Assembly (NCBI RefSeq): GCF_017744655.1
Contig: NZ_JAGIAW010000004.1
Coordinates: forward strand, 186,001-250,000
DNA length: 64,000 nt
Source of the DNA: Devosia sp.
GTDB lineage: Bacteria; Pseudomonadota; Alphaproteobacteria; Rhizobiales; Devosiaceae
Direction: 5' to 3'
The position numbers and the translations under genes are program-made. Shown here in pieces: positions 1-64,000 of this stretch. Position 1 is the first letter of the stretch. Every line of letters begins with the position of its first letter. The notes below the pieces were generated by a model. The model was not told the DNA's origin, ran no database searches, and saw only the letters and a list, made by a program, of their open reading frames with translations.

Positions 1-24
1 CATTCGATATCTTGACGAAGTTGG

Positions 25-1665
25 TCATTTTAGCTTCCAGATTTTCATATCGGCATAAACTTCTGGATATCCCGTGACACTTTTAGGAACGCCTAGACCA
101 ACATCTGCCGTAACAACCTGCATATAGTGTCTGAGTTCAATCATGGAAGACGAAGCAAGTGTGAACCTGCCTGATATAGAAGCGTTTACTTGTTGTAGTG
201 CCGTGTTATTGGAATACTCATTGACCCCGAATATAACGTCTACCCCGGCTGTCACGTTAACGATATATACTTGATGTCGGGCGACACCATGCCCAGGGGC
301 GGACGCCTCCAGAAAATAGGTGCCCGCTGGTAGCGTCACGCGGTTACTAGAAAGAGTTGCACCAAAATCGTTTGTAATAACGGTATTCAAGACGCGGATA
401 TTAGCACCAGCAACGTTGGTGCCACCCCCAACACCTACCGCTTTAGCGTCCCTCACGTGAAGCAATGGGAAGCCATATTCCAAGCCTAGAACAACGCGGG
501 CTTGTTCTGCGGTCAAGTCTTCTGGATCACCCGTGCCCGCTGTCGCCCGCGCCTTAAATGTCGCCGTTGCCATATTGGCGAGAATGGCATTGGTGATGCT
601 GTTGTCGCCCGGGACGAGCTCGTCAATTGTCTTTCCGCCGTCTTTGAGAAGGTTCCCGTCGGTGTCGAATACGGCGATGTGGTTATTCGTGGCACTTCCA
701 GGTGCCCCCACCGCGCCAAGCGTTGTCCGAGCGGCTGTCGAATCGGCGTCGCCGATCAAGGCTTTCGAGAACGCCGTAAAGCCAAGTCCGGTGAGCGCTG
801 CTGAGGCATCGACATCTGTTGTGATCCGCGTGATCCAGAAGGGTGTCACGCCGTCGATATCGCCTGTGTCTCCCTTCGGCAGAGATATGTCGAGGCGATA
901 GCCACCTGTTACAGGGACGAAATCTACAATCGCGTCAGAACCAGGGGGCAACGTCGTCGTCGTTCCAGGCTCGATCATCATCCCGCGGGGAATTTCGAAC
1001 GCCAAATTGTAGCCGCCCGCGACAGGGGTGAGAACGACATCTGGCGGTGAACCATATGGCACCTCGTCGACTTCCGTCACCTCGAGCGTGACGGCTGGAC
1101 CAGTCAGATAGGCCGGGTCCGACCAGTCTGCAGCTGCACCGCTGCGCTTGGCATAGATGGCAGAGCGACCATCGCCAACATTGGCCACTAGCACTGCAAA
1201 GCCCGTTGCCTCATTGTCGTAAGCGGCACGGCCAGCCAGATCATCGACCTGCACGTTGAAATTGACGCCCGAGACGAGATCGATCTTCGATACCAGCGCC
1301 AGTTCGCCCGGGCCGGTGAACATCGGCAGCTTGTCGGCAAGGCCATTGAGACCAGCGAAGGAATCGAGATTGCCGTTGCCGAGTTTCAGCAGCAGGTCTT
1401 GAATGCCCTGCATGTAGCCGAGCTCGTAAGGCGTGCGCTGGATTTCATAGTCGGCTTCGGTCTGGTAGAGCGCCGGCACATCATAGGCGAGCGTCAGATG
1501 CGTGTCGTCGATGACCTCGGCAATGCGAACGCCGAAGCCGCGATGAGTGCCGTACTGATCCCCCGGACGCAGGAGGCTCCATGTCGTGCCCTGTCCGGTG
1601 ACATTGACGCCGGCAACGGTGGCTGTCCCGTCGCTGTAGTGGCTGATGGTGATGTCGATCGCCAT
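25..1665 (-). CDS. Prophage tail fibre / distal tail protein
   Basis: Encodes about 546 aa, probably a receptor-facing virion fibre. The ATG at 1665 is preferred because GAGGAAACC sits directly before it; an upstream in-frame extension would run through a terminator hairpin. Residues 1-100 form a globular N-terminus (MAIDITISHYSDGTATVAG). The middle, around residues 190-265, holds two imperfect copies of a unit ending in GYNLAFEIPRG and GYRLDISLPKGDTG, a pattern common in phage fibre shafts. The C-terminal 150 residues look like a separate beta-rich tip. It is the last complete gene of the tail operon in the window, downstream of three small tail paralogues. Lysis or fibre-assembly genes probably follow beyond the left edge. 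The role is inferred from position and repeat style; no exact family is recognised. Confidence 0.7.
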   Translation of the reverse strand: MAIDITISHYSDGTATVAGVNVTGQGTTWSLLRPGDQYGTHRGFGVRIAEVIDDTHLTLAYDVPALYQTEADYEIQRTPYELGYMQGIQDLLLKLGNGNLDSFAGLNGLADKLPMFTGPGELALVSKIDLVSGVNFNVQVDDLAGRAAYDNEATGFAVLVANVGDGRSAIYAKRSGAAADWSDPAYLTGPAVTLEVTEVDEVPYGSPPDVVLTPVAGGYNLAFEIPRGMMIEPGTTTTLPPGSDAIVDFVPVTGGYRLDISLPKGDTGDIDGVTPFWITRITTDVDASAALTGLGFTAFSKALIGDADSTAARTTLGAVGAPGSATNNHIAVFDTDGNLLKDGGKTIDELVPGDNSITNAILANMATATFKARATAGTGDPEDLTAEQARVVLGLEYGFPLLHVRDAKAVGVGGGTNVAGANIRVLNTVITNDFGATLSSNRVTLPAGTYFLEASAPGHGVARHQVYIVNVTAGVDVIFGVNEYSNNTALQQVNASISGRFTLASSSMIELRHYMQVVTADVGLGVPKSVTGYPEVYADMKIWKLK

Positions 1666-1680
1666 GGTTTCCTCAGGCAA

Positions 1681-1703
1681 AGAAAAACCGCCCGGAGGCG
1701 GCT
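1681..1703 (-). terminator. Intrinsic terminator-like hairpin in the tail operon
   Basis: On the minus strand a CCGCC stem, UCCG tetraloop and GGCGG stem are followed by TTTTTCTTT. It lies just after the stop of the 61-aa gene and before the fibre gene, so it may partly uncouple fibre expression. The stem is only 5 bp, so it may be leaky. Confidence 0.6.
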
Positions 1704-1706
1704 GGA

Positions 1707-1892
1707 TCAAGAGCGGGTTTCGGTGTTGCCGACATCGGCGGGCGGAGGTGGTTGCTCGACCTTCTCCAACTCGGCAATGCGGGTCAGCGCCCGGTCAAGC
1801 TGGTGTTGCAATATCTTGGCGTGGTTCTCCCAGAATGCGGCGCTGGTCGAGTAGTGCGCAGCAGCTGAGATAGGGGCTATCTGGGTCGACAT
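1707..1892 (-). CDS. Small hypothetical phage protein (61 aa)
   Basis: The protein has an Ala/Ser-rich start and then an amphipathic helix, roughly residues 18-48 (WENHAKILQHQLDRALTRIAEL), that could form a short coiled coil, and ends in a Pro-rich tail (QPPPPADV). TGAGGATCA before the ATG is a good ribosome binding site. It lies between the third small tail paralogue and the fibre gene and has its own terminator-like hairpin. I do not recognise a family. A helical linker or assembly factor for the fibre is possible but is only a guess from position. Confidence 0.55.
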   Translation of the reverse strand: MSTQIAPISAAAHYSTSAAFWENHAKILQHQLDRALTRIAELEKVEQPPPPADVGNTETRS

Positions 1893-1925
1893 TGATCCTC
1901 ACATTCCGGACGGCGGTTGCCAGCC

Positions 1926-2378
1926 CTAGAGATTATATTCGAACACGAAGTAGGCGATGGTCATGCTCGGCTGCGGCCAGCCGGTCGTCTGCTTGTTGTA
2001 GAAAGCCCGAACATCGATGCCGTTGGTGAGTACAGTGCAATTGACATAGAAATTGCGGGGCTGGCCCGGAAGGCTGCCGTCCTGAATGCTGTACGCTACG
2101 CCATATGCGTTTCCCAAAGGGATGAGGTAGCTCCCCATGTACTGAAAAAACCACACCAGCGGGGGCGAGGCGAACGTCTTCCCAAATGGGATGAAGGCCG
2201 CGTGATCCGCGACGTTGCCGCCACTGCTCCATGCCAAGGAATGATAGCCTTGTGTGAATAAAGACAGCGCCGAAAAGTCAGAGGAAAACTGAAGCTGGTT
2301 ATTCCCTGCAGCCAGCACATCGACGCCCGGAACGGACACTTTTAGGCCACTCGAATTCAGCAACACTCGTCTGACCAT
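1926..2378 (-). CDS. Small tail-tip protein, paralogue 3 of 3
   Basis: A 150-aa protein whose N-terminus (MVRRVLLNSSGLKVSVPGVD, then VL) shares a pattern with the two genes just upstream: M[VA][RG]R, a Gly/Leu stretch, VS.PG.[DE]VL, then a short hydrophobic strand and an S/D-S pair. The remainder is beta-rich and aromatic, with FASPPLVWFF aligning loosely with VLPPVLVQM and FTPVVVAG in the siblings, and diverges strongly. It starts 3 nt after the upstream stop, with GGGG before the ATG. It lies immediately downstream of the gpJ-like gene, so a surface-exposed adhesin or receptor-binding part is likely. This is inference from position and the shared N-terminus. Confidence 0.6.
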   Translation of the reverse strand: MVRRVLLNSSGLKVSVPGVDVLAAGNNQLQFSSDFSALSLFTQGYHSLAWSSGGNVADHAAFIPFGKTFASPPLVWFFQYMGSYLIPLGNAYGVAYSIQDGSLPGQPRNFYVNCTVLTNGIDVRAFYNKQTTGWPQPSMTIAYFVFEYNL

Positions 2379-2381
2379 CAG

Positions 2382-2759
2382 TTACCCCGGAATGTTCAGC
2401 ACGATCCAACTGATCGTGAATGGAGAGATCGGGGTGTTTCCGCCAGTCCAACTGGAGAAGCCCTGAGCGATGCCCGCGAGAATATTCGCAGTGTTGACGC
2501 CAGTGACGACGGCCCGAGCTTCTGGAAAGCGTGCCGAACCGGCCACGACCACCGGGGTGAAGCCGGTACTGGGCCAGGAAATGACATAAGTGCCATTTGT
2601 CGCTGCTGCGATGATCCCTGACGCAACGACCTGAGCTGACTTCCTGTCGCTGCTCAGCAACAAGTCGGCGTCTCCGGCTGTCAGCACCTCGATGCCGGGC
2701 TTTGAAACCCAGATGCCATAAGCTCCAAGCCTGAAGCCTGTTGCGACACGACCTACCAT
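2382..2759 (-). CDS. Small tail-tip protein, paralogue 2 of 3
   Basis: A 125-aa protein beginning MVGRVATGFRLGAYGIWVSK. The ATG at 2759 was chosen because it starts the motif shared with its two neighbours and overlaps the upstream stop by a few bases, as is usual in this operon; a longer in-frame reading upstream would add unrelated residues. The shared core GIWVSKPGIEVL is followed by LLLSSDRKSAQ and a beta-rich C-terminus ending SWIVLNIPG. Function is unknown. Together with its neighbours it forms a tandem family after the tip protein and probably contributes to host recognition. Confidence 0.6.
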   Translation of the reverse strand: MVGRVATGFRLGAYGIWVSKPGIEVLTAGDADLLLSSDRKSAQVVASGIIAAATNGTYVISWPSTGFTPVVVAGSARFPEARAVVTGVNTANILAGIAQGFSSWTGGNTPISPFTISWIVLNIPG

Positions 2760-3175
2760 GGTCTCATCACCAGATATCGATACGTTCTGGTTGGCGCCAC
2801 TACCGGGTGCCAGAACTGCATGTAGCTCGAGAAGATGCGGCAAGCCTCGATTGCCCCGCCAGCCGCTTGCCAGCTCCCGCCGTTGTAGTTCCAGTCAGTG
2901 CTCTGCCATCCATTCCCATTGTTCATCTGCACGAGGACAGGTGGCAACACGCCGAAGTCAACGCCGAAGCCGACGGTGGTGTACGTCGTGAGGTTACCAG
3001 CGGCCGCGCAGACGACTGATCCTTCCATATGAAGACGCGCAGCAGTCGGCCAGCGACTGTCGAACGCCAACTGCTGACCGGCCAATGCTGGATCAAGAAC
3101 ATCGAACCCCGGCCGCGACACGCGCAGCCCCATTCCGCCACCTGGAAGGGCACCCAAAACAACCCTTCTGGCCAT
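2753..3175 (-). CDS. Small tail-tip protein, paralogue 1 of 3
   Basis: A 140-aa protein with the N-terminus MARRVVLGALPGGGMGLRVS followed by RPGFDVL, the same element that opens the next two genes. The C-terminal half is rich in Gly, Asn, Trp and Tyr (NNGNGWQSTDWNYNGGSW), consistent with an exposed, ligand-binding beta structure. Its start codon overlaps the stop of the gpJ-like gene as TGATG, so translation is coupled to the tip protein. Similar short proteins with a VSKPG motif are known as hypothetical genes in Hyphomicrobiales phages; I cannot name a function. Confidence 0.6.
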   Translation of the reverse strand: MARRVVLGALPGGGMGLRVSRPGFDVLDPALAGQQLAFDSRWPTAARLHMEGSVVCAAAGNLTTYTTVGFGVDFGVLPPVLVQMNNGNGWQSTDWNYNGGSWQAAGGAIEACRIFSSYMQFWHPVVAPTRTYRYLVMRPW

Positions 3176-5862
3176 CAGTCACTCACCAGTATACGCCCGT
3201 TGGGCCCGTCGATCAGGATTGACGCGCCGACCGTCAATTGACCGGCGATCGCTGCATTCTGGGCGAAGATGCTGGCCACGTTGATCACGGTCGCATCGAG
3301 GCTGTTCGTTGCGATGTTGACGGCGGTCAGGCTCCGAATGCGAGCATTGTCGATGTAGACATTGTCGCCATCCACCACGAGCATGCCGCGCTTGGTTGCC
3401 GTTGGGCTGGTCGATGCGACCAGAGAAATCCGGCCGCCGACCAATAGCACTTCAGAAGTCAGCGTTCCGCTGATGATGCGGCTGTCGAGCATCATGGCGG
3501 CGGAGGCCACGGCGCCCCCCGCTGTTGCCCTGGTGGACAGGATAGCCCGCGATGACACGCCGGACGGCGCAATGCCGACCTCGACCGAAAGCAAGCCGTC
3601 CGCCGATACATCGCCATAGCTGACTGAAAGCAGGTCGACCATGTTGGCCAAGGCTTCCAAACCCGTATCGGGATTGTGGACCTCAGCCGAAAGGAGGCTG
3701 ACAGCCTCCGCGGTCGCTGGCAGACCGGTATCTGGATCGAATACTTCGGCGCGCAGTTCCTCGATGCGCGTGACGATCGCGGAGCCCGGTCCGGTCGCAA
3801 CAAGGATATCCTCCTTGTACTCTGCCCGGTTCGCCCCGTCCTGTGCGACGAGAGCACGACGGATAAGCTGACGATCGCTGTAGTCTGCAAGCTGCCCTTG
3901 CACGGCCAGCAGGATTTGCGAACGCTTGTCCTCGATCAGATCGCGGACGTTGATGCGGGTTTCTCGGTCGAGCTCGCCGACGCTTTCCAGAACCTCGTCG
4001 CGGATCTCGTCGATTTCGATATCGAGCGAGGTGTATCGTACGTCTGGCGTCGTGACGGCCAACCACCCGCTTTCGACAGTCGCCCGGCCGGAGTGAGGCG
4101 TGTACTGGATTTGCACCAAATACGCCTGGTTCGGCAGCAACGCCTCAACGAGGCGGGCTGAGCCGAGTTCAGGCCTCGGCGCCTCACTATCCCAGACCAG
4201 TGTGCCCGGTTCGTCCTCATCGGCTTCATCGGGCAACGCGACGGTGATGCGAACAGCCCTTACGTCCACCGTGACGGATGCGCCCGACCAGAACACATCG
4301 ATAGCGGGGCGACGTGGCCGCCCTTCGCTGTCATAGGCAATGGCCGGCTCTACGAAGAAGCCAGACACCTCCTGCGGCGCCGGCCGGTTCGTCACGACAG
4401 GCGCAAAGCTCAGCGGCTTTTCGTCAGTGCTGGGGTTCCAGTCATGGTCGGTCGGGTCGATCTCCTGCAAGCCGAAGACGACATTGCCGAACGGTTCGCG
4501 CGTGCGGGCCGTGATGAGGAACAGCTTGGCGGAATAGCCGAAGCGATCCGAGGTCCATGCCAGCACCTGCAACGGCCGGAACTGGGCAAACTCCGGAGGC
4601 AGCGCCACGACGTGTGTATCGAAGCGCCGGCCCTCCTCAATCACCGCCTTGATGACGCGTTGCGCCTGGGTGCCTGAGAACGTCGTGCCGAGGTCGAGGC
4701 CCTCGATGTTCTCGCGGCCGTCGTCTGCCTCGACCAGGTCGGAGCGGAGGTAAGGCGCGGTCTCTTTGTCTTCCCACGCCTGCAGGGGCTCGCGATAGGT
4801 CGCTGTCGCTCCGTTGATGATCTCGTCGAGGTTCGGCCACGGGATCGAGCCGAGCGGCTCAGTCGCCAGCACGTCGGCATCTGAGAAGGCGCCATCAGCG
4901 ACTGCTGGCACGCCGACAAGGATAAAGACCAGACCATCGCTGGCATGGCTGATGCGGCCATTGCACCCGATCAGCAGTTCCTTGATGACATCGGCCGGGC
5001 GCTCGTTGAGGTTGATGCGGCGGCCGGCGCGGAAGCGCTTCTCGGTACCGCCAGCGTCGAGCGCGACCGCCTCGTCGCAGGCATCCATGGCAGCAGCCCA
5101 TACGGCATAAGGCATTTCGGCAGCGGTCTTCTTACCGCCCCAGACGTGCGCGCCGTTGTAATATATGCCGCGCTCGATGTTGTAGATGATGACGGCATTG
5201 TTGTCGGAGAACGCCCATGTCGCCGGATTGGCCCAGCGCTGCGCACCTACGCCGCCCGCAGTGCTGTCCTTGCGAGGGTCATAAAGCGGGATGCCCTGAA
5301 ACTCGCCAAGCACGGACGGGAATGAGGTCCAGAGGTTCTCGTCCCAGAGTGCCGTGGTGATCAGGTACGGCACACCAATGCCGACCATGTCCGATGCCCA
5401 GGCGCGGTCAGCATCGCCGCCGAACTTGTCGATCAGGTAGCCATCGGCCACGAGCTGCCGGCCGTCGAAGAACTTCCACCAAAACTTGTTGGACAGCTCC
5501 GGCACCGGATAGCCCTGCGGCACGGCGCCAGCACCTGACAACGTCACGCGCACACCGTTGACGTAAAGGCCCGACATGGCCGTCACTGGCAGGTCGCCGA
5601 AGGAAGTCACACTCGTCAGGTAAGCGTTCGGCACCTGCCCGTCATTTCCCCAGGCGTTCTGGTATTCCAGCTTGCCCGGCTCGCCTACTGTGCCGACGAG
5701 GAAGTACTGCGGAACCTTGCCGCCGATCTGGGTAGAGCCGCGCGTCCCGGTGCGGCGCTCCTGCTCTTCTTTCGAGCCGAAGGCCTGTTGCAGCAGAGTG
5801 CCGGCAACGCTGAGAACAACCCCAAGGATGAGGTTGATCAGAATGCTGAAAGGATCAAACAC
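3175..5862 (-). CDS. Phage tail tip / host specificity protein (gpJ-like)
   Basis: An 895-aa protein, of typical length for the central tip protein of siphoviruses. The N-terminus has a hydrophobic stretch (FSILINLILGVVLSVAGTLL) followed by a soluble hub-like region. Around residues 250-480 are motifs of the tip-attachment region (NERPADVIKELLIGCNGRIS, TYREPLQAWEDKE). Fibronectin-like strands follow near residues 500-600. The last 250 residues alternate predicted helix and beta repeats (VFDPDTGLPATAEAVSLLSA, EVHNPDTGLEALANMVDLLS) and end in DUF1983-like sequence with ILIDGPNGRILVSD. It sits after the two distal tail genes and is translationally coupled to the small tail protein after it. Gene order and size support the call; the exact receptor is unknown. 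Confidence 0.8.
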   Translation of the reverse strand: MFDPFSILINLILGVVLSVAGTLLQQAFGSKEEQERRTGTRGSTQIGGKVPQYFLVGTVGEPGKLEYQNAWGNDGQVPNAYLTSVTSFGDLPVTAMSGLYVNGVRVTLSGAGAVPQGYPVPELSNKFWWKFFDGRQLVADGYLIDKFGGDADRAWASDMVGIGVPYLITTALWDENLWTSFPSVLGEFQGIPLYDPRKDSTAGGVGAQRWANPATWAFSDNNAVIIYNIERGIYYNGAHVWGGKKTAAEMPYAVWAAAMDACDEAVALDAGGTEKRFRAGRRINLNERPADVIKELLIGCNGRISHASDGLVFILVGVPAVADGAFSDADVLATEPLGSIPWPNLDEIINGATATYREPLQAWEDKETAPYLRSDLVEADDGRENIEGLDLGTTFSGTQAQRVIKAVIEEGRRFDTHVVALPPEFAQFRPLQVLAWTSDRFGYSAKLFLITARTREPFGNVVFGLQEIDPTDHDWNPSTDEKPLSFAPVVTNRPAPQEVSGFFVEPAIAYDSEGRPRRPAIDVFWSGASVTVDVRAVRITVALPDEADEDEPGTLVWDSEAPRPELGSARLVEALLPNQAYLVQIQYTPHSGRATVESGWLAVTTPDVRYTSLDIEIDEIRDEVLESVGELDRETRINVRDLIEDKRSQILLAVQGQLADYSDRQLIRRALVAQDGANRAEYKEDILVATGPGSAIVTRIEELRAEVFDPDTGLPATAEAVSLLSAEVHNPDTGLEALANMVDLLSVSYGDVSADGLLSVEVGIAPSGVSSRAILSTRATAGGAVASAAMMLDSRIISGTLTSEVLLVGGRISLVASTSPTATKRGMLVVDGDNVYIDNARIRSLTAVNIATNSLDATVINVASIFAQNAAIAGQLTVGASILIDGPNGRILVSD

Positions 5863-6480
5863 TTAGGAGCCCTTTGCCTGACCCCACCACGTTTCGACGG
5901 TCGCGGCGCTGTCGCCCCACCGGCGAAAGCGATCACCGCGCAGCTTCTGATGCTCGTCGGATTCCATGGCTGGATTGGTCTTGGTGAGGTCGATGGCGCT
6001 GCTGATGACCGAAAGCGTCAACCCGCCTTCGCCGCCGGCAGCCGCATCGTCGATAGATGGTTGATCCACGCGACCAGCGAACAGCAGGTGTGGCGTTGAG
6101 ACGAGGTTCCACGTTGCGGGATCGAAGAGGCCGCGGTGCAGCTCGACGCGACCCACGCGAACATTGTTGCCGTAGACCATGTCCATCGGCGAACCGACGG
6201 CCTTGGAAATATGGTCGAGGCCAATCGCAATCGTGTTCGCATCGAAGCCGATCGCATCGACCACGGCCGGCACATCGAGGAGCGTGCCGCCCCCGACGAA
6301 GTTTCGGCTTACCACCGAGCCACCGCCGGCGGGAATGACGTTGACGGCGACATTATCCTCGCCCGTCCAGTAGGCGAAATGAGCCGCGGCACCGCCGAGC
6401 GTCTTGCCATTCACCGTGAAGAAGTCGCGCACGACGATCTGGCCGCTCGCGAGAGCGTCAATGGTCTCTGGATCGTACAT
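5863..6480 (-). CDS. Distal tail / tail tip assembly protein
   Basis: A 205-aa protein starting MYDPETIDALASGQIVVRDF. It is beta-rich through the first 150 residues (VNVIPAGGGSVVSRNFVGGG, NNVRVGRVELHRGLF) and ends in a basic, Trp-containing helix (GDRFRRWGDSAATVETWWGQ). That ending resembles small distal-tail proteins placed just before gpJ in Hyphomicrobiales phages. It abuts the gpJ-like gene (one base apart), so it is almost certainly part of the tip complex. Assignment rests on position and general features rather than a precise family. Confidence 0.6.
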   Translation of the reverse strand: MYDPETIDALASGQIVVRDFFTVNGKTLGGAAAHFAYWTGEDNVAVNVIPAGGGSVVSRNFVGGGTLLDVPAVVDAIGFDANTIAIGLDHISKAVGSPMDMVYGNNVRVGRVELHRGLFDPATWNLVSTPHLLFAGRVDQPSIDDAAAGGEGGLTLSVISSAIDLTKTNPAMESDEHQKLRGDRFRRWGDSAATVETWWGQAKGS

Positions 6481-6486
6481 GGCAAC

Positions 6487-7134
6487 CTACCGGCTGTATG
6501 TCTGTTCGGCAGTGAACTGCACGGTCGCATTCACCTGGTCGACGGAAGGCGCGAAGGCGCTGCCGGGCTCGATGCGGAATTTACCGACAGGCTTGGCCAC
6601 GACGACATCAGGCGTGCCAGCGATCGAAGCGGGCAGAGGCGGCCAGATTTCAGTGGCCGTCACAGCACCAGCGCCGCTTGCCACCTTCGGCTCAACGATT
6701 TGGCCAAGATAGTGCCGGCTGGTGTCGAACACGATTCCGAAGAACATGCCGCGAGGCAGCACATAGCCGGCAGGGAAGCCGGTGAAGGCCACATGCAACC
6801 GATCAGTGATGGCACCGAGCTTGGGCACGGTGGCACCGATGATGGAGCCATCAGGGTCGGAGGCAGGGAACGGCATTCGGCTGTTGAACAGCAACACCGT
6901 CTTGAGCCCGCCACCACGACTGTTGATCAGCGCCATGATGCCTTCGGCCTCGGCGTTCTCCATGGTGGCAAGGCGAATGTCCGCGCGATAAAGCGATGGC
7001 GCCCTATCGGCGTAGCGGGTTTCCCCGCCGCCCGTCATCGAGCGCTGCTGCTGAAACGCCTGCACAAGCTTGATGTCAGCCGTGCGCAACAGGTCCGCGA
7101 ACTGGTCGCGGCCCAGCGTGTCGGGAAGTGCCAT
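6487..7134 (-). CDS. Hypothetical distal tail protein
   Basis: A 215-aa protein, first gene after the tape measure. It begins MALPDTLGRDQFADLLRTAD, has a helical N-terminal third, then strands around GGGLKTVLLFNSRMPFPASD and LHVAFTGFPAGYVLPRGMFF. It is separated by 6 nt from both neighbours, consistent with one late transcript. In siphoviruses this slot is normally filled by the distal tail (Dit) protein that nucleates the baseplate, which is the best guess for its role. I do not recognise a family from the sequence itself. Confidence 0.55.
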   Translation of the reverse strand: MALPDTLGRDQFADLLRTADIKLVQAFQQQRSMTGGGETRYADRAPSLYRADIRLATMENAEAEGIMALINSRGGGLKTVLLFNSRMPFPASDPDGSIIGATVPKLGAITDRLHVAFTGFPAGYVLPRGMFFGIVFDTSRHYLGQIVEPKVASGAGAVTATEIWPPLPASIAGTPDVVVAKPVGKFRIEPGSAFAPSVDQVNATVQFTAEQTYSR

Positions 7135-7140
7135 GCTCGG

Positions 7141-8940
7141 CTATCTCCGGTGGGGATTGCGCTGGATCTGCTGGACCCGCGACGGCAGGGTGTTTTTCGA
7201 GAAGTCGGCAAGCGCCTGTGCGATCTCTGCACCGACACCCTTCTGAGCGCCACGCGCATCGATATTGTAGGTGTCGCCGCCCTGAGTGCCGCCGCTGCGC
7301 GATGAGGTATGATCAAAGACGGTCTCGTCGGGATGGAGCATCGCGAGGAAGCCCCCGCGGCCGTCCAGACCACCAGCGCGAGAACCGGAGCCAGTGCTGC
7401 CGCCGCCGTCGAACGAAGGCAGGTTATAGCCCAGCTTGAGACCACCGCCGCCGAACAGGCCGGAGAAGATGCCGCCGATACCTCCGCCGCCGCTCACGCC
7501 GCTCAGCAGACCGCCCATGAGGCCGCGGAAGCCTTCTTGCAGTGTCATCATGCCCAGCTGCTTGGTAAGCTCGGCGACCGCGTCCACCGCACTCTTGGAG
7601 CCATCGATCACCTGGCCGAAGATATTGGCGAGGCCGTCGGCAATGGTCGATGCGAACTTGTTACCTGCCAGCTCGGCTTCGGCGAAGTCATCCTGCGCCT
7701 GCTTCATAGCCCGATTGTAGGTGTCCCAGTCGATGGCGCCGGCGTCGAGCAGCTTGTTGAGCCGATCGATTTCCAGTGACATCTTTTCCGCCGGCGTGCG
7801 GGTGGCTTCGAAGACGCGCTTGCCTTCGTCGGCCAGCTTCTTCATCTCGTTCTGAGCGGCTTTGATTTCGGCGATATCAGGAATTAGCGGGGTAAAGCCC
7901 GTTCCAGTTCCTTCACCGCCTCCGTCTGCGCCACTCCAGATGTCGTCGATCGTCACCTTCAGGTCTTTGAAAATCTGATCGTTGACCACGCCGATGTCGC
8001 CGAGCTGCTCAAGGGCCCCTTGCATGTTTCCGAGCTTGATGAATTCGAAGGCACGTCCCAGCAGGTAGATGGTCTGGGCCATAGAATTCAGGTTGGCCTC
8101 TGCCTCAGCCACGAACTGCAGGAACTGTTTAAACAGCCAAATCGACACATCGACGGCCACCTGAAGCCCGCCGAAACTGGTGGCCGATTCCGCGAGCTTC
8201 GTGGCGAGTTTATCCAGCGCAGGCACCACCCCAGCCATGACCTTGTTGGTGAAGCCGTCCGCAATGCTCTGCATACGGTCGAGAGCGTCGTTAAAGCGAC
8301 CCGCAGCGGCCGCGGTCGCGCCGGAGATGGTAATGCCAAGCCGGTCAGCTTCTGCTGTCAGGGCAGCAATACCGTCGCGGCCCTGGTCCAGCAGGGGGAT
8401 AAGGTCTGCGCCTGACTTGCCGAATAGACGGATAGCAGTCGCCGTCTTCAATGCCCCCGCTTCCATGCCAGCAAACTTCTCGGCGATGTCGATGAGAACT
8501 TGATCAGATGATCGGAGATTGCCCTCTGCGTCCTTCACCTTCACGCCTAGCATCTGGAAAGCAGAACCGGCCGTACCGCCCGCGCCTTCGGCAACAGCCA
8601 GCATGTTCTGGGACAGCTTCTTCAGGCCGACGGACAGCGTCTCAACGTCGGTGCCCGACATCTTGGCCACGTAGCCAAGGCTGCTCAGTGCCTCGACGGT
8701 AATGCCGAGAGACTGAGCGATTTCACCCATGCGGTCAGCGTTGTCGATGGCCCCCTTTATGGCGAAGGCGAAAGCTGTGGCAGCGGCGGTTCCTGCGGCA
8801 GCGACGGCAGCCATCCCAACACCAGCCGCCTTGGCGAATTTCGCCATGCCGTTTTGTGCCTTCGCAAGTCCCGCCGTGAACTGCGCCGAGTCCAGGCCGA
8901 GCATCACATGCAAGGCACCAATGCGAGCAGAACCAGACAT
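7141..8940 (-). CDS. Tail tape measure protein
   Basis: A 599-aa protein that sets tail length and is ejected with the DNA. The ATG at 8940 has GGAG 6 nt upstream and gives MSGSARIGALHVMLGLDSAQ, a classic tape-measure opening (LGLDSAQFTAGLAKAQ). Residues about 40-70 are Ala-rich and hydrophobic, with long predicted helices across residues 70-450. A Gly-rich stretch near residues 470-540 (GLLSGVSGGGGIGGIFSGLF) precedes a basic C-terminus. At 599 aa it predicts a fairly short tail. It is immediately downstream of a terminator that ends the secreted-protein gene, suggesting some independent control. Confidence 0.88.
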   Translation of the reverse strand: MSGSARIGALHVMLGLDSAQFTAGLAKAQNGMAKFAKAAGVGMAAVAAAGTAAATAFAFAIKGAIDNADRMGEIAQSLGITVEALSSLGYVAKMSGTDVETLSVGLKKLSQNMLAVAEGAGGTAGSAFQMLGVKVKDAEGNLRSSDQVLIDIAEKFAGMEAGALKTATAIRLFGKSGADLIPLLDQGRDGIAALTAEADRLGITISGATAAAAGRFNDALDRMQSIADGFTNKVMAGVVPALDKLATKLAESATSFGGLQVAVDVSIWLFKQFLQFVAEAEANLNSMAQTIYLLGRAFEFIKLGNMQGALEQLGDIGVVNDQIFKDLKVTIDDIWSGADGGGEGTGTGFTPLIPDIAEIKAAQNEMKKLADEGKRVFEATRTPAEKMSLEIDRLNKLLDAGAIDWDTYNRAMKQAQDDFAEAELAGNKFASTIADGLANIFGQVIDGSKSAVDAVAELTKQLGMMTLQEGFRGLMGGLLSGVSGGGGIGGIFSGLFGGGGLKLGYNLPSFDGGGSTGSGSRAGGLDGRGGFLAMLHPDETVFDHTSSRSGGTQGGDTYNIDARGAQKGVGAEIAQALADFSKNTLPSRVQQIQRNPHRR

Positions 8941-8953
8941 GCGTAGCTCCAAA

Positions 8954-8980
8954 CAAAAAGCCCGCCATTGAGGCGGGCTG
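8954..8980 (-). terminator. Intrinsic terminator between secreted protein and tape measure
   Basis: On the minus strand a 7-9 bp GC-rich stem (AGCCCGCC / GGCGGGCT) with loop TCAAT runs into TTTTTGTTT. It sits 5 nt after the stop of the secreted-protein gene and 14 nt before the tape measure start, inside what is otherwise a continuous late operon. Confidence 0.75.
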
Positions 8981-8985
8981 ATGAT

Positions 8986-9324
8986 TTACAGTTTAGGCGA
9001 CATCGTTATTCGAACGACGCCAGTGAAGTCTCGCGCCTCGGGGTATGGCGAGCATTGCACCACCGCGCGCTGGGCGGCTCTGCTGATCGCCCCTTGTGCA
9101 ATTGTGGAAACACCGCTGACCACCTCTGGCATACCCTTCACCACCCCGCCGGCGCTTACCGGAACGTCGAGTTCAAAGACGTTCTCCGGCGAATAGTCCG
9201 ATGGCAGTAGCGACCAGCAGCCTTGGGCTTTGTCAGAGATGGCTTCCGCCAAGTCATCTGGCGCAACTTGTGCGACCGCGGCACCGGTGAGCGCCAGGGT
9301 CAGGGTCAAAACTCTCAGCAGCAT
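8986..9324 (-). CDS. Secreted TonB/TolA-C-terminal-like protein inserted in tail module
   Basis: A 112-aa protein. The ATG at 9324 is preceded by GGAGGATCGC. Residues 1-19 (MLLRVLTLTLALTGAAVAQ) are a signal peptide with a likely cut after AVA. The mature part has strands around FELDVPVSAGGVVKGMPEVV and a closing helix-strand with AISRAAQRAVVQCSPY and FTGVVRITM, a pattern resembling the periplasmic C-terminal domain of TonB/TolA. It lies between the tail chaperones and the tape measure and has its own terminator, features of a phage 'moron'. It may act in the periplasm of the lysogen, for example on envelope or Tol functions. That is inference; the fold assignment is moderate. Confidence 0.6.
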   Translation of the reverse strand: MLLRVLTLTLALTGAAVAQVAPDDLAEAISDKAQGCWSLLPSDYSPENVFELDVPVSAGGVVKGMPEVVSGVSTIAQGAISRAAQRAVVQCSPYPEARDFTGVVRITMSPKL

Positions 9325-9378
9325 GCGATCCTCCATTTTCGAGGGCGCACGCTGCACAGGAATTGCCGGGGTGTAAAG

Positions 9379-9618
9379 TCACCAGCTGTCGAGGATCGCG
9401 GCCTGCTGACGCCAGTCCATCTTCTCGACCTTCTTCTCGTGGTGCAGGAGGCGCTCGAGCTTCACGAACCGCGTGCCCTTTTCCGGAGCATAGGCGGTCA
9501 GCTTCGCGGTCAACCACGCCACACGAGCGTCGGCATCGAACTGGCGGATCAGTCTGCGGCGCTGCGCTTCCAGGAAGAGACCCAGCTCGCGCGGTGTCAT
9601 TGCCCAGAAGCGTGCCAT
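9379..9618 (-). CDS. Tail assembly chaperone, downstream frame (GTA gp10b-like)
   Basis: 79 aa from the first ATG, with FWAMTPRELGLFLEAQ, the signature of the small GTA/phage tail assembly chaperone (phage_TAC family). The same frame stays open upstream to 9693 and encodes VWDWQGLLTEFLSFNDD before that ATG, which matches the conserved [MV]DW..L beginning of the family, yet contains no ATG or GTG. The full product is therefore probably made either from an unusual start or by a -1 frameshift from the preceding chaperone gene, as in lambda gpG/gpGT. The protein transiently coats the tape measure during tail assembly. Confidence 0.7.
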   Translation of the reverse strand: MARFWAMTPRELGLFLEAQRRRLIRQFDADARVAWLTAKLTAYAPEKGTRFVKLERLLHHEKKVEKMDWRQQAAILDSW

Positions 9619-9644
9619 GTCGTCGTTGAAGGACAGGAACTCGG

Positions 9645-10010
9645 TCAGGAGGCCTTGCCAGTCCCAGACTTCTTCTGAGGGCGCGAGGGCTTCTTACCCG
9701 CCGCTGGTTCAGGGAACGCGGCCTGCATGGCCTCGCCCAGTTTGGCGATAGTTTCGGCGAGGCCGATCTGGCCCATGATGTCGCCGGCATCCTCAAGCGT
9801 GAGATCCGTATGCCGCTCGCGCAGGGCCGCCCAGAGCACCAGGCGCATATTCCCGACCTTGAGGCCCTCTCCCTGAAATAGCTCAGTTACTTGGGCGATG
9901 CCGATGTCGAGAGCCGTTTCTATCTCGACAATGGCGTTCATGCCGAGGCGCAGCGTGTAACTGACGCCATCGGCAACAACGGTAACTTCACCGCGGATTG
10001 GGTTTCCCAT
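9645..10010 (-). CDS. Tail assembly chaperone, upstream frame (GTA gp10/gpG-like)
   Basis: A 121-aa protein beginning MGNPIRGEVTVVADGVSYTL, then LRLGMNAIVEIETALDIGI, the typical opening of gene-transfer-agent family tail chaperones (beta hairpin then helices with GLKVGNMRLVLWAAL). It ends in a basic low-complexity tail (GKKPSRPQKKSGTGKAS). AAGGAAGGCCC precedes the ATG. It sits between the tail tube gene and the second chaperone frame, where lambda-like phages keep gpG. The basic tail overlaps the upstream open part of the next frame by about 49 nt. Confidence 0.75.
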   Translation of the reverse strand: MGNPIRGEVTVVADGVSYTLRLGMNAIVEIETALDIGIAQVTELFQGEGLKVGNMRLVLWAALRERHTDLTLEDAGDIMGQIGLAETIAKLGEAMQAAFPEPAAGKKPSRPQKKSGTGKAS

Positions 10011-10019
10011 GGGCCTTCC

Positions 10020-10712
10020 TTACGCCGCGAGAACAGGCGCGGTTTCTGCAGACGTTGCCGAGGCTGCGCCAGCACCATTGGTGGCGGTGACTTCGACGGT
10101 GAGGTTGTCGCCCACGTCGCCGACGACCGGCGTATAGGTCGGGCCCGTCGCGCCCGGAATATTCACACCCTCGTTCTTCCACTGGTAGGTGAATGTCGCG
10201 AAGGGTGCCCAGACACCGGGTACCGCAGTCAGAACCTCGTCAACCTGCGCAATGCCGGCGATGGAAGGGATCAGACCGTTGACCGGAGCCTCGGCGCTGT
10301 CGGTCGTGGTCGCGCCGGCGCGGTGCAGCGTCAGCGTTGCCGTCATGCGGTCGTCGATCGGGATGGCCGTGGCATAGGTGTCGCGGATGATAGGGAACGT
10401 CTTGCGCACGCCGTTCGGCAAGGTGATGCGACCGATGTTCTTCTTGCCGACCATGGCGAGAATGGCGAGGTCGGTGGCGGAGCCCGGCACATAGTTCATT
10501 TCGACCGTGGCGCTGCCCGGCTCGATCATGCCCGGGATATATTCGCGGGTGCGGCCGGGGCTCTGATAGTGCGTGACTTCCACGCGCGCCTGCTGGTCGT
10601 CGCCCGGGTCAACATTGGTCACTTCGCCGAGCGCGATGAACACGGTCGGCGTGTCCTGGTCGGCCATTTCGAAGACGCTGCCATAGCCAATCTCGGCTTC
10701 GGAATCAGCCAT
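10020..10712 (-). CDS. Major tail tube protein with C-terminal Ig-like domain
   Basis: A 230-aa protein that polymerises into the tail tube. The ATG at 10712 has CAGGAGAATGA upstream and gives MADSEAEIGYGSVFEMADQD. Residues 1-145 fit a tail tube fold (TVFIALGEVTNVDPG, YQSPGRTREYIPGMIEPGSA, VEMNYVPGSATD). Residues about 146-230 form an added Ig-like domain (TYQWKNEGVNIPGATGPTYT, VGDVGDNLTVEVTATNGAGA), probably displayed on the outside of the tail. Decorating Ig-like domains on tube proteins are known in other siphoviruses such as lambda gpV. It follows the tail terminator gene. Confidence 0.82.
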   Translation of the reverse strand: MADSEAEIGYGSVFEMADQDTPTVFIALGEVTNVDPGDDQQARVEVTHYQSPGRTREYIPGMIEPGSATVEMNYVPGSATDLAILAMVGKKNIGRITLPNGVRKTFPIIRDTYATAIPIDDRMTATLTLHRAGATTTDSAEAPVNGLIPSIAGIAQVDEVLTAVPGVWAPFATFTYQWKNEGVNIPGATGPTYTPVVGDVGDNLTVEVTATNGAGAASATSAETAPVLAA

Positions 10713-10771
10713 TTCATTCTCCTGAGGGAATTGAAAAGAGGTGCGCCAGCCCACGGCGCGCTAGGGCAGGA

Positions 10772-11164
10772 TCAGGCCGGAGCCCAAAAGATGTTGAAGT
10801 CGCGGCTATCGACGAACCATTCCAAGCCGTCGACCTTCTCGTGCCGGGTGCGCTGCCCAGAGGCAAAGCAGCCCTTGAACTTCGTGCCCTGAAACTCCCC
10901 ACGGAAGCCCGAGAGCCGTTCAGTCAACGCATCAGCAACAGCGCGAGCATCTGCCGCCGTGCTGCCGCGGCTGTCGAACTGGATGCGGTTCTGTTGCGTC
11001 CTGTCAGGGCCGGAATAAGTGTAGTTGGTCACACCGCTGATCACGAACATGACGACGTTCGGAAACGGGGCGCCGGGCAGCATCACGTCCCAATGCAGAT
11101 GATCATCGATCAGGGCGGCGAGCGGCGCATGCTCAAGCAGCAGATTTGCCAAGACCTTTTGCAT
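10772..11164 (-). CDS. Tail terminator / completion protein (DUF3168)
   Basis: A 130-aa protein, MQKVLANLLLEHAPLAALID at the N-terminus, with the DUF3168 features: N-terminal helix, then FPNVVMFVISGVTNYTYSG and IQFDSRGSTAADARAVADAL. Members cap the tail tube at the head-proximal end. The ATG overlaps the stop of the upstream gene as TGATG, so this start is preferred over longer in-frame readings. It lies between the HK97 gp10-like gene and the tube gene, the expected place. Confidence 0.82.
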   Translation of the reverse strand: MQKVLANLLLEHAPLAALIDDHLHWDVMLPGAPFPNVVMFVISGVTNYTYSGPDRTQQNRIQFDSRGSTAADARAVADALTERLSGFRGEFQGTKFKGCFASGQRTRHEKVDGLEWFVDSRDFNIFWAPA

Positions 11165-11601
11165 CACTTGCCCTTTGCCGCTTTGCGCGCCGCAGCCGTT
11201 GCCGCCCGCTCGATGCCGAGCCACAGCTCGTCTCCAATGCGATCGAGCACTTCCTTTTGCGTCTCGTCCCATGCCGGGCGAGCGAATGGCTGGGGCGGAT
11301 GGTTCTCGTTGCCGAATTCCTGCTGCACCGCCTGCGGCCGGCTGTCAGGGCCGACATAGCGTTCCTGCTCTGCCACCTTCGGGTGTGCCGACTTTGGGCC
11401 GGGTGCGAGGACACCGCCAACGTCGATGCTCTCTTTGAGATAGCCCTTCCCCTCCGGCGCCTTGTCGCGCATCGACCGTGCAAGGATCTGTCCAGCATTG
11501 TCGAGGGCTTTGCGACCAATGGCGCGGCGCTTGGTCGGAGTGAACTGATCCAGCGCCGCATCGATGGCGGTCAACCCATCAACCTTTACCGTGACCTTCA
11601 C
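11164..11601 (-). CDS. HK97 gp10-like neck protein
   Basis: A 145-aa protein, MKVTVKVDGLTAIDAALDQF, followed by a helix ending in GRKALDNAGQILARSMRDKA and PEGKGYLKESIDV, the typical HK97_gp10 family pattern; the C-terminal part has QQEFGNENHPPQPFARPAWD, matching the conserved H.P.PF.RPA motif. These proteins sit at the head-tail interface. It overlaps the head-closure gene by 4 nt and the tail terminator start by 3 nt. Confidence 0.85.
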   Translation of the reverse strand: MKVTVKVDGLTAIDAALDQFTPTKRRAIGRKALDNAGQILARSMRDKAPEGKGYLKESIDVGGVLAPGPKSAHPKVAEQERYVGPDSRPQAVQQEFGNENHPPQPFARPAWDETQKEVLDRIGDELWLGIERAATAAARKAAKGK

Positions 11602-11981
11602 GGCGCCGGCTCCGCTGCGAGCACTGGGCCCGGCAGTGACGCCGTGATCTCGATACCCTCGCGGGTTCCGATCTCTTTGACGCCGCTGATGTCGTAGGTC
11701 TTGCCTTCGTGCAGCAGCCGGTCGGCAGTGGTGAGGCTGGCCGTCTGTTCATCATAGTCCACGCGGAAGCGAGTGGTCAGCGATGAGCCAACCTGCGACG
11801 CGCGCACCTTTTCACCGTCGCTGACATCTTCCTTCGATGCCCAGCGATCAGCCAGAAGCGACCAGGTAGTAGTCGGCTGGTTGAATTCGTCTTTCGTCAC
11901 GCCGTAGCGCTCGAGGCGGATGACGCGATCGCGCACGCCAGCCGTCACGCGGTCACGGTTGTTTCGCGGGCGCAGGTTCAT
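11598..11981 (-). CDS. Head-tail adaptor / head closure protein (SPP1 gp16-like)
   Basis: A 127-aa protein with the family's small beta-barrel features: RVIRLERYGVTKDEFNQPTT at the start, WASKEDVSDGEKVRASQVGS in the middle, and ADRLLHEGKTYDISGVKEIG near the end, matching the conserved 'DR...G..Y.I..V.E.G' of phage head-tail joining proteins. It closes the capsid after packaging. Position between the gp6-like connector and the gp10-like protein supports the call. ATGA overlaps are found at both ends. Confidence 0.85.
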   Translation of the reverse strand: MNLRPRNNRDRVTAGVRDRVIRLERYGVTKDEFNQPTTTWSLLADRWASKEDVSDGEKVRASQVGSSLTTRFRVDYDEQTASLTTADRLLHEGKTYDISGVKEIGTREGIEITASLPGPVLAAEPAP

Positions 11982-12307
11982 GCGAGGGTCGGCTTCCGGT
12001 ACTTTTCGAGCAAAGCCCGGGTGGCGAAGGATAGGAACACGTCATCGTCGGCGCTGCCGGCCCGGTTTTCCCAGAGATCGGAGAGGACAATGGCCGTAGC
12101 GGCCTGCACGGCGCCGGGACAGTCGTCCGGGGTCCAGTTGTTGATCGAGCCATCCGGATCTTTGACGAAGTCGAGGACGATGCCTGTGGCCTGGGCGAGC
12201 TTGAACTGCACGTCGGCGGCCTGAGGATGGTCCTCGGGATCGGGCAAATCGCCCACGACGAGCCGAAGGTGGCGCAAGGCCTGTTCCAAAGTGATCAGGT
12301 CAGGCAT
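11978..12307 (-). CDS. Head-tail connector (gp6-like)
   Basis: A 109-aa all-helical protein, MPDLITLEQALRHLRLVVGD, with a helix around LAQATGIVLDFVKDPDG and a C-terminal helix pair VQAATAIVLSDLWENRAGSA, FLSFATRALLEKYRKPTLA. This is typical of the HK97 gp6-like connector that docks under the portal. It lies between the CBM-like protein and the head closure gene and overlaps the latter by ATGA. Confidence 0.83.
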   Translation of the reverse strand: MPDLITLEQALRHLRLVVGDLPDPEDHPQAADVQFKLAQATGIVLDFVKDPDGSINNWTPDDCPGAVQAATAIVLSDLWENRAGSADDDVFLSFATRALLEKYRKPTLA

Positions 12308-12310
12308 GCG

Positions 12311-12850
12311 CTATGCTCCCACACCGACCTTGACCGACTTCGCATCACGGCCACGCTTGACGGACAGCCGCCAGCCATCGCCGCCATCGGGCTTGTCACC
12401 ATTCTCGTCCTTCTGGGAAATCCAGAACGAACCTCCCCAAGTGACGCCGTCGCCCTTGGCATAGCCGCCTTCTTTGGCCTCGACCCAGACGCCTCGATCG
12501 ATGACCACCGGCAAGACAAAAGCGAATTCCTTGACCCGTTCCCCTTTGGCAAAGCGGAACGTGAAGCCGCGTTCGCCATCGTGGATGACGTCAAGGTCGT
12601 CGAAGCCGAAACCATCGGCACCTGGCTTGCCCTCGGCATCTTTGCCGACCACAACGCCGAGCTCTTTGGTGGAGCCATCGGAATAGGTCAGCACCAACTG
12701 GCCGTCTCGATCGATCAGCGCGGAGGCCACCGAAACAGGAGCCGCTTTCGTCTCCAAAGCGGAGATGCGCTTGACGGCGTCTGCCACGGCCTTGTCGACA
12801 TAAGATTTCACCGCGCCGAAGCCACGGTCAAACGCCTCTTGGAATTTCAT
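12311..12850 (-). CDS. Virion-associated protein with carbohydrate-binding-like module
   Basis: A 179-aa protein. Residues 1-45 are helical (MKFQEAFDRGFGAVKSYVDK). Residues about 60-110 contain a short collagen-like stretch (KDAEGKPGADGFGFDDL) and strands. Residues 118-170 (GVWVEAKEGGYAKGDGVTWG, GSFWISQKDENGDKPDGGDG, W) resemble chitin/carbohydrate-binding module 5/12 sequences with the usual Y..GD.V...G..W pattern. It is encoded between portal and connector, and starts at the base where the portal gene stops. It may decorate the capsid or neck and bind host glycans. Function is inferred from domain resemblance. Confidence 0.65.
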   Translation of the reverse strand: MKFQEAFDRGFGAVKSYVDKAVADAVKRISALETKAAPVSVASALIDRDGQLVLTYSDGSTKELGVVVGKDAEGKPGADGFGFDDLDVIHDGERGFTFRFAKGERVKEFAFVLPVVIDRGVWVEAKEGGYAKGDGVTWGGSFWISQKDENGDKPDGGDGWRLSVKRGRDAKSVKVGVGA

Positions 12851-14217
12851 CAGGCGGCCTCACTGACGGCGAATAGACGTTCTGCTGTTGTCGGGTCGAG
12901 GTCGGGCTCTTCCACCACTGGTGCGGCGGGAGCGACGACTGGCTGCGGGGTCTGCGCCTGCTCGATGAGCTGTGCATCTCGGGCCGCAATCGCCTCGAGC
13001 GAATGGTCCTGCTGCTGCATGTAGACCGTGGCACCTCCCTTCGGCATCTTCCGAAGGTCCAGCCGCCGCCGTCTCTCGTCGAGAGTCATGACACTCTTGC
13101 CCTTTTCGAGCACGTCCATCTGCGCGACAGAATCCATCCTGAGCAGCTGGTCGGTATCGAACTCGGTGCCGATCTTGTCCCCGGTAGCAAGACCCTCGTC
13201 GAGGCAGAGCTCGATGCTCTCCAGGAGAATCTGAAGGCACTGGCTGTAATACTCGACGTTGAGCGATTGCAGATTGTTGGCTGAAGGCATCGCGCCAACG
13301 CCCACCTTGTACGGCGGCACATGGTAGACCGAGCAGACGATTTCTGCCGACAGCTTCAAGTGCTCGACCATCTGGGCGTCCACCGCCTTTACGGTAGAGC
13401 TTTCGAACTTCATCCCGTCGCCCAGCACCGCAACCTTGCCACGGTTCTTTCCCGAAAACTTCTCTTCCCAGTCGGCCTTCATCCTCGCTGCCGTCGCGTC
13501 ATCGATGCGGGTCGGTACCGTGATGATGCCGCCTGGCTGAGAACCGTTCTGGAAGAACAAGGCGGCGCTGTTTTGGATGGCCTGCCCATTCATCGACGCG
13601 AGGCCGGACGCGTATATGGGCGACAGCCCGACGAGCGGATGAAACAGGCAATTAAACCTGTCGTGGATGATTTCGCTCGCGGGAACGACGACCTTGTTGT
13701 CGGTGATCCCCATCAGGTGATCGGTGCTGATCTCATAGTAGACGTCGCCCGTTGTCGAAACGAGCGGCCGGGTACGCGTCGGATCGAGCACGAATAGCTT
13801 CTGGACGACACCGCGGCCGTCGCGCGATTTCAGGACATAGGTGTTGCCGCGCGCAAGCTTCGACAGCACCCAGCTTTCGAAGAACTGGATGCGGTTCTGA
13901 TAGTGGTTCGGCTTGCGCAGGACGGGCGAATACGCACTGTTTCGCGTCTCGCTCCAGATGCCTTCGACGTCCTGCTCGACCAGCTTCACGCGCAGCTTGG
14001 AGATGTCCGAGGCGATAAGGGTCTGGCAGGCGAAGACCGCATTGAACTGCATGGCTGTTTCGAATTTTACTTCGACATTGCGCTGCCATGCGCCGGGGAA
14101 GCTCTCGCCAATGACGGGAAACCAACCACTGTTGGCTGGAACCTGCGAAAGGGACTTGGCCTCGACCTGGCGCGCGTTGCTGCCGTCGGCGCCGATGCGG
14201 TACCGGGGCTTATCCAT
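12850..14217 (-). CDS. Phage portal protein (HK97 family)
   Basis: A 455-aa protein; the dodecameric portal through which DNA enters and leaves the head. The ATG at 14217 overlaps the upstream stop (TGATG). Hallmarks include VFACQTLIASDISKLRVKLV, NHYQNRIQFFESWVLSKLAR, GNTYVLKSRDGRGVVQKLFV and SAEIVCSVYHVPPYKVGV, all typical of HK97-type portals. The C-terminal 60 residues are Pro/Ala-rich and probably disordered. It is encoded after the protease-capsid fusion, the reverse of the usual HK97 order (portal, protease, capsid). Confidence 0.93.
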   Translation of the reverse strand: MDKPRYRIGADGSNARQVEAKSLSQVPANSGWFPVIGESFPGAWQRNVEVKFETAMQFNAVFACQTLIASDISKLRVKLVEQDVEGIWSETRNSAYSPVLRKPNHYQNRIQFFESWVLSKLARGNTYVLKSRDGRGVVQKLFVLDPTRTRPLVSTTGDVYYEISTDHLMGITDNKVVVPASEIIHDRFNCLFHPLVGLSPIYASGLASMNGQAIQNSAALFFQNGSQPGGIITVPTRIDDATAARMKADWEEKFSGKNRGKVAVLGDGMKFESSTVKAVDAQMVEHLKLSAEIVCSVYHVPPYKVGVGAMPSANNLQSLNVEYYSQCLQILLESIELCLDEGLATGDKIGTEFDTDQLLRMDSVAQMDVLEKGKSVMTLDERRRRLDLRKMPKGGATVYMQQQDHSLEAIAARDAQLIEQAQTPQPVVAPAAPVVEEPDLDPTTAERLFAVSEAA

Positions 14218-14495
14218 CAGGCAGCAGCCCCACGCTTCGCAATCTCCGCCTGGATGGCCGCAATAGCTTCGGCCTTGTTCTTGATCGGCGCATCGCTGAA
14301 TTCGCTCGCAAGCGACCGCAGCTGGGGCCACGGCAGGGTTTCCCACGTCTCAGGAATGGCGACGGCTTCAGCATGGCGAGCCCGCTTCAAAGCGGTGAGA
14401 ATTCGTGCGTCCCGGTTGGATGCCGTAAATAGGTCGCCGGCGGAAAGGCGCCGCGTGGCGTAGGTCATCGATTTCGCTGCGATCAGCTCTTTCAT
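14217..14495 (-). CDS. Hypothetical phage protein with SAP/HeH-like C-terminus
   Basis: A 92-aa protein between the capsid and portal genes. Residues 1-40 are basic (MKELIAAKSMTYATRRLSAG). Residues 55-90 (LPWPQLRSLASEFSDAPIKN, KAEAIAAIQAEIAKRG) resemble the helix-extended-helix/SAP-type motif seen in phage head and Rho-N-like proteins, which can bind nucleic acid. Similar small proteins sit next to capsid genes in other phages. It overlaps the portal start by TGATG. Function is unknown; a head-assembly or DNA-binding accessory is a guess. Confidence 0.55.
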   Translation of the reverse strand: MKELIAAKSMTYATRRLSAGDLFTASNRDARILTALKRARHAEAVAIPETWETLPWPQLRSLASEFSDAPIKNKAEAIAAIQAEIAKRGAAA

Positions 14496-14520
14496 TTCGC
14501 CGGCTCCGGTTTCACGAGGG

Positions 14521-14547
14521 GAAGAAGGGGCGGCTTCTGCCGCCCCT
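14521..14547 (-). terminator. Terminator after capsid gene
   Basis: On the minus strand GGGGCGGC AGAA GCCGCCCC forms an 8-bp stem with a 4-nt loop, then TTCTTCCCC. It lies 11 nt after the capsid stop. The weak U-tract suggests partial termination, which would give more capsid than downstream portal mRNA. Confidence 0.65.
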
Positions 14548-14557
14548 CATGGTCGCC

Positions 14558-16534
14558 TTACGGCTCTTCGTCAGGCTGGCCCCATTCCACGCCACTGATG
14601 ACGGCGACGCCGGTATCGCGGCGGCGGAGCCAGTTCACAGTGCGCTCAGCGCGGAAAGCCACGCTGTTGGTCTGGAACATCGACACAAGGTCCGTCGCCG
14701 TCGGCGTCACGCTGTCGTTGGTCGGGTTGTCCATCATCTGCAGCGAAGCTTCGGTGGACATGTCGACAGCAACTTCGCCATCGTCACCGAACCACACGTC
14801 CTGGGCGTTCTGCAGCGTCACGTTGGTGCCGGCATAGCTGGACGTAATCACCGGGAGGCCCATGAAGGTACCGCCATTGATGGTGATGCCGGGGAATTCC
14901 GGCTGGTCAAGCGCCGTACGCATCAACGAGAGCGACAGGGCGACGATCGTCGACATGATCCACACGCCAGAGGTGAGCGGGTTCTCGGCCGCCACAAACA
15001 CCGACATTGCCTTGCGCGCATCCTCACGGATTGCCGCAGCGTCATTGCCGCTCGACGGAATAGCGGTGATGCCATTGGTGATCGAGGCAGGCTTTACGCC
15101 GGCGGAGCCAGCATTCGCCGGATCGATATAGGCGGTGTCGATCGCGGCGACGATAGCCGCTGCCAGGTCGTCACGAAGCAGCATTTCAGCCGACGGCGAG
15201 CTGTCCCGCAGGGCTTCCATCGTGGCGACTGCGATGTTGGCGGCCTTGAGTGGATTGAGCTCGGTACGGCTCCAAGACGGCTTGGTCAGCGGCTTGGGCT
15301 TACCTTCCCCGACCCAGTAGCCGGTGGCGCCGCCGGTCTGACGGATCAGCGGAACACGGAAGGGCACGCGGCGAAGGGAAGGAATACCGCCCTGGCCAAA
15401 GCGCCCAACGATCGTCATCGGCCGGAGGAATTCAACGAAATCAGCAAAGCCGCCTTCGTTGCCGATCAGTGCAGTGTCGGTCGTGGTGTTGATGGCCGTC
15501 ACGGCCGCCTTGACGATGCCGACGAGGTCAGGGTCGCGGGTGCCGTAGTGCTGCTCCACCACGCCCATAAGATCCTGCCCGGTCTTGCGAGCGAGACCAA
15601 GGCAGCGGGCATAGCGGGCGAAGCGGATGCCGGGTTCGGGCTTTGCCGCCTTCACAACGACGCCGGCGCGGGCACTGGTTGCTTCAACGGTGTTGTTGCC
15701 CTGAGCCGGGGTAGCAGTAGCGGCCTGAGCCTTCTGCAGGGACTTCAGACGCTTGATGTCGGCGTCGATGGCAACGACTTCCTGTTCGAGGGTGTCGAAT
15801 TCCTGCTGTTCGGATTCGTCCGTGGAACGGTTTTCGTCGATGGACTTCTGCATCACGGTGGCCATTCGGGCCGCCTTGGTCGCGCGAGAAGCCTCAAGAG
15901 CAGTGATCTGCTCAGCGATGGTCTTCATTGTGGTGCCCTCCTTGGGGCGCAAATCAACGGGTTTGTGCGTTTTCCCCGAGGCGCCGGGGGCGGTATTCGA
16001 CGGACGCTCGGGGCGGCCAGACGCGGCCGGAGCGTTCGTGTCGAATTTCTTGATGAGCTCGAGGCCAGCGGCGTCGAGGTTCTTGAGGCTGGTGATGACC
16101 GCGTCGGGCTGCGCCGGGATGGTCACCGCGCTGAGCTCGTAAACTTCGGTCTTGATGAAGCGAATGCCGCCGTCGTCGATCCACGCATATTCGATGGCGC
16201 GGAAGCCGATGGACACCGCACGGACGAGATTGGCCTTGATCGACTGCCAAGCCTCTTCGATGCGGTCGCGCAATGCGCCTGCCTCTTCGATGATCGGCAA
16301 CTCGGCGGTGAAGGTGATGCCCTCCTCGGTCGGCTCATCGAACACGACGGTGCCGATCGGCTTGTCATGCATGTGCTGCCAGAGAAGCGGCAGCGGGTTC
16401 TTGAACGTCACCCCCATCGGCTCCACGATGTCGCCGACGCGGTCAACGGTCGGGGACGTGGCCACGCCGCGGATAATACGTTTCCCTTCCTCGACCGATT
16501 TCACGGTCAGGAGCGAATAGGCCCGGGACTTCAT
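14558..16534 (-). CDS. Fused prohead protease and major capsid protein
   Basis: One 658-aa reading frame. Residues 1-170 are a U35/S78-type HK97 prohead protease: GVATSPTVDRVGDIVEPMGV, catalytic His in LLWQHMHDKPIG (H54/H56) and Ser in NLVRAVSIGFRA (S108). Residues from about 203 are an HK97-fold capsid protein with a helical scaffold (delta-like) region (ALEASRATKAARMATVMQKS), then RRVPFRVPLIRQTGGATGYW, LPVITSSY and WFGDDGEVAVDMS. An internal ATG at 15928 (residue 203) has a perfect AAGGAGG at 15937-15943, 8 nt upstream, so a separate 456-aa capsid protein is probably also made. Protease-capsid fusions are known in some phages. It follows TerL. Confidence 0.92.
   Translation of the reverse strand: MKSRAYSLLTVKSVEEGKRIIRGVATSPTVDRVGDIVEPMGVTFKNPLPLLWQHMHDKPIGTVVFDEPTEEGITFTAELPIIEEAGALRDRIEEAWQSIKANLVRAVSIGFRAIEYAWIDDGGIRFIKTEVYELSAVTIPAQPDAVITSLKNLDAAGLELIKKFDTNAPAASGRPERPSNTAPGASGKTHKPVDLRPKEGTTMKTIAEQITALEASRATKAARMATVMQKSIDENRSTDESEQQEFDTLEQEVVAIDADIKRLKSLQKAQAATATPAQGNNTVEATSARAGVVVKAAKPEPGIRFARYARCLGLARKTGQDLMGVVEQHYGTRDPDLVGIVKAAVTAINTTTDTALIGNEGGFADFVEFLRPMTIVGRFGQGGIPSLRRVPFRVPLIRQTGGATGYWVGEGKPKPLTKPSWSRTELNPLKAANIAVATMEALRDSSPSAEMLLRDDLAAAIVAAIDTAYIDPANAGSAGVKPASITNGITAIPSSGNDAAAIREDARKAMSVFVAAENPLTSGVWIMSTIVALSLSLMRTALDQPEFPGITINGGTFMGLPVITSSYAGTNVTLQNAQDVWFGDDGEVAVDMSTEASLQMMDNPTNDSVTPTATDLVSMFQTNSVAFRAERTVNWLRRRDTGVAVISGVEWGQPDEEP
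15928..15943 (-). promoter_or_regulatory. Internal Shine-Dalgarno and ATG for stand-alone capsid
   Basis: AAGGAGG (15937-15943) lies 8 nt before an in-frame ATG (15926-15928) within the fused gene. It is the strongest ribosome binding site in the late operon and starts exactly at the protease/capsid boundary, before MKTIAEQITALEAS. Confidence 0.75.
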
Positions 16535-16550
16535 GTGAGATTCCTTCAGG

Positions 16551-18254
16551 TCAGAGGATGAGCATCTGGTACTCAGGGGTCGCCTCTTGGACGGCCATCC
16601 AGCGCGCCAGCGCCATCATATGCGCCACCGGGCCGTCGATCTTGTTCTCCGGCCGGTTCTTGCGCGGGTAGACGTTGTCCTTCGCGTCGGGCTTGGCCAC
16701 GACGTTCGAAAGCATCCAGGTGAACACAGGGTCGCCGTTGTGAACGATCTTCCGCGAGCGGATCAGGCCGTCCATCTGCTTCATCGCCGGCGAGAAATTC
16801 AGCGTCAGAGGCCGAACCTCGACGGTCTCGTATCCCTCGGCCTGCAACTCGGCCATCATCATCATCGCCTGGTGCGGGTCGAATGCGACTTCGGCAATCA
16901 TGAAGCCGTCATCGCGAAGCTGCAGAAGGTCATCGCGGATGGTGACATAGTCGATCATGTCGCCGTCGGTCTGAGTGATCCACTTCTCAGGAGCATCACG
17001 CCACCCGCGATAGTGTTCGTTCTCGGGCAGCTCGATAGTCGCTTCCGGAAGGTAATATCGACCGAAGCGGGCGAACCCGTCGCCATGTTCGAACGTCAGT
17101 TCGATGGCGGCAATGTCCACCGTCGAGGCCAAGTCCACGCCGATGCGGCAAGGCTTGCCCTTGAAATCTTCCAGCTTCAGGCCGGTGTCGGCGCTCTCCT
17201 GCCAACGCTGGATGTTGAAATACGCATCCCGCGCCTGCACCCACATGTTGAGGTGCTTCGTCTTGAAGACGCCGACCTTACGGGCGTTCTGGATTGCGTC
17301 TCGCTGGCGAGCCCGAAGGAATTCACCTTTGACCGAGATGTCATAATTCGGGTTGGCCTTGCGCAGCGCGAGATCGCTGGTCCAGTCGTCGTCCTTATCG
17401 ACGCCGTAGATCAGGGCGAACAGCTCATCGTTCTCGATGATGCCGTCGAGAACCTTCTCCGCCTCTTGCACCGCCGCATAGCAGGGACCGGCAAGGTTAT
17501 CGCCGGCCGTCGTGATGATCAGCAGTAAGGGCTGCTCGCGAGCGCCCATGCCGGTTTCCATCGTGTCGACCATCACGTCGGTGTCGTGCTCGTGGTATTC
17601 GTCCACGATCGCGCAGGATGGAGACGCGCCGTCGCCCGGGTTGCCGATCATCGGCTCAAATTTGGAGCCGTCGCCGAGAATGTGAATGTTGGAGGCATTC
17701 ACCGTCACGCCGAAGTGCTGCAGCAGCTGGGGGCGCTTGATCGCCATCAGCCTTGCGGGCTTGAAGACTTCCCACGCCTGTTTTTCGGTAGTGGCGCCCG
17801 AGTAGATTTCGGCGCCGTGTTCATTGTCGATCGTCAGCATGCCGAGCCCGATGGCGGCGGCCCACGTCGACTTCGCGTTCTTGCGGGGCTCAAGGATCAA
17901 GGCCTTGCGGAATCGCCGCAGACCATCATCTTTCCGGAGCCAGCCGAAAATGCAGATGGTCTTGAAGCACTGCCACGGCTCGAGCGTCAGGTTCTGAGCC
18001 TTGCGGGCCCATTCGCCTTTGATGTGCGGCAGCAGCTCGATGAACTTGCACCACTTCTCAGCGGCGTTGGCATCGAACCGGTAGGCGAACGCCCGATCCT
18101 TCTGCCTGGCCATGTCGTCGAGATGGCGCTTGCATGCCAGCTTGACCCACTTGTTTGCCGGGATCTTCCCCGACACAACCCCCTTGGCATACCGGTTCGC
18201 GGCGTCGACATGCGGGGTCGACTTAGCCGAGGGCGCCGAAAGGGTTCTCTTCAT
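16551..18254 (-). CDS. Terminase large subunit
   Basis: A 567-aa DNA packaging motor. The ATPase part has a Walker A-like segment LEPRKNAKST at residues 121-130 and Walker B CAIVDE near 214-219, followed by the coupling motif LLIITTAGDN. The nuclease part shows CRIGVDLASTVDIAAI with the metal-binding Asp, later AEVAFDPHQAMM, and ends near KIDGPVAHMMALARWMA. This matches the HK97 gp2/Terminase_1 family in length and motifs. The ATG at 18254 overlaps the small subunit by 32 nt and has no strong ribosome binding site, so coupling to TerS is likely; the start is the least certain part. Confidence 0.93.
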   Translation of the reverse strand: MKRTLSAPSAKSTPHVDAANRYAKGVVSGKIPANKWVKLACKRHLDDMARQKDRAFAYRFDANAAEKWCKFIELLPHIKGEWARKAQNLTLEPWQCFKTICIFGWLRKDDGLRRFRKALILEPRKNAKSTWAAAIGLGMLTIDNEHGAEIYSGATTEKQAWEVFKPARLMAIKRPQLLQHFGVTVNASNIHILGDGSKFEPMIGNPGDGASPSCAIVDEYHEHDTDVMVDTMETGMGAREQPLLLIITTAGDNLAGPCYAAVQEAEKVLDGIIENDELFALIYGVDKDDDWTSDLALRKANPNYDISVKGEFLRARQRDAIQNARKVGVFKTKHLNMWVQARDAYFNIQRWQESADTGLKLEDFKGKPCRIGVDLASTVDIAAIELTFEHGDGFARFGRYYLPEATIELPENEHYRGWRDAPEKWITQTDGDMIDYVTIRDDLLQLRDDGFMIAEVAFDPHQAMMMMAELQAEGYETVEVRPLTLNFSPAMKQMDGLIRSRKIVHNGDPVFTWMLSNVVAKPDAKDNVYPRKNRPENKIDGPVAHMMALARWMAVQEATPEYQMLIL

Positions 18255-18705
18255 TTGGTGTAGTCGCCGATACCTTTGAGCGTGCTGCCGGCGACAGGCC
18301 GAATTCTGCCAGGAGCGATTGAGCATGACGCATCGCTTCACTGCGCTGCGCGACAGCAGGATGGCCCTTTATCTGCCGGCTGATGATGTTGCCCTTGTCG
18401 TCCATCTCGACGTTGCTGACGAAGGTTCGGCCGGCGTCCTCAATCATGGCCGTGCAGATTTCGACTTCCTCAAGTCGAGACGCCACCATCGACAGCATCG
18501 CCGTGTCCGACGCCGAGGCGATACCCATGCCGCTGATGATCGCCACCAGCTGCTCGAAGATTTCGGCGGCGCGGGCCGACAGCCAGTGCGGCGCGTCCGG
18601 AACCTCCTGTGAAGCCTTGGGCGCATTGGGGTTCATACGGCTCGGCTGGTCCGTTCCAGAAACCACCTTGAGGTGGTCTGGCTTCCGCTTTCGTCCTGCC
18701 GCCAA
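18223..18705 (-). CDS. Terminase small subunit (P27 family)
   Basis: About 160 aa; recognises phage DNA and loads the large subunit. The N-terminus GRKRKPDHLKVVSGTDQPSR is the P27 family signature, followed by VPDAPHWLSARAAEIFEQLV and the helices SDTAMLSMVASRLEEVEICT and GHPAVAQRSEAMRHAQSLLA, EFGLSPAARSKV, all typical. There is no ATG before the signature. A TTG at 18705 with GGAG 8 nt upstream is the best start. A longer in-frame reading exists to 18771, also from TTG, but lacks a ribosome binding site. It lies directly upstream of TerL. Confidence 0.85.
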   Translation of the reverse strand: MAAGRKRKPDHLKVVSGTDQPSRMNPNAPKASQEVPDAPHWLSARAAEIFEQLVAIISGMGIASASDTAMLSMVASRLEEVEICTAMIEDAGRTFVSNVEMDDKGNIISRQIKGHPAVAQRSEAMRHAQSLLAEFGLSPAARSKVSATTPNEENPFGALG

Positions 18706-18825
18706 AAAATGTCTCCATTTTGCACGCGCGTAAGCGTGATGGGAGCCGCCGGTCAGGAAAGCATCGACCAAAAGGTCGCAAACACCCCCCCGGTGGCCAG
18801 CACGGCCCGGTGGCGGGCGAGGGCG

Positions 18826-19614
18826 TCATCGGACGACCACGTCACCGTCTCGACGCGTGTAGGCTTCCCACCATCGGGCTATCGTTTCGAAGTTGCTGTC
18901 GCGCTTGCGCTCGGCGTCCTGCCGCACGCGCTCGATGCAGACAGATGCCGGGGTCTCAAGCACGACGATCTTTTGAGGGGCCAGCTTGTCAGCCCACCAT
19001 TGCCGAAGCTCTGCCTTGGCCTCCGACACGATGAGCCATGCTCTTGCCCATTGCCGTGTCGGACGACCTATATCGCCGAGCATCTCATTGCGTGTACGGA
19101 TGGCCGGCACTAGCCACTGGCCTCGATCCCATCCATGCAGCGACTGGCCCGAGAGATGTGAGGCGATGACATCGAGGTCAATGACCAGGTCGCCGGGCTG
19201 TGCATGCTTGGCCACATACGAACTCTTACCCGAGGCAGGCGGTCCGCACACGATGGTGAGCGGTATGGTCGAATGCCTCAGCCACTCGGGCCGCCATTGC
19301 ATCTTGCCGAAGGCCTGATCCTTGGCTGTGCGCTGAAGGTGGCAGGGCCGACACAATGGCCTCAGGTTATCCCTGGCATTGTTGTGAGAGTTACCGTCGA
19401 TGTGGTCGATTTCAGCGGCCGTCGTAACCAGCCCTTCTTCGGCGCAAGCTCGGCACAACGGCTCTTCTGAAAGAACCCGCTTCCTCAGCTTCTGCCATTG
19501 CCAACCATAGCCGCGCTCGGTCGTGGTCTGCTTGGGCGCATCGTGCACGCGCTGAAGGGAGGCCCGCTTCGTCAATGCACCAGGTGCATGGTGGCGCTTG
19601 GGCTTTGATGGCAT
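18826..19614 (-). CDS. HNH endonuclease fused to P-loop kinase-like domain
   Basis: A 262-aa two-domain protein. Residues about 33-95 form an HNH nuclease with paired zinc cysteines (CRAC at 54-57, CRPCH at 88-92) and the core EIDHIDGNSHNNARDNLRPL. Residues 118-262 form a P-loop domain: TIVCGPPASGKSSYVA (Walker A 124-131), DLVIDLDVIA, and KIVVLETPASVCIERVRQDA followed by an Arg-rich lid, like polynucleotide or small-molecule kinases. HNH proteins next to terminase assist cos cleavage and packaging in HK97-like phages. A fused kinase could process the DNA ends produced. That link is inference. It is the first gene of the minus-strand packaging module and is divergent from a small plus-strand gene. 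Confidence 0.82.
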   Translation of the reverse strand: MPSKPKRHHAPGALTKRASLQRVHDAPKQTTTERGYGWQWQKLRKRVLSEEPLCRACAEEGLVTTAAEIDHIDGNSHNNARDNLRPLCRPCHLQRTAKDQAFGKMQWRPEWLRHSTIPLTIVCGPPASGKSSYVAKHAQPGDLVIDLDVIASHLSGQSLHGWDRGQWLVPAIRTRNEMLGDIGRPTRQWARAWLIVSEAKAELRQWWADKLAPQKIVVLETPASVCIERVRQDAERKRDSNFETIARWWEAYTRRDGDVVVR

Positions 19615-19653
19615 TTGCGCTATGCTATCAGGAGTTTACGAGAAGGACCGATT

Positions 19654-19899
19654 ATGACATTTCGGAAGGAACTGACGCTTGAGGTAATGATCCTTACCCA
19701 GTTCAGTCGCGCCAAGGAGCAAGGTCTTGTAGTGCGCATTTACACGGCTGGGTCGGACGAGCCATTTACCTTTCGCGGCGAAGACGCAGAATTGACACAG
19801 GGCACCGGAGCATTCGAGGTCGTCACTCCGGCGATCACGGCTGTGTTCGCATATTCGGCTGTGAGCGCGGTGAGCCTGATCAAGCCAGCAAAGCCCTAA
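19654..19899 (+). CDS. Hypothetical phage protein (81 aa)
   Basis: Begins MTFRKELTLEVMILTQFSRA with GAAGGACC upstream of the ATG at 19654. The sequence suggests a helix followed by beta strands (QGLVVRIYTAGSDEPFTFRG, GAFEVVTPAITAVFAYSAVS). It is the only short plus-strand gene here, divergent from the HNH/kinase gene, so it may be independently expressed, for example in the lysogen. I do not recognise a family. Confidence 0.45.
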   Translation: MTFRKELTLEVMILTQFSRAKEQGLVVRIYTAGSDEPFTFRGEDAELTQGTGAFEVVTPAITAVFAYSAVSAVSLIKPAKP

Positions 19900-20223
19900 C
19901 CGAAAAGAAAAGGCCCCGCCGAAGCGAGCCCTTGGAGGTCAGGCGCAAATCGCCAACCTATCGGATTTATGCTCTGCGTTGCCCCGCTCGTCAATAGTCC
20001 ACGCTGGACATAACGAGAACAACAAATGGCCTGTGGGCTTTCGAGGCGAGGGGTTTTGTGAATTTGAGGAATCGAAATAAAACTGGGGATGACCTTGACT
20101 GGTCATCCCCGATGATTCGGGCGCGACAACTTCGCGTTACGAAGAAAAAGCGTCATCCCATCCTCTGACAAGCTTGGGTGTAGCGTGCGTCGGGGCCATC
20201 TGGCAACACTAAAGGTAAAGCCA
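19900..20223. other. Non-coding gap between two plus-strand phage genes
   Basis: About 320 bases with no convincing gene in either direction. It holds a perfect 10-bp inverted repeat at 20085-20110 (listed separately) and AT-richer patches near 20040-20080. It may be a control region for the small genes flanking it, or a packaging/cos-type site near the terminase genes; neither can be shown from sequence alone. Confidence 0.4.
20073..20110 (-). terminator. Strong hairpin, minus-strand terminator
   Basis: GGGGATGACC (20085-20094) and GGTCATCCCC (20101-20110) pair perfectly with a 6-nt loop. On the minus strand the stem is followed by AGTTTTATTT, the layout of an intrinsic terminator. It would stop transcripts of the early operon (20,566 to 25,747) before they reach the packaging genes, so antitermination here could separate early from late expression. 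Confidence 0.65.
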
Positions 20224-20544
20224 ATGGACTCCGTAAAACTGCTTCTCTTCCGCCTCAACTTTGACGCGGGCTATGATCGTCGCTGGCAATCGCTGAATGA
20301 CGTCATTGCCGAGATCGCGCCACGTCGATGGGATCAGGGCACTGCCAGCTTCCTATTCCATCATCCCAATACGGTGGGCGAACTGCTGGCAGCCGTAAAG
20401 GCAAGATCCTCAATCCACCTCGACGGACGGGACATGGTCATGATCCTCGACTTGTCCACACATCTGTTCGCGCAGATAGGGGTCGCTGACCCTCAGATGC
20501 TTGCGAATGTGATGGCATCTCCCACATGGCGCCGCGTGGCGTAA
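20224..20544 (+). CDS. Hypothetical phage protein, possible ferredoxin-like fold
   Basis: A 106-aa protein, MDSVKLLLFRLNFDAGYDRR, with a beta-alpha-beta pattern (VKLLLFRL, SLNDVIAEIAP, ASFLFHHP, VGELLAAVKARS, DMVMILDLS) loosely like small SinR/Cas2-type proteins. Only weak signals support the start (AAGGTAAAGCC before the ATG). It is convergent with the last gene of the early operon, with an inverted repeat at the junction. Function unknown; no CRISPR array or Cas gene is nearby, so a CRISPR role is not proposed. Confidence 0.45.
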   Translation: MDSVKLLLFRLNFDAGYDRRWQSLNDVIAEIAPRRWDQGTASFLFHHPNTVGELLAAVKARSSIHLDGRDMVMILDLSTHLFAQIGVADPQMLANVMASPTWRRVA

Positions 20545-20554
20545 CAGGCTAATC

Positions 20555-20580
20555 GATGGGGGCGGCTATCTGCCCCCATC
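20555..20580. terminator. Inverted repeat between convergent phage genes
   Basis: GATGGGGGC (20555-20563) and GCCCCCATC (20572-20580) form a 9-bp perfect stem with an 8-nt loop. It spans the ends of two convergent genes. There is no clear U-tract on either strand, so it may be an mRNA-stabilising or weak bidirectional termination element. Confidence 0.45.
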
Positions 20581-21141
20581 CCTGCTCTGCGTCGGCAGTG
20601 CCGCCAACTTGAAATGCACGGCCAACGCGTCGAGACCATCCATCAGCTGCCGGGTCGCACGCGCACGTGCGCGAGAACCGCCGCCCGCGATCGCCGAAAT
20701 CGACTGGTCATAGATCACCACACGCTCGACGATGCTCGATGACACCATGCCCAGGTGCTGCGAAGCGAAGCGGTATTCCCTGCGGGCATCCTCGCCAAAG
20801 TCAGCGTTGGCATTCGGTGACTGTCCTGAGGTGTCCACCCGAACGGCTGCGTAATCGGTCGCCCTCGCGCCGCCGAGCTGGGCACGCTCGTACAGTGAGC
20901 GGAACTTGGCCGCGGCCGCAATGCGAGGCTCGGTCTTTTCCTCGTCGCTGAAGCGGGCGAGGCCTCCGATCTTTTCGAGCATGTTCATGGCCACGCCCAC
21001 CTTTCCGACGTGCTCGCCCTTGTTGGTCTGGCGCTGGTGGAAATACTCAGCGTCCGTCATAGCCGGGTCGGGCACGAGCTGCGGCTGGATGATGCGTGGT
21101 TCGATCCATCGCGGCTTTTTCGATGTAAGCACTGCTCGCAT
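20566..21141 (-). CDS. DUF6456-like phage protein
   Basis: A 191-aa protein starting MRAVLTSKKPRWIEPRIIQP; the ATG at 21141 overlaps the stop of the small membrane-protein gene (TAATG). The C-terminal half has AAAAKFRSLYERAQLGGARA, REYRFASQHLGMVSSSIVER and LMDGLDALAVHFKL, matching the pattern of the DUF6456 domain found in alphaproteobacterial and phage proteins. It is the last gene of the early operon, the place where many phages encode a late-gene activator, and it lies just before the packaging genes. A regulatory role is plausible but not shown. Confidence 0.6.
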   Translation of the reverse strand: MRAVLTSKKPRWIEPRIIQPQLVPDPAMTDAEYFHQRQTNKGEHVGKVGVAMNMLEKIGGLARFSDEEKTEPRIAAAAKFRSLYERAQLGGARATDYAAVRVDTSGQSPNANADFGEDARREYRFASQHLGMVSSSIVERVVIYDQSISAIAGGGSRARARATRQLMDGLDALAVHFKLAALPTQSRDGGR

Positions 21142-21308
21142 TATGCTGCTCCCCTGCACGTTTTCAGGATCGCTGAAGTCGAGTACATGATCGCGGTGAC
21201 TAGATATGCCGCAGCTATCCGGATTTCGGACACCTCAGCAAAAACCGCGATGGTTGAGAGCACGAACATCAGCCTGGCCATCCAAAGCCACTTCCTATCC
21301 TCGCTCAT
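21141..21308 (-). CDS. Small two-helix membrane protein (55 aa)
   Basis: A 55-codon gene: MSEDRKWLWMARLMFVLSTI begins the first membrane helix (about residues 8-25), and IRIAAAYLVTAIMYSTSAIL the second (about residues 29-48), with a short KTCRGAA tail. Its ATG overlaps the stop of the ParB-like gene as ATGA, GAGGAAAGCGGC provides a ribosome binding site, and its TAA overlaps the next ATG as TAATG. Such tight coupling on both sides supports a real gene. The role is unknown: an inner-membrane superinfection-exclusion or anti-defence protein is possible. A holin seems less likely because it sits in the early operon. Confidence 0.7.
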   Translation of the reverse strand: MSEDRKWLWMARLMFVLSTIAVFAEVSEIRIAAAYLVTAIMYSTSAILKTCRGAA

Positions 21309-22084
21309 GCCGCTTTCCTCTTCTTCCGTGTCTTGCGGAACCAGACCGAGGCCAGCGCCCTGCCTGCCGCCATGCGGTGGGTCTTGGCGAATGCTTTGGC
21401 ATCGATCGCCATTTGCTCGTCGTTGCCGAACATGGCCTCTGCCAGCGCTTCACCTTCGACGTCGTGCCGGAACTCTTCGTCGGTCAGCAGGATTTCGCAG
21501 GCCTTGACGTGCTCGCCCTTGATCGGCGCCAGTTCGGCTTTGGCCAGCACCTGAAGGATTTCCCTTGCACGAATGACGCCACGGCCTTCCACGACCGCCC
21601 GAATGGCGCTGATGGCGATCGTCTGCCGAGGCGCATAGGCAGGGCCGGGATGTCGCATGATCGTCACACCGGCGCGCTGTACCACCTGGTCGATGGTTTG
21701 CGCATCTTCGTCTTCGGCCGCCAGTTCTGCCCAATAGCGATCCAGCTTGGAAATGTTCTTACGGTCGCGGTTGAGGGCGATGAAGTTGGCCGCTTCGCCC
21801 TTAGTCCCGGTGACGGCCACGATGATGGCCGGTACCAGTTCGATCAGCGGGTGCAGCTTTGCCGCCTCGAGGCGGTGCTGGCCGTCGGTGCAGTGGTATC
21901 GACCTGCATCGGTCTTAGCGACCACCACCGCGCCGAAGCTGGCCCATTCAAAGCCGTGCAGGATCTTGTTCACGCGGTGACGGTCGAGGCCGCGCTGATA
22001 GGTCGGGTCGATGTCGATCTGGTTCTTGTCGAGCCAGTCGATGACGGGTAGCTCACCCGGATCGCGAAAATCTGTCTCGGTCAT
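21305..22084 (-). CDS. ParB/Srx-fold nuclease-like protein (DUF6551-like)
   Basis: A 259-aa protein. Residues about 10-75 carry the ParB/Srx signature: IDPTYQRGLDRHRVNKILHG, FEWASFGAVVVAK and YHCTDGQHRLEAA, where DGQHR is the conserved catalytic or nucleotide-binding loop. The C-terminal two-thirds are helical (FIALNRDRKNISKLDRYWAE, AFAKTHRMAAGRALASVWF). The ATG at 22084 overlaps the upstream stop (TGATG). Proteins of this type occur in phage early regions and are annotated as DNA-binding or nicking proteins. It may act in replication or host DNA handling; not established. Confidence 0.72.
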   Translation of the reverse strand: MTETDFRDPGELPVIDWLDKNQIDIDPTYQRGLDRHRVNKILHGFEWASFGAVVVAKTDAGRYHCTDGQHRLEAAKLHPLIELVPAIIVAVTGTKGEAANFIALNRDRKNISKLDRYWAELAAEDEDAQTIDQVVQRAGVTIMRHPGPAYAPRQTIAISAIRAVVEGRGVIRAREILQVLAKAELAPIKGEHVKACEILLTDEEFRHDVEGEALAEAMFGNDEQMAIDAKAFAKTHRMAAGRALASVWFRKTRKKRKAA

Positions 22085-22356
22085 CACGCCGCTCCATCTG
22101 GGGATTTGACGATGTGGCGCCGGCAGATTTCTTCATCGACTATGTCGCAAAGGTTGGTGGCGGCAGGGCCGTAGCCGTAGCGGTCGTGAATGCGCTCCTC
22201 GACCGTCAAGAGCTGATCCACCGTCAGGCTTTCGAGCATTCCCGAAATCGTGCTGGTGACCTGCTGCATGGCCGCATCGGTGCGGTGGAAGAACACTGCC
22301 AGGTTGACGCTCTCCGCGCCGTCTCCGGTACGCACCGGCATGCTGATCACAGTCAT
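22084..22356 (-). CDS. Hypothetical early phage protein (90 aa)
   Basis: A 90-aa protein, MTVISMPVRTGDGAESVNLA, predominantly helical (AMQQVTSTISGMLESLTVDQ, LLTVEERIHDRYGYG), ending CDIVDEEICRRHIVKSPDGA. Overlaps both neighbours by 3-4 nt in the early operon, supporting expression. No family recognised. Confidence 0.55.
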   Translation of the reverse strand: MTVISMPVRTGDGAESVNLAVFFHRTDAAMQQVTSTISGMLESLTVDQLLTVEERIHDRYGYGPAATNLCDIVDEEICRRHIVKSPDGAA

Positions 22357-22940
22357 TCGGTTTCCTCCGGTTCACATTGGCAGTCGCCCTCGCACGCGCA
22401 TACGCGTGCACCCGCGCGAGGCTCTATGTTCACCTCAGTCGTTTCGGTGAAGTTGCCCAAGATGACGGAGAGGCGGGCCATGCTCGCCAGCCGTTCGGCC
22501 TCAGACACCGGTGGCGGCAGAGCTACCTGCTCGGCTTTTGCGACCTCTTCGGGCAGGAAGAACCAGCCGCGCTTGCCATGGCGCGTGCAGCTCACGAGGC
22601 TATGGTTGCCCTTGACGATTTCCATCTTGCGCCAGAGCTCGCTGTCGGCCTCGATGAAAATTCGGGCGGCCTCGTAGGCCTCAACCTTCAGGGCACCTTC
22701 GGCAATCTCGCAGCGCTCTGCCAGGGCGGGAGCAGAGGGGGCAAAATCCTTGTTCCGGTCGGGCACCTTGCCTTTTATGAAATCACGGCAGGCGCGGGTG
22801 ACTGCGGCGAGCGAATAGTCCTCGACGGCGAACAGGTATGCCATCGCACTATCGTCGGTCATGGTCGATTGTGAGGAAGGGAACGCCTTGAGCATCATCC
22901 CGATGATGGTCGTGGCTTGGGCGGCTTCGATCTGGTTCAT
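22353..22940 (-). CDS. Hypothetical early protein, possible replication accessory
   Basis: A 195-aa protein. The helical N-terminus (QIEAAQATTIIGMMLKAFPS, AMAYLFAVEDYSLAAVTRAC, RDFIKGKVPDRNKDFAPSAP) resembles proteins found next to phage replication initiators, such as helicase-loader-like proteins. It ends in a Cys-rich tail (VCACEGDCQCEPEETE) with four cysteines that could bind a metal. It starts 92 nt inside the preceding replication-like gene, an unusually long overlap. The function is inferred from context. Confidence 0.55.
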   Translation of the reverse strand: MNQIEAAQATTIIGMMLKAFPSSQSTMTDDSAMAYLFAVEDYSLAAVTRACRDFIKGKVPDRNKDFAPSAPALAERCEIAEGALKVEAYEAARIFIEADSELWRKMEIVKGNHSLVSCTRHGKRGWFFLPEEVAKAEQVALPPPVSEAERLASMARLSVILGNFTETTEVNIEPRAGARVCACEGDCQCEPEETE

Positions 22941-23688
22941 TGGTCAGTCTTTCGGCAAGGGACTTGAAGGGGTCATGACGCTGTTGCTGCTGACGCCCGG
23001 GTGGCGACCCACGTGCCTTCGGTTGGCGCTCAATGGCCCGTCGGACCCAATTCCGCCACGTGGCATCCCAATCAAGCTTGACCCCTTTGGCGCCAGGCTG
23101 TGAAATCCAATAGTCCCTGAAACTCGCTTTCTCGATTTCGACGACCGAGAGCGAAAGCCCTGCGCTGACAGCCCAGGCGAGATCAGGCTCAAAATCGCTA
23201 GGGAGACGTGTCCCACGGCTTTTGGAAGAACCGATAGGTTCTTCTTTTCTATCTGTATCTGTCTCTGTATCTGGGGGCGTCAGTTTGCCGTCACGTGACG
23301 TTGGAGTTACGTCACCAAGGGCCTGCTTACCGTCACTGCCAGCGACCGCTTGCCGTTTCCGCTCGCGATATCGAGCCTGACGCTCAGAGGATTTGTCCGA
23401 CTGGTACTGACGGTCGCCCCACTTGACCACACGGCCATCAGCCACACGCCCGGCATTGGCAAGCGCATCGAGTACAGCGCATATGTCAGCTTCATCCGCT
23501 CGGAGAAAATAAGCGGCTTCGGTTGCGTCGAAGTCGTATCGTCCGGCATCATCAATCTCCGATGCACTTTCAAGGATCGCTCCCCAAACCCACACCACGC
23601 GCTCTACCGGCTGACGCGACTTCACGGCGGCCGATACCAGCTTCTCGTCACGCATCATTCCGGTGTAATGGCGGAACCAGCGGCTCAT
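22849..23688 (-). CDS. Phage replication initiator-like protein
   Basis: A 279-aa protein. Residues 1-110 form a winged-helix-type domain with MSRWFRHYTGMMRDEKLVSA, VWVWGAILESASEIDDAGRY and VLDALANAGRVADGRVVKWG, QRQYQSD-type ending, as in phage replisome organizers (the DnaT/O-like group). A disordered linker (QALGDVTPTSRDGKLTPPDT) leads to a helical C-terminal domain with FRDYWISQPGAKGVKLDWDA and TWRNWVRRAIERQPKA, typical of DnaC/DnaD-like tails. The final 30 residues overlap the next gene and are His/Asp/Arg-rich. Likely binds the phage origin and recruits host helicase. Confidence 0.72.
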   Translation of the reverse strand: MSRWFRHYTGMMRDEKLVSAAVKSRQPVERVVWVWGAILESASEIDDAGRYDFDATEAAYFLRADEADICAVLDALANAGRVADGRVVKWGDRQYQSDKSSERQARYRERKRQAVAGSDGKQALGDVTPTSRDGKLTPPDTETDTDRKEEPIGSSKSRGTRLPSDFEPDLAWAVSAGLSLSVVEIEKASFRDYWISQPGAKGVKLDWDATWRNWVRRAIERQPKARGSPPGRQQQQRHDPFKSLAERLTNEPDRSRPSHDHHRDDAQGVPFLTIDHDRR

Positions 23689-24185
23689 AGGCGGAAGCCC
23701 CTCAATTGGTCGAGTATGGCGAACCGCTTGGAGGGCTCGCGGCGCTCTTGAGGGCTGGGGCCGCGCTGCTCGTATTCGCGAGGAATGCCGAGGACGCGGC
23801 AGCGCTTCATGGGCTCGGTGATGACGAGATCAACGCGATACCCGCGCTTGGTCAGTTCCTTGACGATGAAGCCGCACCGCTCATGGGTCAGCAGCCGGCC
23901 AAGGATGCGCCGAACGTGGTTCTGCGTTGCCTCGATCGTCCACCCCATTTCATAGGCCGGCTTGTCGTCGCCGGCGGGCACGAAGTGGTATTCGATCTTC
24001 TGGATAGCCTGAGGCCGGTACCGGTACCGATCTCCGCGCTTGGTAGCGGCGAGGCGTCGGGCACCATCGGCGCCCAGTAGCTTGACTGCCACCGCCCGAT
24101 CTTCATTTGCCAGCGCAGACTTGGGCAGGGTCACCGCCCAGAGGTCGCGCAGCTTCTGCTCCATTTCGTCGAGGTCGTCGGTCAT
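23685..24185 (-). CDS. Hypothetical early phage protein (166 aa)
   Basis: Begins MTDDLDEMEQKLRDLWAVTL; the ATG at 24185 overlaps the upstream stop by ATGA, which argues against the longer in-frame reading. It is basic and mostly helical with short strands (YRYRPQAIQKIEYHFVPAGD, HVRRILGRLLTHERCGFIVK, ELTKRGYRVDLVITEPMKR). It is the gene before the replication initiator. No family is recognised; nucleic-acid binding is plausible from charge only. Confidence 0.5.
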   Translation of the reverse strand: MTDDLDEMEQKLRDLWAVTLPKSALANEDRAVAVKLLGADGARRLAATKRGDRYRYRPQAIQKIEYHFVPAGDDKPAYEMGWTIEATQNHVRRILGRLLTHERCGFIVKELTKRGYRVDLVITEPMKRCRVLGIPREYEQRGPSPQERREPSKRFAILDQLRGFRL

Positions 24186-24385
24186 GACAGCTCCCTCACG
24201 TCGCGGAACCCGACGAAGTCGTGCTTCCTGTTGACCTGGCGGGCCGCTGCCATCGCCGCCTCTTGGGTAGCGTGATAGTCGCCGATACGCTGCATAACCG
24301 GCCCTCGGGTGAAACCGAGGACGGCGTAACCCTCGTCCAGAAGCACGACGGAGACGCGCAGGAATGTTTGATCCTGGTCGGTCAT
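24182..24385 (-). CDS. Hypothetical early phage protein (67 aa)
   Basis: A 67-aa alpha/beta protein, MTDQDQTFLRVSVVLLDEGY, then VLGFTRGPVMQRIGDYHATQ, EAAMAAARQVNRKHDF. Overlaps both neighbours by ATGA. Unknown function. Confidence 0.5.
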   Translation of the reverse strand: MTDQDQTFLRVSVVLLDEGYAVLGFTRGPVMQRIGDYHATQEAAMAAARQVNRKHDFVGFRDVRELS

Positions 24386-24729
24386 TCCGCGACCTCCTCG
24401 CGGCCATGCACCGCCTCGTCGGCGTCCTTGAAGAACTTCTGAAGGGCAGGGTGCTGAGCCGGATCTACACCCATGCTTTCAAGCGCCGCGCTCCATTGGC
24501 CGGCGAGGATCAACGCGGATTCCAAAAGCCGCTGATTGACCGATTCTGGCTCTACCGGTGCGGGGTAGGCTGCCTCTAGTGCGATCACAATTGTCGAATT
24601 GATCGACTGCCTGTTGATGCTGGCGTGGCCTTTCACTCTGGCAGCGAGGTCACCCGGAAGCCGGAGCATGATCTTTGTGTAGAAATCGCTTGGAAAGCGT
24701 TTGGCTCGTCTGATGCCTGATGCGCTCAT
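24382..24729 (-). CDS. Arc-like ribbon-helix-helix DNA-binding protein
   Basis: A 115-aa protein; the ATG at 24729 overlaps the upstream stop as ATGA. Residues 8-55 fit the Arc family: RFPSDFYTKIMLRLPGDLAA, RVKGHASINRQSINSTIVIA, LEAAY, with the N-terminal strand KIMLRLP and the two helices that dimerise to hold operator DNA. The C-terminal 55 residues are helical (LLESALILAGQWSAALESMG). Probably a phage transcription regulator of early genes, comparable to P22 Arc/Mnt. It is the second RHH gene in the early operon. Confidence 0.75.
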   Translation of the reverse strand: MSASGIRRAKRFPSDFYTKIMLRLPGDLAARVKGHASINRQSINSTIVIALEAAYPAPVEPESVNQRLLESALILAGQWSAALESMGVDPAQHPALQKFFKDADEAVHGREEVAE

Positions 24730-24917
24730 GCCGCGCGCTCCTCGAAATAAGCCACCAGACGCTGGCGCGAGGCCACCCACCGCCCATTGACCTTTCGGCC
24801 GGGTAGTTCGCCCTTGGTGAGGGCGTATTTCGCTTGACCCTCCGTCAGACCGAGCACCTTGCCGATGGCTTCTGCGCCCCAGATGAGGTCGAGTGGTTCA
24901 GGACTAGTGGCTGTCAC
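24726..24917 (-). CDS. Small helix-turn-helix DNA-binding protein (excisionase-like)
   Basis: A 63-aa protein starting from GTG at 24917. It has the MerR/excisionase-type winged helix pattern IWGAEAIGKVLGLTEGQAKY, ALTKGELPGRKVNGRWVASR, QRLVAYFEERAA, with the typical 'G..WVA....L..Y' ending of HTH_17 proteins. It may act as a recombination directionality factor for the integrase or as a small regulator. Position in the early operon fits Xis. The ribosome binding site is weak. Confidence 0.7.
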   Translation of the reverse strand: MTATSPEPLDLIWGAEAIGKVLGLTEGQAKYALTKGELPGRKVNGRWVASRQRLVAYFEERAA

Positions 24918-25134
24918 GAGACACCGCCTGATGCAGCAGCTGCATCATGTCATGGATGGTTTCGGTGAGGCCGCTGGCAAGCTCGCAGAGCTGGGCCATA
25001 TCATTGCAGCGGAGACGATGATCGTAGGCTTCGTTCGTCTCGCTGAGACTGCGCGCGCCTTCTTCCATGGTGCGGAGCAACGCGGCCAACCGATAGGCGC
25101 AGCCGTCGGCGTGGGCGAAGTCTTGCTCAGTCAT
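24904..25134 (-). CDS. Hypothetical early phage protein (76 aa)
   Basis: A 76-aa helical protein, MTEQDFAHADGCAYRLAALL, with a heptad-like stretch (RTMEEGARSLSETNEAYDHR, ELASGLTETIHDMMQLLHQA) suggesting a coiled-coil or helical bundle. ATGA overlap with the upstream gene. Unknown function. Confidence 0.5.
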   Translation of the reverse strand: MTEQDFAHADGCAYRLAALLRTMEEGARSLSETNEAYDHRLRCNDMAQLCELASGLTETIHDMMQLLHQAVSRDSH

Positions 25135-25526
25135 GGCGACACCTGCGGACGCCGTGTGATGTCAGCAACTGACCGCATCCTCTCGATGCGGCCGTCGAGC
25201 CAGATACCGGAAGGCACGTAGCCGTCGATGCGAGCGAAAGCCAAGTCGCGAAGGTCTTCGTCGTCGCGGCTGAGGCCCATGCGGGAGGTGAGGTTCTTGG
25301 ACATGGCCAGCATTTCGGCGTCCACTTCTTCCTCGCGAGCCTCGGCCCACTCGAAGACTGCGGTGAAGCCATCGGCCTGGCCCATACAGGTGAGGTTGTA
25401 GAATTGCTTGATGCCGACCAGTGTCGTCAGGGCCAAGTAGATGTCGTAGACACTCATGGCCGAGTAGTTGCGACCAGACGTGCTTGCATCTCCGGCCGAG
25501 CCGGTGCTATTCTCTTTCGAGTTCAT
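25131..25526 (-). CDS. Hypothetical early phage protein (131 aa)
   Basis: A 131-aa protein with a Ser/Gly-rich start and a helical body (YDIYLALTTLVGIKQFYNLT, EWAEAREEEVDAEMLAMSKN, DEDLRDLAFARIDGYVPSGI). It is the second gene of the early operon, directly after the RHH gene. Not recognised; early-operon position suggests a host-takeover or regulatory function. Confidence 0.5.
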   Translation of the reverse strand: MNSKENSTGSAGDASTSGRNYSAMSVYDIYLALTTLVGIKQFYNLTCMGQADGFTAVFEWAEAREEEVDAEMLAMSKNLTSRMGLSRDDEDLRDLAFARIDGYVPSGIWLDGRIERMRSVADITRRPQVSP

Positions 25527-25540
25527 TGATCTAATCCTTG

Positions 25541-25747
25541 CTAGGGGTGGGTCAGTTGTTCCGGGTCCGGAAGCGCGCCAACGCTTGCCGGGCCTTTTTC
25601 ATTCTCAGATGCTAGACCGCGATTGATGAGGCTTCTCATCGCTGCAGCCCGCGAGCCGATACGGTTTGCGAACCGCCAGTTATCCAAGCGGTCGATCAGG
25701 CTCGGCTCGATCATGAGCTGAATTTTCGTGGACTTGGCCTCCGCCAT
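25541..25747 (-). CDS. Ribbon-helix-helix regulator, first gene of early operon (Cro-like position)
   Basis: A 68-aa protein. Residues 5-45 are an RHH domain: strand KIQLMIEP, helix SLIDRLDNWRFANR, turn IGS, helix RAAAMRSLINRGL. It resembles the N-terminal domain of the divergent plus-strand gene (FQMMMSP, DLDDWMFKNRV, RSRAEAIRRLC), so the two probably share ancestry and operators. ACGGAGGTTTTGA gives a perfect ribosome binding site. As first gene of the lytic operon it occupies the Cro position of a lambda-like switch. Function is inferred. Confidence 0.78.
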   Translation of the reverse strand: MAEAKSTKIQLMIEPSLIDRLDNWRFANRIGSRAAAMRSLINRGLASENEKGPASVGALPDPEQLTHP

Positions 25748-25886
25748 TCAAAACCTCCGTTAGTTCCGTCAGTAACGGGTTAACCATGGCCATTGACCAT
25801 TCGTTCGTCAAGTGCAAACTAACTGAACTTCCGTCTATTGACGTACATATGGAGTTTTTTGGATATTGCGGGGGCAGGAGCACCCA
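25748..25886. promoter_or_regulatory. Divergent switch region between two RHH genes
   Basis: A 139-bp AT-rich intergenic region. It contains CGTTA/TAACG (25758-25762 and 25773-25777), GTTAGTT (25759-25765) with its inverted copy AACTAAC (25817-25823), and TTGAC/GTCAA (25793-25797 and 25806-25810). A plus-strand promoter candidate is TTGACG (25838-25843) with GATATT (25862-25867, spacing 18). These repeats are good candidates for RHH operators. Confidence 0.65.
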
Positions 25887-26402
25887 ATGGCTGACGACAA
25901 AAAGACCTTAAAATTTCAGATGATGATGTCGCCGGCCGAGGCGCGAGATCTCGACGACTGGATGTTCAAGAACCGCGTTCGGTCCCGAGCCGAAGCCATT
26001 CGTCGGCTATGTTCCATCGGTATTGGCGCGGAAGAAGCGATACTTCCAGACGTGCTGTCGCACCTTCATAGCCTTATTGATCAGCTCGAGGTCTTCGCCG
26101 AAGAGCAGATCGATCTATACGCAAACATTAGAGACGAGGGCCGTCAGGACAATCCCGACCTGAAGCGGGCTTTCCTCTTGTCGGTCGACCAACTGATGGA
26201 GCTATTGGATCAGGTCGAGTATTTGAGGCTCAATGTTCAAGAGCAGGCTCATGCCGTCGAGCAGATCAAGGCGCAGCGTTCGACAATGAATTCGAACATC
26301 GAACACTTCTCTCGCCAGATAGAGATCCAGCGCAACAAAATCCGGGACCGCTTGATTGCAAGAGGCTACAGCACTGAACCCCAGAAGGGCGAGGACGAAT
26401 GA
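25887..26402 (+). CDS. RHH repressor-like protein with coiled-coil tail
   Basis: A 171-aa protein. The ATG at 25887 follows GGCAGGAGCACCC. Residues 6-50 form an RHH domain (KTLKFQMMMSPAEARDLDDW, MFKNRVRSRAEAIRRLCSIG) related to that of the divergent early gene. Residues about 60-160 are predicted coiled coil (SLIDQLEVFAEEQIDLYANI, MELLDQVEYLRLNVQEQAHA, RQIEIQRNKIRDRLIARGY), probably for oligomerisation. It is co-transcribed with the integrase (ATGA overlap at 26399), the arrangement expected for a lysogeny repressor. Known phage RHH repressors (Arc, Mnt) are far shorter and lack this coil. Repressor role is inferred. Confidence 0.75.
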   Translation: MADDKKTLKFQMMMSPAEARDLDDWMFKNRVRSRAEAIRRLCSIGIGAEEAILPDVLSHLHSLIDQLEVFAEEQIDLYANIRDEGRQDNPDLKRAFLLSVDQLMELLDQVEYLRLNVQEQAHAVEQIKAQRSTMNSNIEHFSRQIEIQRNKIRDRLIARGYSTEPQKGEDE

Positions 26403-27628
26403 GTGTCCGCAAGCGCACCTGGACGACCAACGGTGTCGAGAAATCCGGCTGGGTCGCCGACTACAAAGATGCCAACGGTAAGCGCCAGCGCCAGACATTC
26501 CGCCTGAAGAAGGAAGCCGAGACTTTTCTGCTCAAGGCTCAGTCCGAAGTGCGTGACGGCGTGCATGTGCCGGACGCGGACACCATCACGGTGGAAGAGG
26601 CGGGAAAGCTCTGGATTAAATCGGGGGAGGCGGCAGGGCTCGAGCGCGGGACAATCGTCCAGCGCCGGCAGCACCTTGACCTGCACATCGTCCCGTTCGT
26701 CGGAGCCGTCCGGTTGAACAAGGGCACTGTTCCCTGGGTGCGGAGCTTTCAGGAGAAATTGCGCGACGAGGGCCGGTCACCGGCCATGGTGAAGATCGTG
26801 ACAGTGTCGCTGGGCAGCATCTTCGCCGATGCGCAGGACAGGGGCCTTACCGTCCGCAATCCCGTTCACGAACGATCGCGGGCGCGCTCCACCGCTCGGT
26901 CGAGCGAGAAGCGGGCGAAGGCACGTCTTCAGGTGGGGGTTGATATTCCGGCGCCGCACGAGGTCAAGGCGCTGATTGGCGCTGCGGAGGGGCGGTGGCG
27001 CCCTCTGCTGATGACGGCCGTGTTCACCGGCATGCGCTCTTCGGAGCTGCGGGCGCTCACGTGGGCGGCCGTGGATCTCGATTCGAAGATGATCCATGTG
27101 CGCGAGCGTGCGGACGCCTTCAACGATGTTGGCCGACCGAAGAGCGAAGCAGGTGACCGCTCAATCCCGATTCCTCCAATCGTGGCGAATACGCTGCGCG
27201 AGTGGAAGCTGTCTTGCCCGCGTCGGGATAGCGGGCGGAAAGATGCGCAGGGCGAGGCCATCCGAGAATTGTACCTGGTCTTTCCGAACGGGCAGGGCAA
27301 CATCGAGAACAAGGGAAACATTTCCAAGCGCGGCTTGATCCCGACGATGATCGCCGCTGGCGTCACGGTGCCCACCGACAAACTCGACAAGGATGGCAAG
27401 CCAGTTCTGGCGGCCAGATATACGGGCATGCATGCGCTTCGGCACTTCTATGCGTCTTGGTGCATCAATCCGGTTTCGGCAGGAGGGCAGGGGCTGTCGC
27501 CGAAGGTCGTTCAGGAGCGCATGGGGCACTCGACGATCGGCATGACGATGGACACTTACGGCCATCTCTTCCCTGCTGATGATCATGCCGACCTGCTCGC
27601 TGCGGCGGAGAAATCCTTGCTCGGCTAA
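26399..27628 (+). CDS. int: Tyrosine-type site-specific integrase
   Basis: A 409-aa phage integrase that inserts and excises the prophage. The N-terminal arm-binding region (GWVADYKDANGKRQRQTFRL) and core-binding domain (about residues 65-150) precede the catalytic domain. Catalytic residues are visible: R213 in FTGMRSSELRAL, K249 in RPKSEAGDRS, H345 and R348 in MHALRHFYASW, H377 in MGHSTIGMTM and Y387 in DTYGHLFP. Its ATG overlaps the RHH gene. It lies beside the tRNA-Arg remnant used as att site and two tandem GATGGCACAT repeats that may be arm sites. Length and motifs are complete, so it is probably active. Confidence 0.95.
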   Translation: MSVRKRTWTTNGVEKSGWVADYKDANGKRQRQTFRLKKEAETFLLKAQSEVRDGVHVPDADTITVEEAGKLWIKSGEAAGLERGTIVQRRQHLDLHIVPFVGAVRLNKGTVPWVRSFQEKLRDEGRSPAMVKIVTVSLGSIFADAQDRGLTVRNPVHERSRARSTARSSEKRAKARLQVGVDIPAPHEVKALIGAAEGRWRPLLMTAVFTGMRSSELRALTWAAVDLDSKMIHVRERADAFNDVGRPKSEAGDRSIPIPPIVANTLREWKLSCPRRDSGRKDAQGEAIRELYLVFPNGQGNIENKGNISKRGLIPTMIAAGVTVPTDKLDKDGKPVLAARYTGMHALRHFYASWCINPVSAGGQGLSPKVVQERMGHSTIGMTMDTYGHLFPADDHADLLAAAEKSLLG

Positions 27629-27634
27629 AGTGGT

Positions 27635-27655
27635 GATGGCACATAGATGGCACAT
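27635..27655. repeat. Tandem repeat next to integrase, candidate arm-type sites
   Basis: GATGGCACAT occurs at 27635-27644 and 27646-27655, an 11-bp period, just after the integrase stop and about 35 bp before the att core. Tandem short repeats in this place commonly bind the integrase N-terminal domain. Binding is inferred. Confidence 0.6.
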
Positions 27656-27687
27656 GGCCGTCGAGATGCTATATTTCGCGAGCCTTA

Positions 27688-27740
27688 ACCCCAGACTACG
27701 AATCTGGGGGTCAGGAGTTCGAATCTCTTCGGGCGCGCCA
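27688..27740 (+). tRNA. 3' remnant of tRNA-Arg(ACG): prophage att site
   Basis: The sequence from CCAGA CTACGAA TCTGG onward is an anticodon stem-loop with anticodon ACG, followed by the variable loop, a T arm (AGGAGTTCGAATCTCT) and acceptor end CGGGCGCG with encoded CCA (27738-27740). The expected 5' half (GCGCCCGTAGCTC) is absent: bases to the left belong to the phage. This is the duplicated 3' end of a tRNA gene used as attachment site, so the intact tRNA-Arg should lie at the other prophage end, beyond position 1. The fragment itself cannot be a working tRNA. Confidence 0.85.
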
Positions 27741-28086
27741 TTTCTTTTCAGGTATTTTTGTTGGCAGAGCAACTGAACGCTTCGTCTGCGAGCTAGTTTG
27801 CGGACGGGACCGACAGCATGTCCGCGACTTTTTTACCGATCGCCCTGGCTAAGTGCAATCGTGGATCGGGAGCCGAGGTGGACGCCGTCGATGAGCGAGG
27901 CGTCGGCCGCGGTCGCGGCACCAGGAAGGCGCAATGGGTCTTTGGGCCAATTGCCCGTTTGGATTCTGCGATGCTTCTTCCGGCTTTGGCGGGGCGCCAT
28001 TGGCGAGGTTGCGCAGGTGGGGTGGGGCGATGACGGGGATGGCAGACCAGACAGTTCCAGCGCTGCCTTAGTCGAGACGGCAGGCT
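27741..28086. other. Intergenic stretch right of the prophage
   Basis: About 345 bases of chromosomal DNA between the att site and the response regulator stop. Short open frames occur on both strands, but none has a ribosome binding site together with a recognisable protein. I see no RNA gene, repeat or terminator with good support here. Confidence 0.4.
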
Positions 28087-28740
28087 TCAGGCGAGGCCGC
28101 GGCGGACTGCTTCCAGCGTCGCTTCCGAACGGGTCGAGATGTTGAGCTTGGAATAGATGGTTTTGACGTAGCTCGCCACCGTCTGCGGTTTGAGAGCAAT
28201 GAGCCGGGCGGTTTCGGCGACGGTCATGCCTTTGGCGATCAGCGTCAATACTTCGGTTTCCCGGGCGGTCAATCCGGCTTCGTCTGGCTCAGAAGCGACA
28301 GCGCTGGCGCGAAAATGGGCGAGGACGCGCCGAGCTATCGAGGGGGACAAAGGTGGTTCTCCGTGCCCGATCCGGGCAAGCAGGCTGCCAATCAGGTCGG
28401 TATCCTCGTCCTTGAGCACATAGCCCTGCGCTCCGGCCATGATCGCGTCGAACAGATGCGTGTCGTCGTCATATATGGTGGCGACAATGGCCAGGGTTTC
28501 GGGCATTTCGAGCGTTAGCCGGCGCAGGAGATCCAGCCCGCTGCCATCGGGCAGGCCGAGATCGACAAGCGCGATGGAGAAGGGCGCCGTTCGGTGGTCG
28601 AGAAGTTTTTGCGCGGCCCGGATGGTGCCGCAGCTCTTGATGGCGATGCCGGGGAATGCGGTTGCGAGGGCCGTTTCCAGCCAGGTGCGCGTTGCCGGGA
28701 TGTCTTCGACCAACAAGCAGTCACGGATCGGGCGGTTCAT
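28087..28740 (-). CDS. NarL/LuxR-family response regulator
   Basis: A 217-aa two-domain regulator starting MNRPIRDCLLVEDIPATRTW. The receiver domain has the phosphoacceptor D60 in IALVDLGLPDGSG, the switch region IVATIYDDD and the conserved Lys in GYVLKDEDTD. The C-terminal LuxR-type HTH has LTARETEVLTLIAKGMTVAE, TARLIALKPQTVASYVKTIY, SKLNISTRSEA. A longer in-frame reading upstream covers a non-coding leader and is not used. It is probably phosphorylated by the HisKA_3 kinase at 29307-31640; the two are separated by an opposite-strand lipoprotein gene. The target genes are unknown. Confidence 0.88.
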   Translation of the reverse strand: MNRPIRDCLLVEDIPATRTWLETALATAFPGIAIKSCGTIRAAQKLLDHRTAPFSIALVDLGLPDGSGLDLLRRLTLEMPETLAIVATIYDDDTHLFDAIMAGAQGYVLKDEDTDLIGSLLARIGHGEPPLSPSIARRVLAHFRASAVASEPDEAGLTARETEVLTLIAKGMTVAETARLIALKPQTVASYVKTIYSKLNISTRSEATLEAVRRGLA

Positions 28741-28791
28741 CTGCGCGCCTCCATTTGAAACCAAGATGCACCTCATCGCGGCAAGAAGCAT

Positions 28792-28805
28792 CCCCCGATC
28801 GGGGG
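28792..28805. promoter_or_regulatory. Perfect 14-bp palindrome CCCCCGATCGGGGG
   Basis: Lies in the 206-bp divergent region between the response regulator and the lipoprotein gene, about 52 bp upstream of the regulator start. A candidate operator for autoregulation and for the lipoprotein gene. There is no U-tract, so a terminator is unlikely. Confidence 0.5.
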
Positions 28806-28946
28806 TGGCATCTGCGAGTTGCTCTTCCCTTGAGCCTACCCCGAAACAGGGGCTGAAGCGCAGGGTACCTCCCTCTAGAAATCCGCTCATGGGCTTGGCA
28901 GCCGACCCTTGGAGCGGGCGGGCGCGTGGAGGGAAAAAGAGTGGGC

Positions 28947-29300
28947 ATGAACAAACTTCTTCCAGCAATGGGCGCGGCACTTTGCCTGGCGACCCTTGCC
29001 GGATGCGACACACTGACAGGCGGCGCATTGGTAAGACCGGGCGAGCCGACGGGCACGCTGATCGTCTACAACAATACCTATGGCGATCTCGACGCGGTGG
29101 TCATCTCCGATTGCGACGCCATGAGCTATGGTTTCAACCGGCTCGCCGATGGCGCCTATGTCGCGCCCGGCGAGAAGGTCAGTTTCACGCTTTCGGCCGG
29201 ATGCTGGGATGTCGGCGGCGGGGAATTGGGTGGCGGCGAAGCCTATCAACGCCTGACGATTTCTCCCGGCAGCGTGGTGCGGCTCAGTATCGACGAGTAA
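28947..29300 (+). CDS. Small lipoprotein next to two-component system
   Basis: A 117-aa protein starting MNKLLPAMGAALCLATLAGC; the lipobox LAGC places the lipidated Cys at residue 20. The mature part is a small beta-rich domain (GTLIVYNNTYGDLDAVVISD, CDAMSYGFNRLADGAYVAPG, VRLSIDE) with three further Cys-containing segments. It is on the strand opposite to the kinase and response regulator and lies exactly between them. It may be a target or an accessory sensor of the system; that link rests on position only. GGGAAAAAGAGTGGGC precedes the start. Confidence 0.7.
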   Translation: MNKLLPAMGAALCLATLAGCDTLTGGALVRPGEPTGTLIVYNNTYGDLDAVVISDCDAMSYGFNRLADGAYVAPGEKVSFTLSAGCWDVGGGELGGGEAYQRLTISPGSVVRLSIDE

Positions 29301-29306
29301 TAAATC

Positions 29307-31640
29307 CTAGCGGGCGGCATCGGTCATGGCGGCGGGGGCTGTCTCCCTATCATCGCTGGTTCGGATCGGCCTTTCCTGCAGGGTCGCGGCTATATTGGTT
29401 GGGTCATTCGCCAAGGGCACGACGATCTCGATCGCTGTGCCTGCCGCACTGGAATCGACAAGCGTGGTCCCGCCAATGGCGTGCACCCTTTGGCGAATAT
29501 TGTTGAGGCCATAGCCCGAAACGTCCTGCTGTGCGGGCAGGCCGCGGCCATTGTCGGAGATGCGAACCAGGGCAGAAATATCCGTCACGATGATCTCGGC
29601 TTTCACCCGTGTGGCACCGGCGTGGCGGACGATATTGCTGACGATTTCGCGCACCGAAGAGAGCAAGGCTTTGCTTTGCCGGTAGTCGAGGCTGATCTGC
29701 TCGGCGCCTTGTTCGGGCGCTGGCCAATCAAGCTCGATCCGCGCGGCTTCGAGCCGCCGCGCCGCCTCGTGCCGGGCTTCGGCCAGCACCACATCCAGCG
29801 TCGTCGTCTCGCCATTGAGGCCGCTGACAATGGCGCGGATATCCGACAAAGCCGCCTGCAAAATGGGCCGCACCTGCCCATCTCCACTGTGGAGGCCGGT
29901 GAGCAGTCGCGCGCCGACATCGTCATGGAGATCCCGCGCAATACGCTGCCGCTCTTCAATGGCACCGCGCTCATAGGCATCACGGCTCGCTTCGGCGCGC
30001 GCGATGAGGCCTATGAGTTGGCCTGCCAATCGCTTGTCGCGCGGACCGAAAAGCCCCTTGCCCCCAAGCGGATAGCGCAAGCGCAGTGCCGTTTCGCCGG
30101 CAACGGCGGGCAGCAGCAGTTCAAGACCATTCGTGGTGGCTATCACTTCATTCACGTCCGTGGCGGGCAGTGTTTCCAGCGGGTCATAGAGCTGGGCCAG
30201 CAGGCGACGCCAGCGCTCGGCGCGCGCGGTCGAGGTGGGGCCGAAAGCCACGTCCATCGCCGCCTCGAACAGTTCGTGTTCGGCCAGCACGGGCTTGCCG
30301 CGCATGCGCCGCCAGAGCACATCGCGTAGCGGCAGATAGGCAAAGCCGACCAGCAGCAGGGAGGCACCCAAGGCCGGCCCTCGCTCGATATTGAGCAGCC
30401 AGATCAGCGCGGCATCAAGGCCCAGCAACAGCGTTGCACCACCAGCATAGAAGAGGATGCGAAAAGCCCAATCGCCCAGCTCGAACAGCTTGTAGCGGTG
30501 GATGCCCAGCGCGATGCCGCCATAAACGATGAGGAAGAAGGCGAAGGCGTAGCCCTGGCTGATGGCCGGTTCGGCGCCGAGCAGCGAAGGCACGCCTATG
30601 CCCACCACGAAGGCGCCGGCCCCGACGACGACAGATAGGCCAAGCCACCTCAGGGCAGCGCGCGTCGCTGGATCGCGCCTTGCCAGCCGCCATTGGATCA
30701 TCACCAGGGCGACGATCAGCAGCATCTCGGCCAGCATGGGCACATACATGCCGGTGGCTGGATCAGGCATCAGCCGGGCAATGTCGGCCCAGAGCCAGGG
30801 CACCAGCACAACGGGGATCAGCAGCAGCCAGACCGGACGAACCAGCCGCCGCGGATAGCTGAGGAACAGCGCCACGATGGCGCCGCCGAAGAGATGGACG
30901 CCGAGATGGTTGAGGGCGCTCAACAGAGCAAAGAGATCTCCCGGAATTGCCAGTTCACGGGTGCTGTAAACAGCGGCGGAGAGGGCCGAAATCATCAGGC
31001 CCAGGCCCGATAGCGCGAACATGCAGGCCGCTATGTCCTTGCCACGGATGGCCCAGACCCACGCTCCGATGGCAAAGCCGGCAAGGCCGGAAAATAACTG
31101 CACCCAGAAGACCGCGGGCAAGGCCCAAAACGGCCGATCGCGCGGGGCGACGTCCACGACCCGGGCTTCTGCGTTTGCGGTTTCCGCGAGGTGCAGGCGA
31201 ACGACAGGCTGCGCGAGAAGATCGGCTAATATGGTTTGGCGGTCGAGGACATCGGCGATTGCAGCATAGGTTTCGAGGCCATCGGGCTCTTCAACGAGAT
31301 CGCTTCCATAGATCGGAAATGTCGAAAAGTTCGATGCGTCGCCGGTCTGGCTGATCGCCGTCAGTCGGAAGCCCGCCGCTGCGTCAGTGTCTCGCGCCGG
31401 TCCGTCGGACACGACATGGGCAATGATGACGGTGTTCTCTGCGGAATTGGAAAGTTCGAGCCCAAGCCAAGGCCGAGACGATGCGAGCGCAATCGTCAGT
31501 GCCGTTGCGGCAATAGAGATTGCCAGAACACACAGCATGATCATGTGTGGCGAGAGGTGACGCCTTGTCTGGTCTCCGGTTGTGTCGGAAACCACGCTGC
31601 TCAATGAACTGCTGCCCAGTACCTGGCGTTCTTGCAGCAA
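29307..31640 (-). CDS. Membrane sensor histidine kinase, HisKA_3 (NarX/DesK-like)
   Basis: A 777-aa kinase. One membrane helix (about 33-53), a roughly 110-residue periplasmic region, then about eight helices (residues 175-435; e.g. AVFWVQLFSGLAGFAIGAWV, MLLIVALVMIQW) anchor the sensor. The kinase core has the phosphoacceptor H572 in RQRIARDLHDDVGARLLTGL, and a HATPase with REIVSNIVRHAGATRV, ISDNGRGLP and GYGLNNIRQRVHAIGG. The frame opens at TTG 31640. A 14-codon out-of-frame ATG reading with a better ribosome binding site (AAGGGG) lies just upstream at 31645, so the true start is uncertain. Likely partner of the NarL-type regulator to its left. Confidence 0.85.
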   Translation of the reverse strand: MLQERQVLGSSSLSSVVSDTTGDQTRRHLSPHMIMLCVLAISIAATALTIALASSRPWLGLELSNSAENTVIIAHVVSDGPARDTDAAAGFRLTAISQTGDASNFSTFPIYGSDLVEEPDGLETYAAIADVLDRQTILADLLAQPVVRLHLAETANAEARVVDVAPRDRPFWALPAVFWVQLFSGLAGFAIGAWVWAIRGKDIAACMFALSGLGLMISALSAAVYSTRELAIPGDLFALLSALNHLGVHLFGGAIVALFLSYPRRLVRPVWLLLIPVVLVPWLWADIARLMPDPATGMYVPMLAEMLLIVALVMIQWRLARRDPATRAALRWLGLSVVVGAGAFVVGIGVPSLLGAEPAISQGYAFAFFLIVYGGIALGIHRYKLFELGDWAFRILFYAGGATLLLGLDAALIWLLNIERGPALGASLLLVGFAYLPLRDVLWRRMRGKPVLAEHELFEAAMDVAFGPTSTARAERWRRLLAQLYDPLETLPATDVNEVIATTNGLELLLPAVAGETALRLRYPLGGKGLFGPRDKRLAGQLIGLIARAEASRDAYERGAIEERQRIARDLHDDVGARLLTGLHSGDGQVRPILQAALSDIRAIVSGLNGETTTLDVVLAEARHEAARRLEAARIELDWPAPEQGAEQISLDYRQSKALLSSVREIVSNIVRHAGATRVKAEIIVTDISALVRISDNGRGLPAQQDVSGYGLNNIRQRVHAIGGTTLVDSSAAGTAIEIVVPLANDPTNIAATLQERPIRTSDDRETAPAAMTDAAR

Positions 31641-31719
31641 GTCATTTCGTCCCCTTAACTGCTGAATTATCCCACTATTCTTCTTTGTCGTCTCTCAAAC
31701 AAGGTCGAACTTTATTGGA

Positions 31720-32481
31720 CTAGATCGAGCGGATCATGCCGCCATCCACCCGAACGAGGCTGCCGGTGACATAGGATGCGCGCTCGCTGGCGATGAAGGC
31801 GACAACGTCGGCCAATTCTTCGATGCGACCATAGCGGGCAGCCGGAATTGTCGAGATGGATTGGGCCTTTATGTCCTCGACGCTTTTGCCGAGGCGCTTG
31901 GCTGCGGCTTCGTCGAGTTCGTCGACGCGCGTCGTGTGGATGCGGCCCTGGACGATGACATTTGCCGTGATGCCGTCGGCAGCGACTTCGCTGGCGAGAG
32001 TCTTGCTCCAGCCGACAAGTGACTGCCGCAAGGTGTTGGAGATGGCGAGCCGGGGGATTGGGGATTCCACGCCCGATGAGGTCAGGGTGACGATGCGGCC
32101 CCATTTTTTGGTGCGCATGCCGGGGAGAAAAGCCTGGGTGATGGAGATCAGCGGAGCGACCATGGTGTTGAAGGCCGTTGCGTAGTCGCTTGCGGGGAGG
32201 GCCGAGGCTTCGCCTGGGGCCGGGCCGCCGGAATTGTTGACGACGATATCGGCGCCGCCGTCGGCGAGGACGGCGTCGATGAAGGTTTGGACCGAGGCTG
32301 GGTTGGCGAGGTCGAGCGGCAGACCCTTTATGTTTTGACCAAGTTTTTCAATGGCTTCCACCGTGCGTGCGCCGCCGATGACGGTGGCGCCTTCGGTGGC
32401 GAGCGTTTGGGCGATGGCGGCGCCAAGGCCCTTGCTGGCGCCCAGGACAACGGCGCGCTTGCCTTCGAGACCGAGTTTCAT
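31720..32481 (-). CDS. SDR-family oxidoreductase, atypical active site
   Basis: A 253-aa Rossmann-fold protein with the dinucleotide motif GASKGLG near residue 14, DIVVNNSGG for cofactor binding and a C-terminal GSLVRVDGGM typical of SDRs. The usual S-Y-K triad is altered: after TLTSSG the segment PRLAISNTLRQSLVGWSK has Ser-Asn where Tyr is expected and no YxxxK spacing. This altered pattern also occurs in a recognised SDR subgroup. It overlaps the DapA-family gene by 4 nt and belongs to the sugar-acid operon reading leftward from 35976. It may reduce or oxidise an intermediate, or be non-catalytic; substrate unknown. Confidence 0.8.
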   Translation of the reverse strand: MKLGLEGKRAVVLGASKGLGAAIAQTLATEGATVIGGARTVEAIEKLGQNIKGLPLDLANPASVQTFIDAVLADGGADIVVNNSGGPAPGEASALPASDYATAFNTMVAPLISITQAFLPGMRTKKWGRIVTLTSSGVESPIPRLAISNTLRQSLVGWSKTLASEVAADGITANVIVQGRIHTTRVDELDEAAAKRLGKSVEDIKAQSISTIPAARYGRIEELADVVAFIASERASYVTGSLVRVDGGMIRSI

Positions 32482-33404
32482 GCGCCGATCTCCGCGAGGC
32501 GCTTGGCCTGACGGGCGAGGAGGCGTTCGACGTCGGCGACGTCTTTGGCGGAAAGGGCGCCGCCGGGCTTGCGGAGGGCGGCGGAGGAGATGATACCGCG
32601 CTTGGCCAGAACGTATTTTCTTGCAGCCAAACCGATGCCTTGCTGCTGTTCGTAGCGCACGAGGGGGAGGTAAGCGTCAAAAATGTCGTGGGCGCGCTCG
32701 ACGTCGCCCTTGGCATAGTTGGCGACGACGCCGACCATCATCTCGGGGTAGCAGAAACCGGTCATAGCGCCATCGGCGCCGCGGCCCATTTCCTCGGGAA
32801 GGAAGAGGCCGCCATTGCCGCAAAGGATTGAAATTCTTCGTGTTTCGCCCTTGTCGCTGGAGGCGCGGAGGGCGGTGATCTTTGAGAGTCCCGGCCAATC
32901 TTCGTGCTTGAGCATGACGCAGGTGGGGACGTCTTTTACGATGCGGTCGATGACTTTTGGGGCGATGGTGACGTTGGTGGTCAGCGGGTAGTCCTGGAGG
33001 ACCCAGGGGGTTTTGCCGAGGGCGTCGCCGACGGAGGTGTAGAACGCGTAGGCTTGATCGTCGGTTTTGGTGGTCCAAGGCGGGGCGACCATGACGCCAG
33101 CGGCGCCCATTTCCATAACGGAATCAGCGAGTTCGTGCATGGCGGCGAGGCCGGGGGCGGTGACGCCGACGACAACCGGAACCTTGGCACGGCCGATGAC
33201 GCGCTTGGCGATGGCTTTGGACTCTTCCGAGGTCATTTTGGGCGCTTCGCCGAGGAGACCGAGGATGGTCATGCCGGTGACGCCTTTTTCCTCGTAGAAG
33301 TCGACCATGCGGTCGACGCTGGTCCAATCGATGTCGCCATTGTCCAAAAAGGGTGTGACGGCAATGACATAGACGCCTTTGGCGGCTTCGGTCAGCAAGG
33401 GCAT
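32478..33404 (-). CDS. DapA-family lyase/dehydratase of sugar-acid pathway
   Basis: A 308-aa TIM barrel. The Schiff-base lysine is K166 in CVMLKHEDW and the catalytic Tyr is Y139 in VLQDYPL; the loop GLLGEAPKMT replaces the GTTGE of DapA. Those differences point to a 2-keto-3-deoxy sugar-acid aldolase or dehydratase rather than lysine biosynthesis. The neighbouring IlvD/Edd dehydratase would supply a 2-keto-3-deoxy acid, so this enzyme is its natural next step (pyruvate-releasing cleavage or dehydration to a semialdehyde). The exact substrate (pentonate, hexonate or deoxy derivative) cannot be read from sequence. Confidence 0.85.
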   Translation of the reverse strand: MPLLTEAAKGVYVIAVTPFLDNGDIDWTSVDRMVDFYEEKGVTGMTILGLLGEAPKMTSEESKAIAKRVIGRAKVPVVVGVTAPGLAAMHELADSVMEMGAAGVMVAPPWTTKTDDQAYAFYTSVGDALGKTPWVLQDYPLTTNVTIAPKVIDRIVKDVPTCVMLKHEDWPGLSKITALRASSDKGETRRISILCGNGGLFLPEEMGRGADGAMTGFCYPEMMVGVVANYAKGDVERAHDIFDAYLPLVRYEQQQGIGLAARKYVLAKRGIISSAALRKPGGALSAKDVADVERLLARQAKRLAEIGA

Positions 33405-33425
33405 CGGGCGGCTCCGGTCAGAGAA

Positions 33426-34286
33426 TTAGTGCTGGAAATAGAGGTTTTGGGCGTTGTCGGCGAAGATCGCAGCATGGCTTTCGGCGGGCAAAGCGTCGAG
33501 GCTGAGGGCGATCAGGTCGTCGTCTTCGGGCATGGTTTCGAAGAGTTCGGTATGTGGCCAATCGGTGCCCCATAGGAGGCGCGTTGGGTAGCAGACTGTT
33601 AGCATTGAGAGTGCCGCACGATAGAATTGGTGACTCTTGGTGTCACGGAGGCGATAGGGCGCCGAGATCTTGGTGTAGACCCGTCCGGTTTCGAGGGCGC
33701 GGGCGAGGTCGTCGAGCGCTGTGCCGGGGGTGTCGAGCGGGATGAAAGCCAGGTGATCGATGACGCCCGTGATGTCATGGCGCGCGGTCAGCTCGGCGAC
33801 GGTGGCGATGGCTTCGGGGCCGACCTGGAACTGGGCGTGCCAGCCGAGGGCGCGAATGCGGGGGGCGAGTTCGGTAAAGGCGTCGAAGCCGATGCCGGAT
33901 TTGTTGCGGAGGTTAAAGCGTACGCCGCGGACGCCGAGGGTGTCCAGGCGACGGAAGTCGGCGTCGCTGGTTTCGGGTGGGATGACGACGATGCCGCGGA
34001 GGCGCTCACTGTGGCCGGCGAGGGCGGTGAGGAGGACGCGGTTGTCGAGGCCATAGACGCTGGGCTGCACGAGGACGCCGCGGGCGATGCCAAAAGTGTC
34101 GGCGAGGGTGAGCCAGTTTTCGATGGTCAGCATTTGCGGCGTGTAGCTGCGAGGGCTGGCCAGGGGTGCTTCGCGGGCAAAAACATGAAAGTGCGCGTCG
34201 CAGGTGTTTTGCGGTACGCGCAGGTTTGCCGGATTGCGCAGCGGGCGCGGCGGCAGGCAGAGCGGGGCGTCGAGCACGTCAGCCAT
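33426..34286 (-). CDS. Amidohydrolase-2 family hydrolase (lactonase-like)
   Basis: A 286-aa metal-dependent TIM-barrel hydrolase. Visible motifs are CDAHFHVF (metal HxH), GVLVQPSVYGLDN, GVRFNLRNKSGIGFD, VIDHLAFIP and the late metal Asp in LLWGTDWPHTE. The family includes 2-pyrone-4,6-dicarboxylate hydrolase, L-fuconolactonase and D-galactarolactone isomerase. In this operon with a sugar-acid dehydratase it most likely opens or isomerises a sugar lactone made by a dehydrogenase such as the Gfo/Idh protein. Overlaps the dehydratase end by 8 nt. Confidence 0.82.
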   Translation of the reverse strand: MADVLDAPLCLPPRPLRNPANLRVPQNTCDAHFHVFAREAPLASPRSYTPQMLTIENWLTLADTFGIARGVLVQPSVYGLDNRVLLTALAGHSERLRGIVVIPPETSDADFRRLDTLGVRGVRFNLRNKSGIGFDAFTELAPRIRALGWHAQFQVGPEAIATVAELTARHDITGVIDHLAFIPLDTPGTALDDLARALETGRVYTKISAPYRLRDTKSHQFYRAALSMLTVCYPTRLLWGTDWPHTELFETMPEDDDLIALSLDALPAESHAAIFADNAQNLYFQH

Positions 34287-35976
34287 TTTCTTGGGCGGCC
34301 ATCAGGAAATCGAAGTCGAGACCGTCATCGGCCTGGGTGACGTGGCGATCATAGAGCTGCGCGTAGCCGCGCGGCGGCGATGGCGGCGGCGGGGGCAGTG
34401 CGGCCATGCGGGCGTCGAGTTCGGCCGGGGTGATGAGCAGTTCGAGACGTCGACCGGGAACGTCGAGGCGGATGCGGTCGCCGGTGCGGACGGCAGCGAG
34501 GGGGCCACCATCGGCGGATTCCGGGGTGATGTGGAGGACGACGGTGCCGAACGCGGTGCCGCTCATGCGGGCATCGGACAGGCGCACCATGTCTTTCACA
34601 CCCTGGCGGGCAAGGTGGCGCGGAATGGGGATGTATCCGGCCTCGGGCATGCCGGGGGCGCCTTTGGGGCCGGCATTGCGGAGGACGAGGACGTCGTCGG
34701 CAGTGATGCTGGGGTCTTCGAGGCGCTCTGTCATGTCTTGCACGGAGTCAAAGACGACGGCGCGGCCTTCGTGGATCTGCAGTTTCGGATCGGCTGCCGA
34801 ATGTTTTATGACGGCGCCGCGGGGGGCAAGATTGCCCGAGAGAACCGCGATGGCGCCGGAGGCGGAAATGGGATTTTCGCGCGGGCGGATGATCTGGGCT
34901 TCGTAACGCGAGGGCAGGTTGCCGACGGCATCGCCCAATGTGCCGCCGAAGGCGCGGGGGGCGGTGAGGTCGAGGAGGTCGGTCAATTCCGAGAGCAGGC
35001 GCGGGACGCCGCCGGCGGCGTGGAATTCGCCCATGTAGCCGCTGCCGGATGGCTTGAGGTCGACAAGGACCGGGACTTGTTTGCCGATGGCGTCGAACTC
35101 GGCCATGTCGAGCTTCTTACCCAGGCGCCCATAAATGGCGGCGAGGTGGACGACGGCATTGGTGGAGCCGCCGAGGGCCTGCAGGGTGACGAGGCCATTG
35201 CGCAATGCTTGCGGTGTGAGCACTTCGGCGGTGGTGAGACCGGTTTCGGTCATGGCGACGGCGGCGCGGCCGGTTTCTTCGGCGAGGCGGAAACGCTCGG
35301 ACGAAGTGGCGGGGGCGGAGCCGGACATGGGGAGGGCAAGGCCCATGGCTTCGACGAGAGCCGCCATGGTGGACGCGGTGCCCATGACGGTGCAGGTGCC
35401 GACGGAACTAGCCAGGCGCCCGTTGATCTCGTTGATTTCGGCTTCGTCGATAGTGTCCGCGCGGAACTGGGCCCAGAGGCGGCGGCAATCGGTGCAGGCG
35501 CCGAGACGCTCGCCGCGATGATTGCCGGTATCCATTGGGCCGGTGGGCAGCACGATGGCTGGCACTTCGCTCGACGCGGCGGCCATGACCTGAGCCGGAA
35601 TGGTCTTGTCGCAGCCGCCGATGAGAATGACCGAATCCATGGGCTGGGCGCGCACCATTTCCTCGGTTTCCATGGCCATGAGATTGCGCAGGAACATCGA
35701 GGTGGGCGCGGCAAAGCTCTCGTGGATCGACATGGTCGGGAAAACCATGGGCATGCCGCCGGCGAGCATCACGCCGCGCTTGGCGGCTTCGATCAGTTGC
35801 GGCACGTTGCCGTGGCAAGGATTGTAGTCGGAATAGGTATTGGCAATGCCGACGATGGGGCGATCGAGCGCGTCGTCGGAATAGCCCATGGCCTTGATGA
35901 AAGCCTTGCGGAGAAACAGGGAAAAATCCTGGTCGCCATAGCTCGTCAAACGTCTGCGAAGCCCGCGCGTCACCAT
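34279..35976 (-). CDS. IlvD/Edd-family sugar-acid dehydratase
   Basis: A 565-aa iron-sulfur dehydratase. ATG at 35976 has GGGAGGATT upstream; longer readings are rejected. Cluster and metal ligands: C54 in YNPCHGNV, C122/K124 in GGCDKTIPAQ and C161 in GACTDCRRLW; the C-terminal active-site Ser lies in RLSDARMSGTAFG. Length and R-rich start match the pentonate/hexonate dehydratase branch (arabinonate, xylonate, fuconate) rather than biosynthetic IlvD. It removes water from an aldonic acid to give a 2-keto-3-deoxy acid for the DapA-family partner. It heads the leftward operon, and a candidate GntR operator sits upstream at 36034. Confidence 0.9.
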   Translation of the reverse strand: MVTRGLRRRLTSYGDQDFSLFLRKAFIKAMGYSDDALDRPIVGIANTYSDYNPCHGNVPQLIEAAKRGVMLAGGMPMVFPTMSIHESFAAPTSMFLRNLMAMETEEMVRAQPMDSVILIGGCDKTIPAQVMAAASSEVPAIVLPTGPMDTGNHRGERLGACTDCRRLWAQFRADTIDEAEINEINGRLASSVGTCTVMGTASTMAALVEAMGLALPMSGSAPATSSERFRLAEETGRAAVAMTETGLTTAEVLTPQALRNGLVTLQALGGSTNAVVHLAAIYGRLGKKLDMAEFDAIGKQVPVLVDLKPSGSGYMGEFHAAGGVPRLLSELTDLLDLTAPRAFGGTLGDAVGNLPSRYEAQIIRPRENPISASGAIAVLSGNLAPRGAVIKHSAADPKLQIHEGRAVVFDSVQDMTERLEDPSITADDVLVLRNAGPKGAPGMPEAGYIPIPRHLARQGVKDMVRLSDARMSGTAFGTVVLHITPESADGGPLAAVRTGDRIRLDVPGRRLELLITPAELDARMAALPPPPPSPPRGYAQLYDRHVTQADDGLDFDFLMAAQENG

Positions 35977-36033
35977 AATCCTCCCGGCCGCGTAACCGCG
36001 CGGCATCTTGTGGCCATTCCTACAGTCATTTGA

Positions 36034-36048
36034 ATTATTGTCAATAAT
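36034..36048. promoter_or_regulatory. Candidate GntR operator: ATTATTGTCAATAAT
   Basis: A perfect 15-bp palindrome about 58 bp upstream of the dehydratase start, in the divergent region with the Gfo/Idh gene. FadR-type GntR proteins bind short palindromes of this style. It matches elements at 36157, 39925, 39999 and 40031. Confidence 0.7.
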
Positions 36049-36156
36049 GTGCGGTGACGAATTGCGAGAAGTGGGTGTACGGGAAGCCGAAATGCGCATA
36101 AAGTCAGGGAAATCACTGTAATCACCGACAATCCGATATGGACGGTGTCTGGTGAT

Positions 36157-36167
36157 ATTATTGATAA
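36157..36167. promoter_or_regulatory. Second candidate GntR operator: ATTATTGATAA
   Basis: A one-base variant of the half element (reverse complement TTATCAATAAT), about 10 bp before the preferred GTG start of the Gfo/Idh gene. Binding here would block translation-proximal transcription. Confidence 0.55.
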
Positions 36168-36177
36168 GAGGGTCGTG

Positions 36178-37179
36178 GTGCGCATTGGTTTGGTAGGGGC
36201 CGGGTGGGTGACGCAATATCATCTGCCGGCCTGGGCGAAGGTGGATGGCGCCGAGGTGGTGGCGATATGCGATCCCGATCCGGTGGCGCTGAAGGCGCGG
36301 GCGGATGGCTTCGGGATTGCCGGGCGCTATTCGAGTTTCGAGGCAATGCTCGCGGGCGAAAAACTCGATGCGCTCGATATTGCGACACCGCGGCGGTTTC
36401 ATGCTGATAATGTGAGGACAGGCGCTGCGGCGGGGCTGCCTATGCTGTGCCAGAAGCCGTTGGGCGTCGATCTCGCCGAGGCTGAGGCGCTGGTGGCGGA
36501 CGTCGGGGATGGCGTGCCGCTGATGGTGCATGAGAACTGGCGGTTTCGGCCCTACTATCGGGAATTGCGCGGGTGGCTTGAGGCTGGTGTCGTTGGCAAC
36601 ATCACTTCTATCCGGCTCGATTTTCATTCGAGCGGCATGATCGCCGGGGCGGATGGGCAGCGGCCGGCTTTGGTGCGGCAGCCGTTTTTCAGGACTGAGC
36701 AGCGGCTGCTGGTGATGGAGGTGCTGATTCATCACCTCGATACGTTGCGCTCACTGTTTGGGGAGTTCGATCTTCATTCGGCGCGGCTCAAGCGGAGCAA
36801 TGACGAAATCCTCGGTGAAGATAGTGCCATATTGGGCTTGCGGCGGCGCGGGGACGGCGTGCCGCTGGATGTGTCGGGTAATCTGGCGGTGCATGGAGCG
36901 GCGCCGGCGCCGACGGACCAGCTCGGGATTTTTGGCTCCGAGGGGACGGTGCATCTCGATGGGTCGGTGCTGCGGCTGTTTGGGCCGCGGCCGCGAGAGG
37001 TGACGTTTGATCCCGGCGTGAGCTATCAGGCTGCCTATGATGGGGCGATTGCGCATTTTGTATCGTCGCTAACGCGCGGGCAGGGGTTTGAAACGAGCGC
37101 GGTGGATAATTTGGAAACACTGCGGTTGGTCGAGGCGGCCTATCAACTGAGCGGATTTAAACCGGCTGCGACTATCTGA
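36178..37179 (+). CDS. Gfo/Idh/MocA-family NAD(P)-dependent sugar dehydrogenase
   Basis: A 333-aa oxidoreductase. The GTG at 36178 has AAGAGGG 5 nt upstream; a longer GTG-initiated reading from 36145 would contain an operator-like element and is not preferred. Nucleotide binding is shown by RIGLVGAGWVTQYHLPAW and the acidic residue in VAICDPDP. The conserved Lys motif is MLCQKPLGVDLAEAEALV, followed by VHENWRFRPYYRELRGW and the catalytic His region VLIHHLDTLRSLFGE. It probably oxidises a sugar to a lactone feeding the lactonase/dehydratase genes read in the opposite direction. The substrate is unknown. Confidence 0.88.
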   Translation: MRIGLVGAGWVTQYHLPAWAKVDGAEVVAICDPDPVALKARADGFGIAGRYSSFEAMLAGEKLDALDIATPRRFHADNVRTGAAAGLPMLCQKPLGVDLAEAEALVADVGDGVPLMVHENWRFRPYYRELRGWLEAGVVGNITSIRLDFHSSGMIAGADGQRPALVRQPFFRTEQRLLVMEVLIHHLDTLRSLFGEFDLHSARLKRSNDEILGEDSAILGLRRRGDGVPLDVSGNLAVHGAAPAPTDQLGIFGSEGTVHLDGSVLRLFGPRPREVTFDPGVSYQAAYDGAIAHFVSSLTRGQGFETSAVDNLETLRLVEAAYQLSGFKPAATI

Positions 37180-37214
37180 TAGAAGACGAAGCAGACTGCC
37201 TGCGGGGCTCTTTG

Positions 37215-37868
37215 ATGGCTGACGAAAACGAAAATACCGACCTCGATCATGAGGGCATTGCGCGGGCGCTCGAAGAGGACATCATTTTCGGTCGATTGGC
37301 GCCGGGGGCGCGGTTGACCGAGGATTCTCTGCTCTCACGCTTTCCGGTGACGCGGCACTTTGTGCGGCAGGCGCTGGTGCAGCTCGAGCAGATGGGCATC
37401 GTCGTGCGCGAGCGGAACAAGGGCGCCATGGTGCGCACGCTGACGCCGGACGAGGTGCGACAGATTTATGCCGTGCGCGAACTGGTGCAACGGCAGGCGG
37501 CGCTGCTTATTCCGCTACCGGCGCCGCAGGGGCTTATTGATGAATTGCTCGAAATCCATGAGGAGCATGGCGAGCATATCGAAAGCGGCTATCTGCGCGG
37601 CGTGCACGAGACCAATGACCGGTTTCACCTGACGCTGTTTCGGGCGTGCGGGAACAAGTATCTGGTTCAGACCATCGAGCTCTATATGCGCTACAGCCTG
37701 CCGGTGCGGGCCAACTCGATGGCGGATCGGGCAGCGCTGGACATTTCGCATAGCCAGCATCGGTTGATGATCGAGATGCTGAGCGGGCGGGATAATTGGC
37801 TGCTTGCCCAGTTGTGCGTGGATCATCTGCAGCCGTCGAAGAGACGGTATATTGGGTTGGTGGAGTGA
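37215..37868 (+). CDS. GntR-family regulator (FadR/FCD type)
   Basis: A 217-aa regulator. The N-terminal winged helix has IARALEEDIIFGRLAPGARL, TEDSLLSRFPVTRHFVRQAL and VQLEQMGIVVRERNKGAMVR. Residues about 85-210 are an FCD ligand-binding domain with the metal-binding D/H pattern (ETNDRFHLTLFRACGN, SQHRLMIEML). It lies at the end of a plus-strand pair with the Gfo/Idh gene. Repeated TTGTCRATAA elements in front of all nearby divergent units suggest it controls the island, with a sugar-acid intermediate as inducer. FCD regulators usually act as repressors. Confidence 0.88.
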   Translation: MADENENTDLDHEGIARALEEDIIFGRLAPGARLTEDSLLSRFPVTRHFVRQALVQLEQMGIVVRERNKGAMVRTLTPDEVRQIYAVRELVQRQAALLIPLPAPQGLIDELLEIHEEHGEHIESGYLRGVHETNDRFHLTLFRACGNKYLVQTIELYMRYSLPVRANSMADRAALDISHSQHRLMIEMLSGRDNWLLAQLCVDHLQPSKRRYIGLVE

Positions 37869-37904
37869 GGCTAAGGGCTGGTTGCCTCCACTGGCTATGA
37901 AGGC

Positions 37905-38040
37905 CGGATGGCTCCCCCTCACCCGTCTCGCGCTTTGCGCGATCCACCCTCTCCCCGATGGGGCGAGGAATAAGAGGTGATCGCCGGTCTGTTCTTCTCC
38001 CCATTGGGGAGAAGGTGGCGCGAAGCGCCGGATGAGGGGG
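37905..38040. repeat. Inverted intergenic repeat (CCCCCTCA...TGAGGGGG)
   Basis: Two related palindromic blocks facing each other: one with CCCCCTCACCCGTCTCGCGC and TCTCCCCGATGGGG, the other with CCCCATTGGGGAGAAGGTGG, CGCGAAGCGCC and GGATGAGGGGG. This is a type of dispersed palindromic repeat frequent in Hyphomicrobiales intergenic regions. It fills much of the 366-bp gap after the GntR gene; no gene is seen there. Confidence 0.75.
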
Positions 38041-38112
38041 TGCTTCGCTATTTCTCTCAACCACAACGGCATTCCCGCGGAGGCAGGAATGCCCCTTCTT
38101 TACCTGAAAAAG

Positions 38113-38136
38113 AGATCCCCGCTTTCGCGGGGATGA
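38113..38136. repeat. Short palindromic repeat (GATCCCCGC...GCGGGGAT)
   Basis: GATCCCCGC TTTC GCGGGGATGAC is a compact hairpin of the widespread alphaproteobacterial intergenic class; similar units (GTCATCCCGGC, CGGGGTGAC) occur at 62581-62649 in this window. Confidence 0.7.
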
Positions 38137-38177
38137 CGCCGTGGAGGTGGGAAGCTCGCATCCATGAAGCGGGGGCG

Positions 38178-38218
38178 AAAAAAAGCACCCCGCCCCTTGG
38201 GAGGTCTGGCGGGGTGCT
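38178..38218 (-). terminator. Strong intrinsic terminator of glycosidase gene
   Basis: On the minus strand AGCACCCCGCC and GGCGGGGTGCT pair over 11 bp, followed by TTTTTTTCGC. It lies 17 nt after the glycosidase stop. Confidence 0.9.
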
Positions 38219-38234
38219 GTCGCATCGGGCTCGG

Positions 38235-39836
38235 TTAGTAGTCGATGCGGAGGAGGGAGACGCCCTGGCGGGGGAGGTTGGTGGTCAGGGTGACGGTGCC
38301 GGAGGGGGCGTTCGCGGTTCCTGTTTCGAGGACGGCGAGTTGGCCTGAGGCTTCCAGTTTTTTGTAGTCGTCGCCGGTGACGGACTGGGGCGAGCCCATG
38401 GCTTTCCAGACGCCGAAGGAGTTGGAGTGGTCCTTGTCCATACGGTAGTGGGTCAGCTTGTGGCTGCCCGGCTTGATGTTCTTGAGGGCCAGGGTGACGT
38501 TGGCGGCGCCGTCTTCGACATCGTCGTCATGGTAGTTCCAGACGAGGATCGAGACGCCGGTGTCGTCGCGGGTGGCGACGGCGTTGACGTCGGGCTGGTC
38601 GCGGACGCCGTGTTCCATGATGTTCTCGATGGAGATGGCGTGGTCGGATTTGGCGGTGACCCATTCGCCCTTTAATTTGCCAAGCATGCGGAAGCCATTG
38701 AGCACCGCCTTGTCGACCCCATTGGTCGCGAGATCGCGGAATCCGTCGTACCAGGGCTGGTCTTCGAAGAGGAAGGCCCAGGTGACGGCGCCTTCGATCT
38801 CGACGCCGGCGCGTTTGCTCAGTTCATAGGTGCGGATCATGCTTTCGACGACATAGGCGCCGTAGAGGGGGCCGTTGCGATAGCCGTTTTGCGGGTGCAC
38901 GCGGGCCGAACATGCGGCGCAGCCTTCGGGGTCGGATTCGCCGATGACCGTAGGCAGGTGGCGCAGGGTGGGGAATTCGTTGACGATGGCGAGGTTGGCC
39001 TCGATGTCGCGCAGTTGCTTGTGGAGGCCCATGCGGACATGGTCCTTCCAGATCACAGGATTGCCCTTGGCGTGGAAGGCGATGAAGTCGATCGGCGAAT
39101 TGTGGTCGACGACATATTGCAGGAACTCGCGGAGGAATTTCTGCGCCTTGGGATTGTTGAAGGCGCCGCAGGTGTGCGGGCCGCCGACGCGGGCGCCGGG
39201 GAGGGCGGCTTTGATGGCGCGAGCGGTGACGTCGTACATCTCGCAGAATTCGGGAATGGTGCCCTTCCAGTAGAGGCCATCGGGCTCGTTCCAGACTTCC
39301 CAGGGCCAGGTGAGGACTTTTTCCTCGCCATAGCGATCGGCGAGGTGCCGGGCCCAGGCGTGGACGAGGTCGCTCCACTTTTTCAGGTTGTTGGGCGGCA
39401 TGGCCCAGCCGGTCATGATGGTGGCGTACTTATCCTCGGGCGCCCAGTGGTGGCGATACTCGCCGGGATCGTTGGAGAGGGCTTCGGGCATGAAGCCGAC
39501 CTGGATCAGCGGGATATTGCCGGCTTCGACATAGGCGTCGAAAATCTGGTCCATGATGGTCCAGTCATAGACCGGGTTGCCATTGGCGTCTTCTGTATAG
39601 GCATTGGTCGAGCCCCATTTGAGGGCATATTTGCCGTCGCCTGAGGTGAGAAGATTGTGCGTGCGTACGCGCGGGGCTTCGGGGCTGAGCTCGGTGAGCG
39701 CGTTGAGCAGCTTCTTGCCATTGGCGGTGTAGGTGTAATTCGGCTCGTCATAGCCGAACCAGTTCCACAATGGCCGGTATACACCGCGGCTCGCGCCCGC
39801 GTCCACGTCGATGCGGACGTCATAAGTCGCTGTCAT
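38235..39836 (-). CDS. GH39-type glycoside hydrolase (beta-xylosidase-like)
   Basis: A 533-aa protein with no signal peptide, so probably cytoplasmic. ATG at 39836 has GGAGAGAAGACG upstream. Acid/base Glu is E184 in WEVWNEPDG, the clan GH-A NEP motif, and a candidate nucleophile is E300 in VIGESDPEGC. The start, DVDAGASRGVYRPLWNWFGY, DEPNYTY, resembles GH39 enzymes that act on beta-xylosides (or alpha-L-iduronides). A beta-sandwich follows from about 430. It lies divergent to the Dpp-type importer, which presumably brings in the oligosaccharide that it trims. Candidate GntR operators lie in the shared upstream region. Confidence 0.85.
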   Translation of the reverse strand: MTATYDVRIDVDAGASRGVYRPLWNWFGYDEPNYTYTANGKKLLNALTELSPEAPRVRTHNLLTSGDGKYALKWGSTNAYTEDANGNPVYDWTIMDQIFDAYVEAGNIPLIQVGFMPEALSNDPGEYRHHWAPEDKYATIMTGWAMPPNNLKKWSDLVHAWARHLADRYGEEKVLTWPWEVWNEPDGLYWKGTIPEFCEMYDVTARAIKAALPGARVGGPHTCGAFNNPKAQKFLREFLQYVVDHNSPIDFIAFHAKGNPVIWKDHVRMGLHKQLRDIEANLAIVNEFPTLRHLPTVIGESDPEGCAACSARVHPQNGYRNGPLYGAYVVESMIRTYELSKRAGVEIEGAVTWAFLFEDQPWYDGFRDLATNGVDKAVLNGFRMLGKLKGEWVTAKSDHAISIENIMEHGVRDQPDVNAVATRDDTGVSILVWNYHDDDVEDGAANVTLALKNIKPGSHKLTHYRMDKDHSNSFGVWKAMGSPQSVTGDDYKKLEASGQLAVLETGTANAPSGTVTLTTNLPRQGVSLLRIDY

Positions 39837-39924
39837 CGTCTTCTCTCCACCCTGATCAGCTTCACGAAATGAACTGCGGTCCTCTGCCGCCGTTGTCGAT
39901 ATCAACCTATCAATCCACGTCGTG

Positions 39925-39935
39925 TTGTCAATAAT
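39925..39935. promoter_or_regulatory. Candidate GntR operator: TTGTCAATAAT
   Basis: Identical to the right arm of the palindrome at 36034-36048; about 90 bp upstream of the glycosidase start in the divergent region with the importer. Confidence 0.6.
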
Positions 39936-39998
39936 ATGAGTGCTTTTGAATGGGTAAAATGCGGAAATCCGGCTGAAAATGCGAATTGACTGGATATT

Positions 39999-40042
39999 TT
40001 GTCGATAATCCTGTTGCTCTCGGTTTGAAAATTGTCGATAAA
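39999..40042. promoter_or_regulatory. Pair of candidate GntR operators before the importer
   Basis: TTGTCGATAAT (39999-40009) and ATTGTCGATAAA (40031-40042) lie about 32 bp apart, three helical turns, upstream of the binding protein gene. The spacing suits cooperative binding. Confidence 0.6.
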
Positions 40043-40167
40043 GATGCCGGACGGTGCCGCGGGAGGACTATGCGCGGCGCGGTTACGAGACGAGGGAGGC
40101 GACGTGCCGAGCCCTGTGGGCTCAGCGGGGTCGCTGTCCGCTTTTGCGGGCATCAGGAGGAACGACC

Positions 40168-42075
40168 ATGCTATTCAAGAAGCTGGCTGCAGCCGCTCTT
40201 GCCATCGCCGCTATGGCGATGCCGGTTGCTGCCCAGGATTTTATTGCGGGTATCCCCCGCAACGAGGCGCTGATCATCCAGGGACCGGCGGCGCAGAATG
40301 CCGAATGGTTCAATCTCTGGGCGCCGGGCGGTGGTGCCACCACCAATGGCAATCAGCAGCTGACGGCCGATACGCTCTGGTGGATCAACCCCGAAGGTAC
40401 GGGCGATGCGGCCTGGACCAATGCGCTGGCGGCGGACAAGCCGGTCTATAATGACGATTTCACTGTGATGACGGTGAAGCTCAAGGAGGGCATCTTCTGG
40501 AGCGATGGCGTCGAGTTCACTGCCGATGACGTCAAATATACGGTCGATACGCAGATCGCGCATCCCGGCATGGGCTGGAGCGCGCCGTTTACGGTGAACG
40601 TCGAAAGTGTCGAGGTGCCGGATCGCAATACGGTGGTCTTTAACCTCAAGGCGCCGAATTCGCGCTTCCATACGCTTTTCACGGTGCGCTGGAATGCGGC
40701 CTGGATCATGCCAAAGCATGTGTTCGAGACGGTCGATGATCCGCTGACTTATGCGGCCAATCCGCCGGTTTCGCTCTCGGCCTATGTGCTCCATAGCTAT
40801 GACACCGCCGGCAACTGGGTGATCTGGAAGTTGCGCGACGATTGGCAGCGGACGTCCATTGGCCAGGGCCTGACCGAGGCGCCGGATGTGAAGTATGTGG
40901 TCTATCGCAATGCCGGTAACCCGGATGCGCGCGTCATCGAGCAGATGAACCACAACCTCGACGTGATCAACGACATCGCGCCAGAAGGCATGTTCACCAT
41001 TGCCCGCGATGCGGCTGACTCGACGGCCTATTGGTTCCCGGGCTTCCCGTTTGCGCATCCTGATCCGACGCTGCCGTCGGTGCTGTTCAACCACCAGGTC
41101 GAACCGTTCAGCAACAAGGACGTGCGCTGGGCGCTGGCACTGATGATCGACATTCGTTCGGTCGCCATGGGCTCCTATCGCGGTGCGGCGAACCTTGCTG
41201 CGCTTTCGACCCCGCCCACGGGTTCGGCGATCACCGACTATTATCAGCCGATGCAGGAATGGTTGACCAATTACGAGGTCAATACCGGCACGCGGACGAT
41301 CAAGCCCTATGACCCGACGACGGCCGAGCAGATTGCGGCGCTCGTAAAACCCCAGTGGGGTGACCAGATCCCGTCCGATCCGACCCAGCTGAAGGCCATG
41401 TTCGGCGAAGGCTGGTGGAAGCAGGATCTCGCTGCCGCGGCCGAACTGCTGCAGAAGGCCGGGTTCACCAAGAACGGCAACCAGTGGCTGAAGCCTGATG
41501 GCACCCCGTTCACCATCAAGCTGATGGTTGAAGGCGACGCCATTCCGACGCTGGCGCGCGCCGGTACGATCATCGCCCAGCAGTGGTCTATGGAAGGCAT
41601 CCAGACGACGGTGGATGTGGCCGGCCCGACCAATGGCCAGCGCCTCGGCGGTGGTGACTATGAAGCGGCGATCTATTGGACTGTCGAGACCTGGGGCGGT
41701 CACCCCGACCTCTCGTTCTTCCTTGAAAGCTACCACTCGGACTTCATCAAGCCCAAGGGTGAAGTGCAGCCGCCGCGTAACCTGACGCGCTGGCAGGATG
41801 AACGCCTCGACCAGATCATCGAAGCCAACCGTACCGTGGGCTTCGATGATCCCAAGGTGGTCGAGCTCGGGATGGACTATCTCAAGCTCGCCGTCGAGGA
41901 GATGCCGTTCATTCCGCTGATGGCCTACAACAAGTTCGCGCCCTTCGACACGACCTATTGGACGGGTTACCCGAGCGCTGCGAACCCCTATGCCGCTTCG
42001 GGTCCAAACTGGAGCAACCTGCGCTACATGATCGTGGCGCTGGAAGCCAACCCGAACGCGCCGGCTGCGCAGTAA
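40168..42075 (+). CDS. ABC importer substrate-binding protein, family 5 (oligosaccharide/peptide)
   Basis: A 635-aa periplasmic protein. ATG at 40168 follows AGGAGGAACGACC. Signal peptide MLFKKLAAAALAIAAMAMPV with a cut after VAA-Q. The SBP_bac_5 fold is shown by TVMTVKLKEGIFWSDGVEFT, ADDVKYTVD, later PFSNKDVRWALALMIDIRS and AAELLQKAGFTKNGNQWLKP. At 635 aa it is longer than dipeptide proteins (about 500), like family members that bind oligosaccharides. Its partners are the glycosidase and GntR regulon, so xylo- or related oligosaccharides are the likely cargo. Confidence 0.88.
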   Translation: MLFKKLAAAALAIAAMAMPVAAQDFIAGIPRNEALIIQGPAAQNAEWFNLWAPGGGATTNGNQQLTADTLWWINPEGTGDAAWTNALAADKPVYNDDFTVMTVKLKEGIFWSDGVEFTADDVKYTVDTQIAHPGMGWSAPFTVNVESVEVPDRNTVVFNLKAPNSRFHTLFTVRWNAAWIMPKHVFETVDDPLTYAANPPVSLSAYVLHSYDTAGNWVIWKLRDDWQRTSIGQGLTEAPDVKYVVYRNAGNPDARVIEQMNHNLDVINDIAPEGMFTIARDAADSTAYWFPGFPFAHPDPTLPSVLFNHQVEPFSNKDVRWALALMIDIRSVAMGSYRGAANLAALSTPPTGSAITDYYQPMQEWLTNYEVNTGTRTIKPYDPTTAEQIAALVKPQWGDQIPSDPTQLKAMFGEGWWKQDLAAAAELLQKAGFTKNGNQWLKPDGTPFTIKLMVEGDAIPTLARAGTIIAQQWSMEGIQTTVDVAGPTNGQRLGGGDYEAAIYWTVETWGGHPDLSFFLESYHSDFIKPKGEVQPPRNLTRWQDERLDQIIEANRTVGFDDPKVVELGMDYLKLAVEEMPFIPLMAYNKFAPFDTTYWTGYPSAANPYAASGPNWSNLRYMIVALEANPNAPAAQ

Positions 42076-42083
42076 GCCTAAAG

Positions 42084-42109
42084 GCGGGCGGGGTTTCGGC
42101 CCCGCCCGC
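42084..42109 (+). terminator. GC-rich hairpin after binding-protein gene
   Basis: GCGGGCGGGG and CCCCGCCCGC form a perfect 10-bp stem with a 6-nt loop, without a U-tract. Such elements between binding protein and permease genes protect the upstream mRNA and lower downstream expression. Confidence 0.65.
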
Positions 42110-42145
42110 ACCTTCCGACACTTATTGTTCGAGAACGGGCCCCAG

Positions 42146-43150
42146 ATGGACGGCTTTGCCAAATATCTCGTCCGGCGCTTCTTCCAGTTTTTCCTTGTGA
42201 TCTTCCTGGGCGTTTCGCTGGCCTTCCTCATCACCAACCTCTCCCCGGTCGATCCGGTGGAGCAGTCGGTTTCGTTGATGACCAGTTTCGGCGCCACCGA
42301 TCCGCGCTCGGTGGAACTGATGCGTTCGGCGCTCGAAGAGCTTTATGGGCTTCAGGGAACTATGCTCGACCAATATCTCTCGTTCTGGGGGCGTGTGTTG
42401 CGCGGCGATTTCGGGCCGTCGCTCTCGGCCTTCCCAACGCCGGTGATGTCGCTGATCATGGGGGCGCTGCCCTGGACGATCGGGCTGCTCACGTTGGCAC
42501 TCATTATCACCTGGTCGCTGGGCAATCTGCTCGGGGCCTTGGCGGGCTACTATCGCTCCAATGTGCTGCTGAAACTGTCGGGCGCGGCGGTGATGGCTCT
42601 CCATCCGGTGCCGGCCTATATCATCGGCCTCGTGCTGCTCCTGGCTTTTGGCTTCATCTGGCCGGTGCTGCCGATTTCGGGTGGCGCGCAGATGAACCTG
42701 CAGCCCGGTTTCACCTTCGAATACATCCGCTCGCTGATCCTCCACGGCACGCTGCCGGCGCTGACGCTGGTGCTGGTCGGTATCGGCAGTTGGTTCATTT
42801 CCATGCGCTCGCTGGTGTCCAATATCGTGACCGATGACCACGTCGTCTATGCCGAGCTGGGTGGGGTCAATTCGAGCAAGATCTTTTCCCAGTATGTGGC
42901 GCGCAATGCGCTGCTGCCGCAGTTGACTGGCCTGGCGCTGAGCCTTGGCAATGTGTTCGGCGGCGCTGTCATCACCGAGTTCCTGTTCAACTATCCCGGT
43001 GTGGGGCGACTGCTGATCCAGGGCATTTATCGCGGGGACTATTCGCTGGTGCTGGGGGTGACGACCATGTCGATCATCTCGGTGGCGGTCGCGGTATTCA
43101 TCATCGACCTTCTCTATCCGCTCATCGATCCGCGCGTGAGGCTGGGCTGA
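42146..43150 (+). CDS. ABC importer permease (DppB-like)
   Basis: A 334-aa inner-membrane protein, MDGFAKYLVRRFFQFFLVIF, with six predicted helices: one at the N-terminus, then PWTIGLLTLALIITWSLGNL, YIIGLVLLLAFGFIWPVL, LPALTLVLVGIGSWF and two at the C-terminus. The coupling region near EAA-type VVYAELGGVNSSKIFSQYVA, RNALLPQLTGL contacts the ATPase. DppB family architecture and length fit. Forms the channel with the next gene. Confidence 0.9.
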   Translation: MDGFAKYLVRRFFQFFLVIFLGVSLAFLITNLSPVDPVEQSVSLMTSFGATDPRSVELMRSALEELYGLQGTMLDQYLSFWGRVLRGDFGPSLSAFPTPVMSLIMGALPWTIGLLTLALIITWSLGNLLGALAGYYRSNVLLKLSGAAVMALHPVPAYIIGLVLLLAFGFIWPVLPISGGAQMNLQPGFTFEYIRSLILHGTLPALTLVLVGIGSWFISMRSLVSNIVTDDHVVYAELGGVNSSKIFSQYVARNALLPQLTGLALSLGNVFGGAVITEFLFNYPGVGRLLIQGIYRGDYSLVLGVTTMSIISVAVAVFIIDLLYPLIDPRVRLG

Positions 43151-43152
43151 CC

Positions 43153-44010
43153 ATGTTCAAGATTCTGCGCGACCTGCTACGCTACAATATCGAATTCACC
43201 ATCGGCTTTATCCTGACGCTGGCCATCTTCCTCTTCGCGCTGGCGCATTTCTGGGCGCCAATGCCGGACACGGCCATCTATCTCCTGCCGCCCGATATGC
43301 CGCCTTCGGCCGAATACTGGTTCGGCACGACATCGCGCGGGCAGGACGTGCTCTGGCAGATGAGTTCGGCCATCTGGAACACCATGCTGTTCGGGCTGAG
43401 CGTCACTATTCTGAGCCGCTTGTTCGCCGTCGCGGTGGGCATGATCTCGGGCTATCTCGGGGGCAAGTGGGACGAGTTCCTGATGACGATCAACGACACG
43501 ATGATCGCGCTGCCGAACATTCCCATTCTGCTCTTGGTCTACTTCGTCATGCGCGACCAGATGAGTTGGCCGGTGCTGGCGCTGACCGCGGCACTGCTCG
43601 GCTGGAACTATGATGCGCGGCTCATTCGTTCGGTGACGCTGAGCCTGAGGAATCGCGAGTTTACCCGGCATGCTGTGTTTGCCGGGATGAGCGTGCCGCA
43701 AATCCTGGTGCGCCAGCATCTGCCTTATGTGATGCCGGTCATCTTCTTTACGGCGATGAACAATCTCATCTGGGCCATCGGGCTTGAGGTGACGCTGTCG
43801 GTGCTCGGGTTCTCGGACATCAACAGGCCGACCATTGGCGGGATGATCTATTGGGCCAACCAGCACCAGGCGATCATTGCCGGCATCTGGTGGTGGATCG
43901 CCTTCCCGATCATTGCCGTGGTGCTGCTGTTTCTCGGGCTCTTCCTGCTCGCCATTTCGGTCAACGAATATATCGACCCCCGCAGTCGCCTTAGCCGGAT
44001 GGGAGCGTAG
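43153..44010 (+). CDS. ABC importer permease (DppC-like)
   Basis: A 285-aa membrane protein starting MFKILRDLLRYNIEFTIGFI. The EAA-like loop is FTRHAVFAGMSVPQILVRQH, followed by LPYVMPVIFFTAMNNLIWAI and GLEVTLSVLGFSDINRPTIG. It begins 2 nt after the first permease stop and pairs with it in the channel of the importer. Confidence 0.9.
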   Translation: MFKILRDLLRYNIEFTIGFILTLAIFLFALAHFWAPMPDTAIYLLPPDMPPSAEYWFGTTSRGQDVLWQMSSAIWNTMLFGLSVTILSRLFAVAVGMISGYLGGKWDEFLMTINDTMIALPNIPILLLVYFVMRDQMSWPVLALTAALLGWNYDARLIRSVTLSLRNREFTRHAVFAGMSVPQILVRQHLPYVMPVIFFTAMNNLIWAIGLEVTLSVLGFSDINRPTIGGMIYWANQHQAIIAGIWWWIAFPIIAVVLLFLGLFLLAISVNEYIDPRSRLSRMGA

Positions 44011-44012
44011 CC

Positions 44013-45038
44013 ATGCTTGCCGCAGTCGAAAACAAGTCTGCCAGCGTTGAAGCCAAGCCGGTGCTGCGGGTGGAAGGCCTCAAGGCCTACTATCAGATGA
44101 ACTATTTTGGCGTGCGCCGCGAAGTGCGGGCCGTCGATGATGTTTCCCTGACCATCAAGCGCAATGAAATCTACGGGATTGCCGGGGAGTCGTCCTCGGG
44201 AAAATCCTCGCTGATCAAGACCATTGCGGGGGCGATCACGCCGCCGCTGCGGGTGGTGGAAGGCTCGGTCAAATTCGATTTCGGGGGCAAGGAGCTGGAC
44301 GTCTATGCCCAGCGCCCGGCGATGAAGGCGGCGCGGTGGAAGCATCTTTCCTATGTGATGCAGGGTTCGATGAATGTGCTGAACCCGGTGCGCAAGGTGA
44401 AGCATGCCTTTCATGACTTTGCCTTCAAGCATATGGGGCTTTCGGAAGGCGAGTTCCGGGCGCGGGTGGAGAGCCATCTGCAGCGCATCGGGCTTGATCC
44501 GCGGGTGCTGGAATCCTACCCGCACCAGCTTTCGGGAGGCATGCGACAGCGGCTGACCATTGGCTTGGCGACAGTGTGTGAGCCGGAATTCATCATTGCC
44601 GACGAGCCGACGACCGCCCTCGACGTGCTGGTGCAGCAGGATGTGCTGGCGCTGATCAAGGGCGTGCAGCAGCGCATGGGCTCGTCGATCATTTTCGTGA
44701 CCCATGACATGACGGTGCATGCGGCGATCGCCGATCGGATCGGGATTGTCTATGCGGGGCGGCTTGTCGAAGAGGGGCCGACGCTCGATGTGTTCCAGCG
44801 GCCGCAGCATCCCTATACGGCGCATCTGATCGCCAGCCTGCCGCGCATTGGCGATACGCGGAAGCGCGTGGCACTGGGTGGCAAGCCACCGAACCTGGCA
44901 GATCCGCCGAGCGGGTGTCGTTTCCATCCGCGCTGTCCGCTGGCTGTCGACAAATGCAAGAGCGAGAATCCGGCGCTGCTGCCGCGCAATAGTGGCCGGG
45001 TTGCTTGCTGGCGCGCTGGGGAGGTGGAGGCCGCATGA
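44013..45038 (+). CDS. ABC importer ATPase 1 (DppD-like)
   Basis: A 341-aa ATPase. Walker A is GESSSGKSSL, the signature is LSGGMRQRL, Walker B is [12 protein letters not shown] and the H-loop is IIFVTHDMTVHA. The C-terminus has the oligopeptide-transporter extension with FHPRCPLAVDKC, typical of DppD/OppD (often an iron-sulfur-type Cys pattern). The nucleotide-binding part carries an insertion (DFGGKELDVYAQRPAMKAAR). Energises the importer with the next gene. Confidence 0.92.
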   Translation: MLAAVENKSASVEAKPVLRVEGLKAYYQMNYFGVRREVRAVDDVSLTIKRNEIYGIAGESSSGKSSLIKTIAGAITPPLRVVEGSVKFDFGGKELDVYAQRPAMKAARWKHLSYVMQGSMNVLNPVRKVKHAFHDFAFKHMGLSEGEFRARVESHLQRIGLDPRVLESYPHQLSGGMRQRLTIGLATVCEPEFIIADEPTTALDVLVQQDVLALIKGVQQRMGSSIIFVTHDMTVHAAIADRIGIVYAGRLVEEGPTLDVFQRPQHPYTAHLIASLPRIGDTRKRVALGGKPPNLADPPSGCRFHPRCPLAVDKCKSENPALLPRNSGRVACWRAGEVEAA

Positions 45039-45874
45039 CCGCGTTGCTCGAACTTCAGGACGTCAACAAGGACTATCGCGTCGGCGGGTTTCTCGACCGC
45101 TCGACGCTGCACGCCGTCAAGCATGTGAGCTTTACGCTCGATGCCGAAAAGCCCGAAATCTTCACCGTGGTGGGGGAGTCAGGCAGCGGCAAGACGACGA
45201 CGGCCCGCATGATCCTTGGCAATGAGGTGCCGACGAGCGGGACCTTGCGCTTCATGGGCAAGGATATTGCCCAGATACGGACGCGGCAGGAGCGGCTCGA
45301 ATTCATGGCGCGGGTGCAGCCGATCTTCCAGAACCCGTTTGAAGCCTTCAATCCGCTGACGACGCTCGACTATTATCTGTTTTCGACGGCCAAGCGGTTT
45401 CTGGGGCTCAAGGACAAGGTGGCGGTGGATGCGGCGACCGACAAGGCGCTGCAGCATGTGGGGCTGTCGCTGGCCGAAGTGCGCGGGCGCTATTCGCATG
45501 AGCTTTCGGGCGGGCAGTTGCAGCGTATCGCGGTGGCACGGGCGTTGATCCCGGGACCGAAGCTGATCGTGGCGGATGAGCCGGTATCGATGGTCGATGC
45601 GTCGCTGCGCATGTCGATCGTCAACCTGTTCCGGGAACTGCGCGATACGCTTGGCGTGTCGATCATCTACATCACGCACGATCTTTCGACGGCCTATTAT
45701 ATTTCGGATCGCGTCATAATCATGCACAAAGGGGATGTGGTGGAGGCTGGGCGTGCCGAGGAGGTGCTCGGCAATCCAAGCCACGAATATTCCCGTGCCC
45801 TGAGGAGCGCGGTGCTGCCGCCTGATCCGGTCGTTGCCAGCGCGATCATTCGCGAGAAGCTAAGAGCGGTGTAA
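45035..45874 (+). CDS. ABC importer ATPase 2 (DppF-like)
   Basis: A 279-aa ATPase whose ATG overlaps the previous stop (ATGA). Walker A is GESGSGKTTT, signature LSGGQLQR, Walker B KLIVADEPVSMVDAS, and the H-loop IIYITHDLSTAYYI. The D-loop reads DEPVSMVDAS instead of the usual DEPTSALD, also seen in oligosaccharide-type members. The short C-terminal extension matches DppF. It ends the five-gene importer block; two SDR genes follow. Confidence 0.92.
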   Translation: MTALLELQDVNKDYRVGGFLDRSTLHAVKHVSFTLDAEKPEIFTVVGESGSGKTTTARMILGNEVPTSGTLRFMGKDIAQIRTRQERLEFMARVQPIFQNPFEAFNPLTTLDYYLFSTAKRFLGLKDKVAVDAATDKALQHVGLSLAEVRGRYSHELSGGQLQRIAVARALIPGPKLIVADEPVSMVDASLRMSIVNLFRELRDTLGVSIIYITHDLSTAYYISDRVIIMHKGDVVEAGRAEEVLGNPSHEYSRALRSAVLPPDPVVASAIIREKLRAV

Positions 45875-45897
45875 GGCCGTATAGTTTGGAGGAAATT

Positions 45898-46629
45898 GTG
45901 GCTGAATCCCTGGAAGGCAAGATTGCTGTCATCACTGGTGCAGCATCGGGCATCGGGCTGGCGAGCACCAAAGCGCTGATCGCGGAGGGTGCGACGGTGT
46001 TGATGGTCGACTGGAACAGGGAGGGGCTGGAGCAGCTTGCGGCAAGTCTTGGGGAGCGGGCCATTCCGCAGGTGACGAACCTGCTTGATGCGGAGAGCTG
46101 CAATGCGATGGTGCCGGAAATTCTCCAGAAGGTGCCGCATATCGACATTCTCTACTGCAATGCAGGGACCTATATCGGCGGCGACCTGACCGAGACGACG
46201 CCGGAAGCGATCGACCGGATGCTCAATCTCAACGTCAATGCGGTGATGAAGAACGTGCATGCGGTCTCCCCGCACATGATCGCGCGCAAGACCGGCGATA
46301 TCGTCGTGACCTGCTCGATTGCCGGGCATTTCCCGACCTATTGGGAGCCGGTCTATTCGGGCTCGAAATGGGCGATCACCAGCTTCGTCCAGGGCATGCG
46401 CCGGCAGATGATCCCGCATGGGGTGCGTGTGGCGCAGGTGTCGCCGGGGCCGGTGGTTTCGGCGCTACTGGCTGATTGGCCGGAGGAGAACCTGCGCAAG
46501 GCCAAGGAAAGCGGGAGCCTGATGGACCCCGAGGAAGTGGCCGATGCGATCGTCTATATGCTGACGCGCAAGCGTACCGTGACGATCCGCGACATGATCG
46601 TGCTGCCGAGCAACTTTGATCGTGTCTGA
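45898..46629 (+). CDS. SDR-family sugar/polyol dehydrogenase
   Basis: A 243-aa oxidoreductase. The GTG at 45898 follows GGAGGAAATT. NAD(P) motif TGAASGIGLA, NAG in LYCNAGTY, catalytic Ser in VVTCSIAGH and Y-x-x-x-K in YSGSKWAITSF. The sequence resembles ribitol/sorbitol-type SDRs. Located right after the importer ATPase, so it probably acts on the imported sugar or its product. The exact substrate is unknown. Confidence 0.85.
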   Translation: MAESLEGKIAVITGAASGIGLASTKALIAEGATVLMVDWNREGLEQLAASLGERAIPQVTNLLDAESCNAMVPEILQKVPHIDILYCNAGTYIGGDLTETTPEAIDRMLNLNVNAVMKNVHAVSPHMIARKTGDIVVTCSIAGHFPTYWEPVYSGSKWAITSFVQGMRRQMIPHGVRVAQVSPGPVVSALLADWPEENLRKAKESGSLMDPEEVADAIVYMLTRKRTVTIRDMIVLPSNFDRV

Positions 46630-46639
46630 GAGGGCCGGG

Positions 46640-47365
46640 ATGTCGTTTGCGGGCAAGACGGTTATCGTCACAGGCGCGGGTAAGGGGATTGGCCGGGCCT
46701 GCGCGCAGGTCTTGGCAGCGCGCGGCGCGGAAGTCGTGGCGCTGAGCCGGACGGCGGCTGATCTTGAAAGCCTGCGTACGGAGATCGGATGCCGGACGGT
46801 GGTAGTCGATCTCATCGATCCCAAGGCGGCGCGGGCGGCGATGGCGGAGGCGGGGACCTGCGATTTCCTCGTCAACAGCGCCGGGATCAATGTGCTCGAA
46901 AGCGTGCTCGACATGACCGAGGCGGGCTATGAGGCGGTGATGGGGATTAACCTCCGCGCCGCGCTGATCACCTGCCAGGAATTTGCACGACGGCGCGTCG
47001 AGGCGGGTGGTGGTGGCGCGATCGTCAACATCACCTCCATTGCCGGGCATCGCGGGTTTCAGGATCACCTGGCCTATGCGGCGTCGAAGGCGGGGCTTGA
47101 AGGCGCAAGCCGGGTGCTTGCCAAGGAGCTGGGGCCGCATGGTATTCGGGTCAATTGCGTGGCGCCGACGATCACTCTGACCGAGCTCGCTGCAGTGGCC
47201 TGGAGCGATCCGAAGAAGAGCGAGCCGATGATGGTTCGTCATCCGCTGCAACGGTTTGCGCTGGCCGAAGAAGTGGCGCACAGCGTTGCAATGTTACTCT
47301 CCGATGATAGCGCCATGGTCTCCGGCGCGGTGCTTCCGATCGATGGTGGTTTCCTCTCCGTCTGA
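46640..47365 (+). CDS. SDR-family, L-xylulose reductase (DCXR)-like
   Basis: A 241-aa oxidoreductase starting MSFAGKTVIVTGAGKGIGRA. The segment EVVALSRTAADLESLRTEIG, CRTVVVDL, with LVNSAGINVL, the catalytic Ser in NITSIAGH, YAASKAG and the late SDPKKSEPMMVRHPLQRFAL, closely follows the pattern of dicarbonyl/L-xylulose reductases (where the first Arg of VALSRT sets NADPH preference). It would interconvert L-xylulose and xylitol or reduce dicarbonyls. It fits pentose use in this island. The preferred ATG lies 10 nt after the previous stop. Confidence 0.82.
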   Translation: MSFAGKTVIVTGAGKGIGRACAQVLAARGAEVVALSRTAADLESLRTEIGCRTVVVDLIDPKAARAAMAEAGTCDFLVNSAGINVLESVLDMTEAGYEAVMGINLRAALITCQEFARRRVEAGGGGAIVNITSIAGHRGFQDHLAYAASKAGLEGASRVLAKELGPHGIRVNCVAPTITLTELAAVAWSDPKKSEPMMVRHPLQRFALAEEVAHSVAMLLSDDSAMVSGAVLPIDGGFLSV

Positions 47366-47598
47366 CGTGGAAGAGAGCCGAAATCTTCGTAATTTCCGAT
47401 GCTTGCCGGAGTGCGCCCGGTGATGGCTTTGGGCCTGTGACACCGTGTGCGGTGGGCCCTGTCATCGATCCTCCTCCGAGCCTTCGTCGTTCCGTCACGG
47501 AGTCTTGGTCAAAGCGCCATGGCTTTGAGAATGACCTGTCATGCGGGGCGCCTAGGAGTCCGGCCGCCAAACGGCCTTAAATTCGGAGACAGGCTAAA

Positions 47599-48936
47599 AT
47601 GAACCGCACCCAGCTGCTCAGTGCAGCGTCCACGATCGCAGTGCTTTCCCTCGCAGCTGCTGCACCTGCCATGGCCCAGACCAAGTTCGAATTCTGGTAT
47701 GGCCTTTCCGGCGACCTTTCCGAAAAAGTTCAGGAAATGTGCTCGCGCTTCAACGCGTCTCAGGCCGATTATGAGATCGTGTGCGTCAGCCAGGAAAACT
47801 ACGAAAACAACCTGCAGAACACGATCGCTGCCTTCCGCGCCAACAAGCAGCCGACCGTTACCCAGATTTCGGACGGCGGCGTCGTCGACCTGATGCTTTC
47901 CGGCGCCTTCCTGCCCGTCAAGCAGCTGATGGAAGACAACGGCTATAACATCGACTGGTCGAACTACAATTCGGGCGTCGCTTCGTACTTCTCGACCTCG
48001 ACCGGCGAACTGCTCGCCATGCCGTTCAACAACTCGACCGCCATGTTCTACTACGACACCGACGCGCTCGCCGCTGTCGGCTTCGAAGGCGTGCCGGAAA
48101 CCTGGGAACAGGTCGAAGACGCTGCTCGCAAGCTCAAGGAAGCCGGCTACTCCTGCCCGATCGCCATGGACCCGACCGGCAACTGGCAGTGGTGGGAACA
48201 GTTCTCGGCCATCCACAACGTGCCGATCGCTTCGAACGGCAACGGCTACGGCGGTCTTGACGCCGAAGTCCTGTTCAACCAGGGCAAGTTCGTCGACCAG
48301 CTCGCGTTCTACAAGCGCATGTTCGACGAAGGCCTGATGGTCCACAAGTCCAAGGCCGCCGGCCAGACCGCCAACGAAGCCTTCATCGCTGGCGATTGCA
48401 ACATGACGTCGTCCTCGATCGCCGACCACGGCACGTTCAGCACCCAGAAGAAGGGCAACTGGCAGGTCGCCATGCTCCCGATCTGGGAAGGCACCGTTCG
48501 TCAGAACTCGCTCGTCGGTGGCGCTGCTCTCTGGACCCTCAAGGGCAAGTCGGCTGAAGAATACAAGGGCGCTGCTGCGTTCTACAACTTCATCGCTCAG
48601 CCCGAACAGGCTCAGCACTGGTCGACCATCACTGGCTACATCCCCGTCACCGTGTCGGGCTTCGAAGCCATGAAGGCTGCCGGTTTCTACGACAAGGCTC
48701 CCTATAAGGGCCGTGAACTGGCCATCGAATCCCTGCTCTACACCCCGGCCGGCGAATACACCCGTGGCGTGCGCCTCGGTAACTTCGGCGCCGTCCGTCA
48801 GGAAGTCATCAAGGCCATGCAGTCGGTGATCTTCGACAATGCCGATCCGCAGGCCGCTCTCGATGAAGCCGCTGCCCGTTCGAACGAAATCCTGCGCAAG
48901 TTCGAGCAGACCTACGCTGGTCAGAAGCTCCCCTGA
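47599..48936 (+). CDS. ugpB: ABC importer binding protein, Ugp type
   Basis: A 445-aa periplasmic protein. Signal peptide MNRTQLLSAASTIAVLSLAA ends APAMA-Q. The SBP_bac_1 body follows the UgpB pattern: KFEFWYGLSGDLSEKVQEMC, FRANKQPTVTQISDGGVVDL and MLSGAFLPVKQLMEDNGYNI, then WQWWEQFSAIHNVPIASNGN and SIADHGTFSTQKKGNWQVAM. UgpB binds sn-glycerol-3-phosphate and glycerophosphodiesters; residues match the family, but related proteins bind other phosphate or sugar ligands. Codons are strongly biased toward G/C-ending forms, consistent with high expression. Confidence 0.82.
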   Translation: MNRTQLLSAASTIAVLSLAAAAPAMAQTKFEFWYGLSGDLSEKVQEMCSRFNASQADYEIVCVSQENYENNLQNTIAAFRANKQPTVTQISDGGVVDLMLSGAFLPVKQLMEDNGYNIDWSNYNSGVASYFSTSTGELLAMPFNNSTAMFYYDTDALAAVGFEGVPETWEQVEDAARKLKEAGYSCPIAMDPTGNWQWWEQFSAIHNVPIASNGNGYGGLDAEVLFNQGKFVDQLAFYKRMFDEGLMVHKSKAAGQTANEAFIAGDCNMTSSSIADHGTFSTQKKGNWQVAMLPIWEGTVRQNSLVGGAALWTLKGKSAEEYKGAAAFYNFIAQPEQAQHWSTITGYIPVTVSGFEAMKAAGFYDKAPYKGRELAIESLLYTPAGEYTRGVRLGNFGAVRQEVIKAMQSVIFDNADPQAALDEAAARSNEILRKFEQTYAGQKLP

Positions 48937-48954
48937 TCTCACGATCACGACCAA

Positions 48955-48977
48955 CGCCCGGGCAAATTGCCCGGGCG
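48955..48977 (+). terminator. Hairpin between ugpB and permease genes
   Basis: CGCCCGGGC and GCCCGGGCG form a perfect 9-bp stem with an AAATT loop, 19 nt after the binding protein stop. No U-tract; probably mRNA-stabilising and attenuating. Confidence 0.65.
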
Positions 48978-49006
48978 AACTGTTTCTGACGAAAGGATTC
49001 CTGTCC

Positions 49007-49891
49007 ATGGAACGTCGCGCGGTCTACCGCAACAAGGTGCTGCCCTGGATGCTGCTTGGTCCGCAGCTCATCCTCGTGCTGGTCTTTTTCTACTGGCCCA
49101 CGTCGCAGGCGCTCTATTGGGCCTTCACGCTCGAGCAACCCTGGGGCGGCGGCAATCTGTGGGCGGGCCTCGACAACTTCCTCTATATCTTCCGCGACAA
49201 TCGCTACTGGGGCACCGTGCTCCGCTCGGCCTTCTACGCGATGTGCACGACCGGTCTATCGATGCTGGTCGCCCTGACGCTGGCGAGCTTCGTCGACCGC
49301 GCGCTCAAGGGCACCAAGATCTTCCAGTCGGTGTTCATCTGGCCCTATGCGATCGCGGCCCCTGCGGCAGGCGTCGCCTTCCGCTTCATCTTCTCGCCAG
49401 AGGCGGGCCTGGTGGGCGGCATCAACGAGATCTGGCCCGGCATCTGGGACCCATCCACCAATGGCATCCAGGCGCTTGGCATGGTCATCATCTGCCATGC
49501 CTGGCTCGGCATCGGCTATAATTTCGTGTTCTTCCTCGCCGCGTTGCAAATGATCCCGCGTTCGATCAGCGAAGCCGGCGCCATGGATGGTGCGCGCCCC
49601 CTGCAGCGCATGTTCGACCTGCAACTGCCGCTGATCGCGCCGACCGCGTTCTTCCTGCTCATCATGAACATCATCTCGAGCTTCACCGATAGTTTCGGCC
49701 TGATCGACACCATGACCGAGGGCGGTCCGGTCGGGCAGACAGAGGTGATGGTCTACAAGATCTACGTCGATGGCTTCAAAGGCCTCGACTATTCCGGCGC
49801 TGCCGCCCAGTCGATCGTCCTCATGCTTCTCGTCATCGGCCTCACGTTCATCCAGTTCAAATGGGTGGAACGTCGCGTGCACTACAATTGA
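49007..49891 (+). CDS. ugpA: ABC importer permease (UgpA-like)
   Basis: A 294-aa membrane protein, MERRAVYRNKVLPWMLLGPQ, LILVLVFFYWPTSQALYWAF. The EAA loop is SISEAGAMDGARPLQRMFDL, followed by LPLIAPTAFFLLIMNIISSF. Six helices; start at 49007 has AAAGGATTCC upstream. It follows ugpB and precedes the second permease, the standard Ugp order. Confidence 0.88.
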   Translation: MERRAVYRNKVLPWMLLGPQLILVLVFFYWPTSQALYWAFTLEQPWGGGNLWAGLDNFLYIFRDNRYWGTVLRSAFYAMCTTGLSMLVALTLASFVDRALKGTKIFQSVFIWPYAIAAPAAGVAFRFIFSPEAGLVGGINEIWPGIWDPSTNGIQALGMVIICHAWLGIGYNFVFFLAALQMIPRSISEAGAMDGARPLQRMFDLQLPLIAPTAFFLLIMNIISSFTDSFGLIDTMTEGGPVGQTEVMVYKIYVDGFKGLDYSGAAAQSIVLMLLVIGLTFIQFKWVERRVHYN

Positions 49892-49901
49892 GGACCGGTT
49901 C

Positions 49902-50819
49902 ATGATCGAACGTTCCCCCTTCTTCGACGCCGTCACCTATGCGGTGATGATCATCGGGCTCGCCATGGTGATCTTCCCGTTCTGGGTGGTCATCGTCGCC
50001 GCCTCGCAATCGCTGCACGAGGTCAGCCGCGTGCCGATTGCGCTCTGGCCGTCCGACCAGCTCTGGGTCAACCTCGCAGAGGCCTGGGATCGCGGCGGGC
50101 TTGGCACCAAGATGACGAACAGCTTCATCGTCGCGGTCGGCGTCACCGTGGGCAAGATCACGCTGGCGGCCATGTCGGCCTTTGCCATCGTCTTCTTCAC
50201 CTTCAGGGCGCGGATGGTCTGCTTCTGGCTGATCTTCATCACCCTGATGCTGCCGCTCGAAGTGCGTATCGTGCCCACCTATGCCATCGCGGCCAATGCG
50301 CTGCTGCCGTTCCAGACCATTCTGGATACCGTGGGCATCACCTGGCTCGTGCAGCAGGTGTCGGGTTTCCAGATCGCGCTCAACTGGAACCTCCTCAATT
50401 CCTATACCGGCCTCATCCTGCCGCTTGTGGCGACCGCCACCGGCACCTTCCTCTATCGCCAGTTCTTCATGACTATTCCTGACGAATTGGCCGAGGCTTC
50501 CAAGATGGATGGCGCCAGCGCCATGCGGTTCTTCTGGGACGTGCTGATCCCGCTCTCGCGCACCAATATGCTGGCGCTTGCCACCATCATGTTCGTGTCG
50601 AGCTGGAACCAGTACCTCTGGCCGCTGCTCATCACCACCGATCGCGCCAATTTCGGCACGGCCGTGATGCAGCTGCGCTTCCTCATCCCCACCATGAATG
50701 GCACGCCAGACTGGAACGTCACCATGGCCGGCGCCCTCATCATCATGCTTCCACCGCTGCTCGTCGTTGCCCTCATGCAGCGCTGGTTCGTGCGTGGCCT
50801 CATTTCCCGCGATAAGTGA
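49902..50819 (+). CDS. ugpE: ABC importer permease (UgpE-like)
   Basis: A 305-aa membrane protein, [20 protein letters not shown]. The EAA loop is [51 protein letters not shown], characteristic of UgpE. It begins 10 nt after ugpA. Confidence 0.88.
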
Positions 50820-50832
50820 TCGGAGAAAACCG

Positions 50833-51945
50833 ATGTCCCAGATTTCCATCAAGGCCGTAAAGAAGGTCTTCCAGAAGACCGAGGTCATCCACGGCGTCGA
50901 CGTCGAGATCGAAGCGGGTGAGTTCGTCGTCATCCTCGGCCCCTCCGGTTGCGGCAAGTCCACGCTGCTGCGCATGATTGCCGGGCTCGAAGATATTTCG
51001 GGCGGCGAGATCGCTATCGGCGGCAAGGTCGTCAACCAGCTCGAACCGCGCGAGCGCGGCTGCGCCATGGTGTTCCAGAACTACGCGCTTTATCCGCATA
51101 TGACGGTGCGCCAGAATATCGGCTATGCCCTCAAGGTCGCTCGCGTGCCCAAGGCCGAGCGCGAGGCGCGCGTCTTGAAGGTTGCCCAGGCAGTGTCGCT
51201 CGAGCCCTATCTCGATCGCCGTCCGGCCGAACTCTCCGGTGGCCAGCGCCAGCGCGTTGCCATGGCCCGCGCCATGGTGCGTGAGCCCAAGGTGTTTCTC
51301 TTCGACGAACCCTTTTCTAATCTCGATGCGAAGCTGCGTGTTGCCATGCGCGCCGAGGTTCGGAACCTGCATCGCAGCCTTGGGGTCACCTCGGTTTTCG
51401 TGACGCACGACCAGACCGAGGCCATGACGCTGGCCGACCGGCTGATCGTGATGAATTCGGGCTATGTCGAACAGGTGGGCAGGCCTTCAGAGGTCTATCA
51501 TCATCCGGCGAGCCTGTTTGTTGCTGACTTCATCGGCTCTCCGGCAATGAACCTGGTGCGCGGCTTCTTCGGAGAAGACGGCTATTTCCGTCATGGCAAG
51601 GGCGGCATGCTCAACCTGCCTGATCTCGCCAAGGCGCATCTCAGCCGGGAAGTGTCCATCGGCATTCGCCCCGAACTGGTTCGCCGCGTCGATGCCAGTC
51701 ACAAGGACGCCATCGCGGCCGTGGTCGACTATACCGAGGAACTCGGTGCCTCCCGTCTCGTCTATGCCCGCGTCGATGGCAGCCCGATCATCGCCGTAGA
51801 TGATGGCAATAATGCGCTTGGCACCGGCATGCCGGTGCATTTCGCCATGAGCGAGAGCGACATCCACGTCTTCGATCACACGACGGGCCGCCGCGCCGAC
51901 CATGCGGGTCGTCCGGTTCGCGCCACTGACAGCGTTTCTGCCTGA
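50833..51945 (+). CDS. ugpC: ABC importer ATPase (UgpC/MalK family)
   Basis: A 370-aa ATPase. Walker [12 protein letters not shown]-loop [16 protein letters not shown], signature LSGGQRQRV, Walker [17 protein letters not shown] and H-loop [15 protein letters not shown]. Residues 235-370 are the regulatory/TOBE part ([30 protein letters not shown]). ATG follows GGAGAAAACCG. Powers the Ugp-type importer. Confidence 0.92.
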
Positions 51946-51965
51946 CCTTTTTTGAGGAGGCCCCA

Positions 51966-52877
51966 ATGGGCAATATCATCGGCACCGGCTTCAATGTCGG
52001 CTCTACCGACGGCGAATTCCAGAGCTTTCACGACGATCTGCGTGCCCTGGCCGAGATGGGCGTCGATACGGTCGAGCTGGGGCTGACCAGCCTCGATCTG
52101 ATTTCGGGCGGCCGCATCATTCCCGAGCGCGCCGAGCGGCTCGTTGCCATCACCAGCCAGTTCGATTTCCGCTATACGGTGCATGGCCTGGTTTCGTCCA
52201 ACTTCATGGACCCGGTGACGCAGCGCTACCAGATGGACGCTGCCAAGGCTCTGGTGGAAGTGTGTGACCGCGTCAATGCACGCGTGCTGGTGCAGCATGG
52301 CGGGTGCCTGCGCGCCGACCAGATCGCCGAACGCAACGGCGCTGACGAGCGCGAACGCGAAGCGCTGGTTGAGCTCGGTGATTTCGCTCGCCCCTATGGC
52401 GTGCGCATTGCGCTCGAGAACATTTTTACGACGGAGCTCGGCCAGTATCGCCAGACGCCGAAAGAGGTGGCCGAGACGGTCAAGGCGGTCGATCACTCGC
52501 AGATCGTGGCGCTGATCGACTTCAGCCACGCCTATATTGAATCGACCTATCGTGGCCTCGATTTCTTCAGCGAGATTGCAGCGATGGCGCCGGTTGCGGG
52601 GCATCTGCATGTCCATGACAGCTTTGGCCGTCCCCAGGGCTTTTATAAGCCGTTCCACCCGCAGGAAAACACTGCCATGGGTATCGGCGACCTGCACATG
52701 CCGCTCGGCTGGGGCGATATCGACTGGGATCGGATTTTCTCAGAACTGACCTTCCTGCCCGATACCGTGCTGATGATGGAAGTCGGTCATCGCTATCGCG
52801 CCGAGCAGCCGGAAAGCCTGCGTTTGGCTCGGGCGCTGGCAGACCTCAACGGTCGGGCGCTGGAAGCGGCGCAGTAA
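51966..52877 (+). CDS. Sugar phosphate isomerase/epimerase family (xylose isomerase-like TIM barrel)
   Basis: A 303-aa protein. TIM-barrel start MGNIIGTGFNVGSTDGEFQS; metal ligands are likely the Glu in RIALENIFTTE, Asp and His in ALIDFSHAYIE, His in LHVHDSF and Glu in VLMMEVGHRYR. It starts 20 nt after the Ugp ATPase with TTTTTTGAGGAGGCCCC as ribosome binding site, so it belongs to the operon. It could act on the imported compound, for example an inositol- or glycerol-derived phosphodiester. The substrate is unknown. Confidence 0.8.
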   Translation: MGNIIGTGFNVGSTDGEFQSFHDDLRALAEMGVDTVELGLTSLDLISGGRIIPERAERLVAITSQFDFRYTVHGLVSSNFMDPVTQRYQMDAAKALVEVCDRVNARVLVQHGGCLRADQIAERNGADEREREALVELGDFARPYGVRIALENIFTTELGQYRQTPKEVAETVKAVDHSQIVALIDFSHAYIESTYRGLDFFSEIAAMAPVAGHLHVHDSFGRPQGFYKPFHPQENTAMGIGDLHMPLGWGDIDWDRIFSELTFLPDTVLMMEVGHRYRAEQPESLRLARALADLNGRALEAAQ

Positions 52878-52902
52878 GCGTCAGCTTTCAAGGACATGAA
52901 AC

Positions 52903-52935
52903 GGGCGTCGGCTTGGCCGACGCCCGAATTGTTTC
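52903..52935. terminator. Bidirectional terminator between convergent operons
   Basis: CGGGCGTCGGC (52903-52913) and GCCGACGCCCG (52917-52927) form an 11-bp stem with a TTG loop. AATTGTTT follows on the plus strand and TTTCATG on the minus strand, so it can end both the Ugp operon and the leftward muropeptide-type operon. Confidence 0.8.
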
Positions 52936-53812
52936 AGCTTGCCGTTTGCGGTTGGGCGGCGCGGCGGGAGTTGAGGGCGCAGGCGGCGATGATGAGGCTG
53001 CCGCCGATCCAGAGCTGGGGGCCTGGGATTTCGGAAAAGAAGAAAAAGCCCAAAAGACCGGCCCAGATGAGGGCGGTGTAATCGAGGACGGCGAAGACGC
53101 TGACGGGGAGACGACGGAGGCCGTTGATCAGGAGCAAAAAACCGACAGCGCCGAGGAGGCCGATCAGGGTGCCGAGGCCGGCGATTTTTGGCGTGATTTC
53201 GGGCCAGGCGCCAAGGGCGAGCGGAAAGGCGAAGATCGCCGCAAGGAGGGATTGGCCCATGGTCATGGCGGCGGGGTCTTCGCGGCCGGAATGGTGCTTT
53301 AGGAGCGCGACCACGATCGCATAGGTGAGCGGGGCGAGGAGCGCGGCAGCCCAGGCGATGGCGTCGCCATTGATGGAGCCGAAGGGATTGGTCTCGCCGG
53401 CAAAGATGATGATCGCTGAGCCCGCGGCGCCGAGGCCGAGGGCGAGCCAGGCGCCGGGGCCGATCTTTTCGTGGAAGAAAATGGCGCCGAGGAGGGTGAC
53501 GTAGACCGGGGCGGTCATGCCGAGGGCGGCGACGACGGCGAGGGGCAGGTGGGTGACGGCGTAGAAGAAGAGCGACGCCGTGACGACGAGGAGTGCGGCG
53601 CGCTGGGCCTGGCGGCCGAGGTCTGCCTTTTTGGGCCAGGAGGCGCCGGTGAGGGCGATCCAGAGCGTGAGCCAGATGGCGGAGCCGAGATAGCGGAGGA
53701 AGACGACCTGAAAGGTGGTGAGATCGGCGCCAAGGGCTTTAGCGACCGCATCCATGCAGCACATCAGGACGATGCCGGAGGCGCAGAAGAGCATGCCGCT
53801 GAGGGATTTCAC
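52934..53812 (-). CDS. EamA/DMT-family membrane transporter
   Basis: A 292-aa protein with ten predicted helices in two EamA repeats (helices include ASGIVLMCCMDAVAKALGA, LPLAVVAALGMTAPVYVTLL and LGTLIGLLGAVGFLLLINGL). The family transports small metabolites such as amino acids or nucleotide sugars. The start abuts the acetyltransferase stop, so it is the last gene of the long leftward operon; a link to cell-wall fragment metabolism is therefore possible but not shown. Confidence 0.85.
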   Translation of the reverse strand: MKSLSGMLFCASGIVLMCCMDAVAKALGADLTTFQVVFLRYLGSAIWLTLWIALTGASWPKKADLGRQAQRAALLVVTASLFFYAVTHLPLAVVAALGMTAPVYVTLLGAIFFHEKIGPGAWLALGLGAAGSAIIIFAGETNPFGSINGDAIAWAAALLAPLTYAIVVALLKHHSGREDPAAMTMGQSLLAAIFAFPLALGAWPEITPKIAGLGTLIGLLGAVGFLLLINGLRRLPVSVFAVLDYTALIWAGLLGFFFFSEIPGPQLWIGGSLIIAACALNSRRAAQPQTAS

Positions 53813-54241
53813 CTAGAGGTCCTTTGAGAGAAAGCTGCGGGTGCGGCTCGGGGGGAAGTTCGGGAGCGTGCCAAAAACCGTGTAGCCGGCCTTTTGGTAG
53901 ACGTGCAGGGCGTGGGGATTGAAGGTGTCGATATAGGCGCCGTGGCAGCCGCGTCGGCGGGCCTCCTGTTCGGCGTTTTCCAGCATTTGACCGGCGAGGC
54001 TTTGGCCGCGCTGGTCTTCTTCGATCCAGAGCCATTGCACATAAAGCCAACCCCAGGCGGTGTAGCCGGAAATGCCGGCGACGAGTTCGCCATTGCTGTC
54101 ATGCACGAGGACCGCCAGCGGGCGGCGCTCGGCGGGGCCGACATCGGCCTCGTTGAAACTTGTCAGGCCCTTGCCGATCCTGTCGAGATCACTGGCGGCA
54201 GGGGTTTCCGTGACCTCCATGGAGAGGATGGACATGGTCAT
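53813..54241 (-). CDS. GNAT-family N-acetyltransferase
   Basis: A 142-aa protein. ATG at 54241 overlaps the AnmK stop as ATGA. Acetyl-CoA-binding motif A is [20 protein letters not shown] (Q/R-x-x-G-x-G/A variant), motif B is [20 protein letters not shown], and the N-terminal strands include [18 protein letters not shown]. It resembles YhbS/RimJ-like small GNATs. In this operon it could acetylate an amino sugar or an amino acid released from peptidoglycan; this is inference. Confidence 0.82.
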
Positions 54242-55362
54242 GTCGCCAAGACGCCACCGGTCAGCGGATGGGGGGCGCCGGTGGTGGTGGGGAAGCTGAT
54301 GGGCAGGCCGCGGAGGACGCGGACGGCGAGGAAGGCGAAGCATTCAGCTTCGATAGCATCGCCGCGCCAGCCGACGGTTTCGGCCGGGACGGCTTCGACG
54401 CCTGCGCGGGTTTTGAGCATGGCCATGATGGCCGGATTGTGCCGGCCGCCGCCGCAGACGACGAGCTTTTCGGGGCGCTGGGGCAGGAGGTCGAGCGCCT
54501 TGCCGACGGCGCCGCAGGTGAAGGCGGTGAGGGTTGCCGCACCATCATCGGCGCCGAGACCATCGGCCATGGTGGAGAGGAAGTCGAAGCGGTCGAGGGA
54601 TTTGGGATAGGCGGCGCTGAGGTAGCGGTGTGTGAGGAGCTTTGCCAGGCGCTCTTCGTCGACCTTGCCGCGCAGGGCCATCTCGCCATTGTGGTCCATG
54701 TCGCCGAGGCCGAGACCCTTTACGAAGTCGTTGATCGGGGCGTTGGCGGGGCCGGTGTCGAAGGCGATGAGCTGGTCTTCACCGTCCCAGAAGGTGACAT
54801 TGGCGACGCCGCCGAGATTGAGAACGGCGGTCTTGCCATCCGTCGCGCCGATCTTCTTGAGGAGCGCCTGGTGGTAGAGGGCGGCGAGGGGCGCGCCCTG
54901 ACCGCCGGCGCGGACGTCGGCGGAGCGGAAATCATAGGCGACGGGAATGCCGAGGAGGTCATGCATCAGCTTGCCATTGCCGAGTTGGCGGGTGGCGCCG
55001 ATGCGGCCGGGCTGGGGGGCGCGATGGAGGACGGACTGGCCGTGGAAGCCGACGACGCCGATGTCTTCGTTTTTGAGACCGGCGTCTTTCACGAGGGCGG
55101 CGACGGCGGCGGATTGGGCGCGGGTTAGGGCGTCTTCGGCTTCAGCGAAAATGGCGGGCTCGGGGCCTTCGAAGGCCCAGGTGCGGGCTTGGGCGAGGGT
55201 TTCTTCGAGCTGGTCGCGGATCGACTGGGGATAGGGCGCGAGGGTATAGGCGCCGAAACTTTCGACGGTCTCGCCGTCCGTGCGGAGGAGGGCGACGTCG
55301 ATATTGCCGTCGAGCACCGTGCCGGTCATGAGGCCCACGGCCCAGATTGGTTCAAAGGTCAT
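54238..55362 (-). CDS. anmK: Anhydro-N-acetylmuramic acid kinase
   Basis: A 374-aa cytoplasmic kinase converting 1,6-anhydro-MurNAc to MurNAc-6-phosphate. Family motifs: [20 protein letters not shown] (usually GTS.DG.D), [79 protein letters not shown] and [17 protein letters not shown]. Length is normal. The ATG at 55362 lies 5 nt after the hydrolase stop. MurQ etherase and NagZ were not seen in the window. Confidence 0.92.
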
Positions 55363-55367
55363 CTGAT

Positions 55368-56360
55368 TTACTCGGCGTTGATGCGGTCGCCCACGGCCCG
55401 GCGCAGCGCAAAAATGCCGCTGTCGAAATGGCGGGTGGGGTGGACGCGATTGGTAAGAAGGGTCCAGGCGTGACCGCGGGCGAAATCGATCCAGATGCCG
55501 GTGCCGGTGAAGCCGGTGTGGCCGATGGTTTCGGCGGTGCAATTGTCGCCGCCGGACCAGCCGTCATAGGGGCGCTCCCAGCCATGAGTGCGGCGGGCGC
55601 TGAGGGGCGTGCGGATCAGGGCGTCGGGGCCGGCTTTGGCGAGCTTCTCGCCCGCGAAGTCGAGCATGGAATGGACGGTGCCGAAGAGGCCGGCATTGCC
55701 GGCGCCTTGGAGGGCCGAGCAATTGTCGTCGTGGACTTCGCCGACGAGGACGCGGTGGCGCCAGTAGCAGAGTTCGGTGGCGGCGGCGTTTTGCGGATCG
55801 GCGGACCAGGCAAAACCGGGACCGGGGTCCTGCTCGCGCAGCCATTTGCCGTGGATGCGTTCGAGGGCGAAACCGAGGAGGATGAAATTGATGTCGGAAT
55901 AGACGGCGGGGCCGGCGGGGAATTCGTACTGAAGCAAGAAGGTGCGCAACAGGTCCGGGTCGCGGCCATAGGTATAGAGCGGGAAGACGGCCGGGAAGGG
56001 CGTCTGGTGGCCGAGGCACTGACGGAAGGTGATCTTCCGCTCCCAATTGTCGAGATTGTAGTGGCGGTAGTCGGGCAGGATGGTCGTCAGCGGCGCATCG
56101 AGGTCGATGGTGCCGGCTTCGGCGAGGGCTAGGATACGCTCGGTGGTGAAGGCGACCTTGCTGATCGAGGCGAGGTCGAACCAGGTGTCTTCCGTCATCG
56201 GCCGGCTAGTGGGAACCGTTTGCGCAGAGCCAATGGCGCGGGTGGCGCGGTTGCCGTCGCGGTCGATGACGCCGAGGACGCCGCCGGGAATGCGGCCGGA
56301 AGCGATGGCTTGTTCAAGGGCGGGGAAGGCCCGCTCCAGCATGTCTTGCGGCTTGCTCAT
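55368..56360 (-). CDS. Class C beta-lactamase-fold serine hydrolase
   Basis: A 330-aa protein without signal peptide. The nucleophile motif SxxK is in [13 protein letters not shown], the YxN-type motif is [11 protein letters not shown], and a KTG-like motif is [10 protein letters not shown]. These match the penicillin-recognising serine hydrolase fold, which includes esterases, D-aminopeptidases and MurNAc-L-Ala amidases. In Bacillus subtilis, a related protein (AmiE/YbbE) in the MurNAc gene cluster cuts peptide from MurNAc. Lying between a Dpp-type importer and AnmK, it likely does a similar job here; the activity is inferred. Confidence 0.82.
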
Positions 56361-58087
56361 TTGATTTCTTCGATGCGGACGCGGTGGTCGTGGCCGGCTT
56401 CACGCCAATTGGCAGGTGGCGGTTCGTAGCCGGCGGGACGGACGAGGGAGGGAACCTGGGTGGCATCGACGGCAAAGTGCTGGCGACGGCGCTCGACGGC
56501 GGGAACGGCTGAGATCAGGCGCTTGGTGTAGCTGTGCTGCGGGTCGGAGAGCACGGAACGGGCTTCGCCGATCTCGACGATCTGGCCGGCATACATGACG
56601 GCGATGCGATGGGCGATGCGTTCGACGACGGCCATGTCGTGCGAGATGAAGAGATAGGCGAGGCTGAATTCGCGCTGGAGATCGACGAGGAGATCAAGGA
56701 CGCGGGCCTGGACCGAAACGTCGAGGGCGGAAACGGCTTCGTCGAGTACGACGACGTCGGGATTGAGCATCAGCACGCGGGCGATACAGAGGCGCTGGCG
56801 CTGGCCGCCAGAGAATTGGTGGGGATAGCGGTTGAGCACGTCTGCGGGGAGGCCGACGCGATCGAGGAGGAACCGCATGCGATCGCGCAGGGCGTCGTCG
56901 AGCTTTTGGCCATTGGCGATGGCGGGCTCAGCCATCAGGGCTTCGACGTTGAGGCGCGGATTGAGCGAGGCGAAGGGGTCCTGGAACACCATCTGAATGG
57001 GGCGGCGCGAGCGGCCGGCCTTGGCGGCGATGGCGCCGCGATGCTTTTCATTCAGGCCGAGGATGGCGCGGGCGGTGGTGGATTTGCCGGAGCCGCTTTC
57101 GCCGACGATGGCGAGAGTTTCGCCGGGCATGAGGTCGAAGCTGACGCCGTCGACGGCGTGGATGGCGCCCTTGGGCTTAAAGAGACCCTTCTTTACCGGG
57201 AAGCGGACGACGAGGTCGTCTACCCTAATGATGGGTTCGCTGGTGGTGGTGCGCTCGTTGTCGGCGCGGACGGCCTTGCCGGAGGTGAAGTGGGGGACGG
57301 CGTTGAGGAGGTGCTTGGTGTAGTCGTGCTGCGGATTGTCGAGCACGGCATCGGTGGTGTTCTGCTCGACCGCTAGGCCGTGCTGCATGACCATGATGCG
57401 GTCGGCAATGCCGGCGACGAGGCCGATGTCGTGGGTGATGAAGATCATCGACATGCCGGTTTCGGCGCGCAGCTCGGCAAGGAGCGCCATGATCTGGGCC
57501 TGCACGGTGACGTCGAGCGCGGTGGTCGGCTCGTCGGCGATGAGGAGGCGCGGGCTGCTGGCGAGGGCCATGGCGATCATGACGCGCTGGCGCATGCCGC
57601 CGGAAAGCTGGTGCGGGTAATAGGCGAGGCGCGACTTCGCGTCGGGGATGCGGACGCGTTCGAGCACTTCCAATGCGGCGCGCTCGGCTTCGGCGCCGTG
57701 GAGGCCGCGATTGAGGCGGAACGCTTCCTCGATCTGGGCGCCGACGGTGTGCACCGGATTGAGCGAGGTCATCGGCTCCTGAAAGATCATGCCGACATCG
57801 CGGCCGCGAATGGTGCGGAGGACCTTCTCGTCGGCCTTGGCGACATCGAGGGTCGAGCCATCGCTGCGTTGCAGGAGAATGGAGCCACTGGTGATGCGGC
57901 CGCCGCCGAAATCGACGAGGCGATTGACCGAAAGGGCGGTGACGGATTTGCCCGAGCCGCTTTCGCCGACGATGGCGAGGGTTTCGCCGGGTGCGAGGTC
58001 GAAGCTGACGCCCTTGACCACTTCATTAGCGGCAGGGTTCTGGCCGAAGCCGACGCGGAGGTCGCGAACGGAAAGGAGAGGGGTCAT
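56357..58087 (-). CDS. Fused dipeptide/muropeptide importer ATPase (DppD-DppF)
   Basis: A 576-aa protein with two ABC ATPase domains. The first (residues 1-260) has [20 protein letters not shown] and [12 protein letters not shown]; the second (about 290-576) has [20 protein letters not shown] and [12 protein letters not shown]. Each ends in the oligopeptide-transporter pattern. Fused DppDF proteins are common in Hyphomicrobiales (GsiA-like). In Walker B the second half reads DEAVSALD, a minor variant. It overlaps the permease and the hydrolase genes by 4 nt. Confidence 0.93.
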
Positions 58088-58926
58088 GCTTCTCTCCTCT
58101 CCATGCGGGGATCGAGAATATCGCGCAGGGCGTCGCCGGTGAGGTTGAAGCCGAGAATGCCGAGCATGATGGTCAGGGCCGGGAAGATCATCAGCCAGGG
58201 AGCCTGGGTCATGAGGTTCTTGCTTTCGGCCAGCATGAGGCCGAGCGATGGGGTCGGCGGCTGGGTGCCGAGGCCGAGGAAAGAGAGGCCGGCCTCGGTG
58301 AGAAGGGCCCAGGCGAGAGCGAGGGTGACCTGCACGGCGAGCGGGGCGACGAGATTGAGCAGCAGGTGGCGGCTGAGGATATAGGGCTGGGAGCTACCGA
58401 ATGTGCGGGCGGCGTCGACGAAATCGCGTTGTTTCAGCGACAGAGCCGGGCCGCGGACGACGCGGGCGAAGATGGGCGTATAGACGATGGCGATGGCGGC
58501 GACGCTGGTGCCGGTGCCGGGACCGACGATGGCGATGATGAGAAGGGCGAGGAGGATGGCCGGGAAGGCCAGCAGCACGTCCATGATGCGCATGAGGATG
58601 CCATCCCACAGCGTGCCCCACCAGGCGGCGAGGAGGCCGATGATGGTGCCGAAGAGGGTTGCGAGAGCAACCGAGGAGAAGGCGATGATCATCGACTGCT
58701 TGATGCCGACCATGAGGCGGCTAAAAGTGTCGCGGCCGAGGAGGTCGGTGCCGAACCAATAGGTGGCGTTCGGCGGTTTCAGCCGGTCGATGGCGAAGAG
58801 TTTTAGCGGGTCGTGCGGGGTGATGCCCAGAATGCCGAGCAGGGCCGCGATCAGGTAGAGCGAGATGATGGCGAGGCCGATGCGCCCGGAGGGGTGACGC
58901 AGGAAGGCGCGGAAGAGTTTTTGCAT
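58084..58926 (-). CDS. ABC importer permease (DppC-like)
   Basis: A 280-aa membrane protein, MQKLFRAFLRHPSGRIGLAI. The EAA-type loop is RDFVDAARTFGSSQPYILSR, followed by LLLNLVAPLAVQVTLALAWA and LLTEAGLSFLGLGTQPPTPS. GTDLLGRDTFSRLMVGIK is the classic DppC N-domain motif. The ATG overlaps the previous stop (TGATG); a longer in-frame opening upstream is Arg/Pro-rich shadow and is discarded. Confidence 0.9.
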   Translation of the reverse strand: MQKLFRAFLRHPSGRIGLAIISLYLIAALLGILGITPHDPLKLFAIDRLKPPNATYWFGTDLLGRDTFSRLMVGIKQSMIIAFSSVALATLFGTIIGLLAAWWGTLWDGILMRIMDVLLAFPAILLALLIIAIVGPGTGTSVAAIAIVYTPIFARVVRGPALSLKQRDFVDAARTFGSSQPYILSRHLLLNLVAPLAVQVTLALAWALLTEAGLSFLGLGTQPPTPSLGLMLAESKNLMTQAPWLMIFPALTIMLGILGFNLTGDALRDILDPRMERREA

Positions 58927-59885
58927 CAGCGGCTCCCGATCCGGATGCGCGGATCGAGCGCGACATAGGCGAGGTCGACGAGCAAGTTCACCAGGAGGAA
59001 GTTGAAGGCGATGAAGAGGACGGTGCCCTGGACGAGCGCGTAATCGCGCTGGGTGATGGCATCGAGAACGAGGCGGCCGAGGCCGGGCAGGGCGAAGATC
59101 TGTTCGACAATGACGGCGCCGCCGAGGAGATAGCCGAATTCGACGCCGGCAAGGGTGACGACGGGGATGAGCGCATTGGGCAAGGCGTGGCGCCAGACGA
59201 CGCTGCGCTGCGAGGCGCCCTTGGAGCGGGCGGTGCGGATGTAATCGTCGCTCAGGACATCGAGCATGGCCGAGCGGGAAATGCGGGTGACCGAGGCGGC
59301 GAAGGCGAAGCCGAGGGTGATGGCCGGGAAGATCAACTGGCCGATGCTTGCGAGGGGATCGACGAAGAGCGGCGTGAAGGTGCCCATGGCGGGGACCATG
59401 CCGAAGAAGACCGACAGGACATAGATGATGAGGACGCCGATGACGAAGCTGGGCGTCGATTGGCCGAGCATGGCGAGCATGCGGACGATCAGGTCGCTGG
59501 GCTTTTCGTTGCGGGTGGCGGCGAAGACGCCGAGGGGGATGCCGACGCTGAGCGAGATGACCATCGACATCAGCGCCAGTTGCAGGGTCAGCGGGAAGCG
59601 CTCGAGAATGATGGCGAGGACCGGCTTGCCATAGACCGACGAAATGCCGAGATCGCCTTGGAAGAGGCCGGTGAGCCAGCGCAAATATTGCGACCAGATG
59701 GGCTGATCGATGCCGAAATAGGCGGCGAGGGCGGCGCGTTGATCCGGGGTGAGAAGGCCCGCTTCGGTGCCGAGCATGGCGGTGATGGCGTCGCCGGGCA
59801 CGAGGCGGATCGAGACGAAGACGAGAACCGAAACCCCGAGCAGGATCAGTGGGAACGTCAGGAGGCGTTGCACCACATAATTCAT
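58926..59885 (-). CDS. ABC importer permease (DppB-like)
   Basis: A 319-aa membrane protein, MNYVVQRLLTFPLILLGVSV. Motifs: VPGDAITAMLG, QYLRWLTGLFQGDLGISSVY, the EAA loop DDYIRTARSKGASQRSVVWR, HALPNALIPVVTLAG, and ALDPRIRIGSR at the end. Complete DppB family length. Confidence 0.92.
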   Translation of the reverse strand: MNYVVQRLLTFPLILLGVSVLVFVSIRLVPGDAITAMLGTEAGLLTPDQRAALAAYFGIDQPIWSQYLRWLTGLFQGDLGISSVYGKPVLAIILERFPLTLQLALMSMVISLSVGIPLGVFAATRNEKPSDLIVRMLAMLGQSTPSFVIGVLIIYVLSVFFGMVPAMGTFTPLFVDPLASIGQLIFPAITLGFAFAASVTRISRSAMLDVLSDDYIRTARSKGASQRSVVWRHALPNALIPVVTLAGVEFGYLLGGAVIVEQIFALPGLGRLVLDAITQRDYALVQGTVLFIAFNFLLVNLLVDLAYVALDPRIRIGSR

Positions 59886-59904
59886 CGAACGCCGTCTCCT
59901 GGAT

Positions 59905-59933
59905 AAAAAGGGACAGGCCCATGGGCCTGTCCC
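59905..59933 (-). terminator. Terminator/attenuator after binding-protein gene
   Basis: On the minus strand a 24-nt perfect palindrome (59910-59933; arms GGGACAGGCCC and GGGCCTGTCCC) runs straight into TTTTT (59909-59905). It lies 15 nt after the binding protein stop and before the first permease, so it probably reduces read-through into the permeases. Confidence 0.85.
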
Positions 59934-59948
59934 GAACGTAATACAAAA

Positions 59949-61466
59949 TTACTGGATTGAAACTTCGGTGAGGCCGAACAGCGTGCCGGTCGGCGAGGGG
60001 ACGAAGCCCGAAACCGTCTTGAGCTGGGCGGTGTAGCCATAGCCCGTCGAGAGCCAGAGCCACGGTGCCTGTTCGACGAGGTGATTTTCGAACTTGTGGA
60101 AGATTTCGACGCGCTTGGCCGGATCGGTTTCGGCCTGGCCTTCACGCATCAGGGTATCGAGCGTGTCATCCACGAAGTTGGAAACCTTCAGGAGGTTGCC
60201 GTCCTTGGTGAAGTAGCGGTTGTACATCGGATAGGGGTCAGGACGGCCGCCATTCTGGGCCACGGCCATGTCGAAATTGCCAGCGAGCCAGGTGTCGACA
60301 TAGACGTTGAGTTCCATCATCTCGATTTCGAGATTGATGCCGATTTCGGCGAGCTGGGCCTGAAGCACCTGGGCTTCGGAGGCGGCAACCGGGGGTTCGC
60401 CGGTGGCGCCGATGACCTTGGCGGTGAAGCCGGAAACGCCCGATTCAGCCATGAGCGCCTTGGCCTTTTCGAGGTCCTGTTCGTAGCAGAAGAGGGTGCT
60501 CGGGTCTTGCGCGAAGGCCGGCATGGTCAGCGGGCCGGTGACCTTGCCTTCGCCAGCGAGGGCCGCATCGACGATTTCCTGGCGGTTGATGGCACAGGAC
60601 ATGGCCTGGCGGACCTTCAGGTTATCCATGGGCGGACGCGAAGGATTGAGTTGCAGAACGTTATAGGCCAGCACGGGTGCGCGGTTGAGCTGCAGATTGG
60701 CTTCGTTGGGCACCATAGTGGCAACGAGCGGATCGTTGAGCAGGGCGAAATCGGTCTGGCCGGCGCGGAGCGAAGCGAGGATCGCGGTTTCGTCGGGCAG
60801 GACGGAGATGGTGATGCCGTCGACTTTGACGTCGCCACCAGCCCAATCGGCATTGGCGCTCAGGACTTCGCGGGAATTGGGTTCCCAGCTATCGAGCTTG
60901 AAGGGTCCGGACCCGATGGCTTCGGTGCCGATGGTGCCGGCCTCGATTTCGCTGGCCGGGACCACGGCGGCATTGATGGTGGCCATGGCGACGAGGATCG
61001 GCACGTCGGCGGTCTTGAGGTTGAAAACAACGGTTTCGGCGTCGGGCGTGTCGATGGTGTCGATGGAGAGGAAATTCGAGCGCGCGGCGGCGGCGGTTTC
61101 CTCGTTGAGGATGCGCTCGAAGGAAGCTTTTACGTCGGCCGGGGTGACCTGCGCCCCATTGGTGAACTTGGCGTTGGGATCGAGCTTGAAGGTCAGCGTC
61201 TTGGCGTCGGGGGCGAATTCCCAGCTCGTGGCGATGGCGGGGATGACGTTGAGATCGGCATCGAGGCGGACCAGCGGCTCATAGACCAGTTCGAGCAGGC
61301 GAATGGACGGGAAGGCGGTCTGCTTGTGCGGGTCGAGGCCCGTCGCGTCCTGGCTCCAGGCCATGCGCAACGTCGCCGCCTGAACCGGCAGGGCGACGGC
61401 GGCCGTGGACAGCGCCGTGGCGATGGCGAGCCCGGTCATGAGCTTGCGGTGGTTGATCCAGTTCAT
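59949..61466 (-). CDS. ABC importer substrate-binding protein, family 5 (peptide/muropeptide)
   Basis: A 505-aa periplasmic protein. ATG at 61466 has AAGGAGGGAATTAAG upstream. Signal peptide MNWINHRKLMTGLAIATALS continues to PVQA-A. SBP_bac_5 features: DATGLDPHKQTAFPSIRLLE, LVYEPLVRLDADLNVIPAIA, TSWEFAPDAKTLTFKLDPNA, KFTNGAQVTPADVKASFERI, and MDNLKVRQAMSCAINRQEIV. Related to DppA/MppA-type proteins; MppA binds murein tripeptide. Given AnmK and the epimerase nearby, cell-wall peptides or muropeptides are the likely ligand (inference). Confidence 0.88.
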   Translation of the reverse strand: MNWINHRKLMTGLAIATALSTAAVALPVQAATLRMAWSQDATGLDPHKQTAFPSIRLLELVYEPLVRLDADLNVIPAIATSWEFAPDAKTLTFKLDPNAKFTNGAQVTPADVKASFERILNEETAAAARSNFLSIDTIDTPDAETVVFNLKTADVPILVAMATINAAVVPASEIEAGTIGTEAIGSGPFKLDSWEPNSREVLSANADWAGGDVKVDGITISVLPDETAILASLRAGQTDFALLNDPLVATMVPNEANLQLNRAPVLAYNVLQLNPSRPPMDNLKVRQAMSCAINRQEIVDAALAGEGKVTGPLTMPAFAQDPSTLFCYEQDLEKAKALMAESGVSGFTAKVIGATGEPPVAASEAQVLQAQLAEIGINLEIEMMELNVYVDTWLAGNFDMAVAQNGGRPDPYPMYNRYFTKDGNLLKVSNFVDDTLDTLMREGQAETDPAKRVEIFHKFENHLVEQAPWLWLSTGYGYTAQLKTVSGFVPSPTGTLFGLTEVSIQ

Positions 61467-61609
61467 CTTAATTCCCTCCTTGCTGACGGCCGCCACGCGG
61501 GGGCCGGAAATTCCAAACTGCACTGCCGCTCCGATCCCTCGGGATCGTCCCTGTCGGCGGTAGTGGTTCATGACAAGCCTATGAATTCACGGCAGTCTGT
61601 GTCAACGAG

Positions 61610-61645
61610 TTTCACTAGATTGCCATTTTGTGAAATATTGTTTCA
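61610..61645. promoter_or_regulatory. Candidate MurR/RpiR operator
   Basis: TTTCAC (61610-61615) faces GTGAAA (61630-61635), and TGAAA TATTG TTTCA (61631-61645) is an overlapping palindrome. They lie in the 235-bp divergent region between the importer operon and the regulator, about 57 bp before the regulator start. RpiR-family proteins bind palindromes of this kind. Confidence 0.65.
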
Positions 61646-61701
61646 GAGGTGGGTGGATCTGCGGTAGATTGGTGGGGCTGTGATCGGCCCGGAGGGTGGA
61701 A

Positions 61702-62553
61702 TTGGGTATTCAGTCGAGCATCGAGGCCTCGTCGGCAAAGTTCACCCCGGCCATGCAGCGGGTGGCGACGGCCATTCGCGATACGCCGAGCCTGGTGCTC
61801 AACAAGACGATCTATGAGCTGGCGGAAACCTGTGAGACGTCGGTGGCTTCGGTAGTGCGGTTTTGCCAGGCGCTGGGGCTTTCGGGCTATGCGCAATTGC
61901 GCATGTCGCTGGCGACGGAGCTGGGGAAAGAGACCGCGCAATATGGCGGCAACCTGATCCTTGGGGCGGAGATCGCCAAGTCCGATACGCTGCGGGAGAT
62001 GGCGTCGAAGGTTGCTTCGCTGGAAATGCTGGCGATCGACGAGACGGTTTCGGGGCTCGACTATGAGGCGCTGGAGCGGGTGGTGGCGGCGCTCGACAAG
62101 GCGCAGCGAATCCTGCTGTTCGGCATCGGGGCCAGCCAGTTCGTGGCGCAGGATCTGCATCACAAGCTGTTTCGCATCGGGCGAAATGCGTTTCTTCTGG
62201 CCGATCCGCATGAGGCCTGGACGGCGGCACTGCTGTCGCCGCCGGGGACGGTGGCTTTCGGGTTTTCGCATTCCGGGGAAACGGCCGATACGGTGCGCTA
62301 TATCGAGATCGCGCGGCAGGCGGGGGCGCTGACGATTGCGCTGACGGGGTCGCCGGAATCACCGCTGGCGAAGGCGGCGGAGGAGTGTCTCGTGAGCCGG
62401 GCGCGGGAGAGTAGGTTGCGGGCGGGGGCTATGGTTAGCCGCATTGCGCAGTTGGCCATTGTTGATTGCTTGTTTTTGGGGGTGGCGAACCAAAGGTACG
62501 AGCAGACGGTGGATGCGTTGCAGCGCACGCGTGATGTGACGCATCCTCGGTAG
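61702..62553 (+). CDS. MurR/RpiR-family transcriptional regulator
   Basis: A 283-aa regulator. The N-terminal HTH_6 domain has FTPAMQRVATAIRDTPSLVL, NKTIYELAETCETSVASVVR and FCQALGLSGYAQLRMSL; the C-terminal SIS domain has AQRILLFGIGASQFVAQDLH, TVAFGFSHSGETADTVRYIE and ALTIALTGSPESPLAKAAEE. The SIS domain binds phosphosugars; MurR itself senses MurNAc-6-phosphate, the AnmK product. Divergent from the importer/AnmK operon. A TTG at 61702, 6 nt after GGAGG, is the best start; GTG at 61696 is an alternative. Confidence 0.88.
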   Translation: MGIQSSIEASSAKFTPAMQRVATAIRDTPSLVLNKTIYELAETCETSVASVVRFCQALGLSGYAQLRMSLATELGKETAQYGGNLILGAEIAKSDTLREMASKVASLEMLAIDETVSGLDYEALERVVAALDKAQRILLFGIGASQFVAQDLHHKLFRIGRNAFLLADPHEAWTAALLSPPGTVAFGFSHSGETADTVRYIEIARQAGALTIALTGSPESPLAKAAEECLVSRARESRLRAGAMVSRIAQLAIVDCLFLGVANQRYEQTVDALQRTRDVTHPR

Positions 62554-62580
62554 GGTCGCATGCTTCCGTATCCACTGGCT

Positions 62581-62649
62581 GTCATCCCGGCCTTGAGCCG
62601 GGATCCAACCTGAAATCTCAAGATGGGCCCCGGCCTTCGCCGGGGTGAC
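62581..62649. repeat. Paired palindromic intergenic repeats
   Basis: GTCATCCCGGC TTGA-type GCCGGGATCCA (62581-62607) and GGGCCCCGGCC TTCG CCGGGGTGAC (62625-62649) are two hairpins facing each other, of the dispersed GTCATCCC class frequent in alphaproteobacteria. They sit between the convergent regulator and epimerase genes and may also act as terminators. Confidence 0.75.
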
Positions 62650-62687
62650 AACCGAGGGGGGTGGGAGCATTGACTGGTTGGAATGCT

Positions 62688-63683
62688 TCAGGCGTAGCGG
62701 CCCCAAATTTTGCCGACCGAAGGGTCGATGGCGCCGTCGGTGTAGGCGAGGCCGTTGGGGCGGTCGGACGCCAAGAGCAGGGGGCCGTCGAGGTCGACCC
62801 AACGGGCGAAGGGGGCGAGGAGGGAGGCGGGGGCCATGGAGAGCGAGGTGCTGACCATGCAGCCGACCATGATGGCGAGGTTCAGCTCTTTGGCCCGTTG
62901 GGCCACGGCAAGGGCTTCGGTCAGGCCGCCGGTTTTGTCGAGTTTGACGTTGATGGCGTCGTAGCAACCGACGAGTTGGTCGAGGCCGGCGAGGGCGTGG
63001 GCGCTTTCGTCGGCGCAGATGGGGACGGTATGCTCGATTCCGGCGAGCAGCGCGTCATTTCCGGCGGGCAGGGGCTGTTCGACGAGCTCGATGCGGGCGT
63101 CGTGGGCGGCGCGGAGGAGCGCTTGCAGTTCGCTTGGTTGCCAGCCCTCGTTGGCGTCGACGACGAGGCGGGTGTTCGGTACGGCTGCGCGGATGGCGGC
63201 GATGCGCTCGGCGTCGTCTGGGGCGCCGAGTTTGAGTTTCAGCAGCGGCATGTGGGCGTGGCGCGCGGCGGCTTCGGCCATGGCTTCGGCACTGTCGAGG
63301 CTGATGGTGTAGGCGGTTTCGATGCGGGCCGGAGGCTGGATGTGGGCGAGGGTGGCGACGTCGGTGCCGGCGCGTTTGGCTTCGAGGTCCCAGAAGGCGC
63401 AGTCGATGGCGTTGCGGGCGGCGCCGGGGGGCAGGGCGGTCTGGAGGGCGGTGCGGTCGAGGCCGGCGGCGAGTTGCGGGGCTAGGCTCAAAATGGTTTC
63501 GATTGTGGCTTCGAGCGTTTCGCCATAGCGGGCATAGGGGACGCACTCGCCTTGGCCGACGATGCCGTCCTGCTCCAGTTCCACGCGGATGACGCGGGCT
63601 TCGGTCTTGCTGCCGCGGGAAATGGTGAAGCGGCCGGCGATCGGAAAACTCTCGATCTCGGCGCGAAGGCTGGTGGTGGTCAT
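62688..63683 (-). CDS. L-Ala-D/L-Glu epimerase (dipeptide epimerase, enolase superfamily)
   Basis: A 331-aa protein. Enolase-superfamily residues are visible: the KxK pair in LLKLKLGAP, metal ligands Asp in RLVVDANEGW, Glu in ELVEQPLP and Asp in PICADES, and the second acid-base Lys in NVKLDKTGGL. The latter KLDKTGG motif and the 'MVGCMVSTSLS' end are typical of L-Ala-D/L-Glu epimerases (YcjG/YkfB). The enzyme epimerises the dipeptide released from murein peptide so that it can be degraded. Its location beside AnmK, the MurR-type regulator and a peptide importer strengthens the muropeptide assignment. Confidence 0.9.
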   Translation of the reverse strand: MTTTSLRAEIESFPIAGRFTISRGSKTEARVIRVELEQDGIVGQGECVPYARYGETLEATIETILSLAPQLAAGLDRTALQTALPPGAARNAIDCAFWDLEAKRAGTDVATLAHIQPPARIETAYTISLDSAEAMAEAAARHAHMPLLKLKLGAPDDAERIAAIRAAVPNTRLVVDANEGWQPSELQALLRAAHDARIELVEQPLPAGNDALLAGIEHTVPICADESAHALAGLDQLVGCYDAINVKLDKTGGLTEALAVAQRAKELNLAIMVGCMVSTSLSMAPASLLAPFARWVDLDGPLLLASDRPNGLAYTDGAIDPSVGKIWGRYA

Positions 63684-63784
63684 TTGGCAATCCGCAAAAG
63701 AAGTGGGGAACTCCTAACAGCGGATCAGTGATCGGATCAACGGCGGGAGCCGGCGCGGGTGCATTGCGCCGGCTCGCCGGTGCC

Positions 63785-64000
63785 TCAGCTTGGCAGGGTC
63801 GGAGCAACTTCGCGGGCGGCGGTGCGGACGGCTTCGAGGGTCTTGTCCACGACCTCGTCATTGTGCTCGGAGGAGACGAACCAGGCGCCGCGTTCGAGGA
63901 CGCGTACGCCCTGCCGAAGGAGGGCCTGGGCGAAGCGGGCATAGCCGGCCTTGTCGGCGCGGGCGAGGTCGCGATAGTTGCGGGCCGGGGCGTCGAGGCC
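63785..64000 (-). CDS. Class III aminotransferase, C-terminal fragment (window edge)
   Basis: Only the last 71 codons are in the window: a frame running GLDAPARNYRDLARADKAGY, ARFAQALLRQGVRVLERGAW, FVSSEHNDEVVDKTLEAVRT and ending at TGA 63785-63787. The pattern R..LL..GV......WFVS..H.....D.TLEA is the C-terminus of the glutamate-1-semialdehyde aminomutase/class III aminotransferase family. The PLP lysine and substrate region lie outside, so substrate cannot be given. The gene continues beyond the right edge. Confidence 0.75.
   Translation of the reverse strand, partial: GLDAPARNYRDLARADKAGYARFAQALLRQGVRVLERGAWFVSSEHNDEVVDKTLEAVRTAAREVAPTLPS

Follow-up and report, generated by a model that had tools for sequence, protein, structure and literature searches.

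The prophage described here carries two divergent genes at its early/lysogenic boundary, and the question they raise is whether a pair of related ribbon-helix-helix (RHH) proteins could take the decision between lysis and lysogeny. Throughout, the window means the whole stretch of 64,000 nucleotides (64 kb) that was analysed, and coordinates refer to it unless a contig is named. With a probability of roughly 0.57, we favour a reading in which the short gene (S) and the long gene (L) encode predicted RHH homologues that would bind a common set of operators in their intergenic spacer and together form the lysis-lysogeny switch of the prophage.

The divergent pair and its prophage

The pair lies among the following features:

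G000:C9:183103-183155: left att copy, at the 3' end of tRNA-Arg(ACG) (G000:C9:183076-183152)
22849-23688, minus strand: replication/primosomal-type protein (phrog_3992, E 1.3e-16)
24382-24729, minus strand: third RHH gene of the S operon, Arc-like; coordinates count from an internal ATG
24726-24917, minus strand: HTH_17-like protein in the S operon, 63 aa, of excisionase-like size (PF12728, E 0.0014, below cut-off)
25131-25526, minus strand: first gene after S, 131 aa, no Pfam or PHROG match
25541-25747, minus strand: S, 68 aa, short RHH-like partner (predicted Arc/Cro-like role)
25748-25886: spacer separating S and L, 139 bp
25887-26402, plus strand, from ATG: L, 171 aa, long RHH-like partner (predicted Mnt/CI-like role)
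26399-27628, plus strand: tyrosine integrase (PF00589, E 1.7e-12), overlapping L by 4 nt
27691-27743, plus strand: right att copy, which repeats 53 bp from the tRNA-Arg(ACG) 3' end in direct orientation

The ATG at 25887 is the best reading of the start of L; the mechanical open reading frame begins at TTG 25866. S and L share 24 identities over 60 positions (BLASTP, E 1e-11). Each also matches the 'transcriptional repressor' family phrog_4738 (S at E 3.5e-10, L at 1.6e-4), so their homology is not a chance resemblance, and the original prediction of two divergent, related RHH genes is borne out. Apart from the Arc-type pair of locus L058, discussed below, none of the members searched matched a Pfam or NCBIfam family over cut-off; one of the 83 L homologues (P0035) carries a precomputed PF27050 label that was not reproduced when Pfam was searched again. 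No match was found by tblastn with four queries against 50,697 phage records, and a protein search with S as query returned only S itself.

The predicted fold of S is that of an RHH protein. In the monomer model (pLDDT 77), helices at residues 15-27 and 33-50 occupy RHH positions, and the leading PDB neighbours in Foldseek are mostly RHH proteins (NikR, probability 0.99; Arc, 0.82; CopG; AmrZ), with E-values of 0.18 or worse for this short chain; a profile match to NikR reached E 0.029. On these predictions, S has the strand-helix-helix order by which the RHH superfamily is defined. The strand itself is absent from the models of both S and L because these are monomers and the strand pairs only in the dimer. 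Its predicted DNA-facing residues are K8, Q10 and M12 in S and K9, Q11 and M13 in L (positions b1, b3 and b5, respectively). For L, the monomer model (pLDDT 83) has helices at 16-28, 34-83, 90-129 and 134-158, the last three being the long helices predicted for its C-terminal part, of about 120 residues. The best 50 PDB matches to this model were generic helical bundles, and among 30 aligned L homologues (of 83) residues 1-46 are nearly invariant and the remainder can hardly be aligned.

The prophage is bounded by the 53-bp direct att repeat, whose copies lie 30,588 bp (30.6 kb) apart and enclose terminase, portal, tail-fibre and tape-measure genes. Leftward from S follow the 131-aa gene, a 76-aa gene, the HTH_17-like gene, the Arc-like RHH gene and the replication/primosomal-type gene, which agrees with the placement of S at the head of an early operon. 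The third RHH gene at 24382 is likewise present as first described, matching phrog_3178 'Arc-like DNA binding domain' (E 6.2e-5), with a Pfam Arc match below cut-off (E 0.066). A toxin-antitoxin reading of the locus was set aside because the scanned open reading frames beside S showed no toxin family.

The arrangement could also reflect control of integration and excision, with L and the integrase co-expressed, S turning the integrase off and lysogeny kept by other means. The 4-nt overlap fits such an arrangement, and loci L023 and L055 likewise have a co-directional integrase downstream of L. However, S heads an early operon with a replication-type protein, and the integrase of L003/L008 lies on the other strand, and we consider this explanation improbable. 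The coupling of L to the integrase, claimed from the window alone, holds there and in L023 and L055 but fails as a general rule: it is local.

Further features of the early region deserve mention. A DUF6456 protein (20566-21159; PF20057 above cut-off) may be an additional regulator, and a ParB-like/DUF6551 protein is encoded at 21305-22087. In the window the gene after S begins with the string MNSKENSTG, which also occurs in the gene after S of L098. The first codons of this gene contain an in-frame AATA(G/C)CAC in 12 of 35 loci (0.2 expected), a start that is conserved although the genes after S belong to different families. In L110, L111, L119, L121, L136 and L137, a GC-rich inverted repeat seen by eye spans the S stop codon, mostly followed by T's; lying ahead of the next gene, it looks like an intrinsic terminator or attenuator.

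Predicted operators and the proposed switch

Several inverted repeats had been described in the spacer. A repeat finder does return three imperfect pairs, but the clearer signal consists of short half-sites at 9-bp spacing. The predicted elements are as follows:

25756-25778: O_S, predicted operator; CCGT at 25757, CCGT at 25766 and ACGG at 25775, 9-bp spacing
25806-25811, minus strand: predicted -35 of the S promoter (P_S), TTGACG leftward
25822-25834: O_L, predicted operator; ACTG at 25822 and CCGT at 25831, 9-bp spacing
25838-25867, plus strand: predicted L promoter (P_L), TTGACG-18-GATATT, 9 of 12 consensus positions (0.2 such matches expected in the scanned stretch)

O_S separates the predicted leftward promoter from the start codon of S. 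Its pattern, with up to three mismatches, occurs once in the 64-kb window, as the exact O_S itself (0 expected). O_L abuts the -35 of the predicted L promoter and has ACGG/CCGT as its counterpart in L001, L002, L003 and L007; outside the spacer its pattern has one three-mismatch match, at 14683, and the total stays below the 15.7 expected in the window. A consensus scan reported no leftward promoter; of 35 thinned spacers, 31 contain a leftward TTGAC, where 9.4 would be expected. The spacers of the pairs hold direct repeats at 9-bp spacing (112 versus 18 in a lag test, used in place of a longest-shared-word test that is weak on single spacers). Their operator words fall into at least four classes: TTCCGT, TTCCAT, TTGTGCAA and GTTTACCA.

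The proposed switch would work as follows. (i) In the lysogen, L, oligomerised through its helical C-terminal part, would occupy O_S, downstream of the leftward promoter and ahead of the S start codon, and shut off S and the early operon. At O_L, next to the -35 of its own promoter, it would tune or activate L and the integrase gene. (ii) After infection or induction, S, which has no such C-terminal part, would take the same sites, lowering the synthesis of L and integrase and later damping its own operon. We infer this direction of repression from the layout. Since under this proposal both proteins must read one site, the DNA-facing strand residues and the operator would change together.

Divergent pairs across relatives

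Pairs were sought in one genome collection, in viral contigs and in whole genomes of the family, order and class. The paired arrangement that the original prediction suggested looking for in relatives recurs in 38 distinct divergent S/L pairs, of which 27 were first found in viral contigs and 11 in alphaproteobacterial genomes (all loci at that stage minus two reference stretches); the pairless loci of this set hold 73 distinct RHH genes. Later scans added two pairs, and 27 of the 56 loci that they covered had no divergent partner. A tree of the helices splits S from L in 74 of 74 cases, and by this sequence comparison the two are paralogues of old standing. A recent duplication or gene conversion, considered as a source of the similarity between their strands, was rejected because the helices separate S from L fully and are hardly closer within loci than between them.

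The partners resemble each other most where they are predicted to face DNA. Residue b3 is identical between partners in 29 of 37 pairs, as against 10.8 under permutation, and most of the match lies at b1 and b3; inward residues show no significant excess and helices a marginal one (37 pairs). Given this match at predicted DNA-facing residues, S and L likely read the same DNA sites. Shared descent could also produce such a match if S and L were independent autorepressors, each with its own operator. The two genes are co-inherited, their helix identities correlate across loci (r 0.30), operator similarity also follows helix similarity, and the strand match loses significance in the finest within-clade shuffles; when operator and strand were compared in a Mantel test, effects of binding and of descent could not be told apart. 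Against this, the match favours b1 and b3 over inward residues, it survives the coarser within-clade shuffles, and the same words occur in both halves of the spacer in 6 of 7 KQ, 8 of 10 RP and 3 of 5 RV loci. Together with the domain change in L058, to which we now turn, these observations leave independent autorepression with only a very slim chance.

In L058, from the host's own genus, PF03869 (Arc) is matched by both S (E 2.3e-11) and L (E 1.4e-16). Behind its Arc domain, the L protein still aligns to the L profile (positions 19-149), and the tail of S reads KGPASVEALP, compared with KGPASVGALP in the window. Judging by these sequences, both partners of this single case seem to have exchanged their DNA-reading part. 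The L058 genes lie at 896-1180 and 1171-1920 of their entry, and L keeps helices of the older RHH behind the new RHH domain. Arc-family RHH domains are also present in both partners of L098.

If the shared-operator switch is real, it would be an RHH counterpart of CI/Cro in which both strands and the operator half-sites change in lock-step across relatives, with one case of both DNA-binding domains being replaced together, and it would offer a natural recognition code for RHH proteins. The broadest version, in which the whole lysis-lysogeny decision of a temperate phage group rests on two ancient RHH paralogues that share operators, with a recognition code that can be read, we put forward tentatively and with more doubt than belief. 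About 40 natural pairs, mostly matched at predicted DNA-facing residues and spread over at least four classes of operator word, make two questions testable: what sets the base preference of an RHH strand, and how a switch with two repressors can move to a new specificity while keeping both partners.

The scans also turned up loci of other kinds. Single RHH genes of roughly 70-115 aa with the pattern RLQIML..EL...DD.RF..RMPSRAAAVREL (L031-L051, L059-L067 and similar) occur in many genomes from the order and in a number from the wider class, and may be a host relative of the phage pair. L009 has three RHH genes on the same strand (5917-6798), the first with the window-type strand KFQMMM. In L222, L223, L227, L228 and L230-L232, RHH-bearing open reading frames of 250-329 aa lack a short divergent partner. 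Open reading frames of 532-539 aa on the S side of L010, L013, L102, L108, L109 and L135 are perhaps serine integrases; the records holding them have no PF00589 match.

Other regulators and known systems

The original prediction had named a separate HTH repressor as the observation that would count against it, and scans of the prophage for HTH_3 (six frames, E<=1) and Peptidase_S24 (E<=0.1) found no match. No antirepressor family appeared among the early genes of the window that were searched against Pfam and PHROG. Because neither was found, the pair is the only candidate switch that we found in this prophage, and its status as sole switch is inferred from these scans; in many relatives the pair is better described as a second module. 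For each of the 38 loci we took as the gene after S the longest open reading frame starting within 350 nt of S, or an earlier pick, and searched it against Pfam. Rha, ORF6N or KilAC domains over cut-off lie within 350 nt of S in 13 of 38 loci (L017, L025, L053, L054, L083, L102, L104, L105, L108, L109, L115, L123 and L133), and an ORF6N gene 897 nt from S in L116 brings loci with an antirepressor-family gene on the S side to 14 of 38. HTH_3 matches were found in 20 of 29 viral records, 18 of them over cut-off, and in several the match is a 220-256-aa open reading frame with a small divergent one beside it. As a regulator, the pair is accordingly not alone in many relatives.

These findings raise the alternative that the pair is a secondary immunity module like immI of phage P22, in which L would repress the operon led by S and the lysogeny repressor would be another, unrecognised protein. 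The antirepressor-family genes reproduce the mnt/arc/ant layout of P22 immI (PMC11016777, PMC8022706, as far as the passages on immI go), and the HTH_3 matches of the viral records also count in favour of this reading. The window and its closest counterparts by strand look different. The gene after S matches no family in the window, and in the six loci with the KFQMMM strand (the window, L001, L002, L003, L007 and L023) the picked open reading frame has no antirepressor match, although for L002 and L023 the frame chosen is perhaps not the gene that really follows S. Besides the prophage itself, the 37-kb record of L007 holds neither HTH_3 nor S24, HTH_3 scans (E<=0.01) found nothing over 100 kb on the phage side of the L023 pair, facing away from the integrase, and nothing on the L058 contig; L002/L006 and L003/L008 have one small HTH_3 open reading frame each. 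For the window we judge a secondary role rather unlikely.

With P22 immI the window shares a pair of RHH homologues encoded divergently, a longer one and a short one (53 aa in P22). The longer P22 gene has a C-terminal Mnt domain, and operators are annotated between the genes. Passages of PMC11016777 state that Mnt represses arc and ant, that Arc represses mnt, and that immI is secondary to immC. The differences are several. PF03869 is found in Mnt and Arc (5e-31 and 4e-30 in our controls) and PF11423 in Mnt, but neither in S or L (E<=1); at b1 Arc has Q and Mnt has H, and the operators of the two are annotated separately, whereas S/L partners match in most pairs and have predicted shared half-sites. 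In P22 an antirepressor follows the short RHH gene and immI adjoins a C2/Cro-type HTH switch; in the window, the 131-aa gene stands in that place and the prophage has no HTH_3 or S24 match.

At its early/lysogenic boundary, lambda has two divergent repressors, CI and Cro, that compete for one set of operators; S and L, also divergent at such a boundary, are predicted to do the same. CI and Cro have the HTH fold, which S and L, as predicted RHH proteins, do not show; L has no S24 domain, and the predicted operators of the window are 4-bp half-sites at 9-bp spacing. Regulators of the CopG/NikR/AmrZ type are neighbours of S/L in sequence and fold, and in AmrZ alternate strand residues read DNA, but no RHH relative was found for the C-terminal part of L. 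To our knowledge such regulators act singly and not as divergent switches of two paralogues, and the one RHH repressor pair that we know of is Mnt/Arc. Among the matches listed in open-access PMC (titles and starts of abstracts), no paper described a divergent RHH pair as a primary switch, and none was relevant to NikR contact residues.

The cI/Cro layout with RHH folds that was originally proposed stands as regards divergent RHH-like genes, common ancestry and position at the early/lysogenic boundary, and a shared-operator logic is likely. It is not without RHH precedent, since mnt and arc of P22 are also divergent and encode Arc-family domains. The closest precedent is P22 immI (Mnt/Arc) and not CI/Cro alone, and the switch proposed here likely combines a Mnt/Arc-type gene pair with the shared-operator logic of CI/Cro.
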